Shown piece by piece: positions 1 through 51,873 of a stretch of 51,873 nt of DNA. The notes under the pieces were generated by a model. The model saw only the letters and a program-made list of their open reading frames with translations. It was not told the origin of the DNA and did not search any database. How positions within the stretch are numbered: the first letter of the stretch is position 1; each line of letters opens with the position of its first letter. Source of the DNA: a bacterium (GTDB lineage: Bacteria; Oederibacteriota; PGYV01). Where the stretch lies: the NCBI GenBank assembly GCA_029565735.1, contig JAKQNO010000109.1, positions 1 through 51,873 of the forward strand, in the 5' to 3' direction. Both the position numbers and the translations under genes were made by a program.

Positions 1-752
1 ATCCCCTGATAAATAAGCATATCAAGCCCGTTTATTATTTTAGCGCCCATTTTTTCCGCACGCGCTAAAAACTCCGTTTTTTCCGGATTGTAGATAATGT
101 CGTAAACAACCGCGCCTTTTTTCAGCTTTTCAATTTCATACACGACCTGATTTCCGTGCATTCCGACCGATGTGCAGTTCATTATAAAATCAGCTTCGGC
201 AAGCACTTTGTCCTTTGCCGCGCTTTTTTTAATATCGCCTATAACGGCTTTTTTTAATCCCAGTTTTTTAACAAGGTTTTTTGTCATCGGGATATCTATA
301 TTATAAATGTGGAATTTTGACGGTTTTTGCGTCATTATTGCGTAGCCAACGGCGTGCGCAGCCCCGCCAGCGCCAAGCATCACCACTTTTTTTCCTTTAA
401 TGTTTATCTTTGCCTTTTTCAACGTGGCAAGAAAACCAAGATAATCGGTATTGTATCCTGTAAGCACTCCGTTTATGTTATTGACGGTGTTTACCGCGCC
501 TATCCTTTCCGCGGCTGGGTCAATTTTGTCCAGAAGCGGCATTACCGCGTGCTTGTGCGGAATTGTGACGTTAATCCCTTTAATGTTTTCCCGCCTTACC
601 CTTTCTATCACAGCAGGGACATTTTCCGGTTCTGTTTCAAACACCCGGTATTCCCATTTCATCTTGTATTTTTTAAAAACCGCGTTGTGCATTACCGGGG
701 ATAAAGTGTGTGAAAGGGGGAACCCTATTATGCCGGTTATTGTTTTTTTCAT
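1..752 (-). CDS. aroE: Shikimate dehydrogenase AroE (3' end outside window)
   Basis: Reduces 3-dehydroshikimate to shikimate with NADPH in the cytoplasmic aromatic amino acid pathway. Translating the minus strand from ATG at 752 gives the family opening MKKTITGIIGFPLSHTLSP, then the substrate and catalytic-lysine segment GINVTIPHKHAVM, then GAVNTVNN and GYNTDYLGFL, and a Rossmann motif MLGAGGAAHAVG. An AGGAG ribosome site lies just upstream of the ATG. About 250 codons are visible and the frame stays open to the window edge, so only the C-terminus is missing. It follows tldE by 35 bases on the same strand. The identification is firm because several AroE signatures occur in the correct order. 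Confidence 0.95.
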   Translation of the reverse strand, partial: MKKTITGIIGFPLSHTLSPVMHNAVFKKYKMKWEYRVFETEPENVPAVIERVRRENIKGINVTIPHKHAVMPLLDKIDPAAERIGAVNTVNNINGVLTGYNTDYLGFLATLKKAKINIKGKKVVMLGAGGAAHAVGYAIMTQKPSKFHIYNIDIPMTKNLVKKLGLKKAVIGDIKKSAAKDKVLAEADFIMNCTSVGMHGNQVVYEIEKLKKGAVVYDIIYNPEKTEFLARAEKMGAKIINGLDMLIYQG

Positions 753-787
753 CGTGCTCTCCTGATTGATAATTTTTAAATAACGCC

Positions 788-2104
788 TTACCTTCCCGCG
801 GCCGCCATATTGCCGATTACAACAGTCGGGCTTCCGTAATTAAAATAAAACGTGATGTCTTCGCATACATCCCTGACATTCATCAAGACGTCCTTTATGT
901 TGCCGGTTACAAGCATTTCCTTTACTGCCTGCTTTATTTCCCCTTTTTCCAGAAGCCACCCGTTTAAACCAAGCGAAAAATTGCCTGACACCGGGTCTGC
1001 GGTATGCAGGCCCATAAGCGAATTTATTATAAGGCCGTTCCCTTTCATAACCTTTTCTTTTCTGGAATCGCCGGGCACTATGTAAAAGTTGGAAACACCG
1101 CATTCAGGAAGAGTTTTAAAGCTTGCGCGCGTGCCGTTGCCGCCCGGAGCTTTTTTAAAATAATCCGCGGAGGATATGTCATATAAAAATTCCATAAGTT
1201 TTCCGTGTTTTATAAGCATCTTGTTTTTACCGGCAGTGCCTTCGCCGTCCGTTCCAAAACTTCCGGCCCTAAATGCCAGAAGCGCGTCGTCATTTATGTT
1301 AAGGATGGAGGACGCGACAGTGTCGCCTTCTTTGTTTGAACCAAAAAGCGATTTGCCTTTGCGTATATTGGAAGCGTAAAACAGCGGCGCTAATATCTGC
1401 AAAAAGTCCACTGCAGCCTGCGGAGGAAGAATAAGGTCGTATCTTCCGGTTTTTAAAGGCCCGCCTCCCAGCAGCATATCGGCTTTTTCAGCGGCTTCAC
1501 GTCCAAGTTTGCCGGCGTCAATATCTTTAAATAAACAGGAGCCTGTCATAACTTCGGACGCTTCCTGCGTTGCGCCGTCCGAAGATATTGCCGAAGTGAA
1601 GCAGTAATAATATGTTTTTTCAGATAATGAATCCGCTCCCTGCGTGTTCATGTAACACGAGGTGTTTTTTATATCCGTAAGGTTTGTGTCCCTTACAAAC
1701 TTCACTTTTTTTCCGTATTTCTTTGCGGCAGATTCAGCTTCAAGCGCTTTGTCCTGCCTTAGCTTTGCGGTTATGGAATTATAATCCGGATCAACCGTAT
1801 CCGGCGGGTCGCATTTGCAGAAAGGCACAAGGGTGTACTTTTCATATCCTTCTATAAGCGCGGTATCAGCCGCTTTATTAACCGCCTTTTTTGCCTCTGC
1901 CGCGTCATCTGCCGTAAAAAAGGCAAAACCCATCCTGCCGTTTTTAAAAACCCTTACCCCGCAGCCGAAAGAATCAGACTGCCTTATCTGGTCAACTTCG
2001 CCGTCGTTTACCATTGTTTCATTCTTTAAATTTTTTTCGCAATACGCGTCGCCCTGCAGCCCAAGCGCGTTAATTTCTGATAAAACGGTTTTCAGGATTT
2101 CCAC
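788..2104 (-). CDS. pmbA: TldE/PmbA-family metalloprotease subunit
   Basis: A 438-residue protein of the TldD/TldE (PmbA) family, whose heterodimer degrades unfolded peptides and matures some modified peptides in the cytoplasm. The N-terminal region with FGCGVRVFKNGRMGFAFF and the C-terminal GNFSLGLNGWLLEKGEI are typical, and the length is normal. I see no HExxxH zinc motif, which assigns it to the TldE (PmbA) side rather than to catalytic TldD. No tldD partner is present in the window. Its start overlaps the end of rsmE by 13 bases, so the two are probably translationally coupled. Confidence 0.85.
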   Translation of the reverse strand: MEILKTVLSEINALGLQGDAYCEKNLKNETMVNDGEVDQIRQSDSFGCGVRVFKNGRMGFAFFTADDAAEAKKAVNKAADTALIEGYEKYTLVPFCKCDPPDTVDPDYNSITAKLRQDKALEAESAAKKYGKKVKFVRDTNLTDIKNTSCYMNTQGADSLSEKTYYYCFTSAISSDGATQEASEVMTGSCLFKDIDAGKLGREAAEKADMLLGGGPLKTGRYDLILPPQAAVDFLQILAPLFYASNIRKGKSLFGSNKEGDTVASSILNINDDALLAFRAGSFGTDGEGTAGKNKMLIKHGKLMEFLYDISSADYFKKAPGGNGTRASFKTLPECGVSNFYIVPGDSRKEKVMKGNGLIINSLMGLHTADPVSGNFSLGLNGWLLEKGEIKQAVKEMLVTGNIKDVLMNVRDVCEDITFYFNYGSPTVVIGNMAAAGR

Positions 2105-2841
2105 ATGCTTCTCCTTACCGCCTGCACCAGCACGGCTGCGGCTGATATGGCCGCGGTTTCCGCCCTTAAAATAGTGTCGCCGATGCTTACCGGGATAAAT
2201 TCTTTTTTTATTAAAAGTTCGGCCTCTGCTTCGTCAAAACCGCCTTCAGGCCCTATAATAAAATAAATCTTTTCATTAAATCCTTCAAGTTTTACCGCTT
2301 CGTCTATAAGAAAATTTTTTTCTTCTTTTTCATAGATAAAAAATTTAAGCGCGTGCTGCGCGGTTTCAAGCGCCGCTATGCCTTCTGTGACAGGCAATAA
2401 TTTCGGTTTATTAAGCCTGCCGCACTGTTTGACCGCGGAATATATTATTTTTTCCCACCTGTCGTTTTTCTTTTCTTCGTCTTTAACCTTTATTACCGTG
2501 CGGTTTGTTATAACCGGTATTATTTCATCAACACCAAGCTCGGTTAACTTTTCAAGCATAAGTTCCATCTTGTCTTTTTTTATTAAGGAGATTATGGCAC
2601 AGATCTGCGCGGTGCTTTTTTGCCTGTCCCTTAATTTTTCAGCCACTTTTACCTTAATTACCCCGTAATGCCTGTCAATTTCCTGTATTTCCGCTTCGTA
2701 TTCCCCGTGTTCGTAATTAAAAACATTTATCTTTTCGCCGGGTTCCATGCGCAGCACTGTCGCGGCGTGGGTGTAATCCCCGCCCGTAATTTCCGCTTTG
2801 CCTTCCGCTATTTTATTTACAAAAAACCTGTGGCGAGCCAT
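2092..2841 (-). CDS. rsmE: 16S rRNA m3U1498 methyltransferase RsmE
   Basis: SPOUT-class methyltransferase that N3-methylates U1498 of 16S rRNA. The C-terminal knot carries the SAM-binding signature IIGPEGGFDEAEAELL (around residue 195) and DTILRAETAA, and the N-terminal PUA-like segment begins MARHRFFVNK. I start at ATG 2841 because GGGGAG sits just upstream; an in-frame start ten codons earlier would run into the preceding gene and adds no family-like sequence. It lies between the lipoprotein gene (19-base gap) and tldE (13-base overlap). Confidence 0.92.
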   Translation of the reverse strand: MARHRFFVNKIAEGKAEITGGDYTHAATVLRMEPGEKINVFNYEHGEYEAEIQEIDRHYGVIKVKVAEKLRDRQKSTAQICAIISLIKKDKMELMLEKLTELGVDEIIPVITNRTVIKVKDEEKKNDRWEKIIYSAVKQCGRLNKPKLLPVTEGIAALETAQHALKFFIYEKEEKNFLIDEAVKLEGFNEKIYFIIGPEGGFDEAEAELLIKKEFIPVSIGDTILRAETAAISAAAVLVQAVRRSMWKS

Positions 2842-2860
2842 ATTTCTCCCCGGTTTATAT

Positions 2861-3721
2861 TTAAGGTTCAAATACCTTTATGTCGGACACGTTTTCCACG
2901 TAAACCGCGCTGTCCATTGTGTCAATTAAAGACGGTTTTATGACTTTGCCGTTGCCTTCACCGTAATCTGCCCATACCCTTAATTTGCTGCCGTTTACGC
3001 AGCTGTATTCAATAATCCCAGCGGCGCACGGCACATATAAAATTCCGTCTTTAACGGCTATGCCTTTTATATCCGTGCCGGGCTCTATTTTCATCCTGAA
3101 ATTTCCGTTTAAATCCATAAATAAAATCCTGTCAAGTTCTGAATCAGCTGCCACTATTTCATTGGTTCCGTTAAAACACATATCTGATACCTGCATAAAC
3201 CAGTCGTCAGCCGTGCTTGTTAAAGCAACCGGCTGTGCAGTTCCAAAACTTCCGGCCGGAAGCGTGCACTTCTTGTATATCCCGCTTTCCAAAGCAAAAT
3301 AAAAATTTTCATTTTCATCAACTATAAATTCATGCACGTTAAAATCCAATACGTCGAATGAGCTGATATTTGAATTGCCAACCGTTATTCTGCTGACTAC
3401 TCCGTCATTTGAATCATAAATATATACCTTGCCGTAGTCCGCGTATACAGCTGATGGCGAAACAATGGAATCCTGCGGAGTCTCCCATTCTTGATCTCCA
3501 TTTTTATTAAAACAATAAACTTTTCCTGCTATTTTATCCGCAACATAAATATTTCCTCCGTAAGCGTCAAAATCAGCGACTTCTGATAAACCGCTGATGC
3601 TTCCGGTGTAATGCATCCCTGTATAATTGGAAGCCTGCGGGTCTGTCGGGTTAACACGCTTCATGTCTTTGCATGAGATTAAAAAAACAAAGGCAATAAA
3701 TATAACCGTCAGTTTTTTCAT
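2861..3721 (-). CDS. Predicted lipoprotein with beta-propeller-like repeats, copy 2
   Basis: Signal peptide and lipobox (FVFLISCKDMKR) predict a lipid-anchored exported protein. After an NPTDP motif, the body repeats units such as FDAYGGNIYVADKIAGKVYCF and GKVYIYDSNDGVVSRI, resembling NHL or SMP-30-like propeller blades. Start chosen at ATG 3721, five bases after AGGTGG; a GTG three codons upstream is less likely. Its nearest relative in the window is the lipoprotein at 4548-5408, which shares the lipobox, the NP(T/Y)DP motif, the YKG/YTG stretch and the closing IKKFGE/IKVFEP. It sits directly downstream of a TPR/DUF5683-type protein, as its paralogue does. The ligand is unknown. Confidence 0.7.
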   Translation of the reverse strand: MKKLTVIFIAFVFLISCKDMKRVNPTDPQASNYTGMHYTGSISGLSEVADFDAYGGNIYVADKIAGKVYCFNKNGDQEWETPQDSIVSPSAVYADYGKVYIYDSNDGVVSRITVGNSNISSFDVLDFNVHEFIVDENENFYFALESGIYKKCTLPAGSFGTAQPVALTSTADDWFMQVSDMCFNGTNEIVAADSELDRILFMDLNGNFRMKIEPGTDIKGIAVKDGILYVPCAAGIIEYSCVNGSKLRVWADYGEGNGKVIKPSLIDTMDSAVYVENVSDIKVFEP

Positions 3722-3723
3722 AT

Positions 3724-4539
3724 TTACCACCTTAATTCCGCGGACGCGATAAATGTGCCGCTTTCGTTTATATTAAACACGGCCCTTGCGTCAGGCGAAT
3801 TATAATTTAACGCGGCATCCACAATTCCTGCAGCGTAAAGCCCGCCTGTTATAAGGCCGAATATAAGCGCGCTTGTGGCCGCTTCTTCCGCTTTTTTAAA
3901 AGCCGCTTCCTGGTTTTCATTTGTCTTTAAATATTTATCGTACTTTGTGTGCTGGTCAGCCGTATTGTAAATTGTAAGGCCCAAGCTAAGCGCGAAAGCC
4001 GCGCCTGTTATTACGCCTTTTAAGTTCTGGCCGTTATGCATCTGCCCCCACCCCGGCAGTACGGCGGAGCGCCAGATTGAATCTATGGGTTCCCTGACCT
4101 GTGTCGCTTTCTGTTTTTTTTCTATAAAGGAATTGTAATACTCCATAAAATCCTTTGCGTCCTTATCTTCGGGGTCAAGTTCAAGCACTTTTTTAAAAAG
4201 AGGCAGCGCGTACTTGTGCTGTTTTAACTGGTAATAACAGAATCCCGTGTTCTTCCATCCATCTTTAAAAGTGGGGTCTATTTTCACCGACGCGTAAAAA
4301 AACCTTGCCGCGTTTTTGTAATCCTTTGATTTAAAAAGCGCTTCTCCTTTTTTGAAATACAGCATAGCCTTATCGCGCACCGGGTTTTTCATTTTGGCGG
4401 ATTCGGTTTCCACCTGCTGAAGAAAAACAGACATGGCTTCATCTTCGGTCTGCGCCCTTTCGGTTTCTTCATAAAACGCGCGCAAATCAGATGAAACGAT
4501 TAAACAGAAAGCCATTAAGATAAACAAAACTTTTTTCAT
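3724..4539 (-). CDS. TPR protein with C-terminal DUF5683-type membrane domain, copy 2
   Basis: The N-terminal signal sequence (MKKVLFILMAFCLIVSS) is followed by about two TPR units (residues about 60-135, including AARFFYASVKIDPTFKDGWKNTG). The C-terminal half opens with IWRSAVLPGWGQMHNGQ and continues with small hydrophobic segments, as in DUF5683-type membrane proteins of diderm bacteria. Its stop codon is three bases from the next gene's ATG, so coupling is likely. It is paralogous to the product of 5410-6162. The role is not known; the pairing with a lipoprotein suggests an envelope complex. Confidence 0.7.
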   Translation of the reverse strand: MKKVLFILMAFCLIVSSDLRAFYEETERAQTEDEAMSVFLQQVETESAKMKNPVRDKAMLYFKKGEALFKSKDYKNAARFFYASVKIDPTFKDGWKNTGFCYYQLKQHKYALPLFKKVLELDPEDKDAKDFMEYYNSFIEKKQKATQVREPIDSIWRSAVLPGWGQMHNGQNLKGVITGAAFALSLGLTIYNTADQHTKYDKYLKTNENQEAAFKKAEEAATSALIFGLITGGLYAAGIVDAALNYNSPDARAVFNINESGTFIASAELRW

Positions 4540-4547
4540 AACGGTTT

Positions 4548-5408
4548 TTACTCCCCGAATTTCTTTATGGTTGATCCGTCCTGGATATATAATAACCCGT
4601 CAATGGTGTTATAGGCAATACTTTTTCCGTTAAAAACCCTTCCGGGTCCCTCTCCAAAATCCCCCCATTTAAGCAGTACCGCAAGCGCGCCGTCAGTTTT
4701 GTAAACTGCGCTTTCCGACAATACCTGAAGCGCTCCGCCATACACGCACGCGTCAATTATATTCGCGCCGAAATTTATCACTTCCGCACTGCTTAAGTTT
4801 TGGTCATATTTGATTGCCTGTTTTTTGTTAAGGGTGTTTACAACGTATAAGGAAGCGCCAAATTTAAAAATTTCGCCCGGCGTAAAGTAGCCCTGCGCGG
4901 TTACGCTGACCGAGACGGTCATCTGCGCGCCGCCGGAGTCGGGAATACGGTATATTTCATTGTCATATTCATTGGTAATGTACAGGTTGCCGTCCATCCA
5001 CTCTATATATAAGCTGTCAATTCCCGAAGACGTGGAAAAAGGCAAAACAGAAGTCATATTCATGGCATCTATAACGGTCACGCCTGTTGACCTGTCAACA
5101 GCGTAAAAATTTCCGCTGTCATCCGCGCAGATATCAGAAATTCCGGTAAACACGCCGATGGAAGCGCCTGCCGCGGTTTTTACGGCGCAATCCCCATAGA
5201 TTTCCTTTGTTCCGGCAAAGGCAATATAACCGCCGGCTGAAGCCATTTTTTTAATCTGAAAATCCGCGGGGTAAAGTTCTTCCCCTTTATAGGTGATTCC
5301 TTTGTAATCGGCCGAAGACGGGTCATAAGGATTTTTGCGTGAAAGTTCCCTGCAGCCGGATAAAACAATTATCAGGACAGCGATTAAAATAATGGCCGGT
5401 TTACGCAT
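4548..5408 (-). CDS. Predicted lipoprotein with beta-propeller-like repeats, copy 1
   Basis: Starts MRKPAIILIAVLIIVLSGCREL, a clear type II signal peptide, then KNPYDPSSADYKG. The remainder contains repeated short beta-rich units (for example SGNFYAVDRSTGVTVIDA, DGNLYITNEYDNEIYRIP and DGLLYIQDGSTIKKFGE), consistent with a propeller. It begins one base after the stop of the preceding TPR gene, with AGGTAT as ribosome site. It is 286 residues, almost the same length as its paralogue at 2861-3721. The function is unknown. Confidence 0.7.
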   Translation of the reverse strand: MRKPAIILIAVLIIVLSGCRELSRKNPYDPSSADYKGITYKGEELYPADFQIKKMASAGGYIAFAGTKEIYGDCAVKTAAGASIGVFTGISDICADDSGNFYAVDRSTGVTVIDAMNMTSVLPFSTSSGIDSLYIEWMDGNLYITNEYDNEIYRIPDSGGAQMTVSVSVTAQGYFTPGEIFKFGASLYVVNTLNKKQAIKYDQNLSSAEVINFGANIIDACVYGGALQVLSESAVYKTDGALAVLLKWGDFGEGPGRVFNGKSIAYNTIDGLLYIQDGSTIKKFGE

Positions 5409-5409
5409 A

Positions 5410-6162
5410 TTAATACCTGTAATTGACTATATTCAGGGCAAGCATATCGCCCTTTATTTCAATCATCGAATTCATCCTGTTCATGTCAATTCCTATCTTG
5501 TCATATTCCGCGCCTGTCATAAAACCGTCCACTATGGATATAAGCCAGACAGTGCCCAGCATGGCAAGCGGGATAATCACGCGGCTGTTGGCGTCCTGCG
5601 CGGCTTTATATTTTACATCAAAATCAGTGTTGGCGTTGTAATAGGCGTCCACAGCCTGCTGCTGGTCTATTGTGTATTTAACCACAGCAGCGGTGCTGGC
5701 AAGAAAAGACAGCGAGTATATGTACCCTTTTACAAGCTCATCGTTATAAAACTGCCCAAGGCCCGGAAACACCGCGGAACGCCACATAATATCGCCTTTT
5801 AATTTTTTCTGTTTTTTACCTGTCGCGGCTGTTTTGGAAGGCTCGTTTATTTTTGGATTTATCATGTCCAGGTATTTTTCAGCCGTCTTTTCGCCGGGTT
5901 TTATCATAAGCACGTATTTAAAAATAAGCTTGGCGTTGCGGTACTTTTTCATGTTGTAGTAGCACATTCCCAGCCCAAGCCACGCCTGCCACATTTTTTT
6001 GTCCTTTTTAACGGCAGCATTATAATATTGAAGGGCCTTATTAAGGTCATTCTGCTTATGGTAGGTTATGGCATATTTGTAATATTTGACAGCCAGACTG
6101 TCAGCGGCAAATACATTTGTGATAAACACAGTAAGTAATGCTGTTATTACAAGCCTTTTCAA
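5410..6162 (-). CDS. TPR protein with C-terminal DUF5683-type membrane domain, copy 1 (TTG start)
   Basis: Starts at TTG 6162, after GGGGTGG, giving the signal peptide MKRLVITALLTVFITNVFAA; no ATG lies near. TPR-like helices occupy about residues 25-100 (YYNAAVKKDKKMWQAWLGLG). The second half begins MWRSAVFPGLGQFYND and has hydrophobic stretches like the neighbour at 3724. It is the first gene of a four-gene tandem (TPR, lipoprotein, TPR, lipoprotein). The role is unknown, but the repeated pairing implies that the two products work together at the cell envelope. Confidence 0.7.
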   Translation of the reverse strand: MKRLVITALLTVFITNVFAADSLAVKYYKYAITYHKQNDLNKALQYYNAAVKKDKKMWQAWLGLGMCYYNMKKYRNAKLIFKYVLMIKPGEKTAEKYLDMINPKINEPSKTAATGKKQKKLKGDIMWRSAVFPGLGQFYNDELVKGYIYSLSFLASTAAVVKYTIDQQQAVDAYYNANTDFDVKYKAAQDANSRVIIPLAMLGTVWLISIVDGFMTGAEYDKIGIDMNRMNSMIEIKGDMLALNIVNYRY

Positions 6163-6198
6163 CTCTTTGCCACCCCGTAATATTTTGTCGGTTATCTT

Positions 6199-6237
6199 AA
6201 ATTTACCAAAAAATCTGGCAAAATGAAAGGTAAATTT
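6199..6237. repeat. Perfect 9-bp inverted repeat upstream of the TPR/lipoprotein operon
   Basis: AAATTTACC at 6199-6207 is mirrored by GGTAAATTT at 6229-6237 with 21 bases between. It lies in the 110-base gap before the TTG start at 6162. The long spacer argues against a terminator; a dimeric regulator site for the downstream operon is possible but untested. Confidence 0.3.
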
Positions 6238-6272
6238 GGGTTTTTCAATACGGGACAGGTGTATTAAAACTA

Positions 6273-7358
6273 TCAGTTATTTACAAAAAACGGCTTAATA
6301 AAATATTTTATAATTCCGGCTATTATCCAGTACAGTCTTAAATACGGGATATACAGATAATGAAAGCCCACTGTAATAACGTCTTTAAAAACAACCGTTT
6401 TTTTTCTGAACATGGCATATACAGATATAATATAGGAAGCCGCGTAAAACGCCGCCGCCGCATATCCAAAAATACTATTACCTGTCAAAAGCCATATCAG
6501 CACAAATATGGGCATCGCGTAATATCCGGAATAATAGGAAGGCACAAACCAGCTGTCAAACCAGTTAAGATATTTAAAATAATATCCGGGAAACTTTCTT
6601 ATTAATAGCGGCTCGTAAATACCATAAAAAGCCAGTTTAAACAGCATTTTATAATTGGAACTATACACCGGATGGTACACTATTATTTTATCTGAAAATT
6701 CCGACACAGCCCCCGCTTTAAGCATTGCAAAACCAAGGGCTGTATCCTCTCTTATAGGGTGGCGGAACTCTTCATCAAAACCGCCTATTTTTTCTATAAT
6801 TTTTCTGCGCGTAAACAGGTTGCAGGTTATCCATCTTCCGCCTGTTTTATTCTGCACCGTGTGGGTAAAGACTGTATTTTTTATCTCCCTTTCAAGCGAA
6901 AGGGTCATGCCCTCTATCACATCTGCTTTACTGCGTTTAAATACTGTCAGGACGTTTTTTATCAGGTTTTTATCCGCTATCACATCGCTGTCAATAAACC
7001 CTATTATTTCACCTGCTGCAGCCAAGATGCCGTTGTTTCTTGCGGCAGACGGGCCCGCGTTTTTCTGATAAACATATTTTAGTTCAGAATGTTTTTTTAT
7101 AAGTCCTTTTATTGCATCACAGGTGCCGTCAGAAGAGCCGTCATCGGATACTATTATTTCCACTTTTTTCCTGTCATACTTCTGCTTAAAAAGCGAATCT
7201 AAAAGGGCAAGCAGGTCTTTTTGCCTGTTGTATGTGGGAATCACTATTGAAAGTTCTTTTTCCATTTTCTTGCTGTTAAAAACAGAAAGAAAACTTTTTT
7301 GCGGTTTATTTTTCATCAACTTTCTCTTATCCTTTCTTAACGCATAATAATCGTTCAT
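6273..7358 (-). CDS. Family 2 glycosyltransferase with C-terminal membrane segments
   Basis: A GT-A fold glycosyltransferase: LSIVIPTYNRQKDLLALLD, then VSDDGSSDGTCDAI for nucleotide binding, and IGFIDSDVIADKNLI as the DxD motif. It also has the family segment GGFDEEFRHPIREDTALGF. The last 120 residues contain about three hydrophobic helices, so it is probably anchored on the cytoplasmic face of the inner membrane. A basic N-terminal extension of about 30 residues precedes the domain, and a start at 7265 (MEKELSIVIP) cannot be excluded. It lies downstream of the GT-C gene at 7393. The sugar and acceptor are unknown. Confidence 0.85.
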   Translation of the reverse strand: MNDYYALRKDKRKLMKNKPQKSFLSVFNSKKMEKELSIVIPTYNRQKDLLALLDSLFKQKYDRKKVEIIVSDDGSSDGTCDAIKGLIKKHSELKYVYQKNAGPSAARNNGILAAAGEIIGFIDSDVIADKNLIKNVLTVFKRSKADVIEGMTLSLEREIKNTVFTHTVQNKTGGRWITCNLFTRRKIIEKIGGFDEEFRHPIREDTALGFAMLKAGAVSEFSDKIIVYHPVYSSNYKMLFKLAFYGIYEPLLIRKFPGYYFKYLNWFDSWFVPSYYSGYYAMPIFVLIWLLTGNSIFGYAAAAFYAASYIISVYAMFRKKTVVFKDVITVGFHYLYIPYLRLYWIIAGIIKYFIKPFFVNN

Positions 7359-7392
7359 GCTTTCTGTAAAAGTATTTTATCACAAACTTTTT

Positions 7393-9282
7393 TTAATCAG
7401 CAATAATACTTCCGTTTTTTAAGGCAAACCTGTTGCTGCCGGAAGTAACCTTAAGCCTTTTTCCGCTTTTTCTGTCGTACAGCCCTATTTCCGCCGTCTC
7501 GGCCGTTAATATTGCCGGATTGTCAATGTAATCGGTATCATTAATTATTGCGCCTTTTTCCTGCTTTCCAAAAGGCGCAAGATTCCTGGCGGGTTCATGG
7601 TCCGCGGTAAACAGAAGCCTTTCACTGCCATCTTTAAAATGCACATAAATCCTGTAATCTTTTTTTGCGCCTGAAATCATTTTCCACTCATAAACCGCGC
7701 GCCCGCCGCCTATTTTCACGCTGTTCAGCGCGATAATTCCTCCAAAAACACATTTATCGGTTTTTTCCATGCCCGAATTTAATAATACAGGAATCTTATC
7801 CTTGCCTGTTTTTTTCAGGCCGTAAATTCCGTACTTTATTTTTCCGCCAGCTTTCACGGTATCGTAAAGCATCAATTCCCTGTCCCTGTACAGCCCTTTT
7901 AATACGCCGAATTTTCCTGGTATGCTTTCAGGATTTTCATAAATCCCGCCGTTTTCAAGCATGGCAAGAAGGATAAGCCCTTCCCTTTCATCCTGCGCGT
8001 AAACATTTTTTATCCTGTCTGTTTCTGAAAATCCGTAATCGCCAAGCAGCACGCCGTAAAAATAATAAGTCATCACATAATATCCGCAGTTAAGCCCCGC
8101 GACAGGCATTCCGGTTTTATTTATTTTTTCCGCGGCTTCCTTTATACCGTCGTTTAAGTCATATAAGGCGCCCATTTTTATTTTTGGATTAAAAGGCATT
8201 AAGGACAGCACAATAAACAGCAGAAAAACAGCCGCTGCCGCAGCTTTTGACCTGCTTTTCAGCAATTCAAAAATACCAAATGCACCCCTTGCCAAAGCCA
8301 GAGCCATAAACGGCATTATTACCACAAGATATCTGTCGTATACCGGAAGCCCCCTTGCAGCCATAAAAACCATCATAAGATAAAAAAAGAGCGTATTTCC
8401 AAAAATAAATATGTCTTTCTTTCTGTAAATATTTTTTGGAATCAAAAGAAGGATTACCGCTGAAATTAAAGCTATAGCAGGCTTAACAATTCCGGCAGCT
8501 TCTTTGTTCAGAATAATCAAATTTTCCAGGCCCTTTTTAAAAGTTTCATAATTAATAATTCCTTTATAGCTGCCGGGATTGAACTCGGTAAAAGAGACCA
8601 GCCTGTTGCATTCAAATAATGCCGCCCATATGAAAACTGTACAAAAAACCGCGGCAAACGGAATTATTATTTGGACAGCCGGTTTTATATATTCTTCAGC
8701 CTTCCTTTTGCCCGCGTCCAGAAAATACAGGGCTGATAAAAAAACAGGAACAAAATACATGGATGTAAATTTGGAGGCAAAAGCCAGCCCTAAAAACAAG
8801 CCGCCGGAAATGTATCTGCCGCTTATTATAAGGTAAAGCGAAACGCAGAGGAACATTGTCATAAACGGGTCCATAAACGCCGTGGGCCCAAAAACAAGGA
8901 AATATTTGGATGAACAGAGCATGGCTGCAGTTAAAAAGCCTGTTTTTTTATCATAAATCTTTACCGCTGTTTTATAGATAAAAATAAATGTCAAAAGCGA
9001 AGCAATCATCCCCGGTATTCTTATTACAGTATCATTATTGCCAAAAATCAGTATGAAAAAGGCAATAATGCCGCTTACCAGCGGAAATTTTCCGGTTTCA
9101 AAATGCCTTTGAAGAATATCGCTGCCGTCCGCTATTCTTAACGCGGCGGAGGAGTAAACCCCTTCATCCATATAAAGGCTGTGCCTGCCAAGCATAAGAA
9201 GTTCCGCCGTAAAAACAAAAAGCATAACCAGCAAAACTCCGTAATCCCATATTTTTTCATTAAATTTTAAGCTGTTCGCCAT
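7393..9282 (-). CDS. GT39-like (PMT/ArnT type) membrane glycosyltransferase
   Basis: A 629-residue polytopic protein. After the first helix comes LYMDEGVYSSAALRIADG, whose Asp-Glu pair matches the catalytic acidic motif in the first outer loop of GT-C enzymes. About ten hydrophobic helices follow (residues 20-390), then a soluble C-terminal domain. Such enzymes transfer sugars from polyprenyl-phosphate donors to lipids, glycans or proteins on the outer face of the inner membrane. It sits beside a GT2 and opposite the wzx operon, consistent with envelope glycan assembly. The exact substrate is unknown. Confidence 0.8.
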   Translation of the reverse strand: MANSLKFNEKIWDYGVLLVMLFVFTAELLMLGRHSLYMDEGVYSSAALRIADGSDILQRHFETGKFPLVSGIIAFFILIFGNNDTVIRIPGMIASLLTFIFIYKTAVKIYDKKTGFLTAAMLCSSKYFLVFGPTAFMDPFMTMFLCVSLYLIISGRYISGGLFLGLAFASKFTSMYFVPVFLSALYFLDAGKRKAEEYIKPAVQIIIPFAAVFCTVFIWAALFECNRLVSFTEFNPGSYKGIINYETFKKGLENLIILNKEAAGIVKPAIALISAVILLLIPKNIYRKKDIFIFGNTLFFYLMMVFMAARGLPVYDRYLVVIMPFMALALARGAFGIFELLKSRSKAAAAAVFLLFIVLSLMPFNPKIKMGALYDLNDGIKEAAEKINKTGMPVAGLNCGYYVMTYYFYGVLLGDYGFSETDRIKNVYAQDEREGLILLAMLENGGIYENPESIPGKFGVLKGLYRDRELMLYDTVKAGGKIKYGIYGLKKTGKDKIPVLLNSGMEKTDKCVFGGIIALNSVKIGGGRAVYEWKMISGAKKDYRIYVHFKDGSERLLFTADHEPARNLAPFGKQEKGAIINDTDYIDNPAILTAETAEIGLYDRKSGKRLKVTSGSNRFALKNGSIIAD

Positions 9283-9338
9283 CCGGAAAGGCTTCTCCTG
9301 TCTTTGCCAATTGTCTGCCTGAGGATAAGTCCGCGTCC

Positions 9339-9363
9339 CCTGTTAAACTAACAAAATAACAGG
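9339..9363. repeat. 7-bp inverted repeat in the divergent wzx/GT-C intergenic region
   Basis: CCTGTTA (9339-9345) is repeated inverted as TAACAGG (9357-9363) in the gap between the divergently transcribed genes at 9282 and 9462. It could be an operator for either direction. Nothing else distinctive was seen in this gap apart from the plus-strand promoter. Confidence 0.25.
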
Positions 9364-9396
9364 ATTATTGCAAATACATAATAGTGATTTTTCTGA

Positions 9397-9424
9397 TGAA
9401 CATTTATCCCGTTTATCCTATAAT
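9397..9424 (+). promoter_or_regulatory. Candidate sigma70 promoter for wzx
   Basis: TATAAT at 9419-9424 with a weaker -35 TGAACA at 9397-9402 (16-base spacer). Transcription would begin near 9431, only 14 bases before the AAAGGAG ribosome site at 9445, which supports a gene start near 9462 rather than at the GTG at 9504. Confidence 0.45.
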
Positions 9425-9461
9425 AATCCTGTTGCAAAACCCTTAAAGGAGACGGCTAAAA

Positions 9462-10925
9462 ATCGGAAATTTAAAAATATTATCCCTTAACATTACAAGC
9501 CAGGTGCTTACGCTTTTTCTTGGAAAAATTTTCGGCGCGCTTGCCGGAATAGCCCTTGTCCGTTACCTTGGCGCGGAAATGCAGGGTGTATATTCATATA
9601 TACTTTCCATTATATTCCTTTTAAGTTTTATAACTGACTTCGGGCTGCAGAGCCTTCTTGTCAGGGAAATAAAAATATCCGGCAGCGGCTCCCCAAAATT
9701 TTTTGGGAACGCGCTTATGCTTCAGGTGTTTCAGATACTGGTGTCAGGAGCCTTAATAGCGGCTTATTCCATGACGTTTGAAAAAAATCCCGCGGTTAAA
9801 CTTCCTCTTTTATACGCTTCTTTTGCAATGACCCTTATGTACCTTTCCAACCCTTTTACCGCGGCCCTGTCCAGCCATGAAAAAATGCATTTATCCGGCC
9901 TTGCGGGCGGGCTTGCTTCAATCTTAAACGCAATTTTTATTTTCATATCAATTTCACTTAAATTCACCCTGCCGCAGATAATACTTATGCTTGGCGCTTC
10001 CAACGCCTTAAGCGCGCTTGTTTCCGGTTTTCTGTGCGTCAGATACGCGGTCAAACCCGATTTTACTTTCGACGCCGGCATTCTGAAAAAAATGATAATT
10101 ATGAGCCTGCCTTTTGCCGCAATGGGGCTTTTTAACTATATGTATGAAAAAGTAAACGTGCTGATACTGTTCAGCATGAAAGGCGCAGTTGAAGCCGGGT
10201 ATTATGGCGGCGCCGCAAAAGTAATTGAGATTTTAAACGCCTTTGTGGTTGCCATTATGGCGCCTGTATATCCAAGGCTTTCGGTGATAATTAACACGGA
10301 ATCAAAAGAAAAAGCCGTACGCGTCATAAACCTTTCGGTCAAATACCTGGCATTTGCGGCTGCTCCCTGCGCGCTTTTTGTTTCTGCCTTAAGCTCGGAC
10401 TGGACAAACCTTCTTCTTGGCGCCAAATTTCAGCATTCAGCCCCGGCTCTTGCGCTTCTTATCTGGACAATATTTTTGATGTGCATGCATATAATACCGG
10501 GATACGCCTTAAATTCGGCAAGGCTTACAAAACTTGTAACATTGGTATACGGTATCAACATTGTTTTGAACCTTGCGTTAAATTTTGCTTTTACCCCGTC
10601 TTACGGATACCTGGCCACTTCGTCTGCTTCCGTCGCCTGTAACGCGTTTGCTTTTATCACCATAATCTATTTTACAGATAAAAATATAGGAAAAACCCTT
10701 ATCCCCAAATACTTTCTTAAAATATTCACTTCTCTTATCCCCGCATGTTTAATAATTTTCTTGCTTAAAGAAAACGTTAATTATATTATCCTGAGCGCGT
10801 TATCAGCCCTTACATTCATGGCGTCAGCTTTTTTGTTGCGTTATTTTGACGGCGATGACGCCGCCCTTTTTGTAAAAATAGTATCAGGTATTGCAAAATT
10901 TTTACCGTTTAAAAAATCCGTTTAA
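9462..10925 (+). CDS. Wzx-type polysaccharide flippase (apparent non-canonical ATC start)
   Basis: MATE/MOP-superfamily polysaccharide transporter of 12-14 helices that flips lipid-linked oligosaccharides across the inner membrane. Family features: SQVLTLFLGKIFGALAGIALVRYLG in the first helix and TDFGLQSLLVREI after helix 2. The first canonical start is GTG 9504, which lacks a ribosome site and cuts into helix 1. The frame is open back to a stop at 9444, with no ATG, GTG or TTG, and the upstream codons encode GNLKILSLNITSQ, which fits Wzx N-termini. A strong AAAGGAG (9445-9451) points to ATC at 9462. It is followed by the unknown gene at 11006 and the ligase gene. Confidence 0.8.
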   Translation: MGNLKILSLNITSQVLTLFLGKIFGALAGIALVRYLGAEMQGVYSYILSIIFLLSFITDFGLQSLLVREIKISGSGSPKFFGNALMLQVFQILVSGALIAAYSMTFEKNPAVKLPLLYASFAMTLMYLSNPFTAALSSHEKMHLSGLAGGLASILNAIFIFISISLKFTLPQIILMLGASNALSALVSGFLCVRYAVKPDFTFDAGILKKMIIMSLPFAAMGLFNYMYEKVNVLILFSMKGAVEAGYYGGAAKVIEILNAFVVAIMAPVYPRLSVIINTESKEKAVRVINLSVKYLAFAAAPCALFVSALSSDWTNLLLGAKFQHSAPALALLIWTIFLMCMHIIPGYALNSARLTKLVTLVYGINIVLNLALNFAFTPSYGYLATSSASVACNAFAFITIIYFTDKNIGKTLIPKYFLKIFTSLIPACLIIFLLKENVNYIILSALSALTFMASAFLLRYFDGDDAALFVKIVSGIAKFLPFKKSV

Positions 10926-11005
10926 TAGACTTTTATACTTCTTGATTTCTTATGATTTTCTCTGTTATTATATGTATGTTTATTATTAATAAAAAGGGGC
11001 TTTCT

Positions 11006-11380
11006 TTGGTTAAAACAAAATTTACTGATTTTACAGTTGTATTTTTTTTCCTTGCTTTTTCAGTTTTTGGGGTTTTGTTTTCCTCAAAAATCTATACCGA
11101 CTCGGAAAAAAATGATTTAAAAGAGATAAAAATTGCGGTACGCAGCGGAAATATACCATTAAAACCCGGGTTTACATTTTCCGCGGACGGTATTAATTTT
11201 ACCGTTACTTCCGTTGATTCCACCGGCAGCTTACCCAAAACTTCATCTTTTATTACTTTAAAAGCCGAAGGCAATGTAAAAAAACTTAACCGACTGGGGC
11301 TTGCCAGAACTTTTAACGCCCTGATTCCGGAATATAAATACAGCTTAAGGGGCCCTATAATAGATGAAGATAATAACTGA
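11006..11380 (+). CDS. Small membrane-anchored protein of unknown function between wzx and wzy
   Basis: I place the start at TTG 11006, six bases after AGGGG. This gives a 124-residue protein with one N-terminal hydrophobic helix (TVVFFFLAFSVFGVLFSS) and an extracytoplasmic beta-rich domain (IAVRSGNIPLKPGFTFSADG). An ATG at 10952 in the same frame has no clear ribosome site. It overlaps the ligase gene by 17 bases, so the two are probably coupled. The layout resembles short DUF4330-type proteins found beside polysaccharide genes, but I do not recognise the family with certainty. Confidence 0.65.
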   Translation: MVKTKFTDFTVVFFFLAFSVFGVLFSSKIYTDSEKNDLKEIKIAVRSGNIPLKPGFTFSADGINFTVTSVDSTGSLPKTSSFITLKAEGNVKKLNRLGLARTFNALIPEYKYSLRGPIIDEDNN

Positions 11381-12887
11381 AAACGGGGTAATTTCCGGTT
11401 TTGACAGTTTTATAACAGGTGTTATTCAATCCGTTTACGCTTTTTTTTCGCGTTTTTTTTCTTCAGGCCCTTTTTCATCCGCCCTCTTTATAAAACCCGG
11501 CGAAAAAATCAGGCAGAATCCCGCTGTTTTCTTTCTTTTATTTGCGGCGGCAGCCTGCGCCAATATTCTTTATTTTAAACCTTTGGGATTTGCGTCAGCC
11601 TTTATAATAATTTCGTGGCTGTCAGTTGCTTATCCCGCAATGGCGCTTGCCTTTGCGGCTTTTTTGTTTCCTCTGGACGCTCCCGCTGATTTATTCGGCT
11701 CATTTACGGTTTATACAAATGAGTTTTTTCTGCTGATAATATCCGCGGGCGCTGTATTAAACGCTTTACTGTCAGGCAAAAAAAATATAAAACCGTTAAA
11801 CGGAATATTTTTGATGCTTATGTTCGCGGCATTTACGCTGCTTGCGTTTTTCTGGGTCAATGACAAAACAGCGCTTTTTAAATCGGCAATAAAAGGTTCG
11901 GAAATTTTTGTAATGTTTTTACTGGCATGCGCCGTAGTTGATGAAAAAAAGGATTTTTTGCTGGCAGTGTCCGGCGTTTTTCTTGGAATATTTATCACAA
12001 CCTCCGTATCTTTTTACCAGCTTTTTTATGAATATGACCTGCTTGACAAATTTTACAGCGGGCTGGAATTAATTCCGCGTCCCAACGGCGGAATGTCGGT
12101 TACCACTTATTCGGGGTATCTTAATTATATACTGATTGCGGCTTTTATTTTTTCATTTCTGGTAAAAAACAAAGCCCTTAAGATAACCGCGTTTGTTATT
12201 TCTTCTTTTATCATCGCCTCTCAGCTTTCGTTTCCTTATTCAAGAAACGGCTGGATTGTCCTGTCAGTTCTTGCCGTATTGTCCATAGCTGCCGCTATTA
12301 TGCTTAAAATTAAAATGGGTGCTGTTAAACTTGGCGCCGTTTATTTAACGGCGGTAATAATGTCAGCTTTTATTATTTCGTCATTTGTATCCGACCGCGG
12401 CCTTAAAACGCCTACCCAGCGCGCTTCTTCAACTTTCATTCACGGAACTGACACAAATTATTCAACCATAAGCAGGCTGGAATTTTATAAAATAGGGCTG
12501 AAAATTGCAAAACATAACCCTTTTGGTACAGGCGCCGGAAATTATAAAAATGCCGTATTAAAGTTTGCCGGAAATTCAAATATTGACCCGGCTTTTATCC
12601 ATCACATGCACAACACGTACCTTCACACGCTGGTCACATGCGGCGCGGGCGGTCTGATATCGCTTATCTTGCTTTTCATATTTCTGTATTACAGGATATA
12701 TCTTTCTTTCTGCCGCAGCACCGATGAGTTCATTAAAACAGCAGCAGTTTTCACTTCACTTGCATTTTTTGGCTTTTTGCTTGGAATCACGCTTGATTCT
12801 TACACGGTGTTTGGAAGGGGCATAATTTTCAGCGTGCTGCCCGGGGCATTATTTGGGCTTTTAAATAATCCGGAAAATGATATATAA
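11364..12887 (+). CDS. O-antigen ligase / polymerase-like (Wzy_C) membrane protein
   Basis: A 507-residue polytopic protein with about twelve helices and a large loop before the last third. That loop holds NPFGTGAGNYKNAV and the periplasmic signature HHMHNTYLHTLVTCGAGG, matching the Wzy_C domain of WaaL ligases and Wzy polymerases, in which the conserved HN pair is functional. Sequence cannot say whether it ligates finished glycan to a lipid core or polymerises repeats. It is the third gene of the wzx operon and ends 16 bases from the convergent GT-C gene, with no obvious terminator between them. Confidence 0.8.
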   Translation: MKIITENGVISGFDSFITGVIQSVYAFFSRFFSSGPFSSALFIKPGEKIRQNPAVFFLLFAAAACANILYFKPLGFASAFIIISWLSVAYPAMALAFAAFLFPLDAPADLFGSFTVYTNEFFLLIISAGAVLNALLSGKKNIKPLNGIFLMLMFAAFTLLAFFWVNDKTALFKSAIKGSEIFVMFLLACAVVDEKKDFLLAVSGVFLGIFITTSVSFYQLFYEYDLLDKFYSGLELIPRPNGGMSVTTYSGYLNYILIAAFIFSFLVKNKALKITAFVISSFIIASQLSFPYSRNGWIVLSVLAVLSIAAAIMLKIKMGAVKLGAVYLTAVIMSAFIISSFVSDRGLKTPTQRASSTFIHGTDTNYSTISRLEFYKIGLKIAKHNPFGTGAGNYKNAVLKFAGNSNIDPAFIHHMHNTYLHTLVTCGAGGLISLILLFIFLYYRIYLSFCRSTDEFIKTAAVFTSLAFFGFLLGITLDSYTVFGRGIIFSVLPGALFGLLNNPENDI

Positions 12888-12903
12888 AATTCCAGGTTTA
12901 CTT

Positions 12904-14451
12904 CTAATAAAAAATAATCATATCACCGTCGTTAAAATGTATTCTTTTATATATTTTCATTTGCTTAGAAATTTCATTAAAAACAGCATTAGTTAATTCA
13001 TCGCGTCCCAGGGTGAAAAATATCAGCCTTGCATTATTTTTCCTTAAATCTTTTTTGTAACCGTCTAATATTTTTCTTGTTTCCGGTATTACAATTTTAT
13101 CTATCCCGTCTTTTCCAGGCGGCGTCTGCCATCCGGGATGCTGTTCTATTTCCGCCGGCACGGAAAAAACTTTTACATCTTTATTTATTCCGTTCTTTTC
13201 TGAATAATATAAAAAAACACTTCTTTGAAGCCCGGGTATTATGATGATATCGTTATTCTTATAATTATACGATACAACTCTGCACTTTATTTCTTCATTT
13301 TTAAAATCAGCAGTTTTCATCTCATAAGGCCTTATACTTAACCGTAAAACAAATATACTTATTAAAGCCAAAAGCAGGATTTTATTGCTAAACTTGTATA
13401 TAAAGTATATAGAGATAATCAGAAAAGACGGAAGCAGAATTATAGGCTGCCTGTCCGCACAGTATATTGGCTTAAATTTTGATATTACATAGGCTAACAT
13501 CAGCACCATAATAAAGTTAATAAACATGTAAATCAATTTTTTATTACAAAGTGACTCTAAAATACTGTTTTTAGCATAAATTATCACATTCTGTTTTTTA
13601 ATAAAAGAAATTCCAATAAATGTAATCACAGATATTGCTCCAAAGAAGTATAATTTCGAAGTCCTCTCATAGAATGCATAATTATATGTCCATATCAGAA
13701 CTTCTTCACTGAATGTCAGCCACGCAAGTGCTGCATTGCCAAATTGTTTATAAAAAAAATAACCCCATAAAACCGCAAACAAAAACGGGGGGAATAGAAA
13801 AGTTTTCGAAAAAATCTGTTTCGTATTAAAAAACAGCAAATACACAAACTGTGAAATAAAAAATAAAACATACCAATAATGCGTAAGAAAACCCAAAATC
13901 CCAGCAGCAACAAAAGCAACACTATTAAATTTATTTTTATTATTGTTGATAAATATTTCAATAAACAGAATTGATGACAGTATACAGAGCAAAGAAAACA
14001 AAGGATACATTCTTGCAGTTGCCGCCTGAGCAACATTTAACTGCGATACCGAAAATAAAAGAGCAACTATAAAAGCAAAAATTTTCCTGTTCAAAATCTT
14101 ATAACTCAATACATAAACCGCCGCTACCCCAAAAAATGATAAAAAAATTCCTAAACTCCTTACCGCAGTTTCTGTTATACCAAATATTTTCAGCCAAATG
14201 TGAAGTAAAAAATAGTAAAGGGGGGCTCCACTGTCAGGTATTAAAGCTTTTATGATATCTGAAAAAGATTTTGCGGCTATAAGAAAACTGTAAGCTTCAT
14301 CGTGCCAAAAAGGCTTATTCATATACACTCGAATAAAAAATAAACTAATCACAAAAGAAAATAAAATTAAAAGAATACTTATGAACAAATCAGCTTTATT
14401 ATAAGTATGCAATTTCACTTTCCTGTCAGGATTAAAATATTTTTCAGCCAT
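12904..14451 (-). CDS. GT39-like membrane glycosyltransferase, AT-rich
   Basis: Polytopic GT-C protein. KPFWHDEAYSFLIAAKSFSD carries the Asp-Glu catalytic pair, followed by SGAPLYYFLLHIWLKIFG and AATARMYPLFSLLC, all typical of PMT/ArnT-like enzymes. The soluble C-terminus (about 130 residues) is shorter than in the gene at 7393. I prefer ATG 14451, preceded by AAGGAG at a rather long spacing; a GTG eight codons upstream has no ribosome site. The gene is visibly richer in A/T, and in AAA/AAT/ATA codons, than its neighbours, suggesting recent acquisition. It ends in TAG. It is the last gene of the GDP-sugar operon. Confidence 0.78.
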   Translation of the reverse strand: MAEKYFNPDRKVKLHTYNKADLFISILLILFSFVISLFFIRVYMNKPFWHDEAYSFLIAAKSFSDIIKALIPDSGAPLYYFLLHIWLKIFGITETAVRSLGIFLSFFGVAAVYVLSYKILNRKIFAFIVALLFSVSQLNVAQAATARMYPLFSLLCILSSILFIEIFINNNKNKFNSVAFVAAGILGFLTHYWYVLFFISQFVYLLFFNTKQIFSKTFLFPPFLFAVLWGYFFYKQFGNAALAWLTFSEEVLIWTYNYAFYERTSKLYFFGAISVITFIGISFIKKQNVIIYAKNSILESLCNKKLIYMFINFIMVLMLAYVISKFKPIYCADRQPIILLPSFLIISIYFIYKFSNKILLLALISIFVLRLSIRPYEMKTADFKNEEIKCRVVSYNYKNNDIIIIPGLQRSVFLYYSEKNGINKDVKVFSVPAEIEQHPGWQTPPGKDGIDKIVIPETRKILDGYKKDLRKNNARLIFFTLGRDELTNAVFNEISKQMKIYKRIHFNDGDMIIFY

Positions 14452-14494
14452 AATTATTATTTTCTCCTTGTTCACCGTTAAATTTTTCTAAAAT

Positions 14495-15472
14495 TCAGTA
14501 TATGATTCTATTTTTAATATAATAATCCACAGTTTCTTTAAGCCCTTCTTCAAGGCTGTAACTTGTTTCAAATCCTATTTTATCTTTTGCTTTTTGATTA
14601 AGCGAACTTCTTCTTTCATAGCCTTCCGGCCTTGAAGTATCATAAACAATTTTCACATTAAGCCCCGATATTTTAATTATTGTTTCCGCCACTTCTCTTA
14701 TTGTATATTCCCTGTCATTGCCAAGATTGACCGGATCGGCTTCAGGATATTTTTCAGCCGCCATCATCATTCCGCGCACCGCATCTTTAACATAAAGCAG
14801 CGCCCTTGTCTGATTGCCGCTTCCCCATACCTGTATTTTGCCGTCAGCCGCGCCGTACACTTTATTAATAAGAGCGGCAACAACGTGCGAGTGCTTTGGG
14901 TCAAATTTATCACGGGGGCCGTAAGCATTATAAGGCCTTACCACAGCCGCATTTATTCCCTTATACTTTTTAAGGTACTTAGCGGAAAGTTCAAGCGCGC
15001 GTTTTGCCCAGCCATAGCCTTCGTTTGTTTCTTCCGGGTCAGAACGAAAACCTTCTGTTTCCGGCGTGGGGATTATGGCATCATGCGGATAAACACAAGC
15101 GGAGCTGACAAAAAGCGCCTCTTTAATGTTATTTTCTATTATTGATTTTGTTACCGCGGACAGCATAAGCAGGTTATCAGCATAAACTTCAGCCATATAT
15201 TTCATATTGTATTCAATTCCGCCCACCCTGGCCGCTAAGTGCATTACCATATCCTGCCCTTTAAAATTTTCAATTACCTGCTTATAATCAAAAAGGTCAG
15301 TTTTTAAAAACCTGATTTTATTTTTATATATGCTTTGCCCTATATGGCCTTCATTTATATCCGCTGATGTCACAACAGCGCCCGCTTCACACAGCGCTTC
15401 ACAAAGGTGTGACCCTATAAAACCCCCGCCGCCCGTAACTGTTACTTTTTTATCCTTCCAGAATGAAGACAT
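14495..15472 (-). CDS. GDP-L-fucose synthase-like epimerase/reductase (SDR)
   Basis: Extended SDR enzyme of 325 residues with the NAD(P) motif TGGGGFIGSH. It keeps the full set of GDP-fucose synthase active-site residues: Ser124 and Cys126 (VSSACVYP), Tyr153 and Lys157 (YGWAK), and His196 in DPKHSHVVAAL. These catalyse C3/C5 epimerisation and C4 reduction of GDP-4-keto-6-deoxymannose. Two genes upstream is gmd, which makes that substrate. The gene between them encodes a ColD/RfbH-like dehydratase, so the true substrate may be the 3-deoxy intermediate (a ColC-like role) rather than plain fucose synthesis. The family call is firm; the product is inferred. Confidence 0.82.
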   Translation of the reverse strand: MSSFWKDKKVTVTGGGGFIGSHLCEALCEAGAVVTSADINEGHIGQSIYKNKIRFLKTDLFDYKQVIENFKGQDMVMHLAARVGGIEYNMKYMAEVYADNLLMLSAVTKSIIENNIKEALFVSSACVYPHDAIIPTPETEGFRSDPEETNEGYGWAKRALELSAKYLKKYKGINAAVVRPYNAYGPRDKFDPKHSHVVAALINKVYGAADGKIQVWGSGNQTRALLYVKDAVRGMMMAAEKYPEADPVNLGNDREYTIREVAETIIKISGLNVKIVYDTSRPEGYERRSSLNQKAKDKIGFETSYSLEEGLKETVDYYIKNRIIY

Positions 15473-15483
15473 ATTTACCCCCG

Positions 15484-16677
15484 CTATTTAAGCGCTGCGT
15501 CAAACGCCGCTTCAATTATTTTAATATCCTCTTTTTCTATATACTGGTGGCAGCCGATATAAAAACCGTTAGTTCCGATAAATTCGGCCTCCGGTAATTT
15601 TCCTTCGTACCCGCCTTTAAGATATTCATACGCGGGCTGCTGTGTAGGAATACACCCGAACAGCGGCCGGCTTTCCACATTATTCTTTGCAAGTTTTATA
15701 CGCAGGGTGCGCCTGCTGATTTTGGCTGACTTTTTTATAACCAAAGGATAAGCCAGATAACTTACATTTTCCATATATTCCGGCAGCCTGAACACATCTT
15801 CATATTTTTTAAGCACAGTGTTTATCGCCGCGATATTATCCCTGCGCTTTTCCATTATTTCATCAAACCGCTTTAACTGCAATAAACCAAGCGCTGCGGT
15901 AAATTCCATTGTCTTAAAGTTATACCCGATCAGGTTATGCGTGAACCTTGGGTCCATATCGCGTTCATCTTTTGGTTCGTGCGGGCATATGCCGTCATTT
16001 CTGGTGCATACAAGGCAGTCACAGACCCTGCCATTTGCCTTTATCTGCCTTACCAGGCGCGCAAGAGCCGTATCATTTGTTGTCACCGCGCCCATCTCGC
16101 CCACCTGAATATTGTGGGCTATATAGAAAGAGTAATCCGCGAGGATGGAGAAGTTACCGACGTTTACGCCGTTTATTTTTGTGCCGTGCGCCTGCGCGGC
16201 GTCTTCAAAAACAAGCAGGCCGTATTTTGCGGCTATTTCATTTATTTTAATCATGTCACACGGATATCCCATAAGGTGCACCGGAAGTATAAGCGAACAC
16301 TTATCCGCGCCTTCGCGTTTTATGGCTTCTTCTATCTGGTCAGGCCCAATGTTAAGCGTACCCGGTTCAATATCCGCAAATACCGGCTTTAACCCCGCAA
16401 GCACAATAGCGCTTACCGTGGATATGTATGTGACAGGGGTTGTAATAACACTGCTTCCTTTTTTTATTTTACCCGAATAAATCAGGGCAAGCAGCCCGGC
16501 TATAAGCGCTGACGTGCCTGACGATACAGCTATGCTGTGGCGTACGCCTATTTTTTCGGCGAATTCCCGTTCAAACTGCTTTACATTTTTGCCTTCGGAA
16601 ATATGCCCTGAATCCAGAACCGCGTTTATAGCGGCTTTTTCTTCCGGCCCTATTTTCATGTCTCCCACGTGTATCAT
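15484..16677 (-). CDS. DegT-fold sugar 3-dehydratase-like enzyme (ColD/RfbH type; His replaces PLP lysine)
   Basis: It aligns end to end with the DegT/DnrJ/EryC1/StrS aminotransferase fold (397 residues): SSGTSALIAGLLAL, TYISTVSAI, FEDAAQAHG with Asp159. At the position of the Schiff-base lysine the sequence reads SFYIAHNIQVGEMG, giving His188. This substitution defines the coenzyme-B6 3-dehydratases ColD (GDP-4-keto-6-deoxymannose) and RfbH/E1 (CDP sugar). A cysteine set C219, C221, C224 and C231 (VCDCLVCTRNDGIC) resembles the iron-sulfur region of RfbH. Between gmd and a fucose-synthase-like gene, a role in a 3,6-dideoxy or related GDP-sugar is likely. No RfbI-type reductase is in the window. 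It ends in TAG. Confidence 0.75.
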   Translation of the reverse strand: MIHVGDMKIGPEEKAAINAVLDSGHISEGKNVKQFEREFAEKIGVRHSIAVSSGTSALIAGLLALIYSGKIKKGSSVITTPVTYISTVSAIVLAGLKPVFADIEPGTLNIGPDQIEEAIKREGADKCSLILPVHLMGYPCDMIKINEIAAKYGLLVFEDAAQAHGTKINGVNVGNFSILADYSFYIAHNIQVGEMGAVTTNDTALARLVRQIKANGRVCDCLVCTRNDGICPHEPKDERDMDPRFTHNLIGYNFKTMEFTAALGLLQLKRFDEIMEKRRDNIAAINTVLKKYEDVFRLPEYMENVSYLAYPLVIKKSAKISRRTLRIKLAKNNVESRPLFGCIPTQQPAYEYLKGGYEGKLPEAEFIGTNGFYIGCHQYIEKEDIKIIEAAFDAALK

Positions 16678-16690
16678 TATATTGCTCCTG

Positions 16691-17680
16691 TTATTTATTT
16701 ACACCGGCTTCCTTTAAATCGGCATCCACCATAATTTTCACAAGTTCCTTAAAATTTGTTTTTGGAACCCATCCAAGCTTTTCTTTGGCTTTTGTGGCAT
16801 CGCCTATCAAAAGGTCAACTTCAGCCGGACGGAAATAACGCGGGTCTATTTCTACGTATTTATTCCAGTCAAGACCAACATATGAAAATGCTTCCTGCAA
16901 AAATTCCTTAACCGAATGGGTTTCTCCCGTTGCTATTACATAGTCATCCGGTTTGTCCTGCTGCAGCATCATCCACATTGCTTCAACATAATCTTTCGCG
17001 TAACCCCAGTCCCTTTTGGCGTCAAGATTGCCCAAAAACAGTTTATCCTGTTTTTTGGCTGCAATATTCGCCAGTGCCCTTGTTATTTTCTTGGTGACAA
17101 AGGTACCTCCCCTTCTGGGGCTTTCGTGGTTGAACAATATTCCATTACACGCGAACATATTATAACTTTCCCTGTAATTTACCGCCATCCAGTAGGCGTA
17201 TAATTTTGCCGCTCCATAAGGGCTGCGCGGATAAAAGGGCGTGGTTTCTTTCTGAGGAACTTCCTGGGCAAGGCCGTACAATTCGCTTGAAGACGCCTGA
17301 TAAAATTTTGTTTTTATCTGCGTTTCCCTTACGGCTTCAAGAAGCCTTGTTGTACCCATTCCTGTAATATCTCCTGTATAAACCGGAATATCAAAACTGA
17401 CCCTTACGTGGCTCTGCGCTCCCAGGTTATATATTTCATCAGGTTTTATTTTTTCAAGCAGGCGGGAAAGGTTGGTTCCGTCAGCCAAATCACCGTAATA
17501 CATAAAAAGTTTTTTATTCATTATCTCTTCATTGTCCATAAGGTGGTCAATTCTTTCCGTGTTAAACGCGCTTGAACGCCTCATAATTCCGTGAACTTCA
17601 TAACCCTTGGAAATAAGAAATTCCGTAAGATAAGAACCATCCTGCCCCGTAATACCCGTAATAAAAGCTTTTTTATTCAT
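16691..17680 (-). CDS. gmd: GDP-mannose 4,6-dehydratase
   Basis: Converts GDP-D-mannose to GDP-4-keto-6-deoxy-D-mannose. It begins [20 protein letters not shown], with the NADP motif, then [14 protein letters not shown]. The active site is SSSELYG (Glu133) with Tyr155 and Lys159 ([10 protein letters not shown]). [19 protein letters not shown] and [18 protein letters not shown] are diagnostic of Gmd. The 329-residue length is normal. It is the second gene of the operon led by the DtxR-like regulator and supplies the intermediate for the next two enzymes. Confidence 0.95.
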
Positions 17681-17714
17681 TTTATCCCTCTCAGCTTTTT
17701 TATGATTCTATTAT

Positions 17715-18152
17715 TTAAACGCGTTTTTTTGTCTTACCCTTTGATTTTGGCTTTACTTTAATTACTTTTGAATTTTTATTAAGCGCATTTATAAGCAGCC
17801 GGATTTTTTCCGTGCTTTCACCGCTTATTAAGTGCTGTATTTTGGAGGCTTCTTCCTTTGCTCTGTTTTCCCCTGTTTTTACCGTGTTCTGAAAAAAATC
17901 CAGCAATATTTCATATTTACAGTTTATGGCTTCCGCCGCCTGCCTGCCGCGCGGAGTCAGGGTGATAAAACCGTAGCGCTCGTGCTGAATAAGTTCCGCC
18001 CTTTTAAGATAGTTGACGGCGGATACCACGCTTGCTTTTCTTACTTCCATTCTCCTGCCTATATCCGAAACCCTGGCGACTTTTTTTTCCTTTTCAAGCA
18101 GGTATATTATCTTTAAATAATCCGCCATGGCTGCAGACAGCTTATTTTCCAT
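17715..18152 (-). CDS. DtxR/MntR-family transcriptional regulator with degenerate metal site
   Basis: The N-terminal winged helix (SDIGRRMEVRKASVVSAVNYL, then RYGFITLTPRGRQAA) is typical of DtxR/MntR/IdeR regulators. The following dimerisation helices (CKYEILLDFFQNTV, then ASKIQHLIS) align with the metal-binding domain. By eye, several metal ligands are replaced: Tyr at the MntR His77 position, Ser and Gln at the Glu99 and Glu102 positions; only the final His is kept. There is no SH3-like domain, and the C-terminus ends in a Lys-rich tail. It heads the gmd operon behind a strong promoter, so it may control sugar-nucleotide genes rather than metal uptake. What it senses is unknown. Confidence 0.75.
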   Translation of the reverse strand: MENKLSAAMADYLKIIYLLEKEKKVARVSDIGRRMEVRKASVVSAVNYLKRAELIQHERYGFITLTPRGRQAAEAINCKYEILLDFFQNTVKTGENRAKEEASKIQHLISGESTEKIRLLINALNKNSKVIKVKPKSKGKTKKRV

Positions 18153-18171
18153 TAAAAACCATCCTTTATTT

Positions 18172-18188
18172 GTTATATAAACCTAACA
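18172..18188 (-). promoter_or_regulatory. Possible operator of the DtxR-like regulator
   Basis: On the minus strand the sequence reads TTAGGTTTATATAAC, overlapping the predicted transcription start. TTAGGTT equals a half-site of the classic DtxR box, but the second half is poor. Autoregulation is a guess from position and this half-site. Confidence 0.25.
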
Positions 18189-18190
18189 TG

Positions 18191-18218
18191 ATTATATATG
18201 ATTAATTATTTTTGTCAA
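18191..18218 (-). promoter_or_regulatory. Strong sigma70 promoter for the dtxR-like/gmd operon
   Basis: On the minus strand, TTGACA (18213-18218) and TATAAT (18191-18196) are both exact consensus hexamers, with a 16-base spacer. Transcription would start near 18184, about 30 bases before the ATG at 18152. Confidence 0.7.
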
Positions 18219-18227
18219 CGACGGTAA

Positions 18228-18511
18228 TTATTTCCTGTAAGCGTATACAAAAATGTCCTGAAAAACTCCTTTTTCAAAAGCCGGAAGAAACGGCATGCTT
18301 ATCTGATACTTACAATCCGCGCGGGTAATATGAGAAAAAATTTCCGATATTATTACTTCATTTATATTAATATTATGGTGTATTTCACGGCCATTTCAAT
18401 TATTTCTTTTATCCTATCCTGCTTTATAAGTTCCCTTATCACGTCGCCTTCAGCCGCTACCCATTTATACAGGTAAATACTTCCTAATAATATAAAACAT
18501 ATATTTATCTC
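18228..18511 (-). pseudogene. Probable remnant of a degraded gene (frameshifted)
   Basis: Two overlapping minus-strand frames read like one protein broken by a frameshift near 18380. The first, open from a stop at 18512, gives a hydrophobic start and KWVAAEGDVIRELIKQDRIK. The second gives EVIISEIFSHITRADCKYQI, then MPFLPAFEKGVFQDIFVYAY and a stop at 18228. No acceptable start codon is present. I do not recognise the family. The stretch from 18515 to 18640 upstream of it shows no coding sequence that I can support. Confidence 0.35.
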
Positions 18512-18640
18512 TTAAAAATAAGATTATCAAATTGAAATTAACATAACAACTTACATTTTAGACAGAAACAAGGCAATTATGTCCTGCTCATATGATTAAC
18601 ATTTGATAAATCAGAAATGATTAATTTACTATTTTGTCAA

Positions 18641-18669
18641 AAACTATATAATTCCCAATTATATAGTTT
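18641..18669 (-). terminator. AT-rich hairpin terminator after the YfhO-like gene
   Basis: A perfect 13-bp stem (AAACTATATAATT and its complement) with a 3-base loop, followed on the minus strand by a short T run, begins about 20 bases after the stop at 18691. The stem is AT-rich, so its strength is uncertain. Confidence 0.5.
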
Positions 18670-18690
18670 CCGTAAAAAACTTCACGCGCT

Positions 18691-21060
18691 CTATTTTTTA
18701 CGAAAGTAAAAAAACGCAGCGCAGAATAAAACGGCAAATAAAAGTGATAGTATAGCGCCTGTTTTAAAAACCACAGGGGTGTATTTTAATGTAATTAAGC
18801 TTTCCCCTGCCGGTGTCTTCACCCCACAGAAAAACGGGTATGCTTTTTCTATTTTTTCCTCTTTCCCGTTTACATACGCCTTCCATCCCGGATAATACCT
18901 TGTCATAATAACTGTATATCCGGATCTGTTGTTTTTTGCCTGAACAGCAACTTCTCCGCCTTCCCATTTTAATATTTTAAATTCTTCCGTCCTGCTGTAG
19001 TCATTTTTATCCTTAATATCCCCGCTAAAATACACAGAATCCCGCGCATGTATATTTTTATAAATATTGACACTTTCTTTATTATATACAAGCTCAAGAC
19101 CTTCAAGTTTAAGCGTAACCGGAGAAAGTATAAAATTAACGCCTGTGTGGTCAAGGGTTTTCCGGTTTTTCTTTAAAAGCCCGATATCGCCCGAGTAATT
19201 CGCGGTCTGAAATTCATCAGTATATTTAAAATAATCCCCGTATCCAAGCGGATCATACCCTATGTAGCTTGTAATACCGTAAAACAGGCTTAAATTGGGC
19301 TGGATCATATCCCTTTTTTTAAGGTGCTCTTCATAACTTCCTTTGGCATACCCGTATTTATAAATACGCGCGTCATTCCTGTAATAATCCCACTGCATAA
19401 TTACCGGACGCTCCGGCCGCTTTTGCAGAAATTCAGCCGTGTGCGGCACGCTTGTATAATAACTTGTTTTTATAGTTTCGTTGAAATTAAACCCGTTTAC
19501 CGTCAATTCAATGATTGTCACAGCCGCAATGACGGTTATCATCTTATCCCTGTTAATTTTTTTAACCGAAAATAAATAAACGCACGCAGCAGCCGCGGCG
19601 GCAAATAAAGACTGAAAAAACACATGCCTGATAATAAAAACAAACGCAGATGTGAATTTTAAAAAATAGTAATCAACATCATAATTATGAAAAGGAGTGT
19701 TAAGAACGGAATTGGTGATAACCTGTGTTATTTTAGGTTCCGCAATTTTTAAAATCAGACCGGAGAAAGCAAAAATTACAGCAGAGACGGCGGCGCCCGC
19801 GCCAAGTATATAACATAATATTAACGGAGCCTTTGGCCTGATATCTTCGGATTTGGCAGACGCAAGAAAGCAGACCGCAAAAATAACCGAGAAAAAGGCG
19901 AAAATTTCCGCCATCCTTACAGGATTTCTGAACAGATTAAAACCGGGAAGCATGACAATGTATTTATTTAAAAAGAAATTTGCCCCCAGCGAGAATAAAA
20001 AAGCCGCTGACAGAATAGCAGCGATAAACTTCATAAAAACAGGCGTTTTTTTTGTAAATAAAGAAATAATAATAACCACGGCAAAAATACACCCGGTATA
20101 TATTGCCATATATGACATTGTCCAGAATCCAAACGCCTGAGTCCCTATAAACGTGTTATTCTGCGTTGAACCAAACAGATACGGAAACAACATATTGATT
20201 AAATTGACCGGTTTAAACGTACCGGAGCCAAGAATATCATTTATATTCATGCCTCCGGACCGGGAAGAATTCGATATAAGCTCCATTGTGGGTATTGTCT
20301 GAATAAGGGACATTCCGGCTCCAAGCGCGTAAGAAAGCGCCGTAACGCCGATGGTTTTTATGATATTTCTTTTTTCCTGTACCGCGCGGAAAAGTGTATA
20401 AACGGCCAGGGCTAAAAGTATATAAAAAGTTGACTGAAGCTGCCCTATAAATATGGATACAGTAATCAACGGCGCCGTTAAAAGCAGATATACGGCTTTA
20501 TTTTCGCGTATAAATTTCTCGGAAATAAAGAAAAATAAGGGCATATATGAAACGGACTGTATTATATTTATGTGGCCGGTCCTGTATATAAAAAGGCCGG
20601 AAAAAACCCACATTATTGCCCCTAATAACGCGGCAATTTTTTCATTTGTAATTATCTTCAAGTACATGAACATGAAAATCCCGGACAGCACAAAATGCAG
20701 ATAAAGCTGAAGTGTTATCTGCGTGTATGCAGGAAACAGCGAGAACAGCAGATTAAACGGGTACAGTAAGCCTTCCTACCCTTCAGCGAAAACCGGAAAT
20801 CCAAAAAACAAACCCGGCATCCAGAAAGGAAACTGAAATTTTAACAGCGAATCCCTGATAAAATTTTTATACGGTATATGCTGAAACTGAGTATCCGGAT
20901 TCATAAAAGAATAACCCCAAAAAAGAGTTTTTGCAAAAAATAACGCGCATACAACCGTAAAAAAAAGGCTTATATAAAACATATCCCTGCCGATTTTTCC
21001 GGTTTTATATAAAGCCGCAAAAAAAATAATGAAAAATAGAACAACTAACTGGCCGCTTAT
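18691..21060 (-). pseudogene. YfhO-like GT-C membrane protein interrupted by an in-frame amber codon
   Basis: One continuous frame of about 789 codons reads as a YfhO-family polytopic protein (putative sugar transfer at the outer face of the membrane). It contains PFWMPGLFFGFPVFAEG, a TAG at 20776-20778, then EGLLYPFNLLFSLFPAY with no loss of frame. The two sides join exactly as in the family, so a single nonsense change (for example from CAG) is the simplest reading. The 5' end also lacks ATG, GTG or TTG: an ideal AGGAGGG is followed six bases later by ATA at 21060, and the first ATG (20982) lies in the second helix. A GT-C-like soluble C-terminus with YPGWKAYVNGKEE is intact. Confidence 0.7.
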
Positions 21061-21095
21061 TTTAAACCCTCCTTTTAAAACCCGACTATTGCCTT

Positions 21096-21800
21096 TTAAT
21101 TTTCCTTAAACCCCGTTATCCTGTACCTGATAAGTGTATTAATTGCCGTTATCAGGTCATGCCATTTTATCTTTTTTCCTTCTTTTACGGTTCTTGCCCT
21201 GTATGTTATTGGAATCTCCGTTATTTTATGTTTTCCAAGAGCCGCTTTTGCCAGCAGTTCCGGGCAGAATTCAAAACGTTTTGCCTGCATTTTAAATTTT
21301 CTGAACAAATCAGCCTTTATAAGCTTATACGCGGTTGCCTCATCCGTTATTTTCAGGCCGTACAAAAAATTCGCAAGAAAGGTAAGTATCCTGTTTGCTA
21401 TCATATTCTGCGGCGCCATTTTTTCTATTTTTCCCATGAATCTGGATCCAAATACCACTTCCGCCGTCTGTTCAATAAACGGTTTTACAAGCACCCTGTA
21501 TTCCTCTATGTTATATTCCATATCCGCGTCCTGTATTATTACCACATCCCCGGTTATAAGCGGCGTCGCGCTTTGTATCGCGTTGCCTTTTCCTTCTGTC
21601 TGTTTTTTATGTATAACCTTTATAACGGGCTTATATTTTTCATAAAGGCTGTCCATTATCTGCGATGACCCGTCTGTGGAATTATCATCCACTATTATTA
21701 TTTCTTTATCCATGGGTATGTCCACGGTTAAAAGTTTTTCTATAACCTTTTCAAGCGTGTTCTTTTCATTCAGCACCGGCACAATTACGCTTAATTTCAT
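21096..21800 (-). CDS. DPM1-like GT2 (polyprenyl-phosphate sugar synthase)
   Basis: A 234-residue GT2 enzyme without membrane helices: LSVIVPVLNEKNTLEKVIEK, IIIVDDNSTDGSS, QTEGKGNAIQSA, VIIQDADMEYN with the DxD motif, and VFGSRFMG. The order and spacing match dolichol-phosphate-mannose-synthase-like enzymes that load a sugar onto polyprenyl phosphate. Its product would be the donor for the several GT-C enzymes around it. It sits between the radical SAM gene (16-base gap) and the YfhO-like gene (35-base gap) in one operon. The sugar is not determined. Confidence 0.85.
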   Translation of the reverse strand: MKLSVIVPVLNEKNTLEKVIEKLLTVDIPMDKEIIIVDDNSTDGSSQIMDSLYEKYKPVIKVIHKKQTEGKGNAIQSATPLITGDVVIIQDADMEYNIEEYRVLVKPFIEQTAEVVFGSRFMGKIEKMAPQNMIANRILTFLANFLYGLKITDEATAYKLIKADLFRKFKMQAKRFEFCPELLAKAALGKHKITEIPITYRARTVKEGKKIKWHDLITAINTLIRYRITGFKEN

Positions 21801-21816
21801 TATTTTCTCCGCCTTA

Positions 21817-23193
21817 TTATTTGAACCATATCGCGATTACAGCCTTAAAAGCCATTATAACATCATCAATTGTGCGTATTTTTAACACCCTTTTAATCAG
21901 GTACTTCGGCCTTCCATAAAAAAGCCTGTGCGCCCTGTGATAATACTCTTCTATTTTTTCCGGGCTGACAGTGGGAAGGTTCATTACAGCAGTGGAAAAA
22001 TCATATTTTGACCAGTCATTGGTCATAAGATAACCATTGTCCTGCGCCCATTTGTACATTTCTGTCCCGGGAAAAGGCGTGGTAATATTGTACATAGCAA
22101 GGTCGGCGTCAAGCTTTATTGAAAAATCTATGGTCTGCTGAAGCGTTTCTTCGGTATCCCCCGGATTTCCAAGCATAAAGCTTGTCCTGCATTCAATGCC
22201 GGCTTTTTTTGTCATCCTGACAGCTTCCTCCACCCTTTCAAGCGTCGTTGATTTCCCAAGGGCTTTTAATATCTCCTGATTCCCGGATTCCACGCCGTAC
22301 AGCACCTGATGGCAGCCGGCTTTTTTCATTAAAGCAAGCAGTTCGGCGTCGATAAAATCCACCCTTGCGAAACATACCCAGGTAATATCCAGCTTTTCAT
22401 TTATAAGCCCTTCGCAGAACAGTTTAAGGTTGTTTTTAAAAGCCGTAAATGTGTCGTCGTAAAATGCTATTTCCTTTATGCCGTAATCTTTTTTAAGCAT
22501 CCTGACGGTTTTTAACATGTATTCATATGAATGAAACCTTATTCTGTTTCCCAGATATGAACCAAAACAATATTTGCATTTACCGGGACAGCCCCGCGAC
22601 GTTATCATACTGATGCCCGGAAGCCTTTTATACGCCCCAAGAGAGGGAACGTAGCGTTCAACGCGGAGCATATGATACGCGGGAACCGGAAGCGCATCAA
22701 GGTCTTTTATCAGGTCGCAGTCCGGATTGTGAATTATCCTGCCTTCGTTTTTGTATGAAAGGCCTTTTATATTTTCTTCCTTTTCGCCTTTTACAAGCTT
22801 AAGCAGCGTTTCTTCGCCTTCGCCTCTTATTACATAATCAGCCTCATCATGGGAAAGCACCTCTTCAGGCGAAAACGTGGGATGAACGCCGCCGAAAATT
22901 ATACGGGCTGACGGGAAAATTTTTCTGCACAAGCCGGCTATTACAAGGCCGTCATTATAGGTTGTGGTGACCGCTGAAATCCCCACAAAATCAGGTTTAT
23001 AATTCAGCGATTTTAAAATATTTTCAGGTGTGTCATATTCCACCTGCATGTCAATTATGGAAACCTGCACGCCTTCTTTTTCAAGGTATGCCCCAATATA
23101 AGCAAGCCCCAAAGGCGGCATTGCGCCCGCTACGCCTTTCCAGATGCTTCCCTTTTTTCTTATCCATTCCGGATTTATAAGCAATACTCTCAA
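21817..23193 (-). CDS. B12-binding radical SAM protein
   Basis: The N-terminal cobalamin-binding domain (MRVLLINPEW to about residue 135; GGVHPTFSPEEVL, VIRGEGEETLLKL) is followed by a radical SAM core with the cluster motif C202-x3-C206-x2-C209 (SRGCPGKCKYCFG), then YGVESGNQEIL and PFPGTEMYKW. This B12-radical SAM layout includes methylases and ring-forming enzymes. The position within a glycan/methyltransferase operon suggests lipid or sugar modification, but no specific reaction can be named. It starts at TTG 23193 behind AGAGGG; no ATG is near the conserved N-terminus. Confidence 0.85.
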   Translation of the reverse strand: MRVLLINPEWIRKKGSIWKGVAGAMPPLGLAYIGAYLEKEGVQVSIIDMQVEYDTPENILKSLNYKPDFVGISAVTTTYNDGLVIAGLCRKIFPSARIIFGGVHPTFSPEEVLSHDEADYVIRGEGEETLLKLVKGEKEENIKGLSYKNEGRIIHNPDCDLIKDLDALPVPAYHMLRVERYVPSLGAYKRLPGISMITSRGCPGKCKYCFGSYLGNRIRFHSYEYMLKTVRMLKKDYGIKEIAFYDDTFTAFKNNLKLFCEGLINEKLDITWVCFARVDFIDAELLALMKKAGCHQVLYGVESGNQEILKALGKSTTLERVEEAVRMTKKAGIECRTSFMLGNPGDTEETLQQTIDFSIKLDADLAMYNITTPFPGTEMYKWAQDNGYLMTNDWSKYDFSTAVMNLPTVSPEKIEEYYHRAHRLFYGRPKYLIKRVLKIRTIDDVIMAFKAVIAIWFK

Positions 23194-23256
23194 TTAAGCC
23201 CTCTTTTAATAATATATTTTCCTCTTTAAAAGATTATCACATTTGGCTGATAAAGG

Positions 23257-24981
23257 TCAATTAATGCCGGGTTTTTGTTTATTAACAAAAATCACGTATA
23301 AATTTACCGCGGCTATCCCCGTAATCCAGGCTGCTGTAAGAAAAATGCTGTTTTCCCCCGGTATTCTGAACGAAGGAAAAACAGCCGCTATATCAAGCCC
23401 GGTAAATTTAGAAGCCATAAAGAATATCCAGTTATCAGCCGGAAATTTGTCCCAGCGGAACCACGGCACGCACATGATAATAAGCGACATTACAAAACTG
23501 CAGGCAGCCGTTATTTTAAACATAATATCCGCGCTTTTTGCCCTTATGGCTTTTATAAAAGCCGCAAGAAAGGCTGAAAAAACAAATATAACAGGCACAA
23601 AATATCTTGGCGCGGCATTGTTGCCGCCCCAGTCAAACCAGGAGCAGATAAGTATAAGGTAAGGCGCAAGGATTAAAAGAAGCTCTCCCAAAACCGCTTT
23701 TTTCTCTTTCCACAGGTAAAACGCGCCGGCAAACATAAAAATAAAAACAGGCGCGTATATGAAAAAACCAAGCTGCCGGTCAATTAAAAAAACGGCAATG
23801 CCTTCAAGTATTTTAAAGTGCATGCCGTCAATTGTTGATTTTCCCGGGTCCGAATAAGACGGCATTATGCTTCCCAGAAGCATATAATTGAATAAAAAAT
23901 AAAGCCCCAGGGATGCGCCCTGTATTAAAGAAAACTTAAGTATGTTTGATATTTTACCCCTGTTATAAAATGCAAATATAAGGGCTATACCCGCATACGC
24001 GGGCATTATCCTTACGTGCAGCCAGACCACACAGGCCATCAGCAATGAAAACAGCAGTATCCTGTCTTTTTGATTTTTTAAAAGCATGTATGAAGCAAGC
24101 AGGACAAGCCCTCCCGCTATTTCCGTGCTTACGGAATTCATGTAACTTAATACCGGCAAAGTAAGCCCGGTAACTGACGCGGAATAAAACGCGCTTTTTT
24201 TATCACCGGACATATTATTTAAATATATGAATATAAGCGCCGCGAACAAAGAGGCCAGAACATTCATAAACAAAACAACGGCTGTAATGCCGCCGATAAA
24301 ATAAAAAGGGGCTATTATAGCCGCTATCAGCAGCGGGTGATATGTATAAAGTTTTCCTTCTTTTTCTATGTCCGAGCCCTGCGGCTTAAGCTCCCTGCTG
24401 TAAAAACCTTTATAGTCCTTATTGTCAAAATTATTTTTAAGGTCAAGGTCCCTGTCGTGTATTATGCTGTGCGCCGCAAGCAGGTATATGGGTTCATCCC
24501 CCGCCGGTTCGTTAGCGCGGTTAAACCATACAGATACAGCGGAATAAAAAATTAAAAACGCGAAAAATAAATATATCGCATCTTTTTTTAACGTGTTATC
24601 CGCCTGTTCTGCCCGCCTGCGCAGCACCCTTATAATCATTAAAAAAGCGAATACCGCAAATGTGCCCCCAAGCAATATTTCAAGTTTTCTTAAAGGAAAA
24701 TTATGCGGGTCAGGAAGGCTGATTTTTAAAACAAAAGGCGCGGCAAACAAAGCCGCAAAAACAAACAGATATGCGGAGTTATTAAGCAGATTTTTTACAA
24801 AAACCGATTTTTTCATCCCTGAATCAAGCAGTGAATTTAAAACCAGTACAATATAGGCAATAAACGGGATTGCGGCGGCAAACGCCATGTCAGCACCGGG
24901 TGCGGCCGCGCCGTAATTTTGAAAAAAGAAAATACAGGATAAAATAAATAATAAATTGCCCGCAGCCGCCGCTACTTTCAT
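23257..24981 (-). CDS. GT-C-like polytopic membrane protein
   Basis: A 574-residue protein with about twelve hydrophobic helices. Roughly 170 residues in, the loop NRANEPAGDEPIYLLAAHSI carries an Asp-Glu pair like the catalytic motif of GT39-type enzymes, preceded by four extra N-terminal helices. GKLYTYHPLLIAAIIAPFYF follows, as in other putative mannosyl- or arabinosyltransferase-like proteins. Its ATG overlaps the stop of the upstream gene (ATGA), so they are coupled. Sugar and acceptor are unknown. Confidence 0.65.
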   Translation of the reverse strand: MKVAAAAGNLLFILSCIFFFQNYGAAAPGADMAFAAAIPFIAYIVLVLNSLLDSGMKKSVFVKNLLNNSAYLFVFAALFAAPFVLKISLPDPHNFPLRKLEILLGGTFAVFAFLMIIRVLRRRAEQADNTLKKDAIYLFFAFLIFYSAVSVWFNRANEPAGDEPIYLLAAHSIIHDRDLDLKNNFDNKDYKGFYSRELKPQGSDIEKEGKLYTYHPLLIAAIIAPFYFIGGITAVVLFMNVLASLFAALIFIYLNNMSGDKKSAFYSASVTGLTLPVLSYMNSVSTEIAGGLVLLASYMLLKNQKDRILLFSLLMACVVWLHVRIMPAYAGIALIFAFYNRGKISNILKFSLIQGASLGLYFLFNYMLLGSIMPSYSDPGKSTIDGMHFKILEGIAVFLIDRQLGFFIYAPVFIFMFAGAFYLWKEKKAVLGELLLILAPYLILICSWFDWGGNNAAPRYFVPVIFVFSAFLAAFIKAIRAKSADIMFKITAACSFVMSLIIMCVPWFRWDKFPADNWIFFMASKFTGLDIAAVFPSFRIPGENSIFLTAAWITGIAAVNLYVIFVNKQKPGIN

Positions 24982-26567
24982 CTGCGCTCCATTTTATAAA
25001 CCGCCGCTCCGTAATACTTTTTTGTCTCCTTAATATTAAAGTAATTCCTTACCCACAGCAGCCCTTCTACATTTAACGGCGCTTCAAGTTCTGTGTCTGA
25101 ATGCCAGACAGCGCCGGTTGAAAGCCACGGCTGCCTGATCCCTGTGCTGTTATCCTTAACAAACCAAACCTCTTTGTATTTTTTTATTTTTTCCGAAAGT
25201 TCGGCGGATGTTATCATATTTGGGTCATATCCGGAGCTTATGTTTTGTTTAAATCTGCCGTTTAAGGTTTCCTGCCTGAATTTTTCCCATTTCTGCGATA
25301 CCGTGTATTTTAAACCTTTTTTTACCGCTTCTGCCGGCTCCTGTATCTTTCTGTTTTCAAAGTTGCTCCTGTGCTTTATCCTGTTATAAAACTCGTACGC
25401 CTGATAGGAATTTATGGAGCTGTGTATAAAAACCGCGCCTTCTTTTGCCTGTTTAACAATTTCTTCATACTGTTTTTTGTAATCTGTCTTTTTATATTTT
25501 TCATTAACATAAAAATTGTAAACTGAAACAGAATAAAAAATAAACATAAGCGACAGGGCAAGCATCACGCCTTCCCTTGAAAGGTATGAAATTCCTATGG
25601 CAAGAAGCACAAGCACAAGCGCAGCTATAAGGATAAGCCCGCTTTCAGGATATATAAACTTTCCAAACACGGATGCAACCCACAGCGCCGCCGGATAAAG
25701 AAAAGATATCAGGGCTGTTAAAGAAATTATCTTCATATTTTTATGCCTGTATGTGAATGCCGCCATTATAATAAGGTAAGCGGCGCCCGCGCAGCCCGCG
25801 GCCATAAGGAAATTAAAATCCGCGGTAAAACCAAAAAGGTAATTTTTAACCGCGATAAAAGGCGCCATAAGCATTGACGCGCCTGCAAGGCGCACCCCGC
25901 CGCCTTTCAGGATAAACGGCAGCGCCAAAAGCATAAAGCAGAATATTATCACCTGCGCCTTAATCCACAGGTTAAGCCGTATTTCTTCCCTGTATCTTAT
26001 AAATATTATAAGGTTAAAAATTATAAGCAGTATCACTGTCAGGCTGTTTGTAAATACGCCTATTACCGACCATACAATAAAAGGTTTCATAAGAAAGGCG
26101 TTGTATTTTACTGACATTAAAAAATAATATGTAATTAGCAGGGATACAAATAAAAACATTGACGCGCTTAAAGCCTGCTGTGAGTAATATATCTGGTAAG
26201 GATTAAGGGCAAAAAGAAAAAACGCGGCCAAACTTATTTTTTCGTTAAAAAACGCGCGGACAAGCCTGTAAAAAACAGGCATTGAAGCTATTCCAAACAG
26301 CAGCGGCAGCAGCCGTAAGGAAGTTTCCGAGTATCCGAAAACCATGCATACCAGGTGTTCCAGCATATAAAAAAGCGGGAAGTGCGCCTGGGTCTGGAAA
26401 CTTTCCCAGAACAGCGCAATAATGCCGGATGCTGACGCGAACCGCGCGGTTGTAAATTCTTCGGGGCCTATGCTTTGCGCCGAAATGCCCGCAGCCCTTA
26501 ATACAGCCCCCGCGATAAATAACAGTATAAGATACAAACCGCCGTTGTTTTTTATTTCACCTTTCAT
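24978..26567 (-). CDS. GT39-like membrane protein with altered acidic motif
   Basis: A 529-residue polytopic protein of the PMT/ArnT type: after helix 1, SIGPEEFTTARFASASG, then AHFPLFYMLEHLVCMVFGYSE and ALNPYQIYYSQQALSASM, all characteristic. At the place of the usual Asp-Glu pair it has Glu-Glu, so activity is likely but not certain. A soluble C-terminal region of about 160 residues follows the last helix. It overlaps the GT4 gene upstream by 11 bases and the next gene by 4 bases. Confidence 0.72.
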   Translation of the reverse strand: MKGEIKNNGGLYLILLFIAGAVLRAAGISAQSIGPEEFTTARFASASGIIALFWESFQTQAHFPLFYMLEHLVCMVFGYSETSLRLLPLLFGIASMPVFYRLVRAFFNEKISLAAFFLFALNPYQIYYSQQALSASMFLFVSLLITYYFLMSVKYNAFLMKPFIVWSVIGVFTNSLTVILLIIFNLIIFIRYREEIRLNLWIKAQVIIFCFMLLALPFILKGGGVRLAGASMLMAPFIAVKNYLFGFTADFNFLMAAGCAGAAYLIIMAAFTYRHKNMKIISLTALISFLYPAALWVASVFGKFIYPESGLILIAALVLVLLAIGISYLSREGVMLALSLMFIFYSVSVYNFYVNEKYKKTDYKKQYEEIVKQAKEGAVFIHSSINSYQAYEFYNRIKHRSNFENRKIQEPAEAVKKGLKYTVSQKWEKFRQETLNGRFKQNISSGYDPNMITSAELSEKIKKYKEVWFVKDNSTGIRQPWLSTGAVWHSDTELEAPLNVEGLLWVRNYFNIKETKKYYGAAVYKMERR

Positions 26568-27708
26568 TGTCCACCGCTGCCTTGTATATTTTTAATGTCT
26601 CCTGCGCCGTTTCTTTCCACGAAAAACTTTTTACCCTTTCAAATCCAAGTTCCGCCAGGGCTTTTCTTTTTGCTTCGCTTTTTTCAAGCTCTGTCATTGC
26701 CCTTACCATATCTTCTTCGGAAAAAGGGTCAATAAACATCGCGGCATTTCCCGCCACTTCCTTTAAAGACGTATTATCCGATGTTATAACGGGCAGCCCG
26801 CAGGAAAAAGCTTCAAGCACCTGCAGCCCGAACCCTTCCCACATTGACGGAAAGAAGAAAAACAGGGCGTTATTATACAGCAAAACCATGTCATCATCCC
26901 CGACATATTCGGTTATTATAACGTATTTCTCAAGGCTTTTTTCCTTTATAATTTTTTCTATGTTGGTCGTCAAAAGCTCTTTTTTGCCTATTGAAGTTAT
27001 TACAAGCTGGTATTTATAATCCGTAATATTATTAAAAATATTAAAAACCTGCAGCGCGCGTTCGGTATTTTTTCTTAAGTCAGCTGCCGCGCTTATCATG
27101 ATGTAGGGTTTGGTGATTTTATATTTTGCCTTTACCCTGTCCCCTTTTGCCTTATCGTTTATTACCCTGTATTTTTTATCCACGCCTTCCTTTATGACCG
27201 ATATTTTTTCCCCTTTTACGCCGGCGTATTTTATTATGTCATTTTTGGAATAGTCAGACACTGTTATGACTTTATCCGCGGTTTTTCCGGACAATGGTAT
27301 GGAAATCTTGTTGTAAATATCAACAAGCCTCTGCTTTACGGTCGGTTTTAAAATTGCCTTTGAAATAGGGCGTATGAACATTGTGTCGTGTATTGTCACG
27401 ACTTTTTTGCCGCGGAACAGCGGCATCATGTACGGTATTGTATTGTCAGTGCCGTGAAGCACGTCTATTTTATCTTTTGCGGCGGCAAGAGGAAGGTGAA
27501 ACTGCTCGTATAAAAACGCGTTTGAAGTGTTTAACCTGCGCAGCACGCAGTTTTTTGCCGTTATGAAATCTGCCAGCACCGTGTTTCTGTCAAGGTAGAT
27601 AAAATAATGGTTTTCCCTGTCTTCTGCAAGCAGGTGGTGAACCAGATTTGCTATGTAGCGCCCCACCCCGCGCCTGTACATTATCCTTGCGTCAATCCCT
27701 ATGCGCAT
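26557..27708 (-). CDS. Family 4 glycosyltransferase
   Basis: GT-B retaining glycosyltransferase of 383 residues. RIGIDARIMYRRGVGRYIANL and VITVSDYSKNDIIKY are typical of mannosyl- and rhamnosyltransferase-like GT4 enzymes in O-antigen clusters. The donor-binding C-terminal half has FPSMWEGFGLQVLEAFSCG with the ExFGxxxLE motif. It is cytosolic or membrane-associated and starts one base after the stop of the methyltransferase gene. The donor sugar is unknown; a GDP-sugar would fit the nearby gmd. Confidence 0.87.
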   Translation of the reverse strand: MRIGIDARIMYRRGVGRYIANLVHHLLAEDRENHYFIYLDRNTVLADFITAKNCVLRRLNTSNAFLYEQFHLPLAAAKDKIDVLHGTDNTIPYMMPLFRGKKVVTIHDTMFIRPISKAILKPTVKQRLVDIYNKISIPLSGKTADKVITVSDYSKNDIIKYAGVKGEKISVIKEGVDKKYRVINDKAKGDRVKAKYKITKPYIMISAAADLRKNTERALQVFNIFNNITDYKYQLVITSIGKKELLTTNIEKIIKEKSLEKYVIITEYVGDDDMVLLYNNALFFFFPSMWEGFGLQVLEAFSCGLPVITSDNTSLKEVAGNAAMFIDPFSEEDMVRAMTELEKSEAKRKALAELGFERVKSFSWKETAQETLKIYKAAVDNER

Positions 27709-27709
27709 T

Positions 27710-28459
27710 TTATTTTTTCCCGGTCACTGTGAAGCTGCCGCCTTTTTTATCAAGAAAAAAGGTGCCTATCGCGTCAGTCAGATCAAGCATTCCAAAAACA
27801 AAACCCTGCGGCATTTTTCCAAGCGCGTCTTCAAGCGCGTAAGGCAGCCTTAAGTAGTTTGTGGACATTATTTTCACGGAATTAAAACCGGCTTTGTTGA
27901 AAAGCTCCGCGGTTTCCGCGGGATTAAAATTATAAAGGTGGTCTTTGTGTTCCTCTTCAAGCTGCATTGCTTTTTTTCTGAAAAGTTTCTTATAATATGA
28001 ATCTTTATTGGTAAGCGTTACAATCAGGGTGCCGCCGGGTTTAAGGGCGTTATAGGCGTTGTTTATGACTTTTTGCGGGTCGTAGCAGTGGTCAAGGACC
28101 TCTTTTATCAGCACAGCGTCAAATTCATCCTTATATTCAATCTCTTCGCCGGCCCCCCTTTTTAACTGGTATTCCTCTTCATTAATGTCAAATTCCAGCA
28201 TGGCTTCGGATGGCTCTATTCCCACATACCTCTTTACGATATCCTTAACTTCCCCGAAAAATTCACCGTGCCCCGCGCCTATGTCAAGCATTGTGATATA
28301 GCCGTTCTGCTCCACCACTTCGTCAGCGATTATGCGGGATATTTTTTTGTTCAGGCGCGCCCAGCGTTTTTTCATAAGCGCATTGGCTTTATATTTTAAA
28401 AAATCCTTGTCGTCCCATTTTAACTGCGTTTCTTCCCACTGCTTTTTTTTGTCTTCCAA
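27710..28459 (-). CDS. Class I SAM-dependent methyltransferase
   Basis: A 249-residue methyltransferase: motif I TMLDIGAGHGEFFGEV, the acidic residue after the second strand in VGIEPSEAML, and KEVLDHCYDPQKVINN before LKPGGTLIVTLTN. It starts at TTG 28459, seven bases after GGAGGA. It is adjacent to a second methyltransferase and a GT4, consistent with O- or N-methylation of a sugar in the surface glycan, or of a lipid. The substrate is not deducible. Confidence 0.82.
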   Translation of the reverse strand: MEDKKKQWEETQLKWDDKDFLKYKANALMKKRWARLNKKISRIIADEVVEQNGYITMLDIGAGHGEFFGEVKDIVKRYVGIEPSEAMLEFDINEEEYQLKRGAGEEIEYKDEFDAVLIKEVLDHCYDPQKVINNAYNALKPGGTLIVTLTNKDSYYKKLFRKKAMQLEEEHKDHLYNFNPAETAELFNKAGFNSVKIMSTNYLRLPYALEDALGKMPQGFVFGMLDLTDAIGTFFLDKKGGSFTVTGKK

Positions 28460-28476
28460 AAAAAATCCTCCGCTGA

Positions 28477-29376
28477 TTACGTTTTTTTCCGCGCCCTTAC
28501 AAAAAATCCGTTGCTAAGCCCGAATATTTTCCATGGCAGCTCCAGCAGTTCCATCACAGGCAGCGTTGCCTGAAAAAAACGGTAAATTTTTATTTTTCTT
28601 CCGCCGCCGGAACCGGTTTTTACTGCCCCGGCATTCGCGGTTTTAACACGGCTCCTGAACATTTTAAACAATAACTCATCAGCAAGCAACGTAAAAAAAG
28701 AATGCAGATAACCGGTTTTTACCCCTTCGCAGCCAAGCCTGGAAACCGCGTATGCCGTCCTGTACGGTTCCGCAAACTGCTCCCTGAAATGGCCGCCTTC
28801 CGTATCATGCCCTAACCTGCCAAAGGTAATAAGCCTTAAAAACCAGTGCCATGTAAACAGGTCCCTGATTGATATGGCGTAAATTAAAAGTTTGCCGCCC
28901 GGTTTTAACACCCTTGCCATTTCGGAGAGAACTTTTTCTTTGTTTTCCACGTGCTCCAAAACATCAAAAGACACAACCGCGTCAAAATAATTTTTGGGGA
29001 AAGGCATTTTTTCAAGGACGGAATTTTTATATATAATTTTTTTGGAGCCGCATTCTTTGGCGCGTTTAAGGGCAAGTTTTGACAGGTCGCAGCCGTATCC
29101 TTTTATTTTATACATTGCCTCAAGCTGATTTATAAGTATTCCGGGCCCGCACCCCGCGTCCAATACTTTCATTCCGGACTTTAATTCCAGTTTTTCAAGT
29201 TCTTTGATGTTTCTGGCTGCTTTATAACTAATGCCAAGTATTTTATTATCGCGCGCCTCTGCAACGTGCGATTTTAAGTATTCCGCGAAAAAAGCCCTGT
29301 CCTCGTAAACAGGCCTGTAACCGCTGTCTTTTCCGTCATACAGATTTTTTTGAATCTCTTTTATGCTTTTTTTCAT
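28477..29376 (-). CDS. Class I SAM-dependent methyltransferase (UbiE/Methyltransf_11 type)
   Basis: A 299-residue protein with motif I VLDAGCGPGILINQLEA, a post-strand acidic position in YGCDLSKLALKRA, and FDVLEHVENKEKVLSEMARVLKPGG, typical of small-molecule methyltransferases. It has an N-terminal extension of about 70 residues and a basic C-terminal tail that contains a hydrophobic stretch. It follows the GT9 gene by 23 bases in the same operon. Its acceptor is unknown. Confidence 0.82.
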   Translation of the reverse strand: MKKSIKEIQKNLYDGKDSGYRPVYEDRAFFAEYLKSHVAEARDNKILGISYKAARNIKELEKLELKSGMKVLDAGCGPGILINQLEAMYKIKGYGCDLSKLALKRAKECGSKKIIYKNSVLEKMPFPKNYFDAVVSFDVLEHVENKEKVLSEMARVLKPGGKLLIYAISIRDLFTWHWFLRLITFGRLGHDTEGGHFREQFAEPYRTAYAVSRLGCEGVKTGYLHSFFTLLADELLFKMFRSRVKTANAGAVKTGSGGGRKIKIYRFFQATLPVMELLELPWKIFGLSNGFFVRARKKT

Positions 29377-29399
29377 TTCAGTTCCTCTCGTTTATCGGC

Positions 29400-30470
29400 T
29401 TAAAACAGGACATCTTCTTTAACGTACTCCGTTATATTGTGCTTCTGCTTTCCTTTTAATATGCTGTTTATTGTGTTTAAGACAAAATCAACCGGTATTT
29501 CAAGGCATGCTTTTCCGTGTTCGCACTGCGGCTCTTCGCAGCCGGCGCATGGAACGGTTTTTGTGATTATATACGCGTTTTGGCCAAGCGCGCCCCATTC
29601 CTTATAATCAGCCGCGCCCGAAAAAACAGTAAGCGATTTAACATTAAACGCGGACGCTATATGGACGGCGGCCGAATCATTGCCCACCACTATCTGCGCG
29701 CGTTTAATAAGGGAACCCATCTCCCTTACCGATATTATCCCGGACAGGTTGGAAATATTTCTGCCTTTAACCGCCAGAACCCCGCTGTCCGCCTTTGCGC
29801 CCACCACTATCACGGCCATTTTTTTGGCAAGCGCTAAGGCAAGTTCAATATAGTTTTCAAGCGGCCAGTCTTTTGAAGGATGGCCCGAAACCGGGTGCAG
29901 CACCGCAAATTTTTCCACTCCGCCTTTTTTTAAAAGCCTTATAATGTTATCTTCGCTCTGTTTTGAAACCGCAAAGTTTAACTTTACCGGGTATTTTCTG
30001 CCGGTAATGCGCTGCAGAAAAAGCATGTGTTTTTCGGTTTCGTGTATTCCCCTTTTCGGCGCCGCCATTTTTCTGTTAATGCCGAAACCCGCCCCCTTTA
30101 CGTCATAACCGTATTTTAAACGGGCGTTTGAAAGGGATAAGATAAGCGAAGACAGCCTGTCCTGCCACCGCATAGAGATAAGGGTGTCAAAACGGTATTT
30201 GTTTACAAGTTTTAAAACAGACAAAGCTGATGCAATTCTTGCCGGAAAACTTTTCTTTTCGTACGAAAGCCAGGCGGGTTTTATCACCTGTATTTCATCA
30301 AAGAAGCCAAGCCCTTCCATTGCCTCTTTGCCGGCAGGGCTTAAAAAGCCGGTTATATGCGCGTGTTTGTAATGCTGGCGCAGCCCCAAAAAAAACGGAG
30401 ACGCAAGCACCGCGTCTCCGATTCCGTCAGCTTTAATAACGCCAATTTTAATTTTTCGGTTTTTTTCCAT
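29400..30470 (-). CDS. GT9 heptosyltransferase-like glycosyltransferase
   Basis: A GT-B enzyme of 356 residues related to ADP-heptose:LPS heptosyltransferases. KADGIGDAVLASPFFLGLRQ at the N-terminus, LHPVSGHPSKDWPLENYIEL in the middle and VVGNDSAAVHIASAFN are family signatures; a cysteine-containing PCAGCEEPQCEHGKACLEIP lies near the end. GT9 enzymes usually build lipopolysaccharide core or related outer-membrane glycans, supporting a diderm cell. It is the first gene of the operon running down to the YfhO-like gene. Confidence 0.85.
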   Translation of the reverse strand: MEKNRKIKIGVIKADGIGDAVLASPFFLGLRQHYKHAHITGFLSPAGKEAMEGLGFFDEIQVIKPAWLSYEKKSFPARIASALSVLKLVNKYRFDTLISMRWQDRLSSLILSLSNARLKYGYDVKGAGFGINRKMAAPKRGIHETEKHMLFLQRITGRKYPVKLNFAVSKQSEDNIIRLLKKGGVEKFAVLHPVSGHPSKDWPLENYIELALALAKKMAVIVVGAKADSGVLAVKGRNISNLSGIISVREMGSLIKRAQIVVGNDSAAVHIASAFNVKSLTVFSGAADYKEWGALGQNAYIITKTVPCAGCEEPQCEHGKACLEIPVDFVLNTINSILKGKQKHNITEYVKEDVLF

Positions 30471-30500
30471 TACGCTCCGTTTAAAAAATAACGTTTTAGC

Positions 30501-30664
30501 GATTTAAGCAATTAAGCTATAGCGAAAACATAACACTTTTATGCTTTAGGCATATAAGCAAAAGCGATAGTTAATACGTTATTCTTCTGCTATAGCTTAT
30601 CTGCTTAATCCTCTTATGCTTATCTTTTATACTTATCGCTTATGCTTAACTGCTTATATGCTTA
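30501..30664. repeat. TGCTTA/TAAGCA-rich array with large inverted repeat between rpoD and the glycan operon
   Basis: TGCTTA occurs at 30602, 30617, 30643, 30651 and 30659, with one-base variants at 30594, 30630 and 30637. The opposite orientation (TAAGCA) appears in the left half. The segments 30501-30524 and 30589-30610 form an imperfect inverted repeat of about 22 bp. The array occupies most of the 207-base gap before the GT9 gene. Whether it is a protein-binding array or a degenerate tandem repeat cannot be decided. Confidence 0.55.
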
Positions 30665-30677
30665 ATACGCTATTTTT

Positions 30678-32420
30678 TTAGTCCATGAACCCTTTTAAAT
30701 TTTTTGCCCTGGCAGGGTGCCTTAATTTTCTCAGGGCTTTAGCCTCTATCTGCCTTACGCGTTCGCGCGTGACCTTAAAAATCTTTCCCACTTCTTCAAG
30801 GGTGTGGGGCACGCCGTCGCCTATTCCAAAACGCAGGCGCAGGACTTCCGCTTCCCTTTCTTTTAACGTGTGAAGGACCTTTTCAATCTGCTCTTTTAAG
30901 AGCACGTTAACCGCGGCAGCTGCCGGGGATATTGCATCCTTATCTTCAATAAAATCACCCAGGTGAGAATCTTTTTCCTCGCCTATCGGGGTTTCAAGCG
31001 ATATGGGGTGCTGGGAAATTTTTAAAACCGAACGCACTTTTTCCGCGGACATTCCCATCTTTTTTGCTATTTCTTCGGGTTTCGGCTCGCGCCCGTACTG
31101 CTGCACAAACTGGCGCGCCACCTTGTTTAATTTGTTTATTGTTTCTATCATGTGCACGGGTATGCGGATTGTACGCGCCTGGTCCGCGATTGCCCTTGTA
31201 ATAGCCTGCCTTATCCACCATGTGGCGTAAGTGGAAAACTTATAGCCGCGCTTGTATTCAAAACGCTCCACTGCGCGCATTAACCCGATATTGCCTTCCT
31301 GAATAAGGTCCAGGAAAGAGAGCCCTTTGTTAATGTACTTTTTGGCGATTGAAACCACAAGCCTTAAATTGGCGACAACAAGCTCTTTTCTTGTTATGCG
31401 CGCTTCAAGCATGTTCTTTTTGATTTTATAGGCAATTGATTTTAAATCCTCTTTCTTCATGCCCACAAAATCTTCTTCCCTTTTGATGCTGTTCCTAATA
31501 TCCTTTACTTCCTTCATTATTTCGTTAAACCGGTTTTTGTTCATCCTTTTCTTTTTCAAAAACTCGTTTAACTGTTTGCCGCCCTTTGATATTGATACAA
31601 GTTCCTGCGATGTTTTGCCGTATTTTTTTTCATAGACAAGAAGGTCGCGTTCATCCTTGTTTATTTTTCCGACAATGCCCATTATCTTCTTGGCGATAAG
31701 GTTTATCTGCTCGTTGTTAAGCTTAAGCATGTGAAGGTCGTCAAGTTTTTTCCTGATGTGCCTGTCGCGCACCTTTTCAAGTTTTTCCCTTCTTGCGGGC
31801 GTCAGGCTTTTCTTTTCAAGCGCGGCTTTTACCTTTGCCGCTTCTTTTTCTTTTTTGTCGGCGCTTTTGATGTATTTGCTGAAGCGGTCTATAAGCCTGT
31901 TTTCCACGGACGGCGGAATTTCGCCTTCAAGTTTTGTCTTTATTATGTCCACGATTTTTATCGTGCCCGAATGAAGGTCGTCGTCAAGCTTCTTGATTTC
32001 ATCATAGCCAATCTTTGTGTCAAATATGATGTTCTTGACGTTAATTTCCGCGGTCTCTATCTTTTTTGCTATCCTGACTTCGTCCTCGCGCCTCTCTAAA
32101 AGGGGCACCTTGCCCATTTCATGAAGGTACATCTGCACGGGGTCGGCCGAAAAACCGTCGGTGTCCGCGTCAAGATAATCGGCTTCTTCAACTTTTTCAA
32201 CGGCTTTTTCCGTATTCGCCGGCTGTTTTCCGTCTTCCTTTATTTCTATGTCAAACTCTTCCATGATATTAAGCATGTTGTCAATGTCTTCAACAGACGT
32301 AAAGTCATTTGGAAGCGAATCGTTCAACTCTTCATACGTCAAAAATCCTTTTTCTTTCCCTTTCTTTATCAGTTCCTGCACTGCCGGCATATTTTTCAAA
32401 TTCTTACTCAAGTTGTTCAC
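30678..32420 (-). CDS. rpoD: Primary sigma factor RpoD (sigma70)
   Basis: Housekeeping sigma factor. Region 1.1-like start ([20 protein letters not shown]), region 1.2 ([20 protein letters not shown]), then a non-conserved insert rich in Lys/Glu. Region 2 is diagnostic: [40 protein letters not shown]. Region 4 holds [20 protein letters not shown]. The consensus -35/-10 boxes elsewhere in the window fit such a factor. The start is ambiguous: GTG 32420 overlaps its own GAGG, while TTG 32411 has better spacing. It overlaps dnaG, so translation is coupled. It is the last gene of the operon. Confidence 0.96.
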
Positions 32421-34209
32421 CTCTCTGGCTTAATATGTTCTGAATTTCCTGCTTTTCCTTTATTAGTTCCTTTACTTTTTCAAAATCTTTTTCGGCCTCG
32501 GCCTGCCTTATCTTTGCCTGCAGTTCCTTTAGCTTTTCAGTAACCTTGTCTCCAAGTATCCTGGAAAGGCAGTCGTCTATCATGTTCTTTAAATCCTCTG
32601 TCACGATTTTTGAAACATCGCGGCTTAAAGCGTCCGCGATAAACGCGACAGCGTCATTATCCTGCGCGAAATCAATCTGCAGGCGTGACAATACGTTTTT
32701 CTCTCCGGAAGAATACAGTTCTTCCGTCTTTTTTAAAACGCCGGAATAAAGAGCGGACAGAAAATCCGCGTGAGAAATGCCAAGCAGTTCGCGCTTGTTT
32801 GTCAGGTGCCTTAAAAGGACATCCCTGTCGTCGCGCTCAAAGGCGCAAAGCGCGTAAACAGCTATAAGCCGCTCCGCCGATTCCCTTCCTTTCTCTTTCA
32901 TTCCCGCCGGTTTCTTTACCTCCGGCGCCGGTGTCAGTTCCGGCTGTTTTTCCTTTCCGGAAACATATTGTTCAATTATACCTTCCGGAATGTCAAAAAG
33001 CAAAGAGACCTTTTTAATACATTCGCGCCTGACAACCGGGCTTTCGGCTTTCGCAATAAGGGAGGCAATCTCCCTTGCGGCCTTTTCCTTATAATAAGGA
33101 TTTTTTATGTCGCCCTCTTGCGCCAGGCGCTGCGCCCTGAATTCAAAAAACGGGACAGCCGAAGAAATTCTTTTTTTAAATTCTTCAGCGCCGAACTTTT
33201 TAATGAATTCATCAGGGTCTTTCGCGCCTTCAAAACTTACAACGCCTGCGTCTATTCCGGCTTCAAAAAGATTGTCGCCTCCGCGCACCGCTCCGGCTTT
33301 GCCGGCATCATCCATGTCATAGATAAGGTACGCTTTCTGAGTGTATCTTTTTAAAAGCCTTGCCTGGTCCGGCGTCAAAGCCGTGCCTAAAGACGCGGCC
33401 GTATTTTTAAATCCCGCGCTGTACATGGCAATTGTGTCCATGTAACCTTCGGTTATGTTTATTGATTCCGCCGCGTGCTTCCTTGCGTTGTTTAAGTTGT
33501 ATAAGTTCTTTCCTTTTGAATAAGCAGGCGTCTCCGCCGAATTTATGTATTTTGGCAGCGAATCATCAAGCACCCTTGCGCCGAAAGCCACCGGGTCGTT
33601 GTAAACGTTAAGTATCGGGAATATAATCCTGTTCCTGAACACGTCATAACCGGAGCCGCTGTCGCCTTTTTTGCATATCCAGGCTTTATATATCAGTTCT
33701 TCTGAATACCCTTTTGATTTTAAAAGGGTAAAAAGCCCGGAACCGGAAGGCGCGTAGCCAAGCATAAATTCATCCACGGTTTCCTGCGTGATGCCGCGTT
33801 TTATTATATAATCCATTGCCGCGGTATTTTTTTTCAGGTTTTCCCGGAAATATTCCAGCGCGGCTTTGTTTATGGCGATAATTTTTTCTTTTTCGTCAAA
33901 CTTGCCGCCAGTGTACTGCTGCTCTTCTATCTGTATGCCGGAGCGCCTTGCAAGAAGCCTTACCGCTTCCACAAAATTCAGGTTCTCCTGTTTTTGAATG
34001 AACGTAAAAACATTTCCGCCCGCGCCGCAGCCAAAGCAGTGAAATATCTGCTTGTCAGGGCTGACCATAAACGAAGCGGTCTTTTCGCCGTGAAAAGGGC
34101 ACCTTGCCTTAAAATTGCTCCCCGACTTCTTAAGTTCCAGATATTCGGAAAGCACTTCAACTATGTCGCTTGCGCTTTTTATATCCTCTATCTTTTCGGG
34201 CGGTATCAT
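32404..34209 (-). CDS. dnaG: DNA primase DnaG
   Basis: Synthesises RNA primers at the replication fork. The N-terminal zinc ribbon has C37, H40, C58 and C61 ([25 protein letters not shown]). Family sequences [13 protein letters not shown] and [12 protein letters not shown] lead into the TOPRIM domain with [14 protein letters not shown]. The C-terminal part (about residues 430-600) is the more variable helicase-binding domain. The length of 601 is normal. Its start overlaps yaiI by four bases and its end overlaps rpoD by 17. Confidence 0.96.
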
Positions 34210-34658
34210 ATGTGTGAACCCGTTATTGCCTTTTCCACAGCGGTTAAAAGCCTGTTTTTATCCTCATCCGTAAAAGCATGCGGGCCTTTAATTCTTATTT
34301 TTCCTGTTTTCTTTCTGCGCGATTTCTTGGCCTTTGACGCGGCTTCCATGGCGCCGCGCGCCGTGTCCGAATCAAGCAGATAACCGCGGCTGTTTATCGT
34401 AATTACGCCTTTGCCCTGCAGCACGTACGCCAGCGCGCTGTCCTGCGTTATTGCTATGTCGCCCGGCTGCGCTATGTTCATTATCTTTATGTCAGCGGCC
34501 TGTGGTTCGCTTTCAACGTTTATTATTTCTTCGCCGTCCTCTTTTGCCGTGTGGTGCGCGTAACTCATTACCGATACCGCTTTTATGCCGCGCGCTTTAG
34601 CCAGATTAATAATTTCTTTTCTGCACGGCTGCGCGTCCGCGTCTATTACTATTTTCAC
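34206..34658 (-). CDS. YaiI/YqxD family (UPF0178) protein
   Basis: A 150-residue protein beginning MKIVIDADAQPCRKEIINLA, with DIAITQDSALAYVLQGKGV, NSRGYLLDSD and a basic stretch KAKKSRRKKTGKI. All are hallmarks of the YaiI/YqxD family, a PIN/NYN-like fold whose role, probably in RNA metabolism, is not established. In Firmicutes the family member yqxD lies just upstream of dnaG, and the same arrangement is seen here. It overlaps dnaG and the NIF3-like gene by four bases each. Confidence 0.88.
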   Translation of the reverse strand: MKIVIDADAQPCRKEIINLAKARGIKAVSVMSYAHHTAKEDGEEIINVESEPQAADIKIMNIAQPGDIAITQDSALAYVLQGKGVITINSRGYLLDSDTARGAMEAASKAKKSRRKKTGKIRIKGPHAFTDEDKNRLLTAVEKAITGSHI

Positions 34659-35611
34659 CCGCGCTTAAACCTTAAAAAGCCGGATGATTCAATTACATTA
34701 AGTTTTCCGCATTTCTTTTCTATGGCATCCAGAACTATGTTCATTCCAAGCACGTCAGATGAAATATGCCCGGCTATAACAACGTTTAAGTTTGCTTTTT
34801 CAAGTTCTTTTTTATGGTCCGCGGAAAAATGCATGCCCACTATTGTGTCAACGCCCGCTGACGCCACCTTTTCATAAATTTCTTTGGGCCCTTCGGTGCC
34901 GCCCGTCATATCCACCATGACTTTTTTTACAGAGCGTTCTTTATTGCCTACAAGTATTTCCGGGCCGTTGCCCCTTTTCGCGTAAGCGCTGTATTCGGGT
35001 TCTTCCATAAGCATATCTATGATGTCAGATACTTTTTTTGGTTTTTCGGAATCAAACCTTTTCTGCAGGTGTTTTACAACGCTGTTATCAGCCGGCGTAT
35101 GCATGTTCATCATGGAAATATTCAAAAGTTTTGCCGCGTCCTGCACCCTGTAATGATTGCCCGCGCTTACCCGCTCCCCCACTTCTTTTTTTCTTTTGTC
35201 CAGAAGCGCTTCAGAAGCCGCTATATTGACGCCAAAGCTGTTAAAAATATCCGCCTGCATGGACATCACTTCATAAAAATTAACCATGGCGCACCCTTCG
35301 GGGTGGTGGGCGATTACAGCGTCTATTTTCATACCTTTTTCATTAAGCCTGTCAGCCATAAGCAGTTCCGGCACTTCCATGTCTATCCCCACAATCACGG
35401 TTTTTATGTCATTGCCCGCGTCGTGAAGTATCCTGGAATCGGAATAAGGGTTGGATAATTTTTCCATGTCATAATTTTTTTTCTGTTTTGGGGACATTTC
35501 AGAGTATTTTTTTGCTTTTTCCTTAAGGATGGCGTTTACAGCCGCGGCGCCGCGCGGGTCGTTTTTTATTCCTGTTTCAACGGCTGTTTTGTATATTTCG
35601 GTAAGTTTCAT
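34655..35611 (-). CDS. NIF3-like metal-binding protein
   Basis: A 318-residue protein. VIVGIDMEVPELLMADRL and IDAVIAHHPEGCAM carry the paired histidines, and a second site follows in TIVGMHFSADHKKELEKANL and NVVIAGHISSDVLGMNIVLD. This pattern matches the NGG1p-interacting factor 3 (NIF3)/DUF34 family of di-metal proteins. The N-terminal 70 residues are an extra helical segment relative to short NIF3 proteins. Its biochemical role is unresolved in the family. It lies in the rpsU-dnaG-rpoD operon between aag and yaiI. Confidence 0.72.
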   Translation of the reverse strand: MKLTEIYKTAVETGIKNDPRGAAAVNAILKEKAKKYSEMSPKQKKNYDMEKLSNPYSDSRILHDAGNDIKTVIVGIDMEVPELLMADRLNEKGMKIDAVIAHHPEGCAMVNFYEVMSMQADIFNSFGVNIAASEALLDKRKKEVGERVSAGNHYRVQDAAKLLNISMMNMHTPADNSVVKHLQKRFDSEKPKKVSDIIDMLMEEPEYSAYAKRGNGPEILVGNKERSVKKVMVDMTGGTEGPKEIYEKVASAGVDTIVGMHFSADHKKELEKANLNVVIAGHISSDVLGMNIVLDAIEKKCGKLNVIESSGFLRFKRG

Positions 35612-35624
35612 AAGTGCCTCCGCG

Positions 35625-36203
35625 TTATGGTTTTGAAACGTAGCTGTTTCCCTTTATGTAAAATCTCCACTTTAAATCAAGGCCTGTCTTTATCCCTATC
35701 CTGCTTTTGGACACGATGCCAAACTTTTCCTTTTGCCCATCACAGACGTATATTTCATTTTTTGTCAGGTCTGTCCGGTTCTGCTCCCTGCCAATGGCCA
35801 TTGCCTGAGTAAACTTGGCCGGCCCGTTGGTAATGTTTATACCCTCCGCACCCCTGTTTTTTTTCATCCTTTTAATTCCCGCCACGGGTTCAACAGCCCT
35901 TATAAGGACGGCGCCTGCCGTGCCTTCAGGTTCCGTGACTATGTTAAAAAGGTAGTGGTTTCCGTAGCAGAAGTAAACGTAAGCGCGCCCCGGCGGCCCG
36001 AACATGACTTCGTTTCTGGGTGTCCGTTTTACAAACGCGTGGCTTCCGGGATCATTCTTCCCCCTGTAGGCTTCGGTTTCCACTATTTTCGCGGCCATAA
36101 CAGATGCTCCCTGCCTGCGCACCAGATATTTTCCAAGAAGCGCTTTGGCCGCGCTTACAGAATTCTGAAGGTAAAAATCAGCTTTGATTTTTCTTAACTT
36201 CAA
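35625..36203 (-). CDS. DNA-3-methyladenine glycosylase (AAG/MPG family)
   Basis: Base-excision repair glycosylase that removes alkylated purines. ALLGKYLVRR, AKIVETEAYRGKNDPGSHAF with the catalytic Glu, then GPPGRAYVYFCYGNHYLFNI and ITNGPAKFTQAMAI are diagnostic. I prefer TTG 36203, one base after the yqeY stop, giving MKLRKIKADFY; a GTG ten codons upstream would overlap yqeY and adds nothing family-like. Neither start has a strong ribosome site, so translation probably depends on coupling. Its presence inside the macromolecular-synthesis operon is unusual. Confidence 0.9.
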   Translation of the reverse strand: MKLRKIKADFYLQNSVSAAKALLGKYLVRRQGASVMAAKIVETEAYRGKNDPGSHAFVKRTPRNEVMFGPPGRAYVYFCYGNHYLFNIVTEPEGTAGAVLIRAVEPVAGIKRMKKNRGAEGINITNGPAKFTQAMAIGREQNRTDLTKNEIYVCDGQKEKFGIVSKSRIGIKTGLDLKWRFYIKGNSYVSKP

Positions 36204-36204
36204 T

Positions 36205-36648
36205 TTATTTAAGGAACTCTTTGACAATAACACCTATTTTTGTGCCGTCTGCCCTGCCTTTTACCTTTGGCATTACGGCTCCCATCACTTTTCCCATTTC
36301 TTTGGCTGACTGCGCGTTTACCGCCGCGATTGTCTCTTTGACAATTTCCCTTAATTCATCATCCGTTAACTGTTTGGGAAGGTATGACATTATGATTTCA
36401 AGTTCCTGTTTTTCTTTTTCCGCAAGTTCGGGCCTGTTGCCCTTTGTGAAGCTTTCAATGGATTCGTTGTGGGCTTTGGATAAAGAGAAGATGACGGAGA
36501 CGATGTCGTCATCCGTCATCTCTTTTTTTGACTTTATTTCCGCGTTCATGACAGCGGTCTTAATCTGCCTTATGACCGCGGTTTTGGTTTCATCTTTCGC
36601 CTTCATGGCCTCTTTTAAATCCTGTGCCAGTTTTTCGTTTAAGCTCAT
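36205..36648 (-). CDS. yqeY: YqeY/GatB-domain protein
   Basis: A 147-residue protein starting [20 protein letters not shown], with [16 protein letters not shown] and the C-terminal [20 protein letters not shown], which identifies the YqeY family (related to the tRNA-interacting tail of GatB). ATG 36648 overlaps the TGA of rpsU as ATGA, which fixes the start; a longer reading upstream would run inside rpsU. The rpsU-yqeY order is very widespread. The function is probably tRNA- or amidotransferase-linked but unproven. Confidence 0.92.
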
Positions 36649-36839
36649 TTCTTTATAGGCCTTTTTTTCTTGCGTTTTTTGCTGGCGGCCCACATCTTCT
36701 GTTTTTTTCTTACTGACGGGGGTTCGTAATACTCCCTTTTCTTCATTTCCTGAAGAATGCCGGCATCCTGCACTTTTTTCTTAAAGCGCTTCATTGCGTC
36801 GTCTAAGCTTTCGTTTTCCTTTATTGATACTTCAGCCAT
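36645..36839 (-). CDS. rpsU: Ribosomal protein S21
   Basis: A 64-residue basic protein: [20 protein letters not shown], then [14 protein letters not shown] and a Lys/Arg-rich end. This is the small-subunit protein S21, of normal length. It is the first gene of the macromolecular-synthesis operon. A GGAGGG ribosome site precedes it, and a consensus-like promoter lies about 100 bases upstream. Confidence 0.95.
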
Positions 36840-36942
36840 TTAAAATTATCCCTCCAAACTGTTCTGGAATATAATTTTTCCCTGTATTTACACCAATTAA
36901 CATAAATACAAAGTCAAAAATAAGCAAAAAATGCTTTGGACA

Positions 36943-36971
36943 ATTATACAGATTATGCGACGGAAAGTCAA
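36943..36971 (-). promoter_or_regulatory. Sigma70 promoter of the rpsU-dnaG-rpoD operon
   Basis: On the minus strand, TTGACT (36966-36971), a 17-base spacer and TATAAT (36943-36948). Transcription from near 36936 would leave an untranslated leader of just under 100 bases before rpsU. A weak AAGCA/TGCTT hairpin followed by Ts lies in the leader. Confidence 0.65.
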
Positions 36972-36980
36972 TAACGTTAA

Positions 36981-37080
36981 GACACGAGGGACGGAAGGTC
37001 AGATGGTCGGAGGGTCGGAGGTAAGAACCCGAGGGACAGAGGGACGGATGCACAGATGGACGGAAGGAAGAGCGGAAGGT
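36981..37080 (+). repeat. Purine-rich GGACGGA-type repeat block
   Basis: Imperfect repeats of GAGGGACGGA, AGATGGTCGG and GGATGCACAGATGGACGGA on the plus strand, with C-free runs. The same units recur at 44366, 44673, 50557 and 51061, always between genes. No reading frame here looks coding. Confidence 0.6.
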
Positions 37081-37283
37081 TAAAGGGGCTGTTTAGGTTT
37101 GGCATACGCGGGTCTTTCCCGCTTTTTCCGCTTCGGTCAATCTGTAATTTTTCTTATCTGCCCTATCTCGCCCGGATAATAATTAACTTTTCTGTTTTTG
37201 TTCCTCTAAATCAAAAAAAAATGTGGTTCTATTTTCTACTTTTAAAGTCCGGCACCAAGTACTTTTTTTATATAAATAATTAA
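37081..37283. other. Intergenic stretch without recognisable gene
   Basis: About 200 bases between the purine-rich repeat and the orphan gene. A plus-strand GCGGG-TCTTT-CCCGC hairpin followed by five Ts (37108-37127) looks like a terminator, but no plus-strand gene ends nearby. Nothing else was supported. Confidence 0.4.
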
Positions 37284-38252
37284 CTAAAATAAAAATCTAA
37301 TATCGTTATCCTCTCTGTTCTTAAGCGTTTTTCTTTCTATTTTCTTCCATACATATGCATCCTCTTTATTAAAAAATGCAATTTCATCCATAATAGAAGT
37401 TATTAATTCATTTAACCATAAGACAAGTTGCTTTTTTCTTAAACGAAACATTCTTCCGTTTTTTAAAAATTCATAATTTTTTTTATATTCCTGATATACA
37501 TTCCAACTAAACCATTTAACATTATCATTTGAACCAACTGGAAATTTTCCAAATTTAGATTTAATTATTATCATATCTAACCTCTTGCTTTCTTCGTCAT
37601 ACTCAATCTTTAGTATTCTCGATTGATTGTTGGTAAAGTATATCTCAAAGTTAAAGTATTTTTTCTGCTTATATAAATAATTATAAGAGTTATTTTTCAG
37701 GAACACATTCATTTTTTTCATACAAATACTGACAAATTCATTAAAATCAACAAAAGGATTTTTCTTATTGTTAACTCCCAGACGTATCATCAAACGTTTA
37801 GATATATTGACACCATCAAAACGCCCTTCTTCAATAGCATTCTTCAATAATATTTTATTTTCAATAAATCTAATCATATTTGCATCTGTGTTTTTTATAT
37901 ATTCTTCGACTATAATAAAATTATTATTATCATATTTCAATATTAACTCATTAATTAATTCTTCGTATTCAAAATATTTACAAACATCCTCGCCTATTTG
38001 AAACCAAATATCAAATTTCTTTACATAAATATCTGTTCTCTTAAAGTCTTTTAAACAGTTCATTCCTATCTTTATACTTGCAGAGCAATCTTTTTTCGAT
38101 ATATTCAAAAAAAAAGTAATTACTCCATTGAGTAAATACTTAATAAACATATTTCTATTTTTCTTATACCCCAATTTTTGAAATATTAAGCATAATCTAT
38201 TAACAAATTTATTATCATCCATGGTGTTTTTTATTCTCCCGTTTAGATGCAA
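37284..38252 (-). CDS. AT-rich orphan protein of unknown function
   Basis: About 322 residues, rich in Asn, Lys, Ile and Phe. After MDDNKFVNRLCLIFQKLGYK the sequence alternates helical and beta segments (for example KKFDIWFQIGEDVCKYFEYE and YFNFEIYFTNNQSRILKIEY), with no signal peptide or membrane helix. I start at TTG 38252, which follows AAGGGAG by five bases; ATG 38222 is the alternative. The N-terminal lines faintly recall DUF4304-like proteins, but I do not claim a family. Base composition is strikingly more AT-rich than both neighbours, and a repeat block lies on its downstream side, suggesting recent acquisition. Confidence 0.6.
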   Translation of the reverse strand: MHLNGRIKNTMDDNKFVNRLCLIFQKLGYKKNRNMFIKYLLNGVITFFLNISKKDCSASIKIGMNCLKDFKRTDIYVKKFDIWFQIGEDVCKYFEYEELINELILKYDNNNFIIVEEYIKNTDANMIRFIENKILLKNAIEEGRFDGVNISKRLMIRLGVNNKKNPFVDFNEFVSICMKKMNVFLKNNSYNYLYKQKKYFNFEIYFTNNQSRILKIEYDEESKRLDMIIIKSKFGKFPVGSNDNVKWFSWNVYQEYKKNYEFLKNGRMFRLRKKQLVLWLNELITSIMDEIAFFNKEDAYVWKKIERKTLKNREDNDIRFLF

Positions 38253-38328
38253 AATATCTCCCTTAAAACAAACCTTAAATTTCCCCTGCAAATTTTTATA
38301 TTACATCAAATCATAATTAAATATGAAA

Positions 38329-39702
38329 TTAATAAACAAACTCCGCTTTTGCCACCTTTTCAATATGCGGGTAGGAGGAGTACGTGGCCATAACCCTTAC
38401 ATTTGTGGTGTACTTCTGACCCGGCAGGATAAGCGGGACGTATTCCGGGGGGATTTCCCAGGAAATGGAATTTTCACCCTGTTCCAGCTGTATGTTTTTG
38501 CAGACCGTTATTTTCTTGTCCTTATCAAGCTCTATTTCCATCGTCACAAAACTTTTCTCCGTCAGAAAAAAATCAAACTGCAGGGCGTTTACCGGCGGCA
38601 CCGCCTGTATCCTTGCCACGCGGAAATTTGTCACGTCGCTGCCTATCCAGAAGTACTGCGCGGATTCTTTATCTGACACTATCACCTGCCCGTAATGCCT
38701 GTATATGGAAATGCCCGTGGGCTTTTCAAATTTATAATCGTCCGTGCCGTAAGAGCCGTAAGATGTGATATACGCAAGGTCAGGCGAAAATTTATGCACC
38801 TGCGAATTAAAATAATCCACAAGGTATAAATTTCCGTAATAGTCATAGTCAAGCGTGGTCAGGACAACCTTTCTTCCAAGTTTTTCATCCACCCTTACGC
38901 CGCGCACTATGTTCCCGTTTAAATCAAATTTCTGCAGCCTGTTAAAATAGCCGTCTATCACGTATATGCAGTTCTGCTTGTATCCAAGGTATCTCTGGTT
39001 CTCGTCAACCACGCATATGCCGCGCGGGTTGGATATGCCTTTTGTCTGGTCTATTGAATACAAAAATCCGCCTGACTTGGAAAACACCTGTATCCTGTTA
39101 TTGCCGTTGTCAGACACGTAAAGCTTGCCCGAAGAATCCATTTCCACATACAGCGGCCTGTTGAATTCCCCGTCGCCGGAGCCGGCTTTTCCGATATTCC
39201 TGATAAACCTTAATTTTCCGTCCTTGTAATAAAGCCTTACTATCCTGTTATTGCCGGTGTCAGCCACATACACATCGCCGTATTCATTGCACGAAATGCC
39301 GGTGGGCCTGTTGAATTCGCCTTCGCCCGCGCCGGAGTTGCCAAATACCGCAAGGCCGCTCATTGATACGTTGTAAATTATCTCCCCGCGCCCTGAATTA
39401 ACCCCGAACGCCGAAAGCTGCCAGTCGTCCTTGCCGGGGTTTATCCCGCCGTAATCCGCAAGCATTTTTGTGCACGCAGTGTCCTGCGGGTCTGAAAAAT
39501 AAGTTTTGTTGCCAAGAAAAACCTTAAGCCAGAAAGGGGTGCCTCTGTGCACTCCAAACGGCGTGTGCCAGAAACTTGGGTATACAAGGGTGGAAGGAAC
39601 GTCGGTAAGCGTTACAAAATCGCCTGATTTTTTTTCCTCTGCCGCGCAAAAATAAGGAATCGTTAAAATAACAGCGGCAAGCGTTAACAGAATTTTTTTC
39701 AT
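38329..39702 (-). CDS. Secreted NHL-repeat beta-propeller protein
   Basis: A signal peptide (MKKILLTLAAVILTIPYFCAAE) is followed by NHL units: GEGEFNRPTGISCNEYGDVY with VADTGNNRIVRLY, GDGEFNRPLYVEMDSSGKLY with VSDNGNNRIQVFS, and more degenerate blades up to about residue 350. The last 100 residues form a beta-rich domain (FVTMEIELDKDK, then QLEQGENSISWEI) resembling the FlgD-like Ig domains of exported proteins. It probably works in the periplasm or at the surface as a scaffold or ligand binder. It follows the PAP2 gene by 23 bases. Confidence 0.82.
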   Translation of the reverse strand: MKKILLTLAAVILTIPYFCAAEEKKSGDFVTLTDVPSTLVYPSFWHTPFGVHRGTPFWLKVFLGNKTYFSDPQDTACTKMLADYGGINPGKDDWQLSAFGVNSGRGEIIYNVSMSGLAVFGNSGAGEGEFNRPTGISCNEYGDVYVADTGNNRIVRLYYKDGKLRFIRNIGKAGSGDGEFNRPLYVEMDSSGKLYVSDNGNNRIQVFSKSGGFLYSIDQTKGISNPRGICVVDENQRYLGYKQNCIYVIDGYFNRLQKFDLNGNIVRGVRVDEKLGRKVVLTTLDYDYYGNLYLVDYFNSQVHKFSPDLAYITSYGSYGTDDYKFEKPTGISIYRHYGQVIVSDKESAQYFWIGSDVTNFRVARIQAVPPVNALQFDFFLTEKSFVTMEIELDKDKKITVCKNIQLEQGENSISWEIPPEYVPLILPGQKYTTNVRVMATYSSYPHIEKVAKAEFVY

Positions 39703-39725
39703 TTTCCGCCCTGTAAAAACATTAT

Positions 39726-40490
39726 TTAAAACCTGTACTTCATAGTCATGTAATTAATCCCATAACCGTGTTCAACAGCTATTTCCGCGTTAAGCCTGTC
39801 ATGCAGTTCATCCACGACAAAAGCGGAAAAAATTCCAAGCGCGGCGCCCGCGAATGTGTCAGACACCCAGTGCTTCTGCTTGTAAACGCGCGCGGCCGCA
39901 ACCGTTGCCGCGGCCGGATACGTTATAAAATAAAGCCATCTTCCGTAATGTTCCGGCACCATTGTCGCCCACATAAAAGCGGTGGATGTATGGCCTGAAG
40001 GAAATGACATATCCGAAAATGAAACATGCCAGAAGCTGAACTGATTTTCTGTCTGCGAAGGCCTTTCCCTTCCCGCAAGTGTTTTTACAACATATCCGGT
40101 AAGCCCGGATACTGCCAGCCCTTCAAGAAGTTTGGCGCCAAATTCTTTTTCACGCGGGCTGTCCAGCGCGTAAAAAACCGCAGCCGCGGCCATTATGGAA
40201 AGCCCGTCGCCGCCATAATTTGCTATGTCAAATATTGTGTCTTTTGTTTTATCGTGATATTTGCTTATTCCTTTGCTTAACCAAAGGTCATTATTTATAA
40301 GCAGCGCGGTTGTCCCGGCAATACCGCCCAAAATTAAAGTTGTTTTTAAAGGATTTTCAGTTATTGCCCCGCCCATGGCAGGATAATCTTTAAATATTAT
40401 GTGTTCCAGTACCGGTTCCTGCTGTTCTGCCGCGCAACAAAACGGAATAACGGCAAGAATAAGCGATATGATAAATATAATCCTTTTCAT
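39726..40490 (-). CDS. PAP2-superfamily membrane phosphatase
   Basis: All three phosphatase motifs are present: K136TLAGRERP, P164SGH167, and R201VYKQKHWVSD with His207 and Asp211. A signal or first helix (MKRIIFIISLILAVIPFCC) and further hydrophobic segments place the active site on the periplasmic side. Members dephosphorylate undecaprenyl pyrophosphate, phosphatidate or related lipids. ATG 40490 is preceded by GGAGGCAGG, so a start further upstream inside nadD is rejected. Given the glycan and inositol-lipid genes nearby, a lipid-phosphate substrate is plausible. Confidence 0.87.
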   Translation of the reverse strand: MKRIIFIISLILAVIPFCCAAEQQEPVLEHIIFKDYPAMGGAITENPLKTTLILGGIAGTTALLINNDLWLSKGISKYHDKTKDTIFDIANYGGDGLSIMAAAAVFYALDSPREKEFGAKLLEGLAVSGLTGYVVKTLAGRERPSQTENQFSFWHVSFSDMSFPSGHTSTAFMWATMVPEHYGRWLYFITYPAAATVAAARVYKQKHWVSDTFAGAALGIFSAFVVDELHDRLNAEIAVEHGYGINYMTMKYRF

Positions 40491-40512
40491 CCTGCCTCCG
40501 GTTTTATTTAAC

Positions 40513-41118
40513 TTACGCTTCCTGCCTGTAAAGCTTATTCTTATCAATATATTCCCAAACAGCCCCGCCAACTTCTTCCTGTATATTTGCGCCAAACCTG
40601 ATGCGCGCCCTTAATTCAGAAGCGGAAAGGTCTATAAGATGCGTTTTTGCCCAAAGCATCTGCGCCGCAAAAGGGTGTTTTTTTACAACCTTTTCTTTTG
40701 AAAAATCAGCGCGTTCAAAGATGATAAATTTAATGAGTTTTATAAGTTCCTTATATTCTTTCCATGTTTCAATGAAATAAAACGCGTCGGAACCCGTTAT
40801 AAAAAAGAATTCCTTGCCCGGAAATTCCGTCATAAAATATTTAACCGTGTTTATTGAATATGATATGCCCTGTTTTTTAATTTCGTATTCGGAAATCATA
40901 AAATCCGGATCACCGGAAATTAAAAGCTGGGTCATTTTTTCCCTGTGACCGGAATCAATAATACCCGCGTGGTCCTTGTGCGGCGGAAGGTATGAAGGCA
41001 CAAAAAATATTTTGTCCAGGTTAAACTGTTTTTTTACGTCTTTGGCAAGCAGGTAGTGTCCGATGTGCGGCGGATTAAACGTGCCGCCAAAAATACCGAC
41101 TTTTTTTGCCTTATCCAC
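40513..41118 (-). CDS. nadD: Nicotinate-nucleotide adenylyltransferase NadD
   Basis: Adenylylates nicotinate mononucleotide in NAD synthesis. KKVGIFGGTFNPPHIGHYLL contains the nucleotidyltransferase GxFNPxHxGH motif, FVPSYLPPHKDHAGI follows, and LSASELRARIRFG is the ISxTxxR-like end motif. The length of 201 residues is normal. It starts at GTG 41118, overlapping the proA stop by eight bases, which implies coupling. The proA-nadD order is common in bacteria. Confidence 0.95.
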   Translation of the reverse strand: MDKAKKVGIFGGTFNPPHIGHYLLAKDVKKQFNLDKIFFVPSYLPPHKDHAGIIDSGHREKMTQLLISGDPDFMISEYEIKKQGISYSINTVKYFMTEFPGKEFFFITGSDAFYFIETWKEYKELIKLIKFIIFERADFSKEKVVKKHPFAAQMLWAKTHLIDLSASELRARIRFGANIQEEVGGAVWEYIDKNKLYRQEA

Positions 41119-42367
41119 GTATCTGACCGCTGCCCGTGATTATATATTTTTCCGACGTAAGCCCCAAAAGCGCCAAAGGCCCCCTTACGTGCAGTTTCTG
41201 GTTGGAAATTCCCATTTCCGCGCCAAGCCCGAATTCGTTTCCGTCCGTGAACCTTGTGGAAGCGTTCACGTATACCGCGGCTGAATCCACTTCATTTAAA
41301 AAACGCGCAGAAGCTTCTTTATCCCGCGTTATTATAGCGTCAGAATGGTGCGAGCCGTATGTGTTGATATGCTCTATTGCTTCATCAATAGTGTCCACTA
41401 TTTTAATAGAAAGTATCAAATCATTATATTCGGTTATCCAGTCGTGCTCCGTGGCTTCCTTTATGTTCTTTAAGATGTCCCTTGTCCTTTCATCGCCGCG
41501 CAGCTCCACTTTTGCCTTTACATACTCCGCGTCCATTAAAGGCAGAAACTTATCCGCTATCTTTGAATTTACAAGCAGCGTTTCCATTGCATTGCATGTG
41601 CTTGGCCTTTGCACTTTGGCGTTAAAACACACCTTTACCGCCATATCAATATCGGCCGATTCATCAACGTAAGTGTGGCATATTCCCGCGTCATGCCTGA
41701 TAACGGGTATAAGCGAATTTTCCTCTATGAACTTAATAAGCCCGTAGCCGCCGCGGGGTATTATCACGTCAATATAATCTTTCATCTTTACAAGATGCGC
41801 CGCGGCTTCCCTGCCTGTGGATTCTATCACTTCAACCGCGCCTTCGGGAAGGCCGGCTTTATTAATACCTTCTTTAATTATTCCTGTCAGGCATATATTT
41901 GAATTAATGGCATCAGAGCCGCCCTTTAAGATAACCGCGTTGCCGGATTTTAGGGTTAAGGACGCCGCTTCCACGCAGACATTGGGGCGGGATTCAAAAA
42001 TTATCCCTATGACGCCAAGAGGCATTCTTATTTTTTGTATCTTTAAGCCGTTGGGCCTTATCTCTGTTGATGTTATTTCGCCCACAGGGTCAGGAAGCTT
42101 AATCACGTCATTTAACGCTTTTATCATTTCATCTATTCTTTTGTCATTTAAGGCAAGCCTGTCAAGAAAAGCTTCTGACAGCCCTTTTGTTTTGCCGTTG
42201 GCCAAATCAATATTGTTCTGCTCTTTAATAGCGGCGCGGTTTTTATCCAGGCCGTCAGCTATCATGGACAGCGCGCGGTTTTTATCGGCTGTGCTGAACT
42301 TTACAAGCTCTCTGGAAGCTTTTTTGGCGCTTTTGCACTTTGCAAGCACCGTTTCTTTTTCGTCCAA
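41111..42367 (-). CDS. proA: Gamma-glutamyl phosphate reductase ProA
   Basis: Second step of proline synthesis, NADPH-dependent. An aldehyde-dehydrogenase-like fold of 418 residues: PLGVIGIIFESRPNVCVEAA, SGNAVILKGGSDAINSN, IPRGGYGLIKFIEENS, catalytic Cys in NAKVQRPSTCNAMETLLV, and FGLGAEMGISNQKLHVRGPL. It starts at TTG 42367, seven bases after AAAGGAG. The proB partner is not in the window. Confidence 0.96.
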   Translation of the reverse strand: MDEKETVLAKCKSAKKASRELVKFSTADKNRALSMIADGLDKNRAAIKEQNNIDLANGKTKGLSEAFLDRLALNDKRIDEMIKALNDVIKLPDPVGEITSTEIRPNGLKIQKIRMPLGVIGIIFESRPNVCVEAASLTLKSGNAVILKGGSDAINSNICLTGIIKEGINKAGLPEGAVEVIESTGREAAAHLVKMKDYIDVIIPRGGYGLIKFIEENSLIPVIRHDAGICHTYVDESADIDMAVKVCFNAKVQRPSTCNAMETLLVNSKIADKFLPLMDAEYVKAKVELRGDERTRDILKNIKEATEHDWITEYNDLILSIKIVDTIDEAIEHINTYGSHHSDAIITRDKEASARFLNEVDSAAVYVNASTRFTDGNEFGLGAEMGISNQKLHVRGPLALLGLTSEKYIITGSGQIRG

Positions 42368-42390
42368 CTTTGGGCTCCTTTAAACTTTAA

Positions 42391-43521
42391 CTAAAAAAAC
42401 AGGGCAATTACGGTATTGGAAACCAGCATGCCTTTTCTTGTAAGCGCTATGGCATCCGCGCTGTCTGTCAAAAGCCCGCCTTTAAGCGGCCTTTCAATAA
42501 TTTTACCAAACCGCCCGTCAAAATCATAACCAAATCTTTCCCTAAAATCCGCTTTGTTTATCCCCTGCACGGTCCTTAATTTAAGCATTATAAATTCTTT
42601 CAATTCCATATCCGGCGTTATTTTTTCGCTTGTCTCCGCCGGGTCGTCATTCTTTTTCAACTGTTTTATGTAATTTTCAATATTTTTTAAATTCACGTAC
42701 CTTAGCCCGTCAAAATAAGACGCGGCAGCCGCGCCGATTCCGATATATTTACCTGAATCCCAGTAATTAAGGTTATGAACGCATTCTTTTCCGGGTTTGC
42801 AGAAATTGGCTATTTCATACTGCATGTAATCATTGCCTTCCAGAAAACCCGCGCCTGTTATGAACATATCGGTTATGTCATCGTCAGACGGCATTTTTAA
42901 GCCGCCGCTTTCAATTAATTTTCCCGTGGGAGTTTCCGGATACGGCGTGAACATATAAAACGAAATATGCTCCGCTCCCATTGATGACGCCTCTTCAATG
43001 TCGGATATTACCATTGATACATTCTGCCCCGGAATGCCGTACATAAGGTCAAGATTGATATTATTTATATTATTCCCGCGCAGTATGGCAAAAGCTTCTT
43101 TTATTTTATCAGAGTTGTGCACGCGGCCAAGCGTTTTTAAAATATTATCATCAAAACTCTGCGCGCCCATGCTTACCCTGTTGACGTTTGCGGCAAGCAC
43201 CTTTGCGGTTTTTTCTGTTATGGTTTCAGGGTTTGCCTCTATGGTTATTTCCTTAAAGTTCTTTTTTGGATAAAGGGAGTATATTCCGGTAAAAAGCGCG
43301 TCCAGCTGTTTTTCGGTAAGCACAGTGGGCGTGCCGCCGCCGATAAAAAGCGTGGAAAATTCAATTTCATATTTGTTTTTGTAATATTTTAATTCTTTTA
43401 TAACCGCTTCTGTGTAATCGTCAATAATGTAGAATTTATCGTCGCAGGAATAAAAATCGCAGTAGCCGCATTTTTGAACGCAGAATGGTATGTGGACATA
43501 CAGCCCGGTGTTATTGTTCAT
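42391..43521 (-). CDS. hemW: HemW-like radical SAM protein
   Basis: YVHIPFCVQKCGYCDFYSC holds the cluster cysteines C14, C18 and C21. FIGGGTPTVLTEKQL, VSMGAQSFDDNILKTLGRVH and NLDLMYGIPGQ are family signatures, and the C-terminal HemN domain is present (376 residues). HemW is best known as a haem chaperone; older annotation as coproporphyrinogen oxidase is probably wrong because that enzyme has a different N-terminus. It lies between lepB and proA with short gaps. Confidence 0.93.
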   Translation of the reverse strand: MNNNTGLYVHIPFCVQKCGYCDFYSCDDKFYIIDDYTEAVIKELKYYKNKYEIEFSTLFIGGGTPTVLTEKQLDALFTGIYSLYPKKNFKEITIEANPETITEKTAKVLAANVNRVSMGAQSFDDNILKTLGRVHNSDKIKEAFAILRGNNINNINLDLMYGIPGQNVSMVISDIEEASSMGAEHISFYMFTPYPETPTGKLIESGGLKMPSDDDITDMFITGAGFLEGNDYMQYEIANFCKPGKECVHNLNYWDSGKYIGIGAAAASYFDGLRYVNLKNIENYIKQLKKNDDPAETSEKITPDMELKEFIMLKLRTVQGINKADFRERFGYDFDGRFGKIIERPLKGGLLTDSADAIALTRKGMLVSNTVIALFF

Positions 43522-43545
43522 GATTTCAGGCTTTTACGCGGCTGA

Positions 43546-44295
43546 TTATTTAACCGCGGGTGCCGGTGCGGCTGTTTCAGCCGTTTTTGCCTGTTCATCA
43601 AGTTTAAGATGTTTAATTGCTTTCCACCTTGTGGGCGGCCAGTAAACTATCCACGCTTTTCCGCGTATGTTCTTGCGCGGCAGGAATCCCCAGAACCTGC
43701 TGTCTGAAGAGTTGTCCCTGTTGTCGCCCATCATAAAGTAGCTGTCCGGCGGTACAGTGACAGGGCCAAAGCTGTCGCGCGGCGACATAAACCCCGGAAA
43801 TATTTTCATGTCCTTGTGATACACGTAGTTTTCTTCCATCTTTTTGCCGTTAATGTACAGGACTTTATCTTTCATCTCTATGGTATCGCCGGGCAGCCCC
43901 ATGCACCTTTTTATGAACATAAAACGGGGGTCTTCCGGATACCTGAAAATTATAACTTCGCCCCTTTTGGGGTCGGCAAATCTGGCTGTGGTGTCGTCCT
44001 TCCACGGCAGGTACGTTCCGTAAACGAATTTATTGGCAATGATATGGTCGCCTATCAGTAAATTATCCTCCATGGAGGAGGAGGGTATGCGGAAAGCCTG
44101 GATAAAAAGGGTGCGGATTACAATTGCTATTATTATGGCTTCAAACGCCGGTTCAACCCAGTCGCGCACCACGTTTTCTTTTGGAAGTTTAAAAACAAAG
44201 ACAACAAGTATTTCCCCTATTGTAAGAAGCACGAAAAGCGCCCAAAATATGAATTCTGTGGTTTCTATACCAAAAATTGTCGCACCGGGTGGCAT
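43546..44295 (-). CDS. lepB: Signal peptidase I LepB
   Basis: Cleaves Sec and Tat signal peptides at the outer face of the inner membrane. One or two N-terminal helices are followed by the catalytic Ser74 (IPSSSMEDNLL), Lys129 (FIKRCMGLPGD) and box E GDNRDNSSDSRFWGF. The 249-residue protein ends with an Ala/Pro/Glu-rich tail. A TGGAGG ribosome site precedes the ATG. It is the first gene of lepB-hemW-proA-nadD-PAP2-NHL and faces away from the inositol-lipid cluster. Confidence 0.95.
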   Translation of the reverse strand: MPPGATIFGIETTEFIFWALFVLLTIGEILVVFVFKLPKENVVRDWVEPAFEAIIIAIVIRTLFIQAFRIPSSSMEDNLLIGDHIIANKFVYGTYLPWKDDTTARFADPKRGEVIIFRYPEDPRFMFIKRCMGLPGDTIEMKDKVLYINGKKMEENYVYHKDMKIFPGFMSPRDSFGPVTVPPDSYFMMGDNRDNSSDSRFWGFLPRKNIRGKAWIVYWPPTRWKAIKHLKLDEQAKTAETAAPAPAVK

Positions 44296-44365
44296 GTTTT
44301 TTCCTCCATTAAATTAAAAGATGTTTTAAATTATATGCCAAAAGAGGAAAAAAGCAAGATATTTA

Positions 44366-44406
44366 AAGACAGATGTACAGATGGTCGGAGGGTCAGAGGG
44401 ACGGAA
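44366..44406 (+). repeat. Purine-rich GGACGGA-type repeat block
   Basis: CAGATGGTCGGAGGGTCAGA and GGGACGGAAGTAAAAACA match the units at 36981 and 50557. It lies upstream of the 206-bp inverted-repeat element, with a GAGATT-containing spacer that also precedes the second element at 50730. Confidence 0.55.
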
Positions 44407-44460
44407 GTAAAAACATATATCGAAAATTCGAGATTCGAAAATTGGAAGAACAGAAACAAT

Positions 44461-44666
44461 ACAGGGGTTGGGTGTATTTTTTCAGTATGCGCCGCTCTAA
44501 TATACTATGTATTTGGCAAAGGCGGTTAAATTCCGCGCCGGCATATTCGTATATGACACGAGCTCCCGATTGCCAATGACGTTAATCTAAGTGATGATTT
44601 CAAGTTTATTTGAATACAAGATTACCAATTTGCGGCGCGTACTGAAAAAATATACCCAACCCCTGT
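44461..44666. mobile_element. MITE-like element with 35-bp terminal inverted repeats
   Basis: The left end (44461-44495, beginning ACAGGGGTTGGGTGTATTTT) and the right end (44632-44666) are inverted copies differing at two of 35 positions. The 206-base element has no coding capacity. Its interior matches, with gaps, the interior of the element at 50730-51057. No clear target duplication is seen. It may be a non-autonomous transposon remnant or a folded intergenic repeat. Confidence 0.6.
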
Positions 44667-44672
44667 AAAACT

Positions 44673-44705
44673 GGAGGGACGGATGCACAGAAGGACGGAA
44701 GGAAT
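44673..44705 (+). repeat. Purine-rich GGACGGA-type repeat block
   Basis: GGAGGGACGGATGCACAGAA followed by GGACGGAAGG, directly after the right end of the inverted-repeat element. The same order (element, then this unit) is seen at 51061. Confidence 0.55.
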
Positions 44706-44718
44706 GGCTGTAAAGACG

Positions 44719-44938
44719 CGGCTGGGCGGCTAAGCAGCTGGGCAAAGACGAAAGTCCGGAAGATCGGTTTGGATCTGGTAGGCGTACCTTTTAAGGTGCG
44801 GCAGTTGATTCAGGTTTAGGTGTAGATGTTTACCAAAACGAAATGAAAAAAAATCAACTGCCCCGGGCTAAAGCCCGCGCCTACCAATACCAAACCATGT
44901 TACTAAGCTGCCCAGCTGCCCAGCTGCCCAGCCTCCGT
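44719..44938. repeat. Nested palindrome of two repeat families
   Basis: Outer arms are CTGGGC-rich (44719-44747) and its inverse, a threefold GCTGCCCAG tandem (about 44908-44934). Inside, TGGTAGGCG...GCAGTTGATT (44776-44810) is mirrored by AATCAACTGCC...CGCCTACCA (44852-44886). The inner arm is itself a hairpin (CCGGGCTAAAGCCCG) and is the same family as the copies at 50611, 51118 and 51179. Confidence 0.55.
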
Positions 44939-44943
44939 TCCCC

Positions 44944-44972
44944 TTGACATCCCCCTTTAAAAGTGATATATA
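44944..44972 (+). promoter_or_regulatory. Strong sigma70 promoter of the inositol-lipid cluster
   Basis: TTGACA (44944-44949), a 17-base spacer and TATATA (44967-44972). Transcription would start near 44979, which lies downstream of an earlier in-frame start at 44963 and supports ATG 45008 as the pgsA start. Confidence 0.72.
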
Positions 44973-45007
44973 TTTACTGTTTTACTAAAAAGGGAGAATT
45001 TATAACA

Positions 45008-45607
45008 ATGGGATACAAAGCAGCCAGGGACGGCCTGAAAAAGTTCTTTGAAAATGCAATGGTGCCTTTACTTGTACTTTTAAATAAATTGCATATTACA
45101 CCCAATTTTATCACCTGGGTTGGGCTTATTATTAATTTAGCAGGTGCTTTCCTTATATATAAGGGATTTTTTGTATGGGGCGCTTTGGTTATTATATTTG
45201 CCAGCATTTTTGACATGATAGACGGCTCCCTTGCCAGATATACCAACCAGAAATCAAAATTCGGCGGATTTCTTGATTCCGTGACCGACAGGATATCAGA
45301 AGGCGCCCTTTACCTGGCTCTTCTAATGTATTATCTGAACCTTGAAGTGCCGGATAAAACAGCTGTGATTTTATGTTATGTTGTCGTGTTTTCATCTTTC
45401 CTTGTAAGCTATTTACGGGCGCGCGCGGGCGGGCTGAAAATAGACTGTTCCGGCGGAATTTTTACGCGCCCGGAGCGTATGGTTGTAATTTTACTTGGGC
45501 TTTTAATTAATCAGGCGGTCCCGGCGCTGTGGATTATGGCTGTTTTATCCATAGTAACGGTTATTCAGCGGTTTTTGCTTGTCAACGAACAGGCAAAACA
45601 TATTTAA
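45008..45607 (+). CDS. pgsA: Phosphatidylinositol-phosphate synthase-like CDP-alcohol phosphotransferase
   Basis: Condenses CDP-diacylglycerol with an alcohol phosphate in the inner membrane. The 199-residue protein has the complete motif D69-x2-D72-G-x2-A-R77-x8-G86-x3-D90-x3-D94 and about six helices. Unlike glycerol-phosphate enzymes it carries SYLRARAGG followed by GGIFTRPERMVVI, which from memory closely matches the actinobacterial PIP synthase PgsA1 segment that binds inositol phosphate. The next gene, 27 bases on, encodes Ino1, which makes that substrate. ATG 45008 is chosen over 44963 because the promoter lies between them. The ribosome site AAGGGAG has long spacing. Confidence 0.85.
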   Translation: MGYKAARDGLKKFFENAMVPLLVLLNKLHITPNFITWVGLIINLAGAFLIYKGFFVWGALVIIFASIFDMIDGSLARYTNQKSKFGGFLDSVTDRISEGALYLALLMYYLNLEVPDKTAVILCYVVVFSSFLVSYLRARAGGLKIDCSGGIFTRPERMVVILLGLLINQAVPALWIMAVLSIVTVIQRFLLVNEQAKHI

Positions 45608-45634
45608 ATTCATAGAAATTTCAGGAGGAGAAAG

Positions 45635-46765
45635 ATGGCAAAGATCAGAATGGCAATTGCAGGTTTAGGCAACTGCGCCTGGTCCCTTATGCAGGGGCTG
45701 GAGTTTTACAGGGATGTACAGGACAGCACGTTTATCCCCGGACTTATGAACGCCAACCTTGGGGGATACAGGGTGCGCGACATTGAACTTGTCGCGGCTT
45801 TTGACGTGGACAGCAATAAGGTCGGCAAAGACGTAAAGGACGCGCTGGAAGCCCTTCCCAACAACACCATTGAATTCGCTAAGATGAAAAAGACCGGTGT
45901 GAAATGCATGAGGGGCCCGACACTGGACGGCCTTGGCAAGTATTACAGGGAAGTTGTTACAGAATCAGACGAAATTCCGGTGGATGTGGCAAAGGTATTA
46001 AAGGAAAAGAAAGTGGACGTGCTTGTAAGCTACATGCCTGTAGGGTCCGAAGAAGCTGTACAGTATTATGCCAACTGCGCGCTTGAGGCAAAATGCGCGT
46101 TTGTAAATGCCATCCCGGTTTTCATCGCTTCAAAGCCGGAATGGGCCGAGAAATTCAAGAAAGCCGGAATTCCTATTATCGGCGATGACATCAAATCACA
46201 GGTCGGCGCCACGATAGTTCACAGGGTTTTAACCCAGCTTTTCGGCGACAGGGGCGTAAACATACTGCGCACCTATCAGATTAACTTTGGCGGCAACATG
46301 GACTTTAAAAACATGCTTGAACGCGAACGCCTGTATTCAAAAAAGATTTCAAAAACAAATGCTGTTTTGTCAGCAATGCAGAACGACATTGACAGCAAAG
46401 AAGACGTGCACGTGGGGCCTTCTGACCACATCCCATGGCTTAAGGACCGCAAATGGTGCCACATAAGGATGGAAGGCGAAAACTTCGGCGGCGTCCCTTT
46501 GAACCTTGAATTAAAGCTGGAAGTCTGGGATTCGCCCAACAGCGCCGGCGTTATTATTGACGCGGTGCGCTGCGCCAAAATAGCGCTTGATAAAAAGATA
46601 GGCGGAATCCTTGAAGGGCCTTCGGCTTACTTCATGAAGACGCCCCCTGTTCAGTACGACGACAACATAGCAAAACAGATGGTCCAGAAATTTGTGGACA
46701 GCAAACAGACATCAGTAAAGAAATCCGCGAAAAAAGCGGTAAAAAAATCTTCAAAGAAGAAATAA
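45635..46765 (+). CDS. ino1: Myo-inositol-1-phosphate synthase (actinobacterial/archaeal type)
   Basis: Converts glucose-6-phosphate to inositol-1-phosphate with NAD. A 376-residue short-form enzyme: [41 protein letters not shown], and the active-site region [20 protein letters not shown] with [19 protein letters not shown]. It resembles Mycobacterium and archaeal Ino1 rather than the longer eukaryotic form. An AGGAGGAG ribosome site precedes the ATG. The C-terminus ends in a lysine-rich tail of about 17 residues ([15 protein letters not shown]) not expected in the family. The next gene begins directly after its stop codon. Confidence 0.95.
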
Positions 46766-47614
46766 ATGTACCGCCTGCTTAAATTTACAGGCATGCTGTT
46801 AAAAAATATCCCGCGTAAAGCGGGATATTTTTTTTTCAGCCTTATAGCTTATTTTGCTTTTCTGGCAGGAGGCCCCAGAAAAGAGACGCTTAAACAAAAT
46901 TTAAGCCGCATAACCGGAAAAAATCCTGACAGTAAAACTCTTTGGCAGAATTACCGGAATTACGCCATGTATTACTTTGACCTTTTTAAAGACAAAAAGA
47001 AACTTGCGGAAAGTTTTGACATGAAATCTTTTGAACCGCTTGCGGCGTCCGTTAAACAGAATCTTGATAAAGGCGCGCCCATGATAGTAACCACAATGCA
47101 CTATGGCAACTGGGACTTAGGCGGAGCCATACTGTCTTACTTTTTCCCCGGTAAAGTCACGGTGGTTGTGGAAGAGCTGTCAGGCGGCGCCTACAAATGG
47201 TTCACGGAAACAAGAAGCAGCTGGGGCATGAACGTCATAAAATCCACGGATGTTAAGGCTATGTTAAGGGTTTTAAAATCAGGCGGCATACTTGTGCTTG
47301 TATCTGACAGGGACCTTGAAAAAACAGGTTTTAATCCCCTGTTCTTCGGAAAAAAAGCTTATATCCCGTCAGGGCCGGCCAAACTTTCGCTTATGTCAGG
47401 GGCTCCGATACTTTTTGGAGTATTTAAACGCCTCCCTGACAATCCTTTAAAATACTCTGTGTTTTGGGATAATACCCTGATAAACAACGAAAAACTGGCA
47501 AGAACCCCTGAAAACGAGGAAAAAATTACAGGAGAACTTGTTTCAAAATTTGAAGCTGTTTTAAAACAGGACCCGTCGCAGTGGTGCATGCTGCAGAAGG
47601 TATGGCTGGAATAA
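46766..47614 (+). CDS. LpxL/PatA-type lysophospholipid acyltransferase 1
   Basis: Membrane-bound acyltransferase of the HtrB/LpxL superfamily, 282 residues. The N-terminal helix leads to the catalytic H112-x4-D117 (TTMHYGNWDLGGA), then RSSWGMNVIKSTD and SDRDLEKTGFNPLFFG. In mycobacteria the equivalent PatA acylates the mannose of phosphatidylinositol mannoside; LpxL enzymes acylate lipid A. Between ino1 and a PimA-like gene, the PatA role is favoured. Its ATG is immediately after the ino1 stop with no separate ribosome site, and a terminator-like hairpin lies in codons 12-24. Confidence 0.85.
   Translation: MYRLLKFTGMLLKNIPRKAGYFFFSLIAYFAFLAGGPRKETLKQNLSRITGKNPDSKTLWQNYRNYAMYYFDLFKDKKKLAESFDMKSFEPLAASVKQNLDKGAPMIVTTMHYGNWDLGGAILSYFFPGKVTVVVEELSGGAYKWFTETRSSWGMNVIKSTDVKAMLRVLKSGGILVLVSDRDLEKTGFNPLFFGKKAYIPSGPAKLSLMSGAPILFGVFKRLPDNPLKYSVFWDNTLINNEKLARTPENEEKITGELVSKFEAVLKQDPSQWCMLQKVWLE
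46802..46836 (+). terminator. Intrinsic terminator/attenuator inside the acyltransferase start
   Basis: AAAAATATCCCGC (46802-46814), a 5-base loop and the exact complement (46820-46832), followed by Ts to 46836 (nine in total). It is positioned 36 bases after the ino1 stop codon. Because it is also translated as residues 12-24 of the acyltransferase, active ribosomes should suppress it. Confidence 0.75.
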
Positions 47615-47654
47615 TATCAGAGGCTTTGACACTTGGATGCTTAAAAACAAAACC

Positions 47655-47683
47655 TATACATAAATATTTATTTTATTTATAAT
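47655..47683 (+). promoter_or_regulatory. Candidate promoter for the pimA-like gene
   Basis: TATAAT at 47678-47683 with a -35 of TATACA (47655-47660) at 17 bases. It lies in the 104-base gap after the first acyltransferase gene; transcription would begin near 47690, about 30 bases before the ATG. Confidence 0.45.
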
Positions 47684-47718
47684 AAACCGCTGTTAAAAAT
47701 ATTACAAAAAGAGAACAT

Positions 47719-48873
47719 ATGCCCGATACTTTTAAAAAAATTGCCATAGTCACGCCTTATTATTACCCGCTTTACGGCGGGGTTCAGGAATACGTCTACC
47801 ACCTGAAAAAAGAATACCAGAAGCTGGGATATGACGTAAAAGTAATCACATCGCGTTTTAATGACGGCGTATCGCAGGACGAAGAAGACGTTATAAGGAT
47901 AGGCCGCGGGTACCCGATAACCGTAAACGGTTCCACGGGCAGAATTATCCTTATGCGCGATAAAACAGAAATTAAAAAAGCGCTGGATGAAAATAACTTT
48001 GACATAATACATTTTCAGGAGCCGTTTGTCCCTTTTTTATCGCATGAGATTATCAAACATTCCGGCGCCGTTAACATAGCCACTTTTCACGCCAATTTCA
48101 CTTCTAACATTTATTACAGGGCGGGAAAAATATTCCTTTCGCCTTTATGGAAAAAAATTCACGGGAAAATAGCGGTCTCCCCTTCGGCAAAAAGCAGCAT
48201 ATCCAGGTATTTTGACGGTACTGAAATAGAGATAATACCAAACGGCGTTTCAACATCGCGTTTTGCCCCCGCGGGCGATAAAATAGAAAAATTTAACGAT
48301 TCCATGATTAACATCCTTTTTACGGGCAGGATAGAAAAAAGAAAGGGCCTTATTTACCTTATAAAAGCGTATGAAAAACTTAAAAAAACACATTCTAACA
48401 TAAGGCTTATTGTCGTCGGGCGCGGCCCTTTAATGCCGCAGCTTCAGAAATACATAAAAAAACACGCGATAAAAGATATTTTTTTTGAAGGGTTTGTTTC
48501 AACCGAAGACCTGCCTAAATATTACAGGACAGCGCAGATATACTGCTCTCCCGCGCTTTTTGGCGAAAGTTTCGGCATTGTGCTGCTGGAAGCAATGGCA
48601 GCCGGCGTGCCTGTCGTGGCGTTTAACATAAGCGGATACAATGATGTGGTTTCAAACATGGACGACGGCCTGCTTGCCAGGCCGCGCGATGTCCATGACC
48701 TTTCCCAGAAGCTGGAGCTTCTTATAACAAAAAAACCCGTTATGCTTGAACTTGGCGCCCGCGGAAGGATAAAAGCCAAACGCCACGCGTGGCCGGAAAT
48801 AGCCAAAAGAAACCTGGAATTTTATAAAACAATATGGGAAAAAAACCGTTGTCCTAAAAAGGTGTCCGTGTGA
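47719..48873 (+). CDS. pimA: PimA-like phosphatidylinositol mannosyltransferase (GT4)
   Basis: GT-B enzyme of 384 residues. PYYYPLYGGVQEYVYHLKKE (GGVQ at 20-23), GYPITVNGSTGRI, DIIHFQEPFVPFLSHEI, IATFHANFTSNIY with His125, IPNGVSTSRF, TGRIEKRKGLIYL (Arg205, Lys210) and GESFGIVLLEAMAAGVPVVA (Glu284, Glu292) follow, in order, the motifs of mycobacterial PimA. PimA transfers mannose from GDP-mannose to phosphatidylinositol at the inner face of the membrane. Other GT4 enzymes share parts of this, but the NGS(V/T)-R and HFQEP/HIHEP segments and the context favour PimA. The gmd gene implies a GDP-mannose pool. Confidence 0.8.
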   Translation: MPDTFKKIAIVTPYYYPLYGGVQEYVYHLKKEYQKLGYDVKVITSRFNDGVSQDEEDVIRIGRGYPITVNGSTGRIILMRDKTEIKKALDENNFDIIHFQEPFVPFLSHEIIKHSGAVNIATFHANFTSNIYYRAGKIFLSPLWKKIHGKIAVSPSAKSSISRYFDGTEIEIIPNGVSTSRFAPAGDKIEKFNDSMINILFTGRIEKRKGLIYLIKAYEKLKKTHSNIRLIVVGRGPLMPQLQKYIKKHAIKDIFFEGFVSTEDLPKYYRTAQIYCSPALFGESFGIVLLEAMAAGVPVVAFNISGYNDVVSNMDDGLLARPRDVHDLSQKLELLITKKPVMLELGARGRIKAKRHAWPEIAKRNLEFYKTIWEKNRCPKKVSV

Positions 48874-49733
48874 TGTATTACATACTTGTCTTTTTTACAT
48901 CGTTAATAACGCTTATACCCATAAAAATACTTTACGCTATTTCATATTACATTACCAAAATCATATTTTTCTTCTGGAAAGAAAAATACAATAACGTAAA
49001 AGAAAATTACGGTATTGTGCTTTCAAAAAAAACCGGCAGCGCGCCGTCTGCGGATGAACTTAAGGGAATAATTGACGCCAATTTAAAAAATTACGCCATG
49101 TTTAACGTGGAATTTTTGTATTTGAATAAAATGGTGAAAAAAGGTTTGATTCCTGACATAAGGGGAAAAGAAAAGCTGGATGAGGCTTTAAAAAAAGAAA
49201 AAGGCGTGATAATGTGCACCCTTCATTTTTCAAACTGGGACATTGCCGGGCTTACAATTTCATCGCATTACGGCAATGTCTGGGCCGTTGCCGATGACCT
49301 GGGCGGAGGCTATTCAAAATTTATACAGGAAACACGCGGCAAATACGGCATTAATATCGTGCTGCCCAACAAAAATTTAAAGGACGCCTACCGCTGCCTG
49401 GAAAACAACGGAATATTAAACGTGCTTGTGGACAGGCCTGTTTTGCCTTCAGAAAAAGGCGCCGTTGAAGTTCAATTTTTTGGAAGAAAAACTTTTGTGG
49501 CTTCTTTTGCAGCAAGGCTTGCCTTAAAAACAGGCGCGGCTTTAATGCTTGGATGCGTTGTAAGGGAAGGTGAAAAGTTTTACGGCAACCCGGGAGAAAT
49601 TATAGAGTATAATGTAACCGGCGATGCAAACTCCGACCTGCAGTCAATAACGCAGGAAATAATGAAGCACGCGGAAAAACTTGTATCCGCCCATCCGGAA
49701 CAGTGGTATATGTTCCGCAGGTTCTGGAAATAA
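48873..49733 (+). CDS. LpxL/PatA-type lysophospholipid acyltransferase 2
   Basis: A second HtrB/LpxL-superfamily acyltransferase, 286 residues. An N-terminal hydrophobic hairpin, H118-x4-D123 (CTLHFSNWDIAGL), TRGKYGINIVLPNKNLKDAY, DRPVLPSEKGAVEVQFFGRK and the C-terminal HPEQWYMFRRFWK are typical. ATG 48873 overlaps the last base of the pimA stop and has AAGGTG upstream, so it is coupled to pimA. It is clearly diverged from the acyltransferase at 46766, suggesting a second acylation site on the same glycolipid (mannose versus inositol), or a lipid A-like substrate. Confidence 0.83.
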   Translation: MYYILVFFTSLITLIPIKILYAISYYITKIIFFFWKEKYNNVKENYGIVLSKKTGSAPSADELKGIIDANLKNYAMFNVEFLYLNKMVKKGLIPDIRGKEKLDEALKKEKGVIMCTLHFSNWDIAGLTISSHYGNVWAVADDLGGGYSKFIQETRGKYGINIVLPNKNLKDAYRCLENNGILNVLVDRPVLPSEKGAVEVQFFGRKTFVASFAARLALKTGAALMLGCVVREGEKFYGNPGEIIEYNVTGDANSDLQSITQEIMKHAEKLVSAHPEQWYMFRRFWK

Positions 49734-49765
49734 AACAGAACCGCTTATAATAAAAAGGAGATTAA

Positions 49766-50551
49766 ATGTCAAAAAAGAAAAACACATTTTTAACGCAGCA
49801 CCCGCCTCACGGCTACGCGGTTGACAAACACATGGAATTCATAAAACAGGAACACCTTACAGGTTACAGCAAAGCAGACACCCACCTTCACACCACGGCA
49901 AGCGACGCGGTTAACACCCCTGAAAAAGTTGTGGATTATGTGGAACACCACACAGACCTTTCCATAATAGGCGTGACCGACCACGACCAGATAAAAGGCG
50001 GCATTGCGGCGCAGGAATATGCACTTAAAAAAAATTACAGGGTACAGGTAATAGTAGGCGAGGAAGTAAGCACTTTAAAGGGCCACCTTATAGGGCTTTT
50101 TATGAAAAAAAGGATAAGAAGGTACACTTCGCTGATAGACACAATTAAATCAATCCACGGCCAGGGCGGTATTGTTGTTGTCCCCCACCCTTTAAGCTGG
50201 CTTACAACGTCCGTGGGAGAACAGGCCTTTAAAACCGTAATTGACCATAAGGACCCGCTTGTTTATTTTGACGCTGTTGAACTTTTAAACCCCGCGATTG
50301 CCGGAAAAATAACAGACGGCAAGGCCGCAAAAATTAACAAGGAATTCTGGAAACTTCCTGTTACAGGCGGCTCTGACAGCCATTCCTTTGAAGGCGTTGG
50401 CGACGCTTACACCCTTTTTAAAGGAAAAACTGTTGAAGATTTCCGCACCAGCATCAAAGAAGGCACCACATTTTTTGGCGGCACTTACTGGGATTTTCAG
50501 GACCACTGGGATTTGTTTATAAAAAAGGTAAAGAAATTCAAGGTTTTTTAG
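49766..50551 (+). CDS. PHP-domain phosphoesterase
   Basis: A 261-residue PHP protein with metal ligands in ADTHLHTTASD (His40, His42), IIGVTDHDQIKGG, VIVGEEVSTLKGHLIGLF, VVVPHPLSW and TGGSDSHSFEGVG. PHP phosphoesterases hydrolyse phosphate monoesters or nucleotides with a trinuclear metal centre. A good AAGGAG precedes the ATG, and there is no signal peptide, so it is cytoplasmic. It follows the second acyltransferase by 32 bases. Given the context it could act on inositol phosphate or phosphatidylinositol phosphate, but that is inference. Confidence 0.85.
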   Translation: MSKKKNTFLTQHPPHGYAVDKHMEFIKQEHLTGYSKADTHLHTTASDAVNTPEKVVDYVEHHTDLSIIGVTDHDQIKGGIAAQEYALKKNYRVQVIVGEEVSTLKGHLIGLFMKKRIRRYTSLIDTIKSIHGQGGIVVVPHPLSWLTTSVGEQAFKTVIDHKDPLVYFDAVELLNPAIAGKITDGKAAKINKEFWKLPVTGGSDSHSFEGVGDAYTLFKGKTVEDFRTSIKEGTTFFGGTYWDFQDHWDLFIKKVKKFKVF

Positions 50552-50556
50552 AATAA

Positions 50557-50606
50557 GAGGGACGGATGCACAGAGGGACAGAGGGACGGAAGTAAAAACA
50601 AACATC
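50557..50606 (+). repeat. Purine-rich GGACGGA-type repeat block
   Basis: AGAGGGACGGATGCACAGAG then GGACAGAGGGACGGAAGT, ending in AAAACAAACATC. It has the same unit order as at 37031 and 51061. A further single unit is at 50670-50684. Confidence 0.6.
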
Positions 50607-50610
50607 AAAT

Positions 50611-50643
50611 CAACTGCCGCGCCCTAAAAGGACGCGCCTACCA
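50611..50643. repeat. CTGCCGCG hairpin repeat
   Basis: CAACTGCCGCGCCCTAAAAG then GACGCGCCTACCA: an imperfect hairpin (GCGCC-like arms around CTAAAAGG). Same family as at 44852, 51118 and 51179. Confidence 0.55.
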
Positions 50644-50806
50644 CTGCACACAACAAACCCAGGTAAAGCCGAGGGACGGAAGTAACGCTAAACATTGAGA
50701 TTAGAAATTAGAAAATCTGAATAACACCTACAGGGGTTGGGTGTGTTTTTTCAGGATGCGCCGCGCAAGCATAGTATATTTGCGGCAGGGGCTGTTTAAT
50801 GCTGCG

Positions 50807-50878
50807 GTTGGAGCGAGCCTGCGAAGCGGAAATCCCCGGGCTTGCGCGAGTTTACGAGCGCAAGTGTTAGGGGACGGC
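50807..50878. repeat. 72-bp hairpin repeat, copy 1
   Basis: Begins GTTGGAGCGAGCCTGCGAAG and ends GTGTTAGGGGACGGC. The centre folds as CTTGCGC/GCGCAAG around a 10-base loop, with an outer CCCC/GGGG pairing. It is identical over all 72 bases to copy 2. Confidence 0.7.
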
Positions 50879-50955
50879 ATACACATACATAACGCGGGCT
50901 CACGACTGCCAATAAATTAACATACCTGTTGATTTCAAATTTGTCTGCCTACCCA

Positions 50956-51027
50956 GTTGGAGCGAGCCTGCGAAGCGGAAATCCCCGGGCTTGCGCGAGT
51001 TTACGAGCGCAAGTGTTAGGGGACGGC
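50956..51027. repeat. 72-bp hairpin repeat, copy 2
   Basis: Identical to the copy at 50807-50878 and in the same orientation. Its end fuses with the right terminal inverted repeat of the larger element (GGACGGCGCG), where the 44461 element instead has TTGCGGCGCG. Confidence 0.7.
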
Positions 51028-51060
51028 GCGTGCTGAAAAAATACACCCGGCCCCTGTAAG

Positions 51061-51107
51061 GCCGAGGGATGGAAGCACGGATTCACGGATGGACGGAAGT
51101 AGAAACA
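51061..51107 (+). repeat. Purine-rich GGACGGA-type repeat block
   Basis: GCCGAGGGATGGAAGCACGG then ATTCACGGATGGACGGAAGT; a more diverged block of the same family, again directly right of the inverted-repeat element. Confidence 0.5.
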
Positions 51108-51117
51108 AACATCAAAT

Positions 51118-51149
51118 CAACTGCCGCGCCTTAAAAGGCGCGCCTACCA
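51118..51149. repeat. CTGCCGCG hairpin repeat
   Basis: CAACTGCCGCGCCTTAAAAG then GCGCGCCTACCA: arms CGCGCCTT and AAGGCGCG pair exactly around a 2-base loop. Confidence 0.6.
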
Positions 51150-51178
51150 GGACAAAAACAAAACTAAACTAACTAAAA

Positions 51179-51208
51179 CTGCCGCGGGCTAAAGACCCGC
51201 GTCTACCA
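51179..51208. repeat. CTGCCGCG hairpin repeat
   Basis: CTGCCGCGGGCTAAAGACCC followed by GCGTCTACCA: near-perfect arms GCGGG-CTAAAGA-CCCGC. Same family as 51118 with altered stem but conserved ends. Confidence 0.55.
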
Positions 51209-51233
51209 AAACAAAATCAAAATATTTCAAATA

Positions 51234-51263
51234 AAAAAGGCCGGCATTTCTGCCGGCCTTTTT
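51234..51263. terminator. Bidirectional intrinsic terminator after pckG
   Basis: AAAAAGGCCGGCA (51234-51246) and its exact complement (51251-51263) around a TTTC loop, with A and T runs on both sides. It lies 13 bases past the minus-strand PEPCK stop and can also stop plus-strand transcripts coming from the PHP gene. Confidence 0.85.
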
Positions 51264-51276
51264 GTTTATGTATTAA

Positions 51277-51873
51277 TTAAAGTTTATCGGGCGTGACGTA
51301 ATCGCCTTTGGCGGCTTTTAATTCCATAAGCCTTTTCTTCTGTGCTTCAAGCTCTTCAAACACCTTTGCAGGCGTCCCTTTCACGTTTTTATAAACCGCT
51401 ATAATCCTGTCCATCTTGGCAATATTTTCAGGCACGCGGATCATAAACTGTTCGTTGTAATTTTCAAGCGTGTACTCTTTATTTAAAAGGTCTTTAAATA
51501 ATTTTTTAAGTATGTCATATCTGGGAAGCACACCGACAGGAGATTGTATTCCGTCAACATCCCCGTTTGCCTTTAATTCCATCCATTTAAGCCATACTTT
51601 TTTGTCTTTTACTCCGTTTAACCATTTGCCGTCCTTGCCCCTTAAAAAATAATTGGCGCCGAAAATAGGCGGGACTGACTTTAAGGTTTTAGGGAATTCA
51701 AGGTAGTTTTCAAGGTACTTTGCCATTGAAATGGAAAGAAATTCCAGGTTTGACATTATGTTAAAAACCCTTTTTCCTTCCTGCCCTATGGTGGCGGCGG
51801 TTGTTTCCGATTCAAGCGAAGCGCCCATTGTAATTACGCCGTGTTCCCATCCGAAAGACTGGCACACAGGGAC
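51277..51873 (-). CDS. pckG: Phosphoenolpyruvate carboxykinase (GTP), C-terminal part
   Basis: Interconverts oxaloacetate and phosphoenolpyruvate with GTP. The visible 198 residues form the C-terminal third: VPVCQSFGWEHGVITMGASL with SETTAATIGQEG matches the GTP-type PEPCK sequence, IFGANYFLRGKDGKWLNGV follows, and GVLPRYDILKKLFKDLLNKE and YNEQFMIRVPENIAKMDRII complete it. The frame is open to the window edge; the N-terminus, with the P-loop and metal site, lies outside. A strong terminator follows. Confidence 0.92.
   Translation of the reverse strand, partial: VPVCQSFGWEHGVITMGASLESETTAATIGQEGKRVFNIMSNLEFLSISMAKYLENYLEFPKTLKSVPPIFGANYFLRGKDGKWLNGVKDKKVWLKWMELKANGDVDGIQSPVGVLPRYDILKKLFKDLLNKEYTLENYNEQFMIRVPENIAKMDRIIAVYKNVKGTPAKVFEELEAQKKRLMELKAAKGDYVTPDKL

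Follow-up and report, generated by a model that had tools for sequence, protein, structure and literature searches.

A predicted intrinsic terminator of ino1 within the first codons of the adjoining acyltransferase gene in Goldbacteria

Analysis of the junction between ino1 and the acyltransferase gene acyl1 indicates that a hairpin in the first codons of acyl1 is probably an intrinsic terminator of the ino1 transcript, and its codon choices argue that the element is selected as nucleotide sequence, beyond the peptide alone. The window, that is, the whole stretch of DNA that was analysed, comprises the 51,873 nucleotides of contig JAKQNO010000109.1 (assembly GCA_029565735.1). The sequence-only reading had proposed that the hairpin is an attenuator melted by ribosomes that continue from ino1. 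A selected, terminator-shaped element in translated codons at a conserved junction was supported by our data; a readthrough decided by the ribosome arriving from ino1 was not, given that no alternative pairing was seen and given the distance data from E. coli. The genes and elements of the junction are as follows.

45008..45607, + strand: CDP-alcohol phosphatidyltransferase, PIP-synthase-like (PF01066; NCBIfam PIPSynth 162.5 bits against a cut-off of 170)
45635..46765, + strand: ino1, inositol-3-phosphate synthase (PF01658; TIGR03450 E 3e-167, below its cut-off)
46766..47614, + strand: acyl1, Lip_A_acyltrans family, 282 aa (PF03279 E 6e-30; NF005919 139.7 bits against a cut-off of 209)
46766..46801, + strand: acyl1 codons 1-12, with a small GCCTG...CAGGC inverted repeat at 46773-46792
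46802..46814, + strand: 5' arm of the putative terminator stem, A-tract plus TATCCCGC (sequence, folding, alignment)
46815..46819, + strand: loop GTAAA, variable among species (GTAAA/GTTCC/GTACA/GGAAA/GCAGA)
46820..46832, + strand: 3' arm of the putative terminator stem, GCGGGATA plus T (sequence, folding, alignment)
46828..46836, + strand: T-tract of nine T, mostly Phe codons; expected 3' end of the ino1 transcript

The cluster runs in the order PIP-synthase-like gene, ino1, acyltransferase 1, GT4, acyltransferase 2 and a gene for a PHP protein. All six form one group in G000, and they were also found in 9 of the 11 further genomes that have an acyl1 ortholog; in the remaining two (G006 and G007), where the contig end cuts ino1, the cluster was located from ino1 onwards only. 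The closest curated model to acyl1 is a PI-mannoside acyltransferase, with a score under the cut-off of that model, and because of this score we propose a PIM-like lipid pathway for the cluster only as a putative assignment. The ino1 gene has a strong Shine-Dalgarno-like AGGAGG upstream in the sequence. Its C-terminus (window 46700-46762) carries a Lys/Ser-rich tail in the genus that is missing from the orthologs of family f6.

The ino1 stop codon TAA occupies 46763-46765 and the acyl1 ATG begins at 46766, with a gap of 0 nt, so the sequence confirmed the earlier placement of the stem start 36 nt past the ino1 stop, inside a frame that opens directly after it. The hairpin had been assigned to codons 12-24; it does lie within the early acyl1 codons, which are codons 13-24. 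The earlier description of a perfect 13-bp stem followed by nine T was partly correct: the 13 pairs and the 5-nt loop are there, and five of the nine T are already counted in these pairs, opposite the A-tract. The element can thus be counted either as 13 bp followed by 4 T or as an 8-bp core (TATCCCGC/GCGGGATA) followed by nine T, and the stem and T counts cannot be added because they overlap by five T-A pairs. On either count it has the shape of an intrinsic terminator, with a G+C-rich hairpin, a short loop and a T-tract directly after.

Folding of positions 46795-46845 gave -25.1 kcal/mol (z = -8.06), a value reached by 0 of 200 shuffles. Allowing up to 3 mismatches, the window contains one match to the pattern ATATCCCGC-N5-GCGGGATAT, against 0.04 expected, and TATCCCGC-N3..8-GCGGGATA is found in a single place in the genome of origin. 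When 100 or 200 nt of upstream sequence were added, the nine core stem pairs kept a mean probability of at least 0.99 in 7/7 hairpin genomes, the lowest single pair being 0.936. These probabilities near 1 give no sign of an upstream antiterminator competing for the stem in the seven hairpin genomes, as folded with 100-200 nt of upstream sequence.

Several other identities were set aside. No Rfam family matched the window at its gathering score, which speaks against a known riboswitch, T-box or ribosomal protein leader. The single exact copy per genome rules out an operator for a transcription factor and a dispersed or mobile repeat. Misplacement of the acyl1 start codon was rejected, as orthologs without the hairpin keep the peptide across the hairpin region, and the G000 gene has no in-frame ATG, GTG or TTG between the hairpin and codon 68. 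Polymerase slippage on the nine T was set aside because the T run is interrupted in G010 and G011.

To explore the conservation of the hairpin, we compared 14 genomes of the order, 12 of which have an acyl1 ortholog; the best matches in G003 and G004 (E 3e-9 and 1e-7) were not clear orthologs. The sequence-only reading had made conservation of the junction in related genomes a decisive point, and the answer was divided: the exact hairpin is kept in 7/12 orthologs, namely in all three genomes of the genus (f1: G000, G001, G002) and in family f6 (G010, G011, G012, G013), and the orthologs of f4 and f5 keep the peptide core without it. There is one exact copy in each of 7 of the 14 genomes, always at the acyl1 start; the other matches all have three mismatches (one in G000, three in G013). 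The acyl1 protein of the window is 41-49% identical to those of f6, and in the stem, N, I, P, A, G, Y and F are each encoded by an identical codon in 7/7 hairpin genomes. Among stem codons for invariant residues, 7/8 are codon-identical in the seven genomes, the eighth being an Arg codon that differs at its third base only, in the loop, whereas beyond codon 26 of acyl1 only 4/55 are (Fisher P 4e-6, for related genomes whose codon counts are non-independent trials). Codon identity in the five other cluster genes is 11-18%. The loop codon encodes different residues across species (K, S, T or R). With the peptide fixed as NIPRxAGY and codons drawn as in the six cluster genes, a small sample per genome, the six codon choices behind the Watson-Crick pairs of the core would arise by chance with a probability of 0.0002-0.0014 per hairpin genome, or 0.0009-0.0036 if G-U pairs are allowed.

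The outermost stem pair is the only one that varies: in G010 and G011, changes on both sides (K to Q with F to V) turn A-U into C-G. This single pair gave a covariation score that 25/500 shuffles equalled. The case for a selected structure in acyl1, as read from these alignments, rests on codon identity. The five f4 and f5 orthologs, which have A+T-rich codon usage, retain IPR..GY with other codons, and no comparable hairpin was found from -150 to +250 of their acyl1 genes; because of this, peptide and hairpin appear as separate constraints. The gene order is retained in these genomes where it is visible, and the acyl1 hairpin is therefore dispensable. In the ino1 tree the hairpin genomes stand on one side of a branch with support 68/98, which is compatible both with a gain and with losses.

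A second candidate terminator embedded in coding sequence lies elsewhere in the window, behind rpoD.

30678-32420, - strand: rpoD
29400..30470, - strand: GT9 (heptosyltransferase-like) gene, downstream of rpoD, hosting the second element
30388..30420, - strand: second putative coding-embedded terminator, CGGAGACGC...GCGTCTCCG followed by T8, in GT9 codons

The stem CGGAGACGC/GCGTCTCCG stands about 50 nt from the start of GT9, which is preceded by rpoD in 12/12 loci; G004 and G009, which have distant relatives only (E about 1e-24), are outside these 12 orthologs. All nine pairs form in 9/12 orthologs (f1, f2, f6 and G006 of f4). There is one mismatch in G005, one in G008 and two in G007, so that the stem is mismatched in 3/4 genomes of f4 and f5, the same two families without the acyl1 hairpin. 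Both G007 mismatches come from residue changes (G to R and A to T), and its three third-position pairs form. In the alignment of 11 of the 12 orthologs (G007 left out), 97.8% of cells are paired and 8 cells changed on both sides. The covariation score was reached by 0/500 shuffles; two of the five measures were within the shuffles (both-side changes 69/500, pair types 404/500). As the peptide GDA..ASP alone fixes six of the eight inner pairs, only the third-position pairs count as evidence for structure. These covary at I-P (C-G, A-U), G-S (A-U, G-C, G-U) and D-A (C-G, U-A), and 32/33 of them are formed, or 35/36 with G007. The acyl1 evidence is independent of this pairing count.

Between the rpoD stop and about codon 35 of GT9, the hairpin is the sole terminator-like structure in 10/12 loci; none was found in this interval in G005, and G007 was left out of the scan. 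No comparable hairpin was seen in distant GT9 relatives from other families, in 9 motif-search segments from 16 loci. Across 11 relatives, 51 to 264 nt separate the IGD motif from the rpoD stop. By eye, the rpoD-GT9 intergenic region (window 30480-30677, - strand) is rich in short AAGCATAA / TTAAGC-like repeats.

That the acyl1 and GT9 elements would terminate transcription, beyond forming hairpins, is suggested by their shape and by the codons of their T-tracts, these two lines only. The tract codons are those for Phe, Val and Leu, and in the four f6 genomes the T-richer choice was taken in 21/22 codons of the two tracts against 9.1 expected (background in the f6 cluster genes: Phe is TTT in 40-54% of cases and Leu is TTR in 15-34%). 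The preference near gene starts, as sized in G001 (TTT 0.81 vs 0.79, TTR 0.41 vs 0.29), is too small to explain this bias. In the seven hairpin sequences, as read from the alignment, the + strand carries the longer T-run of the two strands. Ordinary terminators of the same shape follow stop codons in the same genomes or genus. A canonical bidirectional intergenic terminator at window 51228-51269 provides a local yardstick for this genome. Among genomes with no clear acyl1 ortholog, an ordinary terminator lies 12-38 nt past the ino1 stop in 4/8 (G004, G035, G040 and G043); the remaining four have no or only a weak hairpin within 300 nt of the ino1 stop.

We propose that the majority of polymerases that transcribe past ino1 would halt near 46837, and that a read-through minority would produce the message for the acyltransferase and for those downstream genes that lack a promoter of their own. 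The outcome would be a high ratio of ino1 to acyltransferase. Termination in vivo, its strength and the ratio as the target of selection are what we infer from the sequence. The rpoD-GT9 junction would follow the same design, with the terminator of the upstream gene limiting downstream transcription.

The stem starts 36-41 nt past the ino1 stop in all seven hairpin genomes. In the sections of Li et al. 2015 (PMC4824070) drawn on here, ribosomes repress an E. coli terminator only within about 27-30 nt of the stop codon; farther away, it reaches its maximal efficiency of ~0.9. By this yardstick, the conserved spacing places the stem slightly too far away for a ribosome halted at the ino1 stop to cover it. 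The same data lead us to predict strong termination whether or not acyl1 is translated, and, because good termination is predicted, we prefer a constitutive partial terminator over a switch.

An unlikely alternative is the translation-coupled attenuator of the sequence-only reading, in which a ribosome re-initiating at the adjoining start covers the 5' arm and the polymerase passes, and in which transcription otherwise stops. It agrees with the acyl1 frame opening at the ino1 stop in f1 (0 nt) and with the likely acyl1 starts in f6, which are a few nt from the ino1 stop (non-ATG starts were inferred in G010-G012). The nucleotide identity of the f1 leader, as if the leader mattered, is a further point in its favor, and the inverted repeat there could be a pause site. 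We keep this reading open because acyl1 codons 1-12 are identical at 36/36 nt across the three genomes of the genus; between start and stem, 10/10 codons are identical versus 82/165 later in acyl1. This identity is not seen in f6, where only 3/6 leader codons are identical, and no competing antiterminator structure was found. In addition, translation took only ~10% off the efficiency of an E. coli terminator placed 30 bp into a frame, and those more than 27-30 nt past a stop were unrepressed, in the portion of PMC4824070 considered. The gap between the rpoD stop and the likely GT9 start (about 0-216 nt in 11 loci) indicates that tight coupling is not general. Ribosome re-initiation at TAAATG could still matter. 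Apart from these readings, the GCCTG/CAGGC inverted repeat of the f1 leader is a possible pause or leader element.

We regard as improbable that the conserved structure serves another RNA role, such as shielding the processed 3' end of the ino1 message, being cut by an RNase, or making the ribosome pause while the hydrophobic N-terminal segment inserts into the membrane. A conserved structure fits any RNA role; however, the codon preference in the T-tracts and the second case in GT9 point to termination, the GT9 host segment GDAVLASP not looking, by eye, like a membrane anchor.

It is also highly improbable that the element works as a non-stop device like those of brfA and arfA, which would yield stop-less messages, tmRNA rescue and destruction of the ino1 message, so that the capacity for trans-translation feeds back on inositol phosphate supply. 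The first steps follow from the anatomy if the element, a terminator by its shape, works, since its messages would lack a stop codon in the acyl1 frame and call on tmRNA. A tmRNA is present in the genome of the window (176 bits, over the cut-off), and 9/14 genomes have one over the cut-off. In the E. coli experiments, as described in the parts of PMC4824070 cited here, a terminator 30 bp past the start cut expression of the gene before it by about half, an effect that the authors connect with non-stop decay, and brfA is a proven case in the portion of PMC6881298 used. On the other hand, truncation at about codon 24 of 282, in a protein whose family domain extends to residue 281, leaves a product without obvious function, unlike BrfA, and we saw no sign of selection for such a feedback.

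Coincidence, in which a palindrome arises by accident from the peptide NIPRKAGYFFF, with codon usage adding the rest, hardly seems credible: the IPR..GY core occurs in 12/12 orthologs, with or without the hairpin, and its constraint already fixes part of the pairing, yet the codon-choice chance per genome and a stem codon identity far above that of the rest of acyl1 both speak against it.

A terminator inside a gene is already known, from brfA and from mapped ORF-internal 3' ends in several bacteria, to judge from the sections of these sources drawn on here. In brfA (Bacillus subtilis) and arfA (Escherichia coli), a hairpin in translated codons ends the message early, as proposed for acyl1 (PMC6881298, PMC8012679), and in brfA a synonymous mutation of the hairpin restored downstream expression (PMC6881298). 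The brfA terminator, as far as these sources were considered, sits around codon 62 of 71, late in a short gene, and its truncated product is functional, whereas the acyl1 and GT9 elements are near the starts of full-length genes. In the pyrBI-type leader-peptide attenuators (PMC4824070, in the part cited), the terminator also overlaps a translated frame, with ribosome-dependent use possible; there, however, the frame is a short leader, while acyl1 is a structural gene in which no antiterminator was found. Construct W48, in the cited part of the same paper, has nearly the geometry of acyl1, with a terminator 30 bp inside a second frame located behind a stop codon, and it terminates efficiently; these constructs carry an engineered lambda tR2 in E. 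coli, and the acyl1 site is conserved and natural. The partial terminators between operon genes covered in that part would have the same effect on ratios as proposed here, but the one in acyl1 sits inside the downstream coding sequence.

Transcripts that end inside genes, as proposed for acyl1, were reported for E. coli (PMC7815308), P. aeruginosa (PMC8297930) and Borrelia (PMC10319736). Those are mapped ends for which no conservation of the hairpin across families was seen in the sections drawn on, and the acyl1 and GT9 ends are predicted from conservation. In the literature searched, we did not find a start-proximal terminator in a full-length gene that is conserved across families with paired changes, and we do not claim its absence from print.

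A search for more embedded terminators, covering the window and sampled parts of G000 and G001 (621 kb), revealed 8 strong sense hairpins inside called ORFs: those of acyl1 and GT9 in both genomes, and four in doubtful ORFs or before the likely start. A survey of G001 (1.61 Mb, 1250 called ORFs of at least 100 aa) detected 8 sense sites with hairpin and T-tract in the first 150 nt of ORFs, where 20 synonymous shuffles gave 1.5 on average and 4 at most; strong start-proximal sites numbered 6, against 0.30 on average and 1 at most in the shuffles. On inspection, two of the G001 sites (L141 and L144) were probably 5' untranslated and two (L173 and L189) were weak. The tatC site (L186) is variable within the genus and absent further out (8/11 loci scanned, 5 readable). 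The cinA site has a weak T-tract; it is kept in the three genomes of the genus and absent in four other loci that were read (8/14 loci scanned, 7 readable). The N-terminal codons of cinA (L247, L248 and L249) form a GC-rich hairpin, ACGGCCGGCG-ACAA-CGCCGGCCGT, identical in those three genomes. A large class of start-proximal terminators was rejected, and only acyl1 and GT9 stand after inspection.

For the Goldbacteria order, we tentatively suggest, as a somewhat doubtful generalization, that the terminators of some housekeeping genes, lodged near the start of the next envelope gene (ino1 into the acyltransferase, rpoD into GT9), would do double duty, ending the upstream message and making downstream expression conditional on read-through. 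This expression would possibly be raised by immediate re-initiation, and non-stop messages would tie the stability of the upstream message to tmRNA rescue. Such elements would represent a conserved class of start-proximal attenuators embedded in coding sequence, under a dual constraint on protein and RNA.

At two junctions, comparative evidence alone told an in-gene terminator candidate in a full-length gene from chance, in a group whose records here are all metagenome-assembled. The conserved spacing, outside the reach of the ribosome, fits a quantitative model measured in E. coli. If the interpretation is true, gene callers and operon predictors that ignore in-gene hairpins would miss real transcript ends, and these junctions would offer natural material for studying how ribosome and polymerase coexist on a gene's first hundred bases. 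These data suggest that bacteria of the order may hide stop signals inside working genes.
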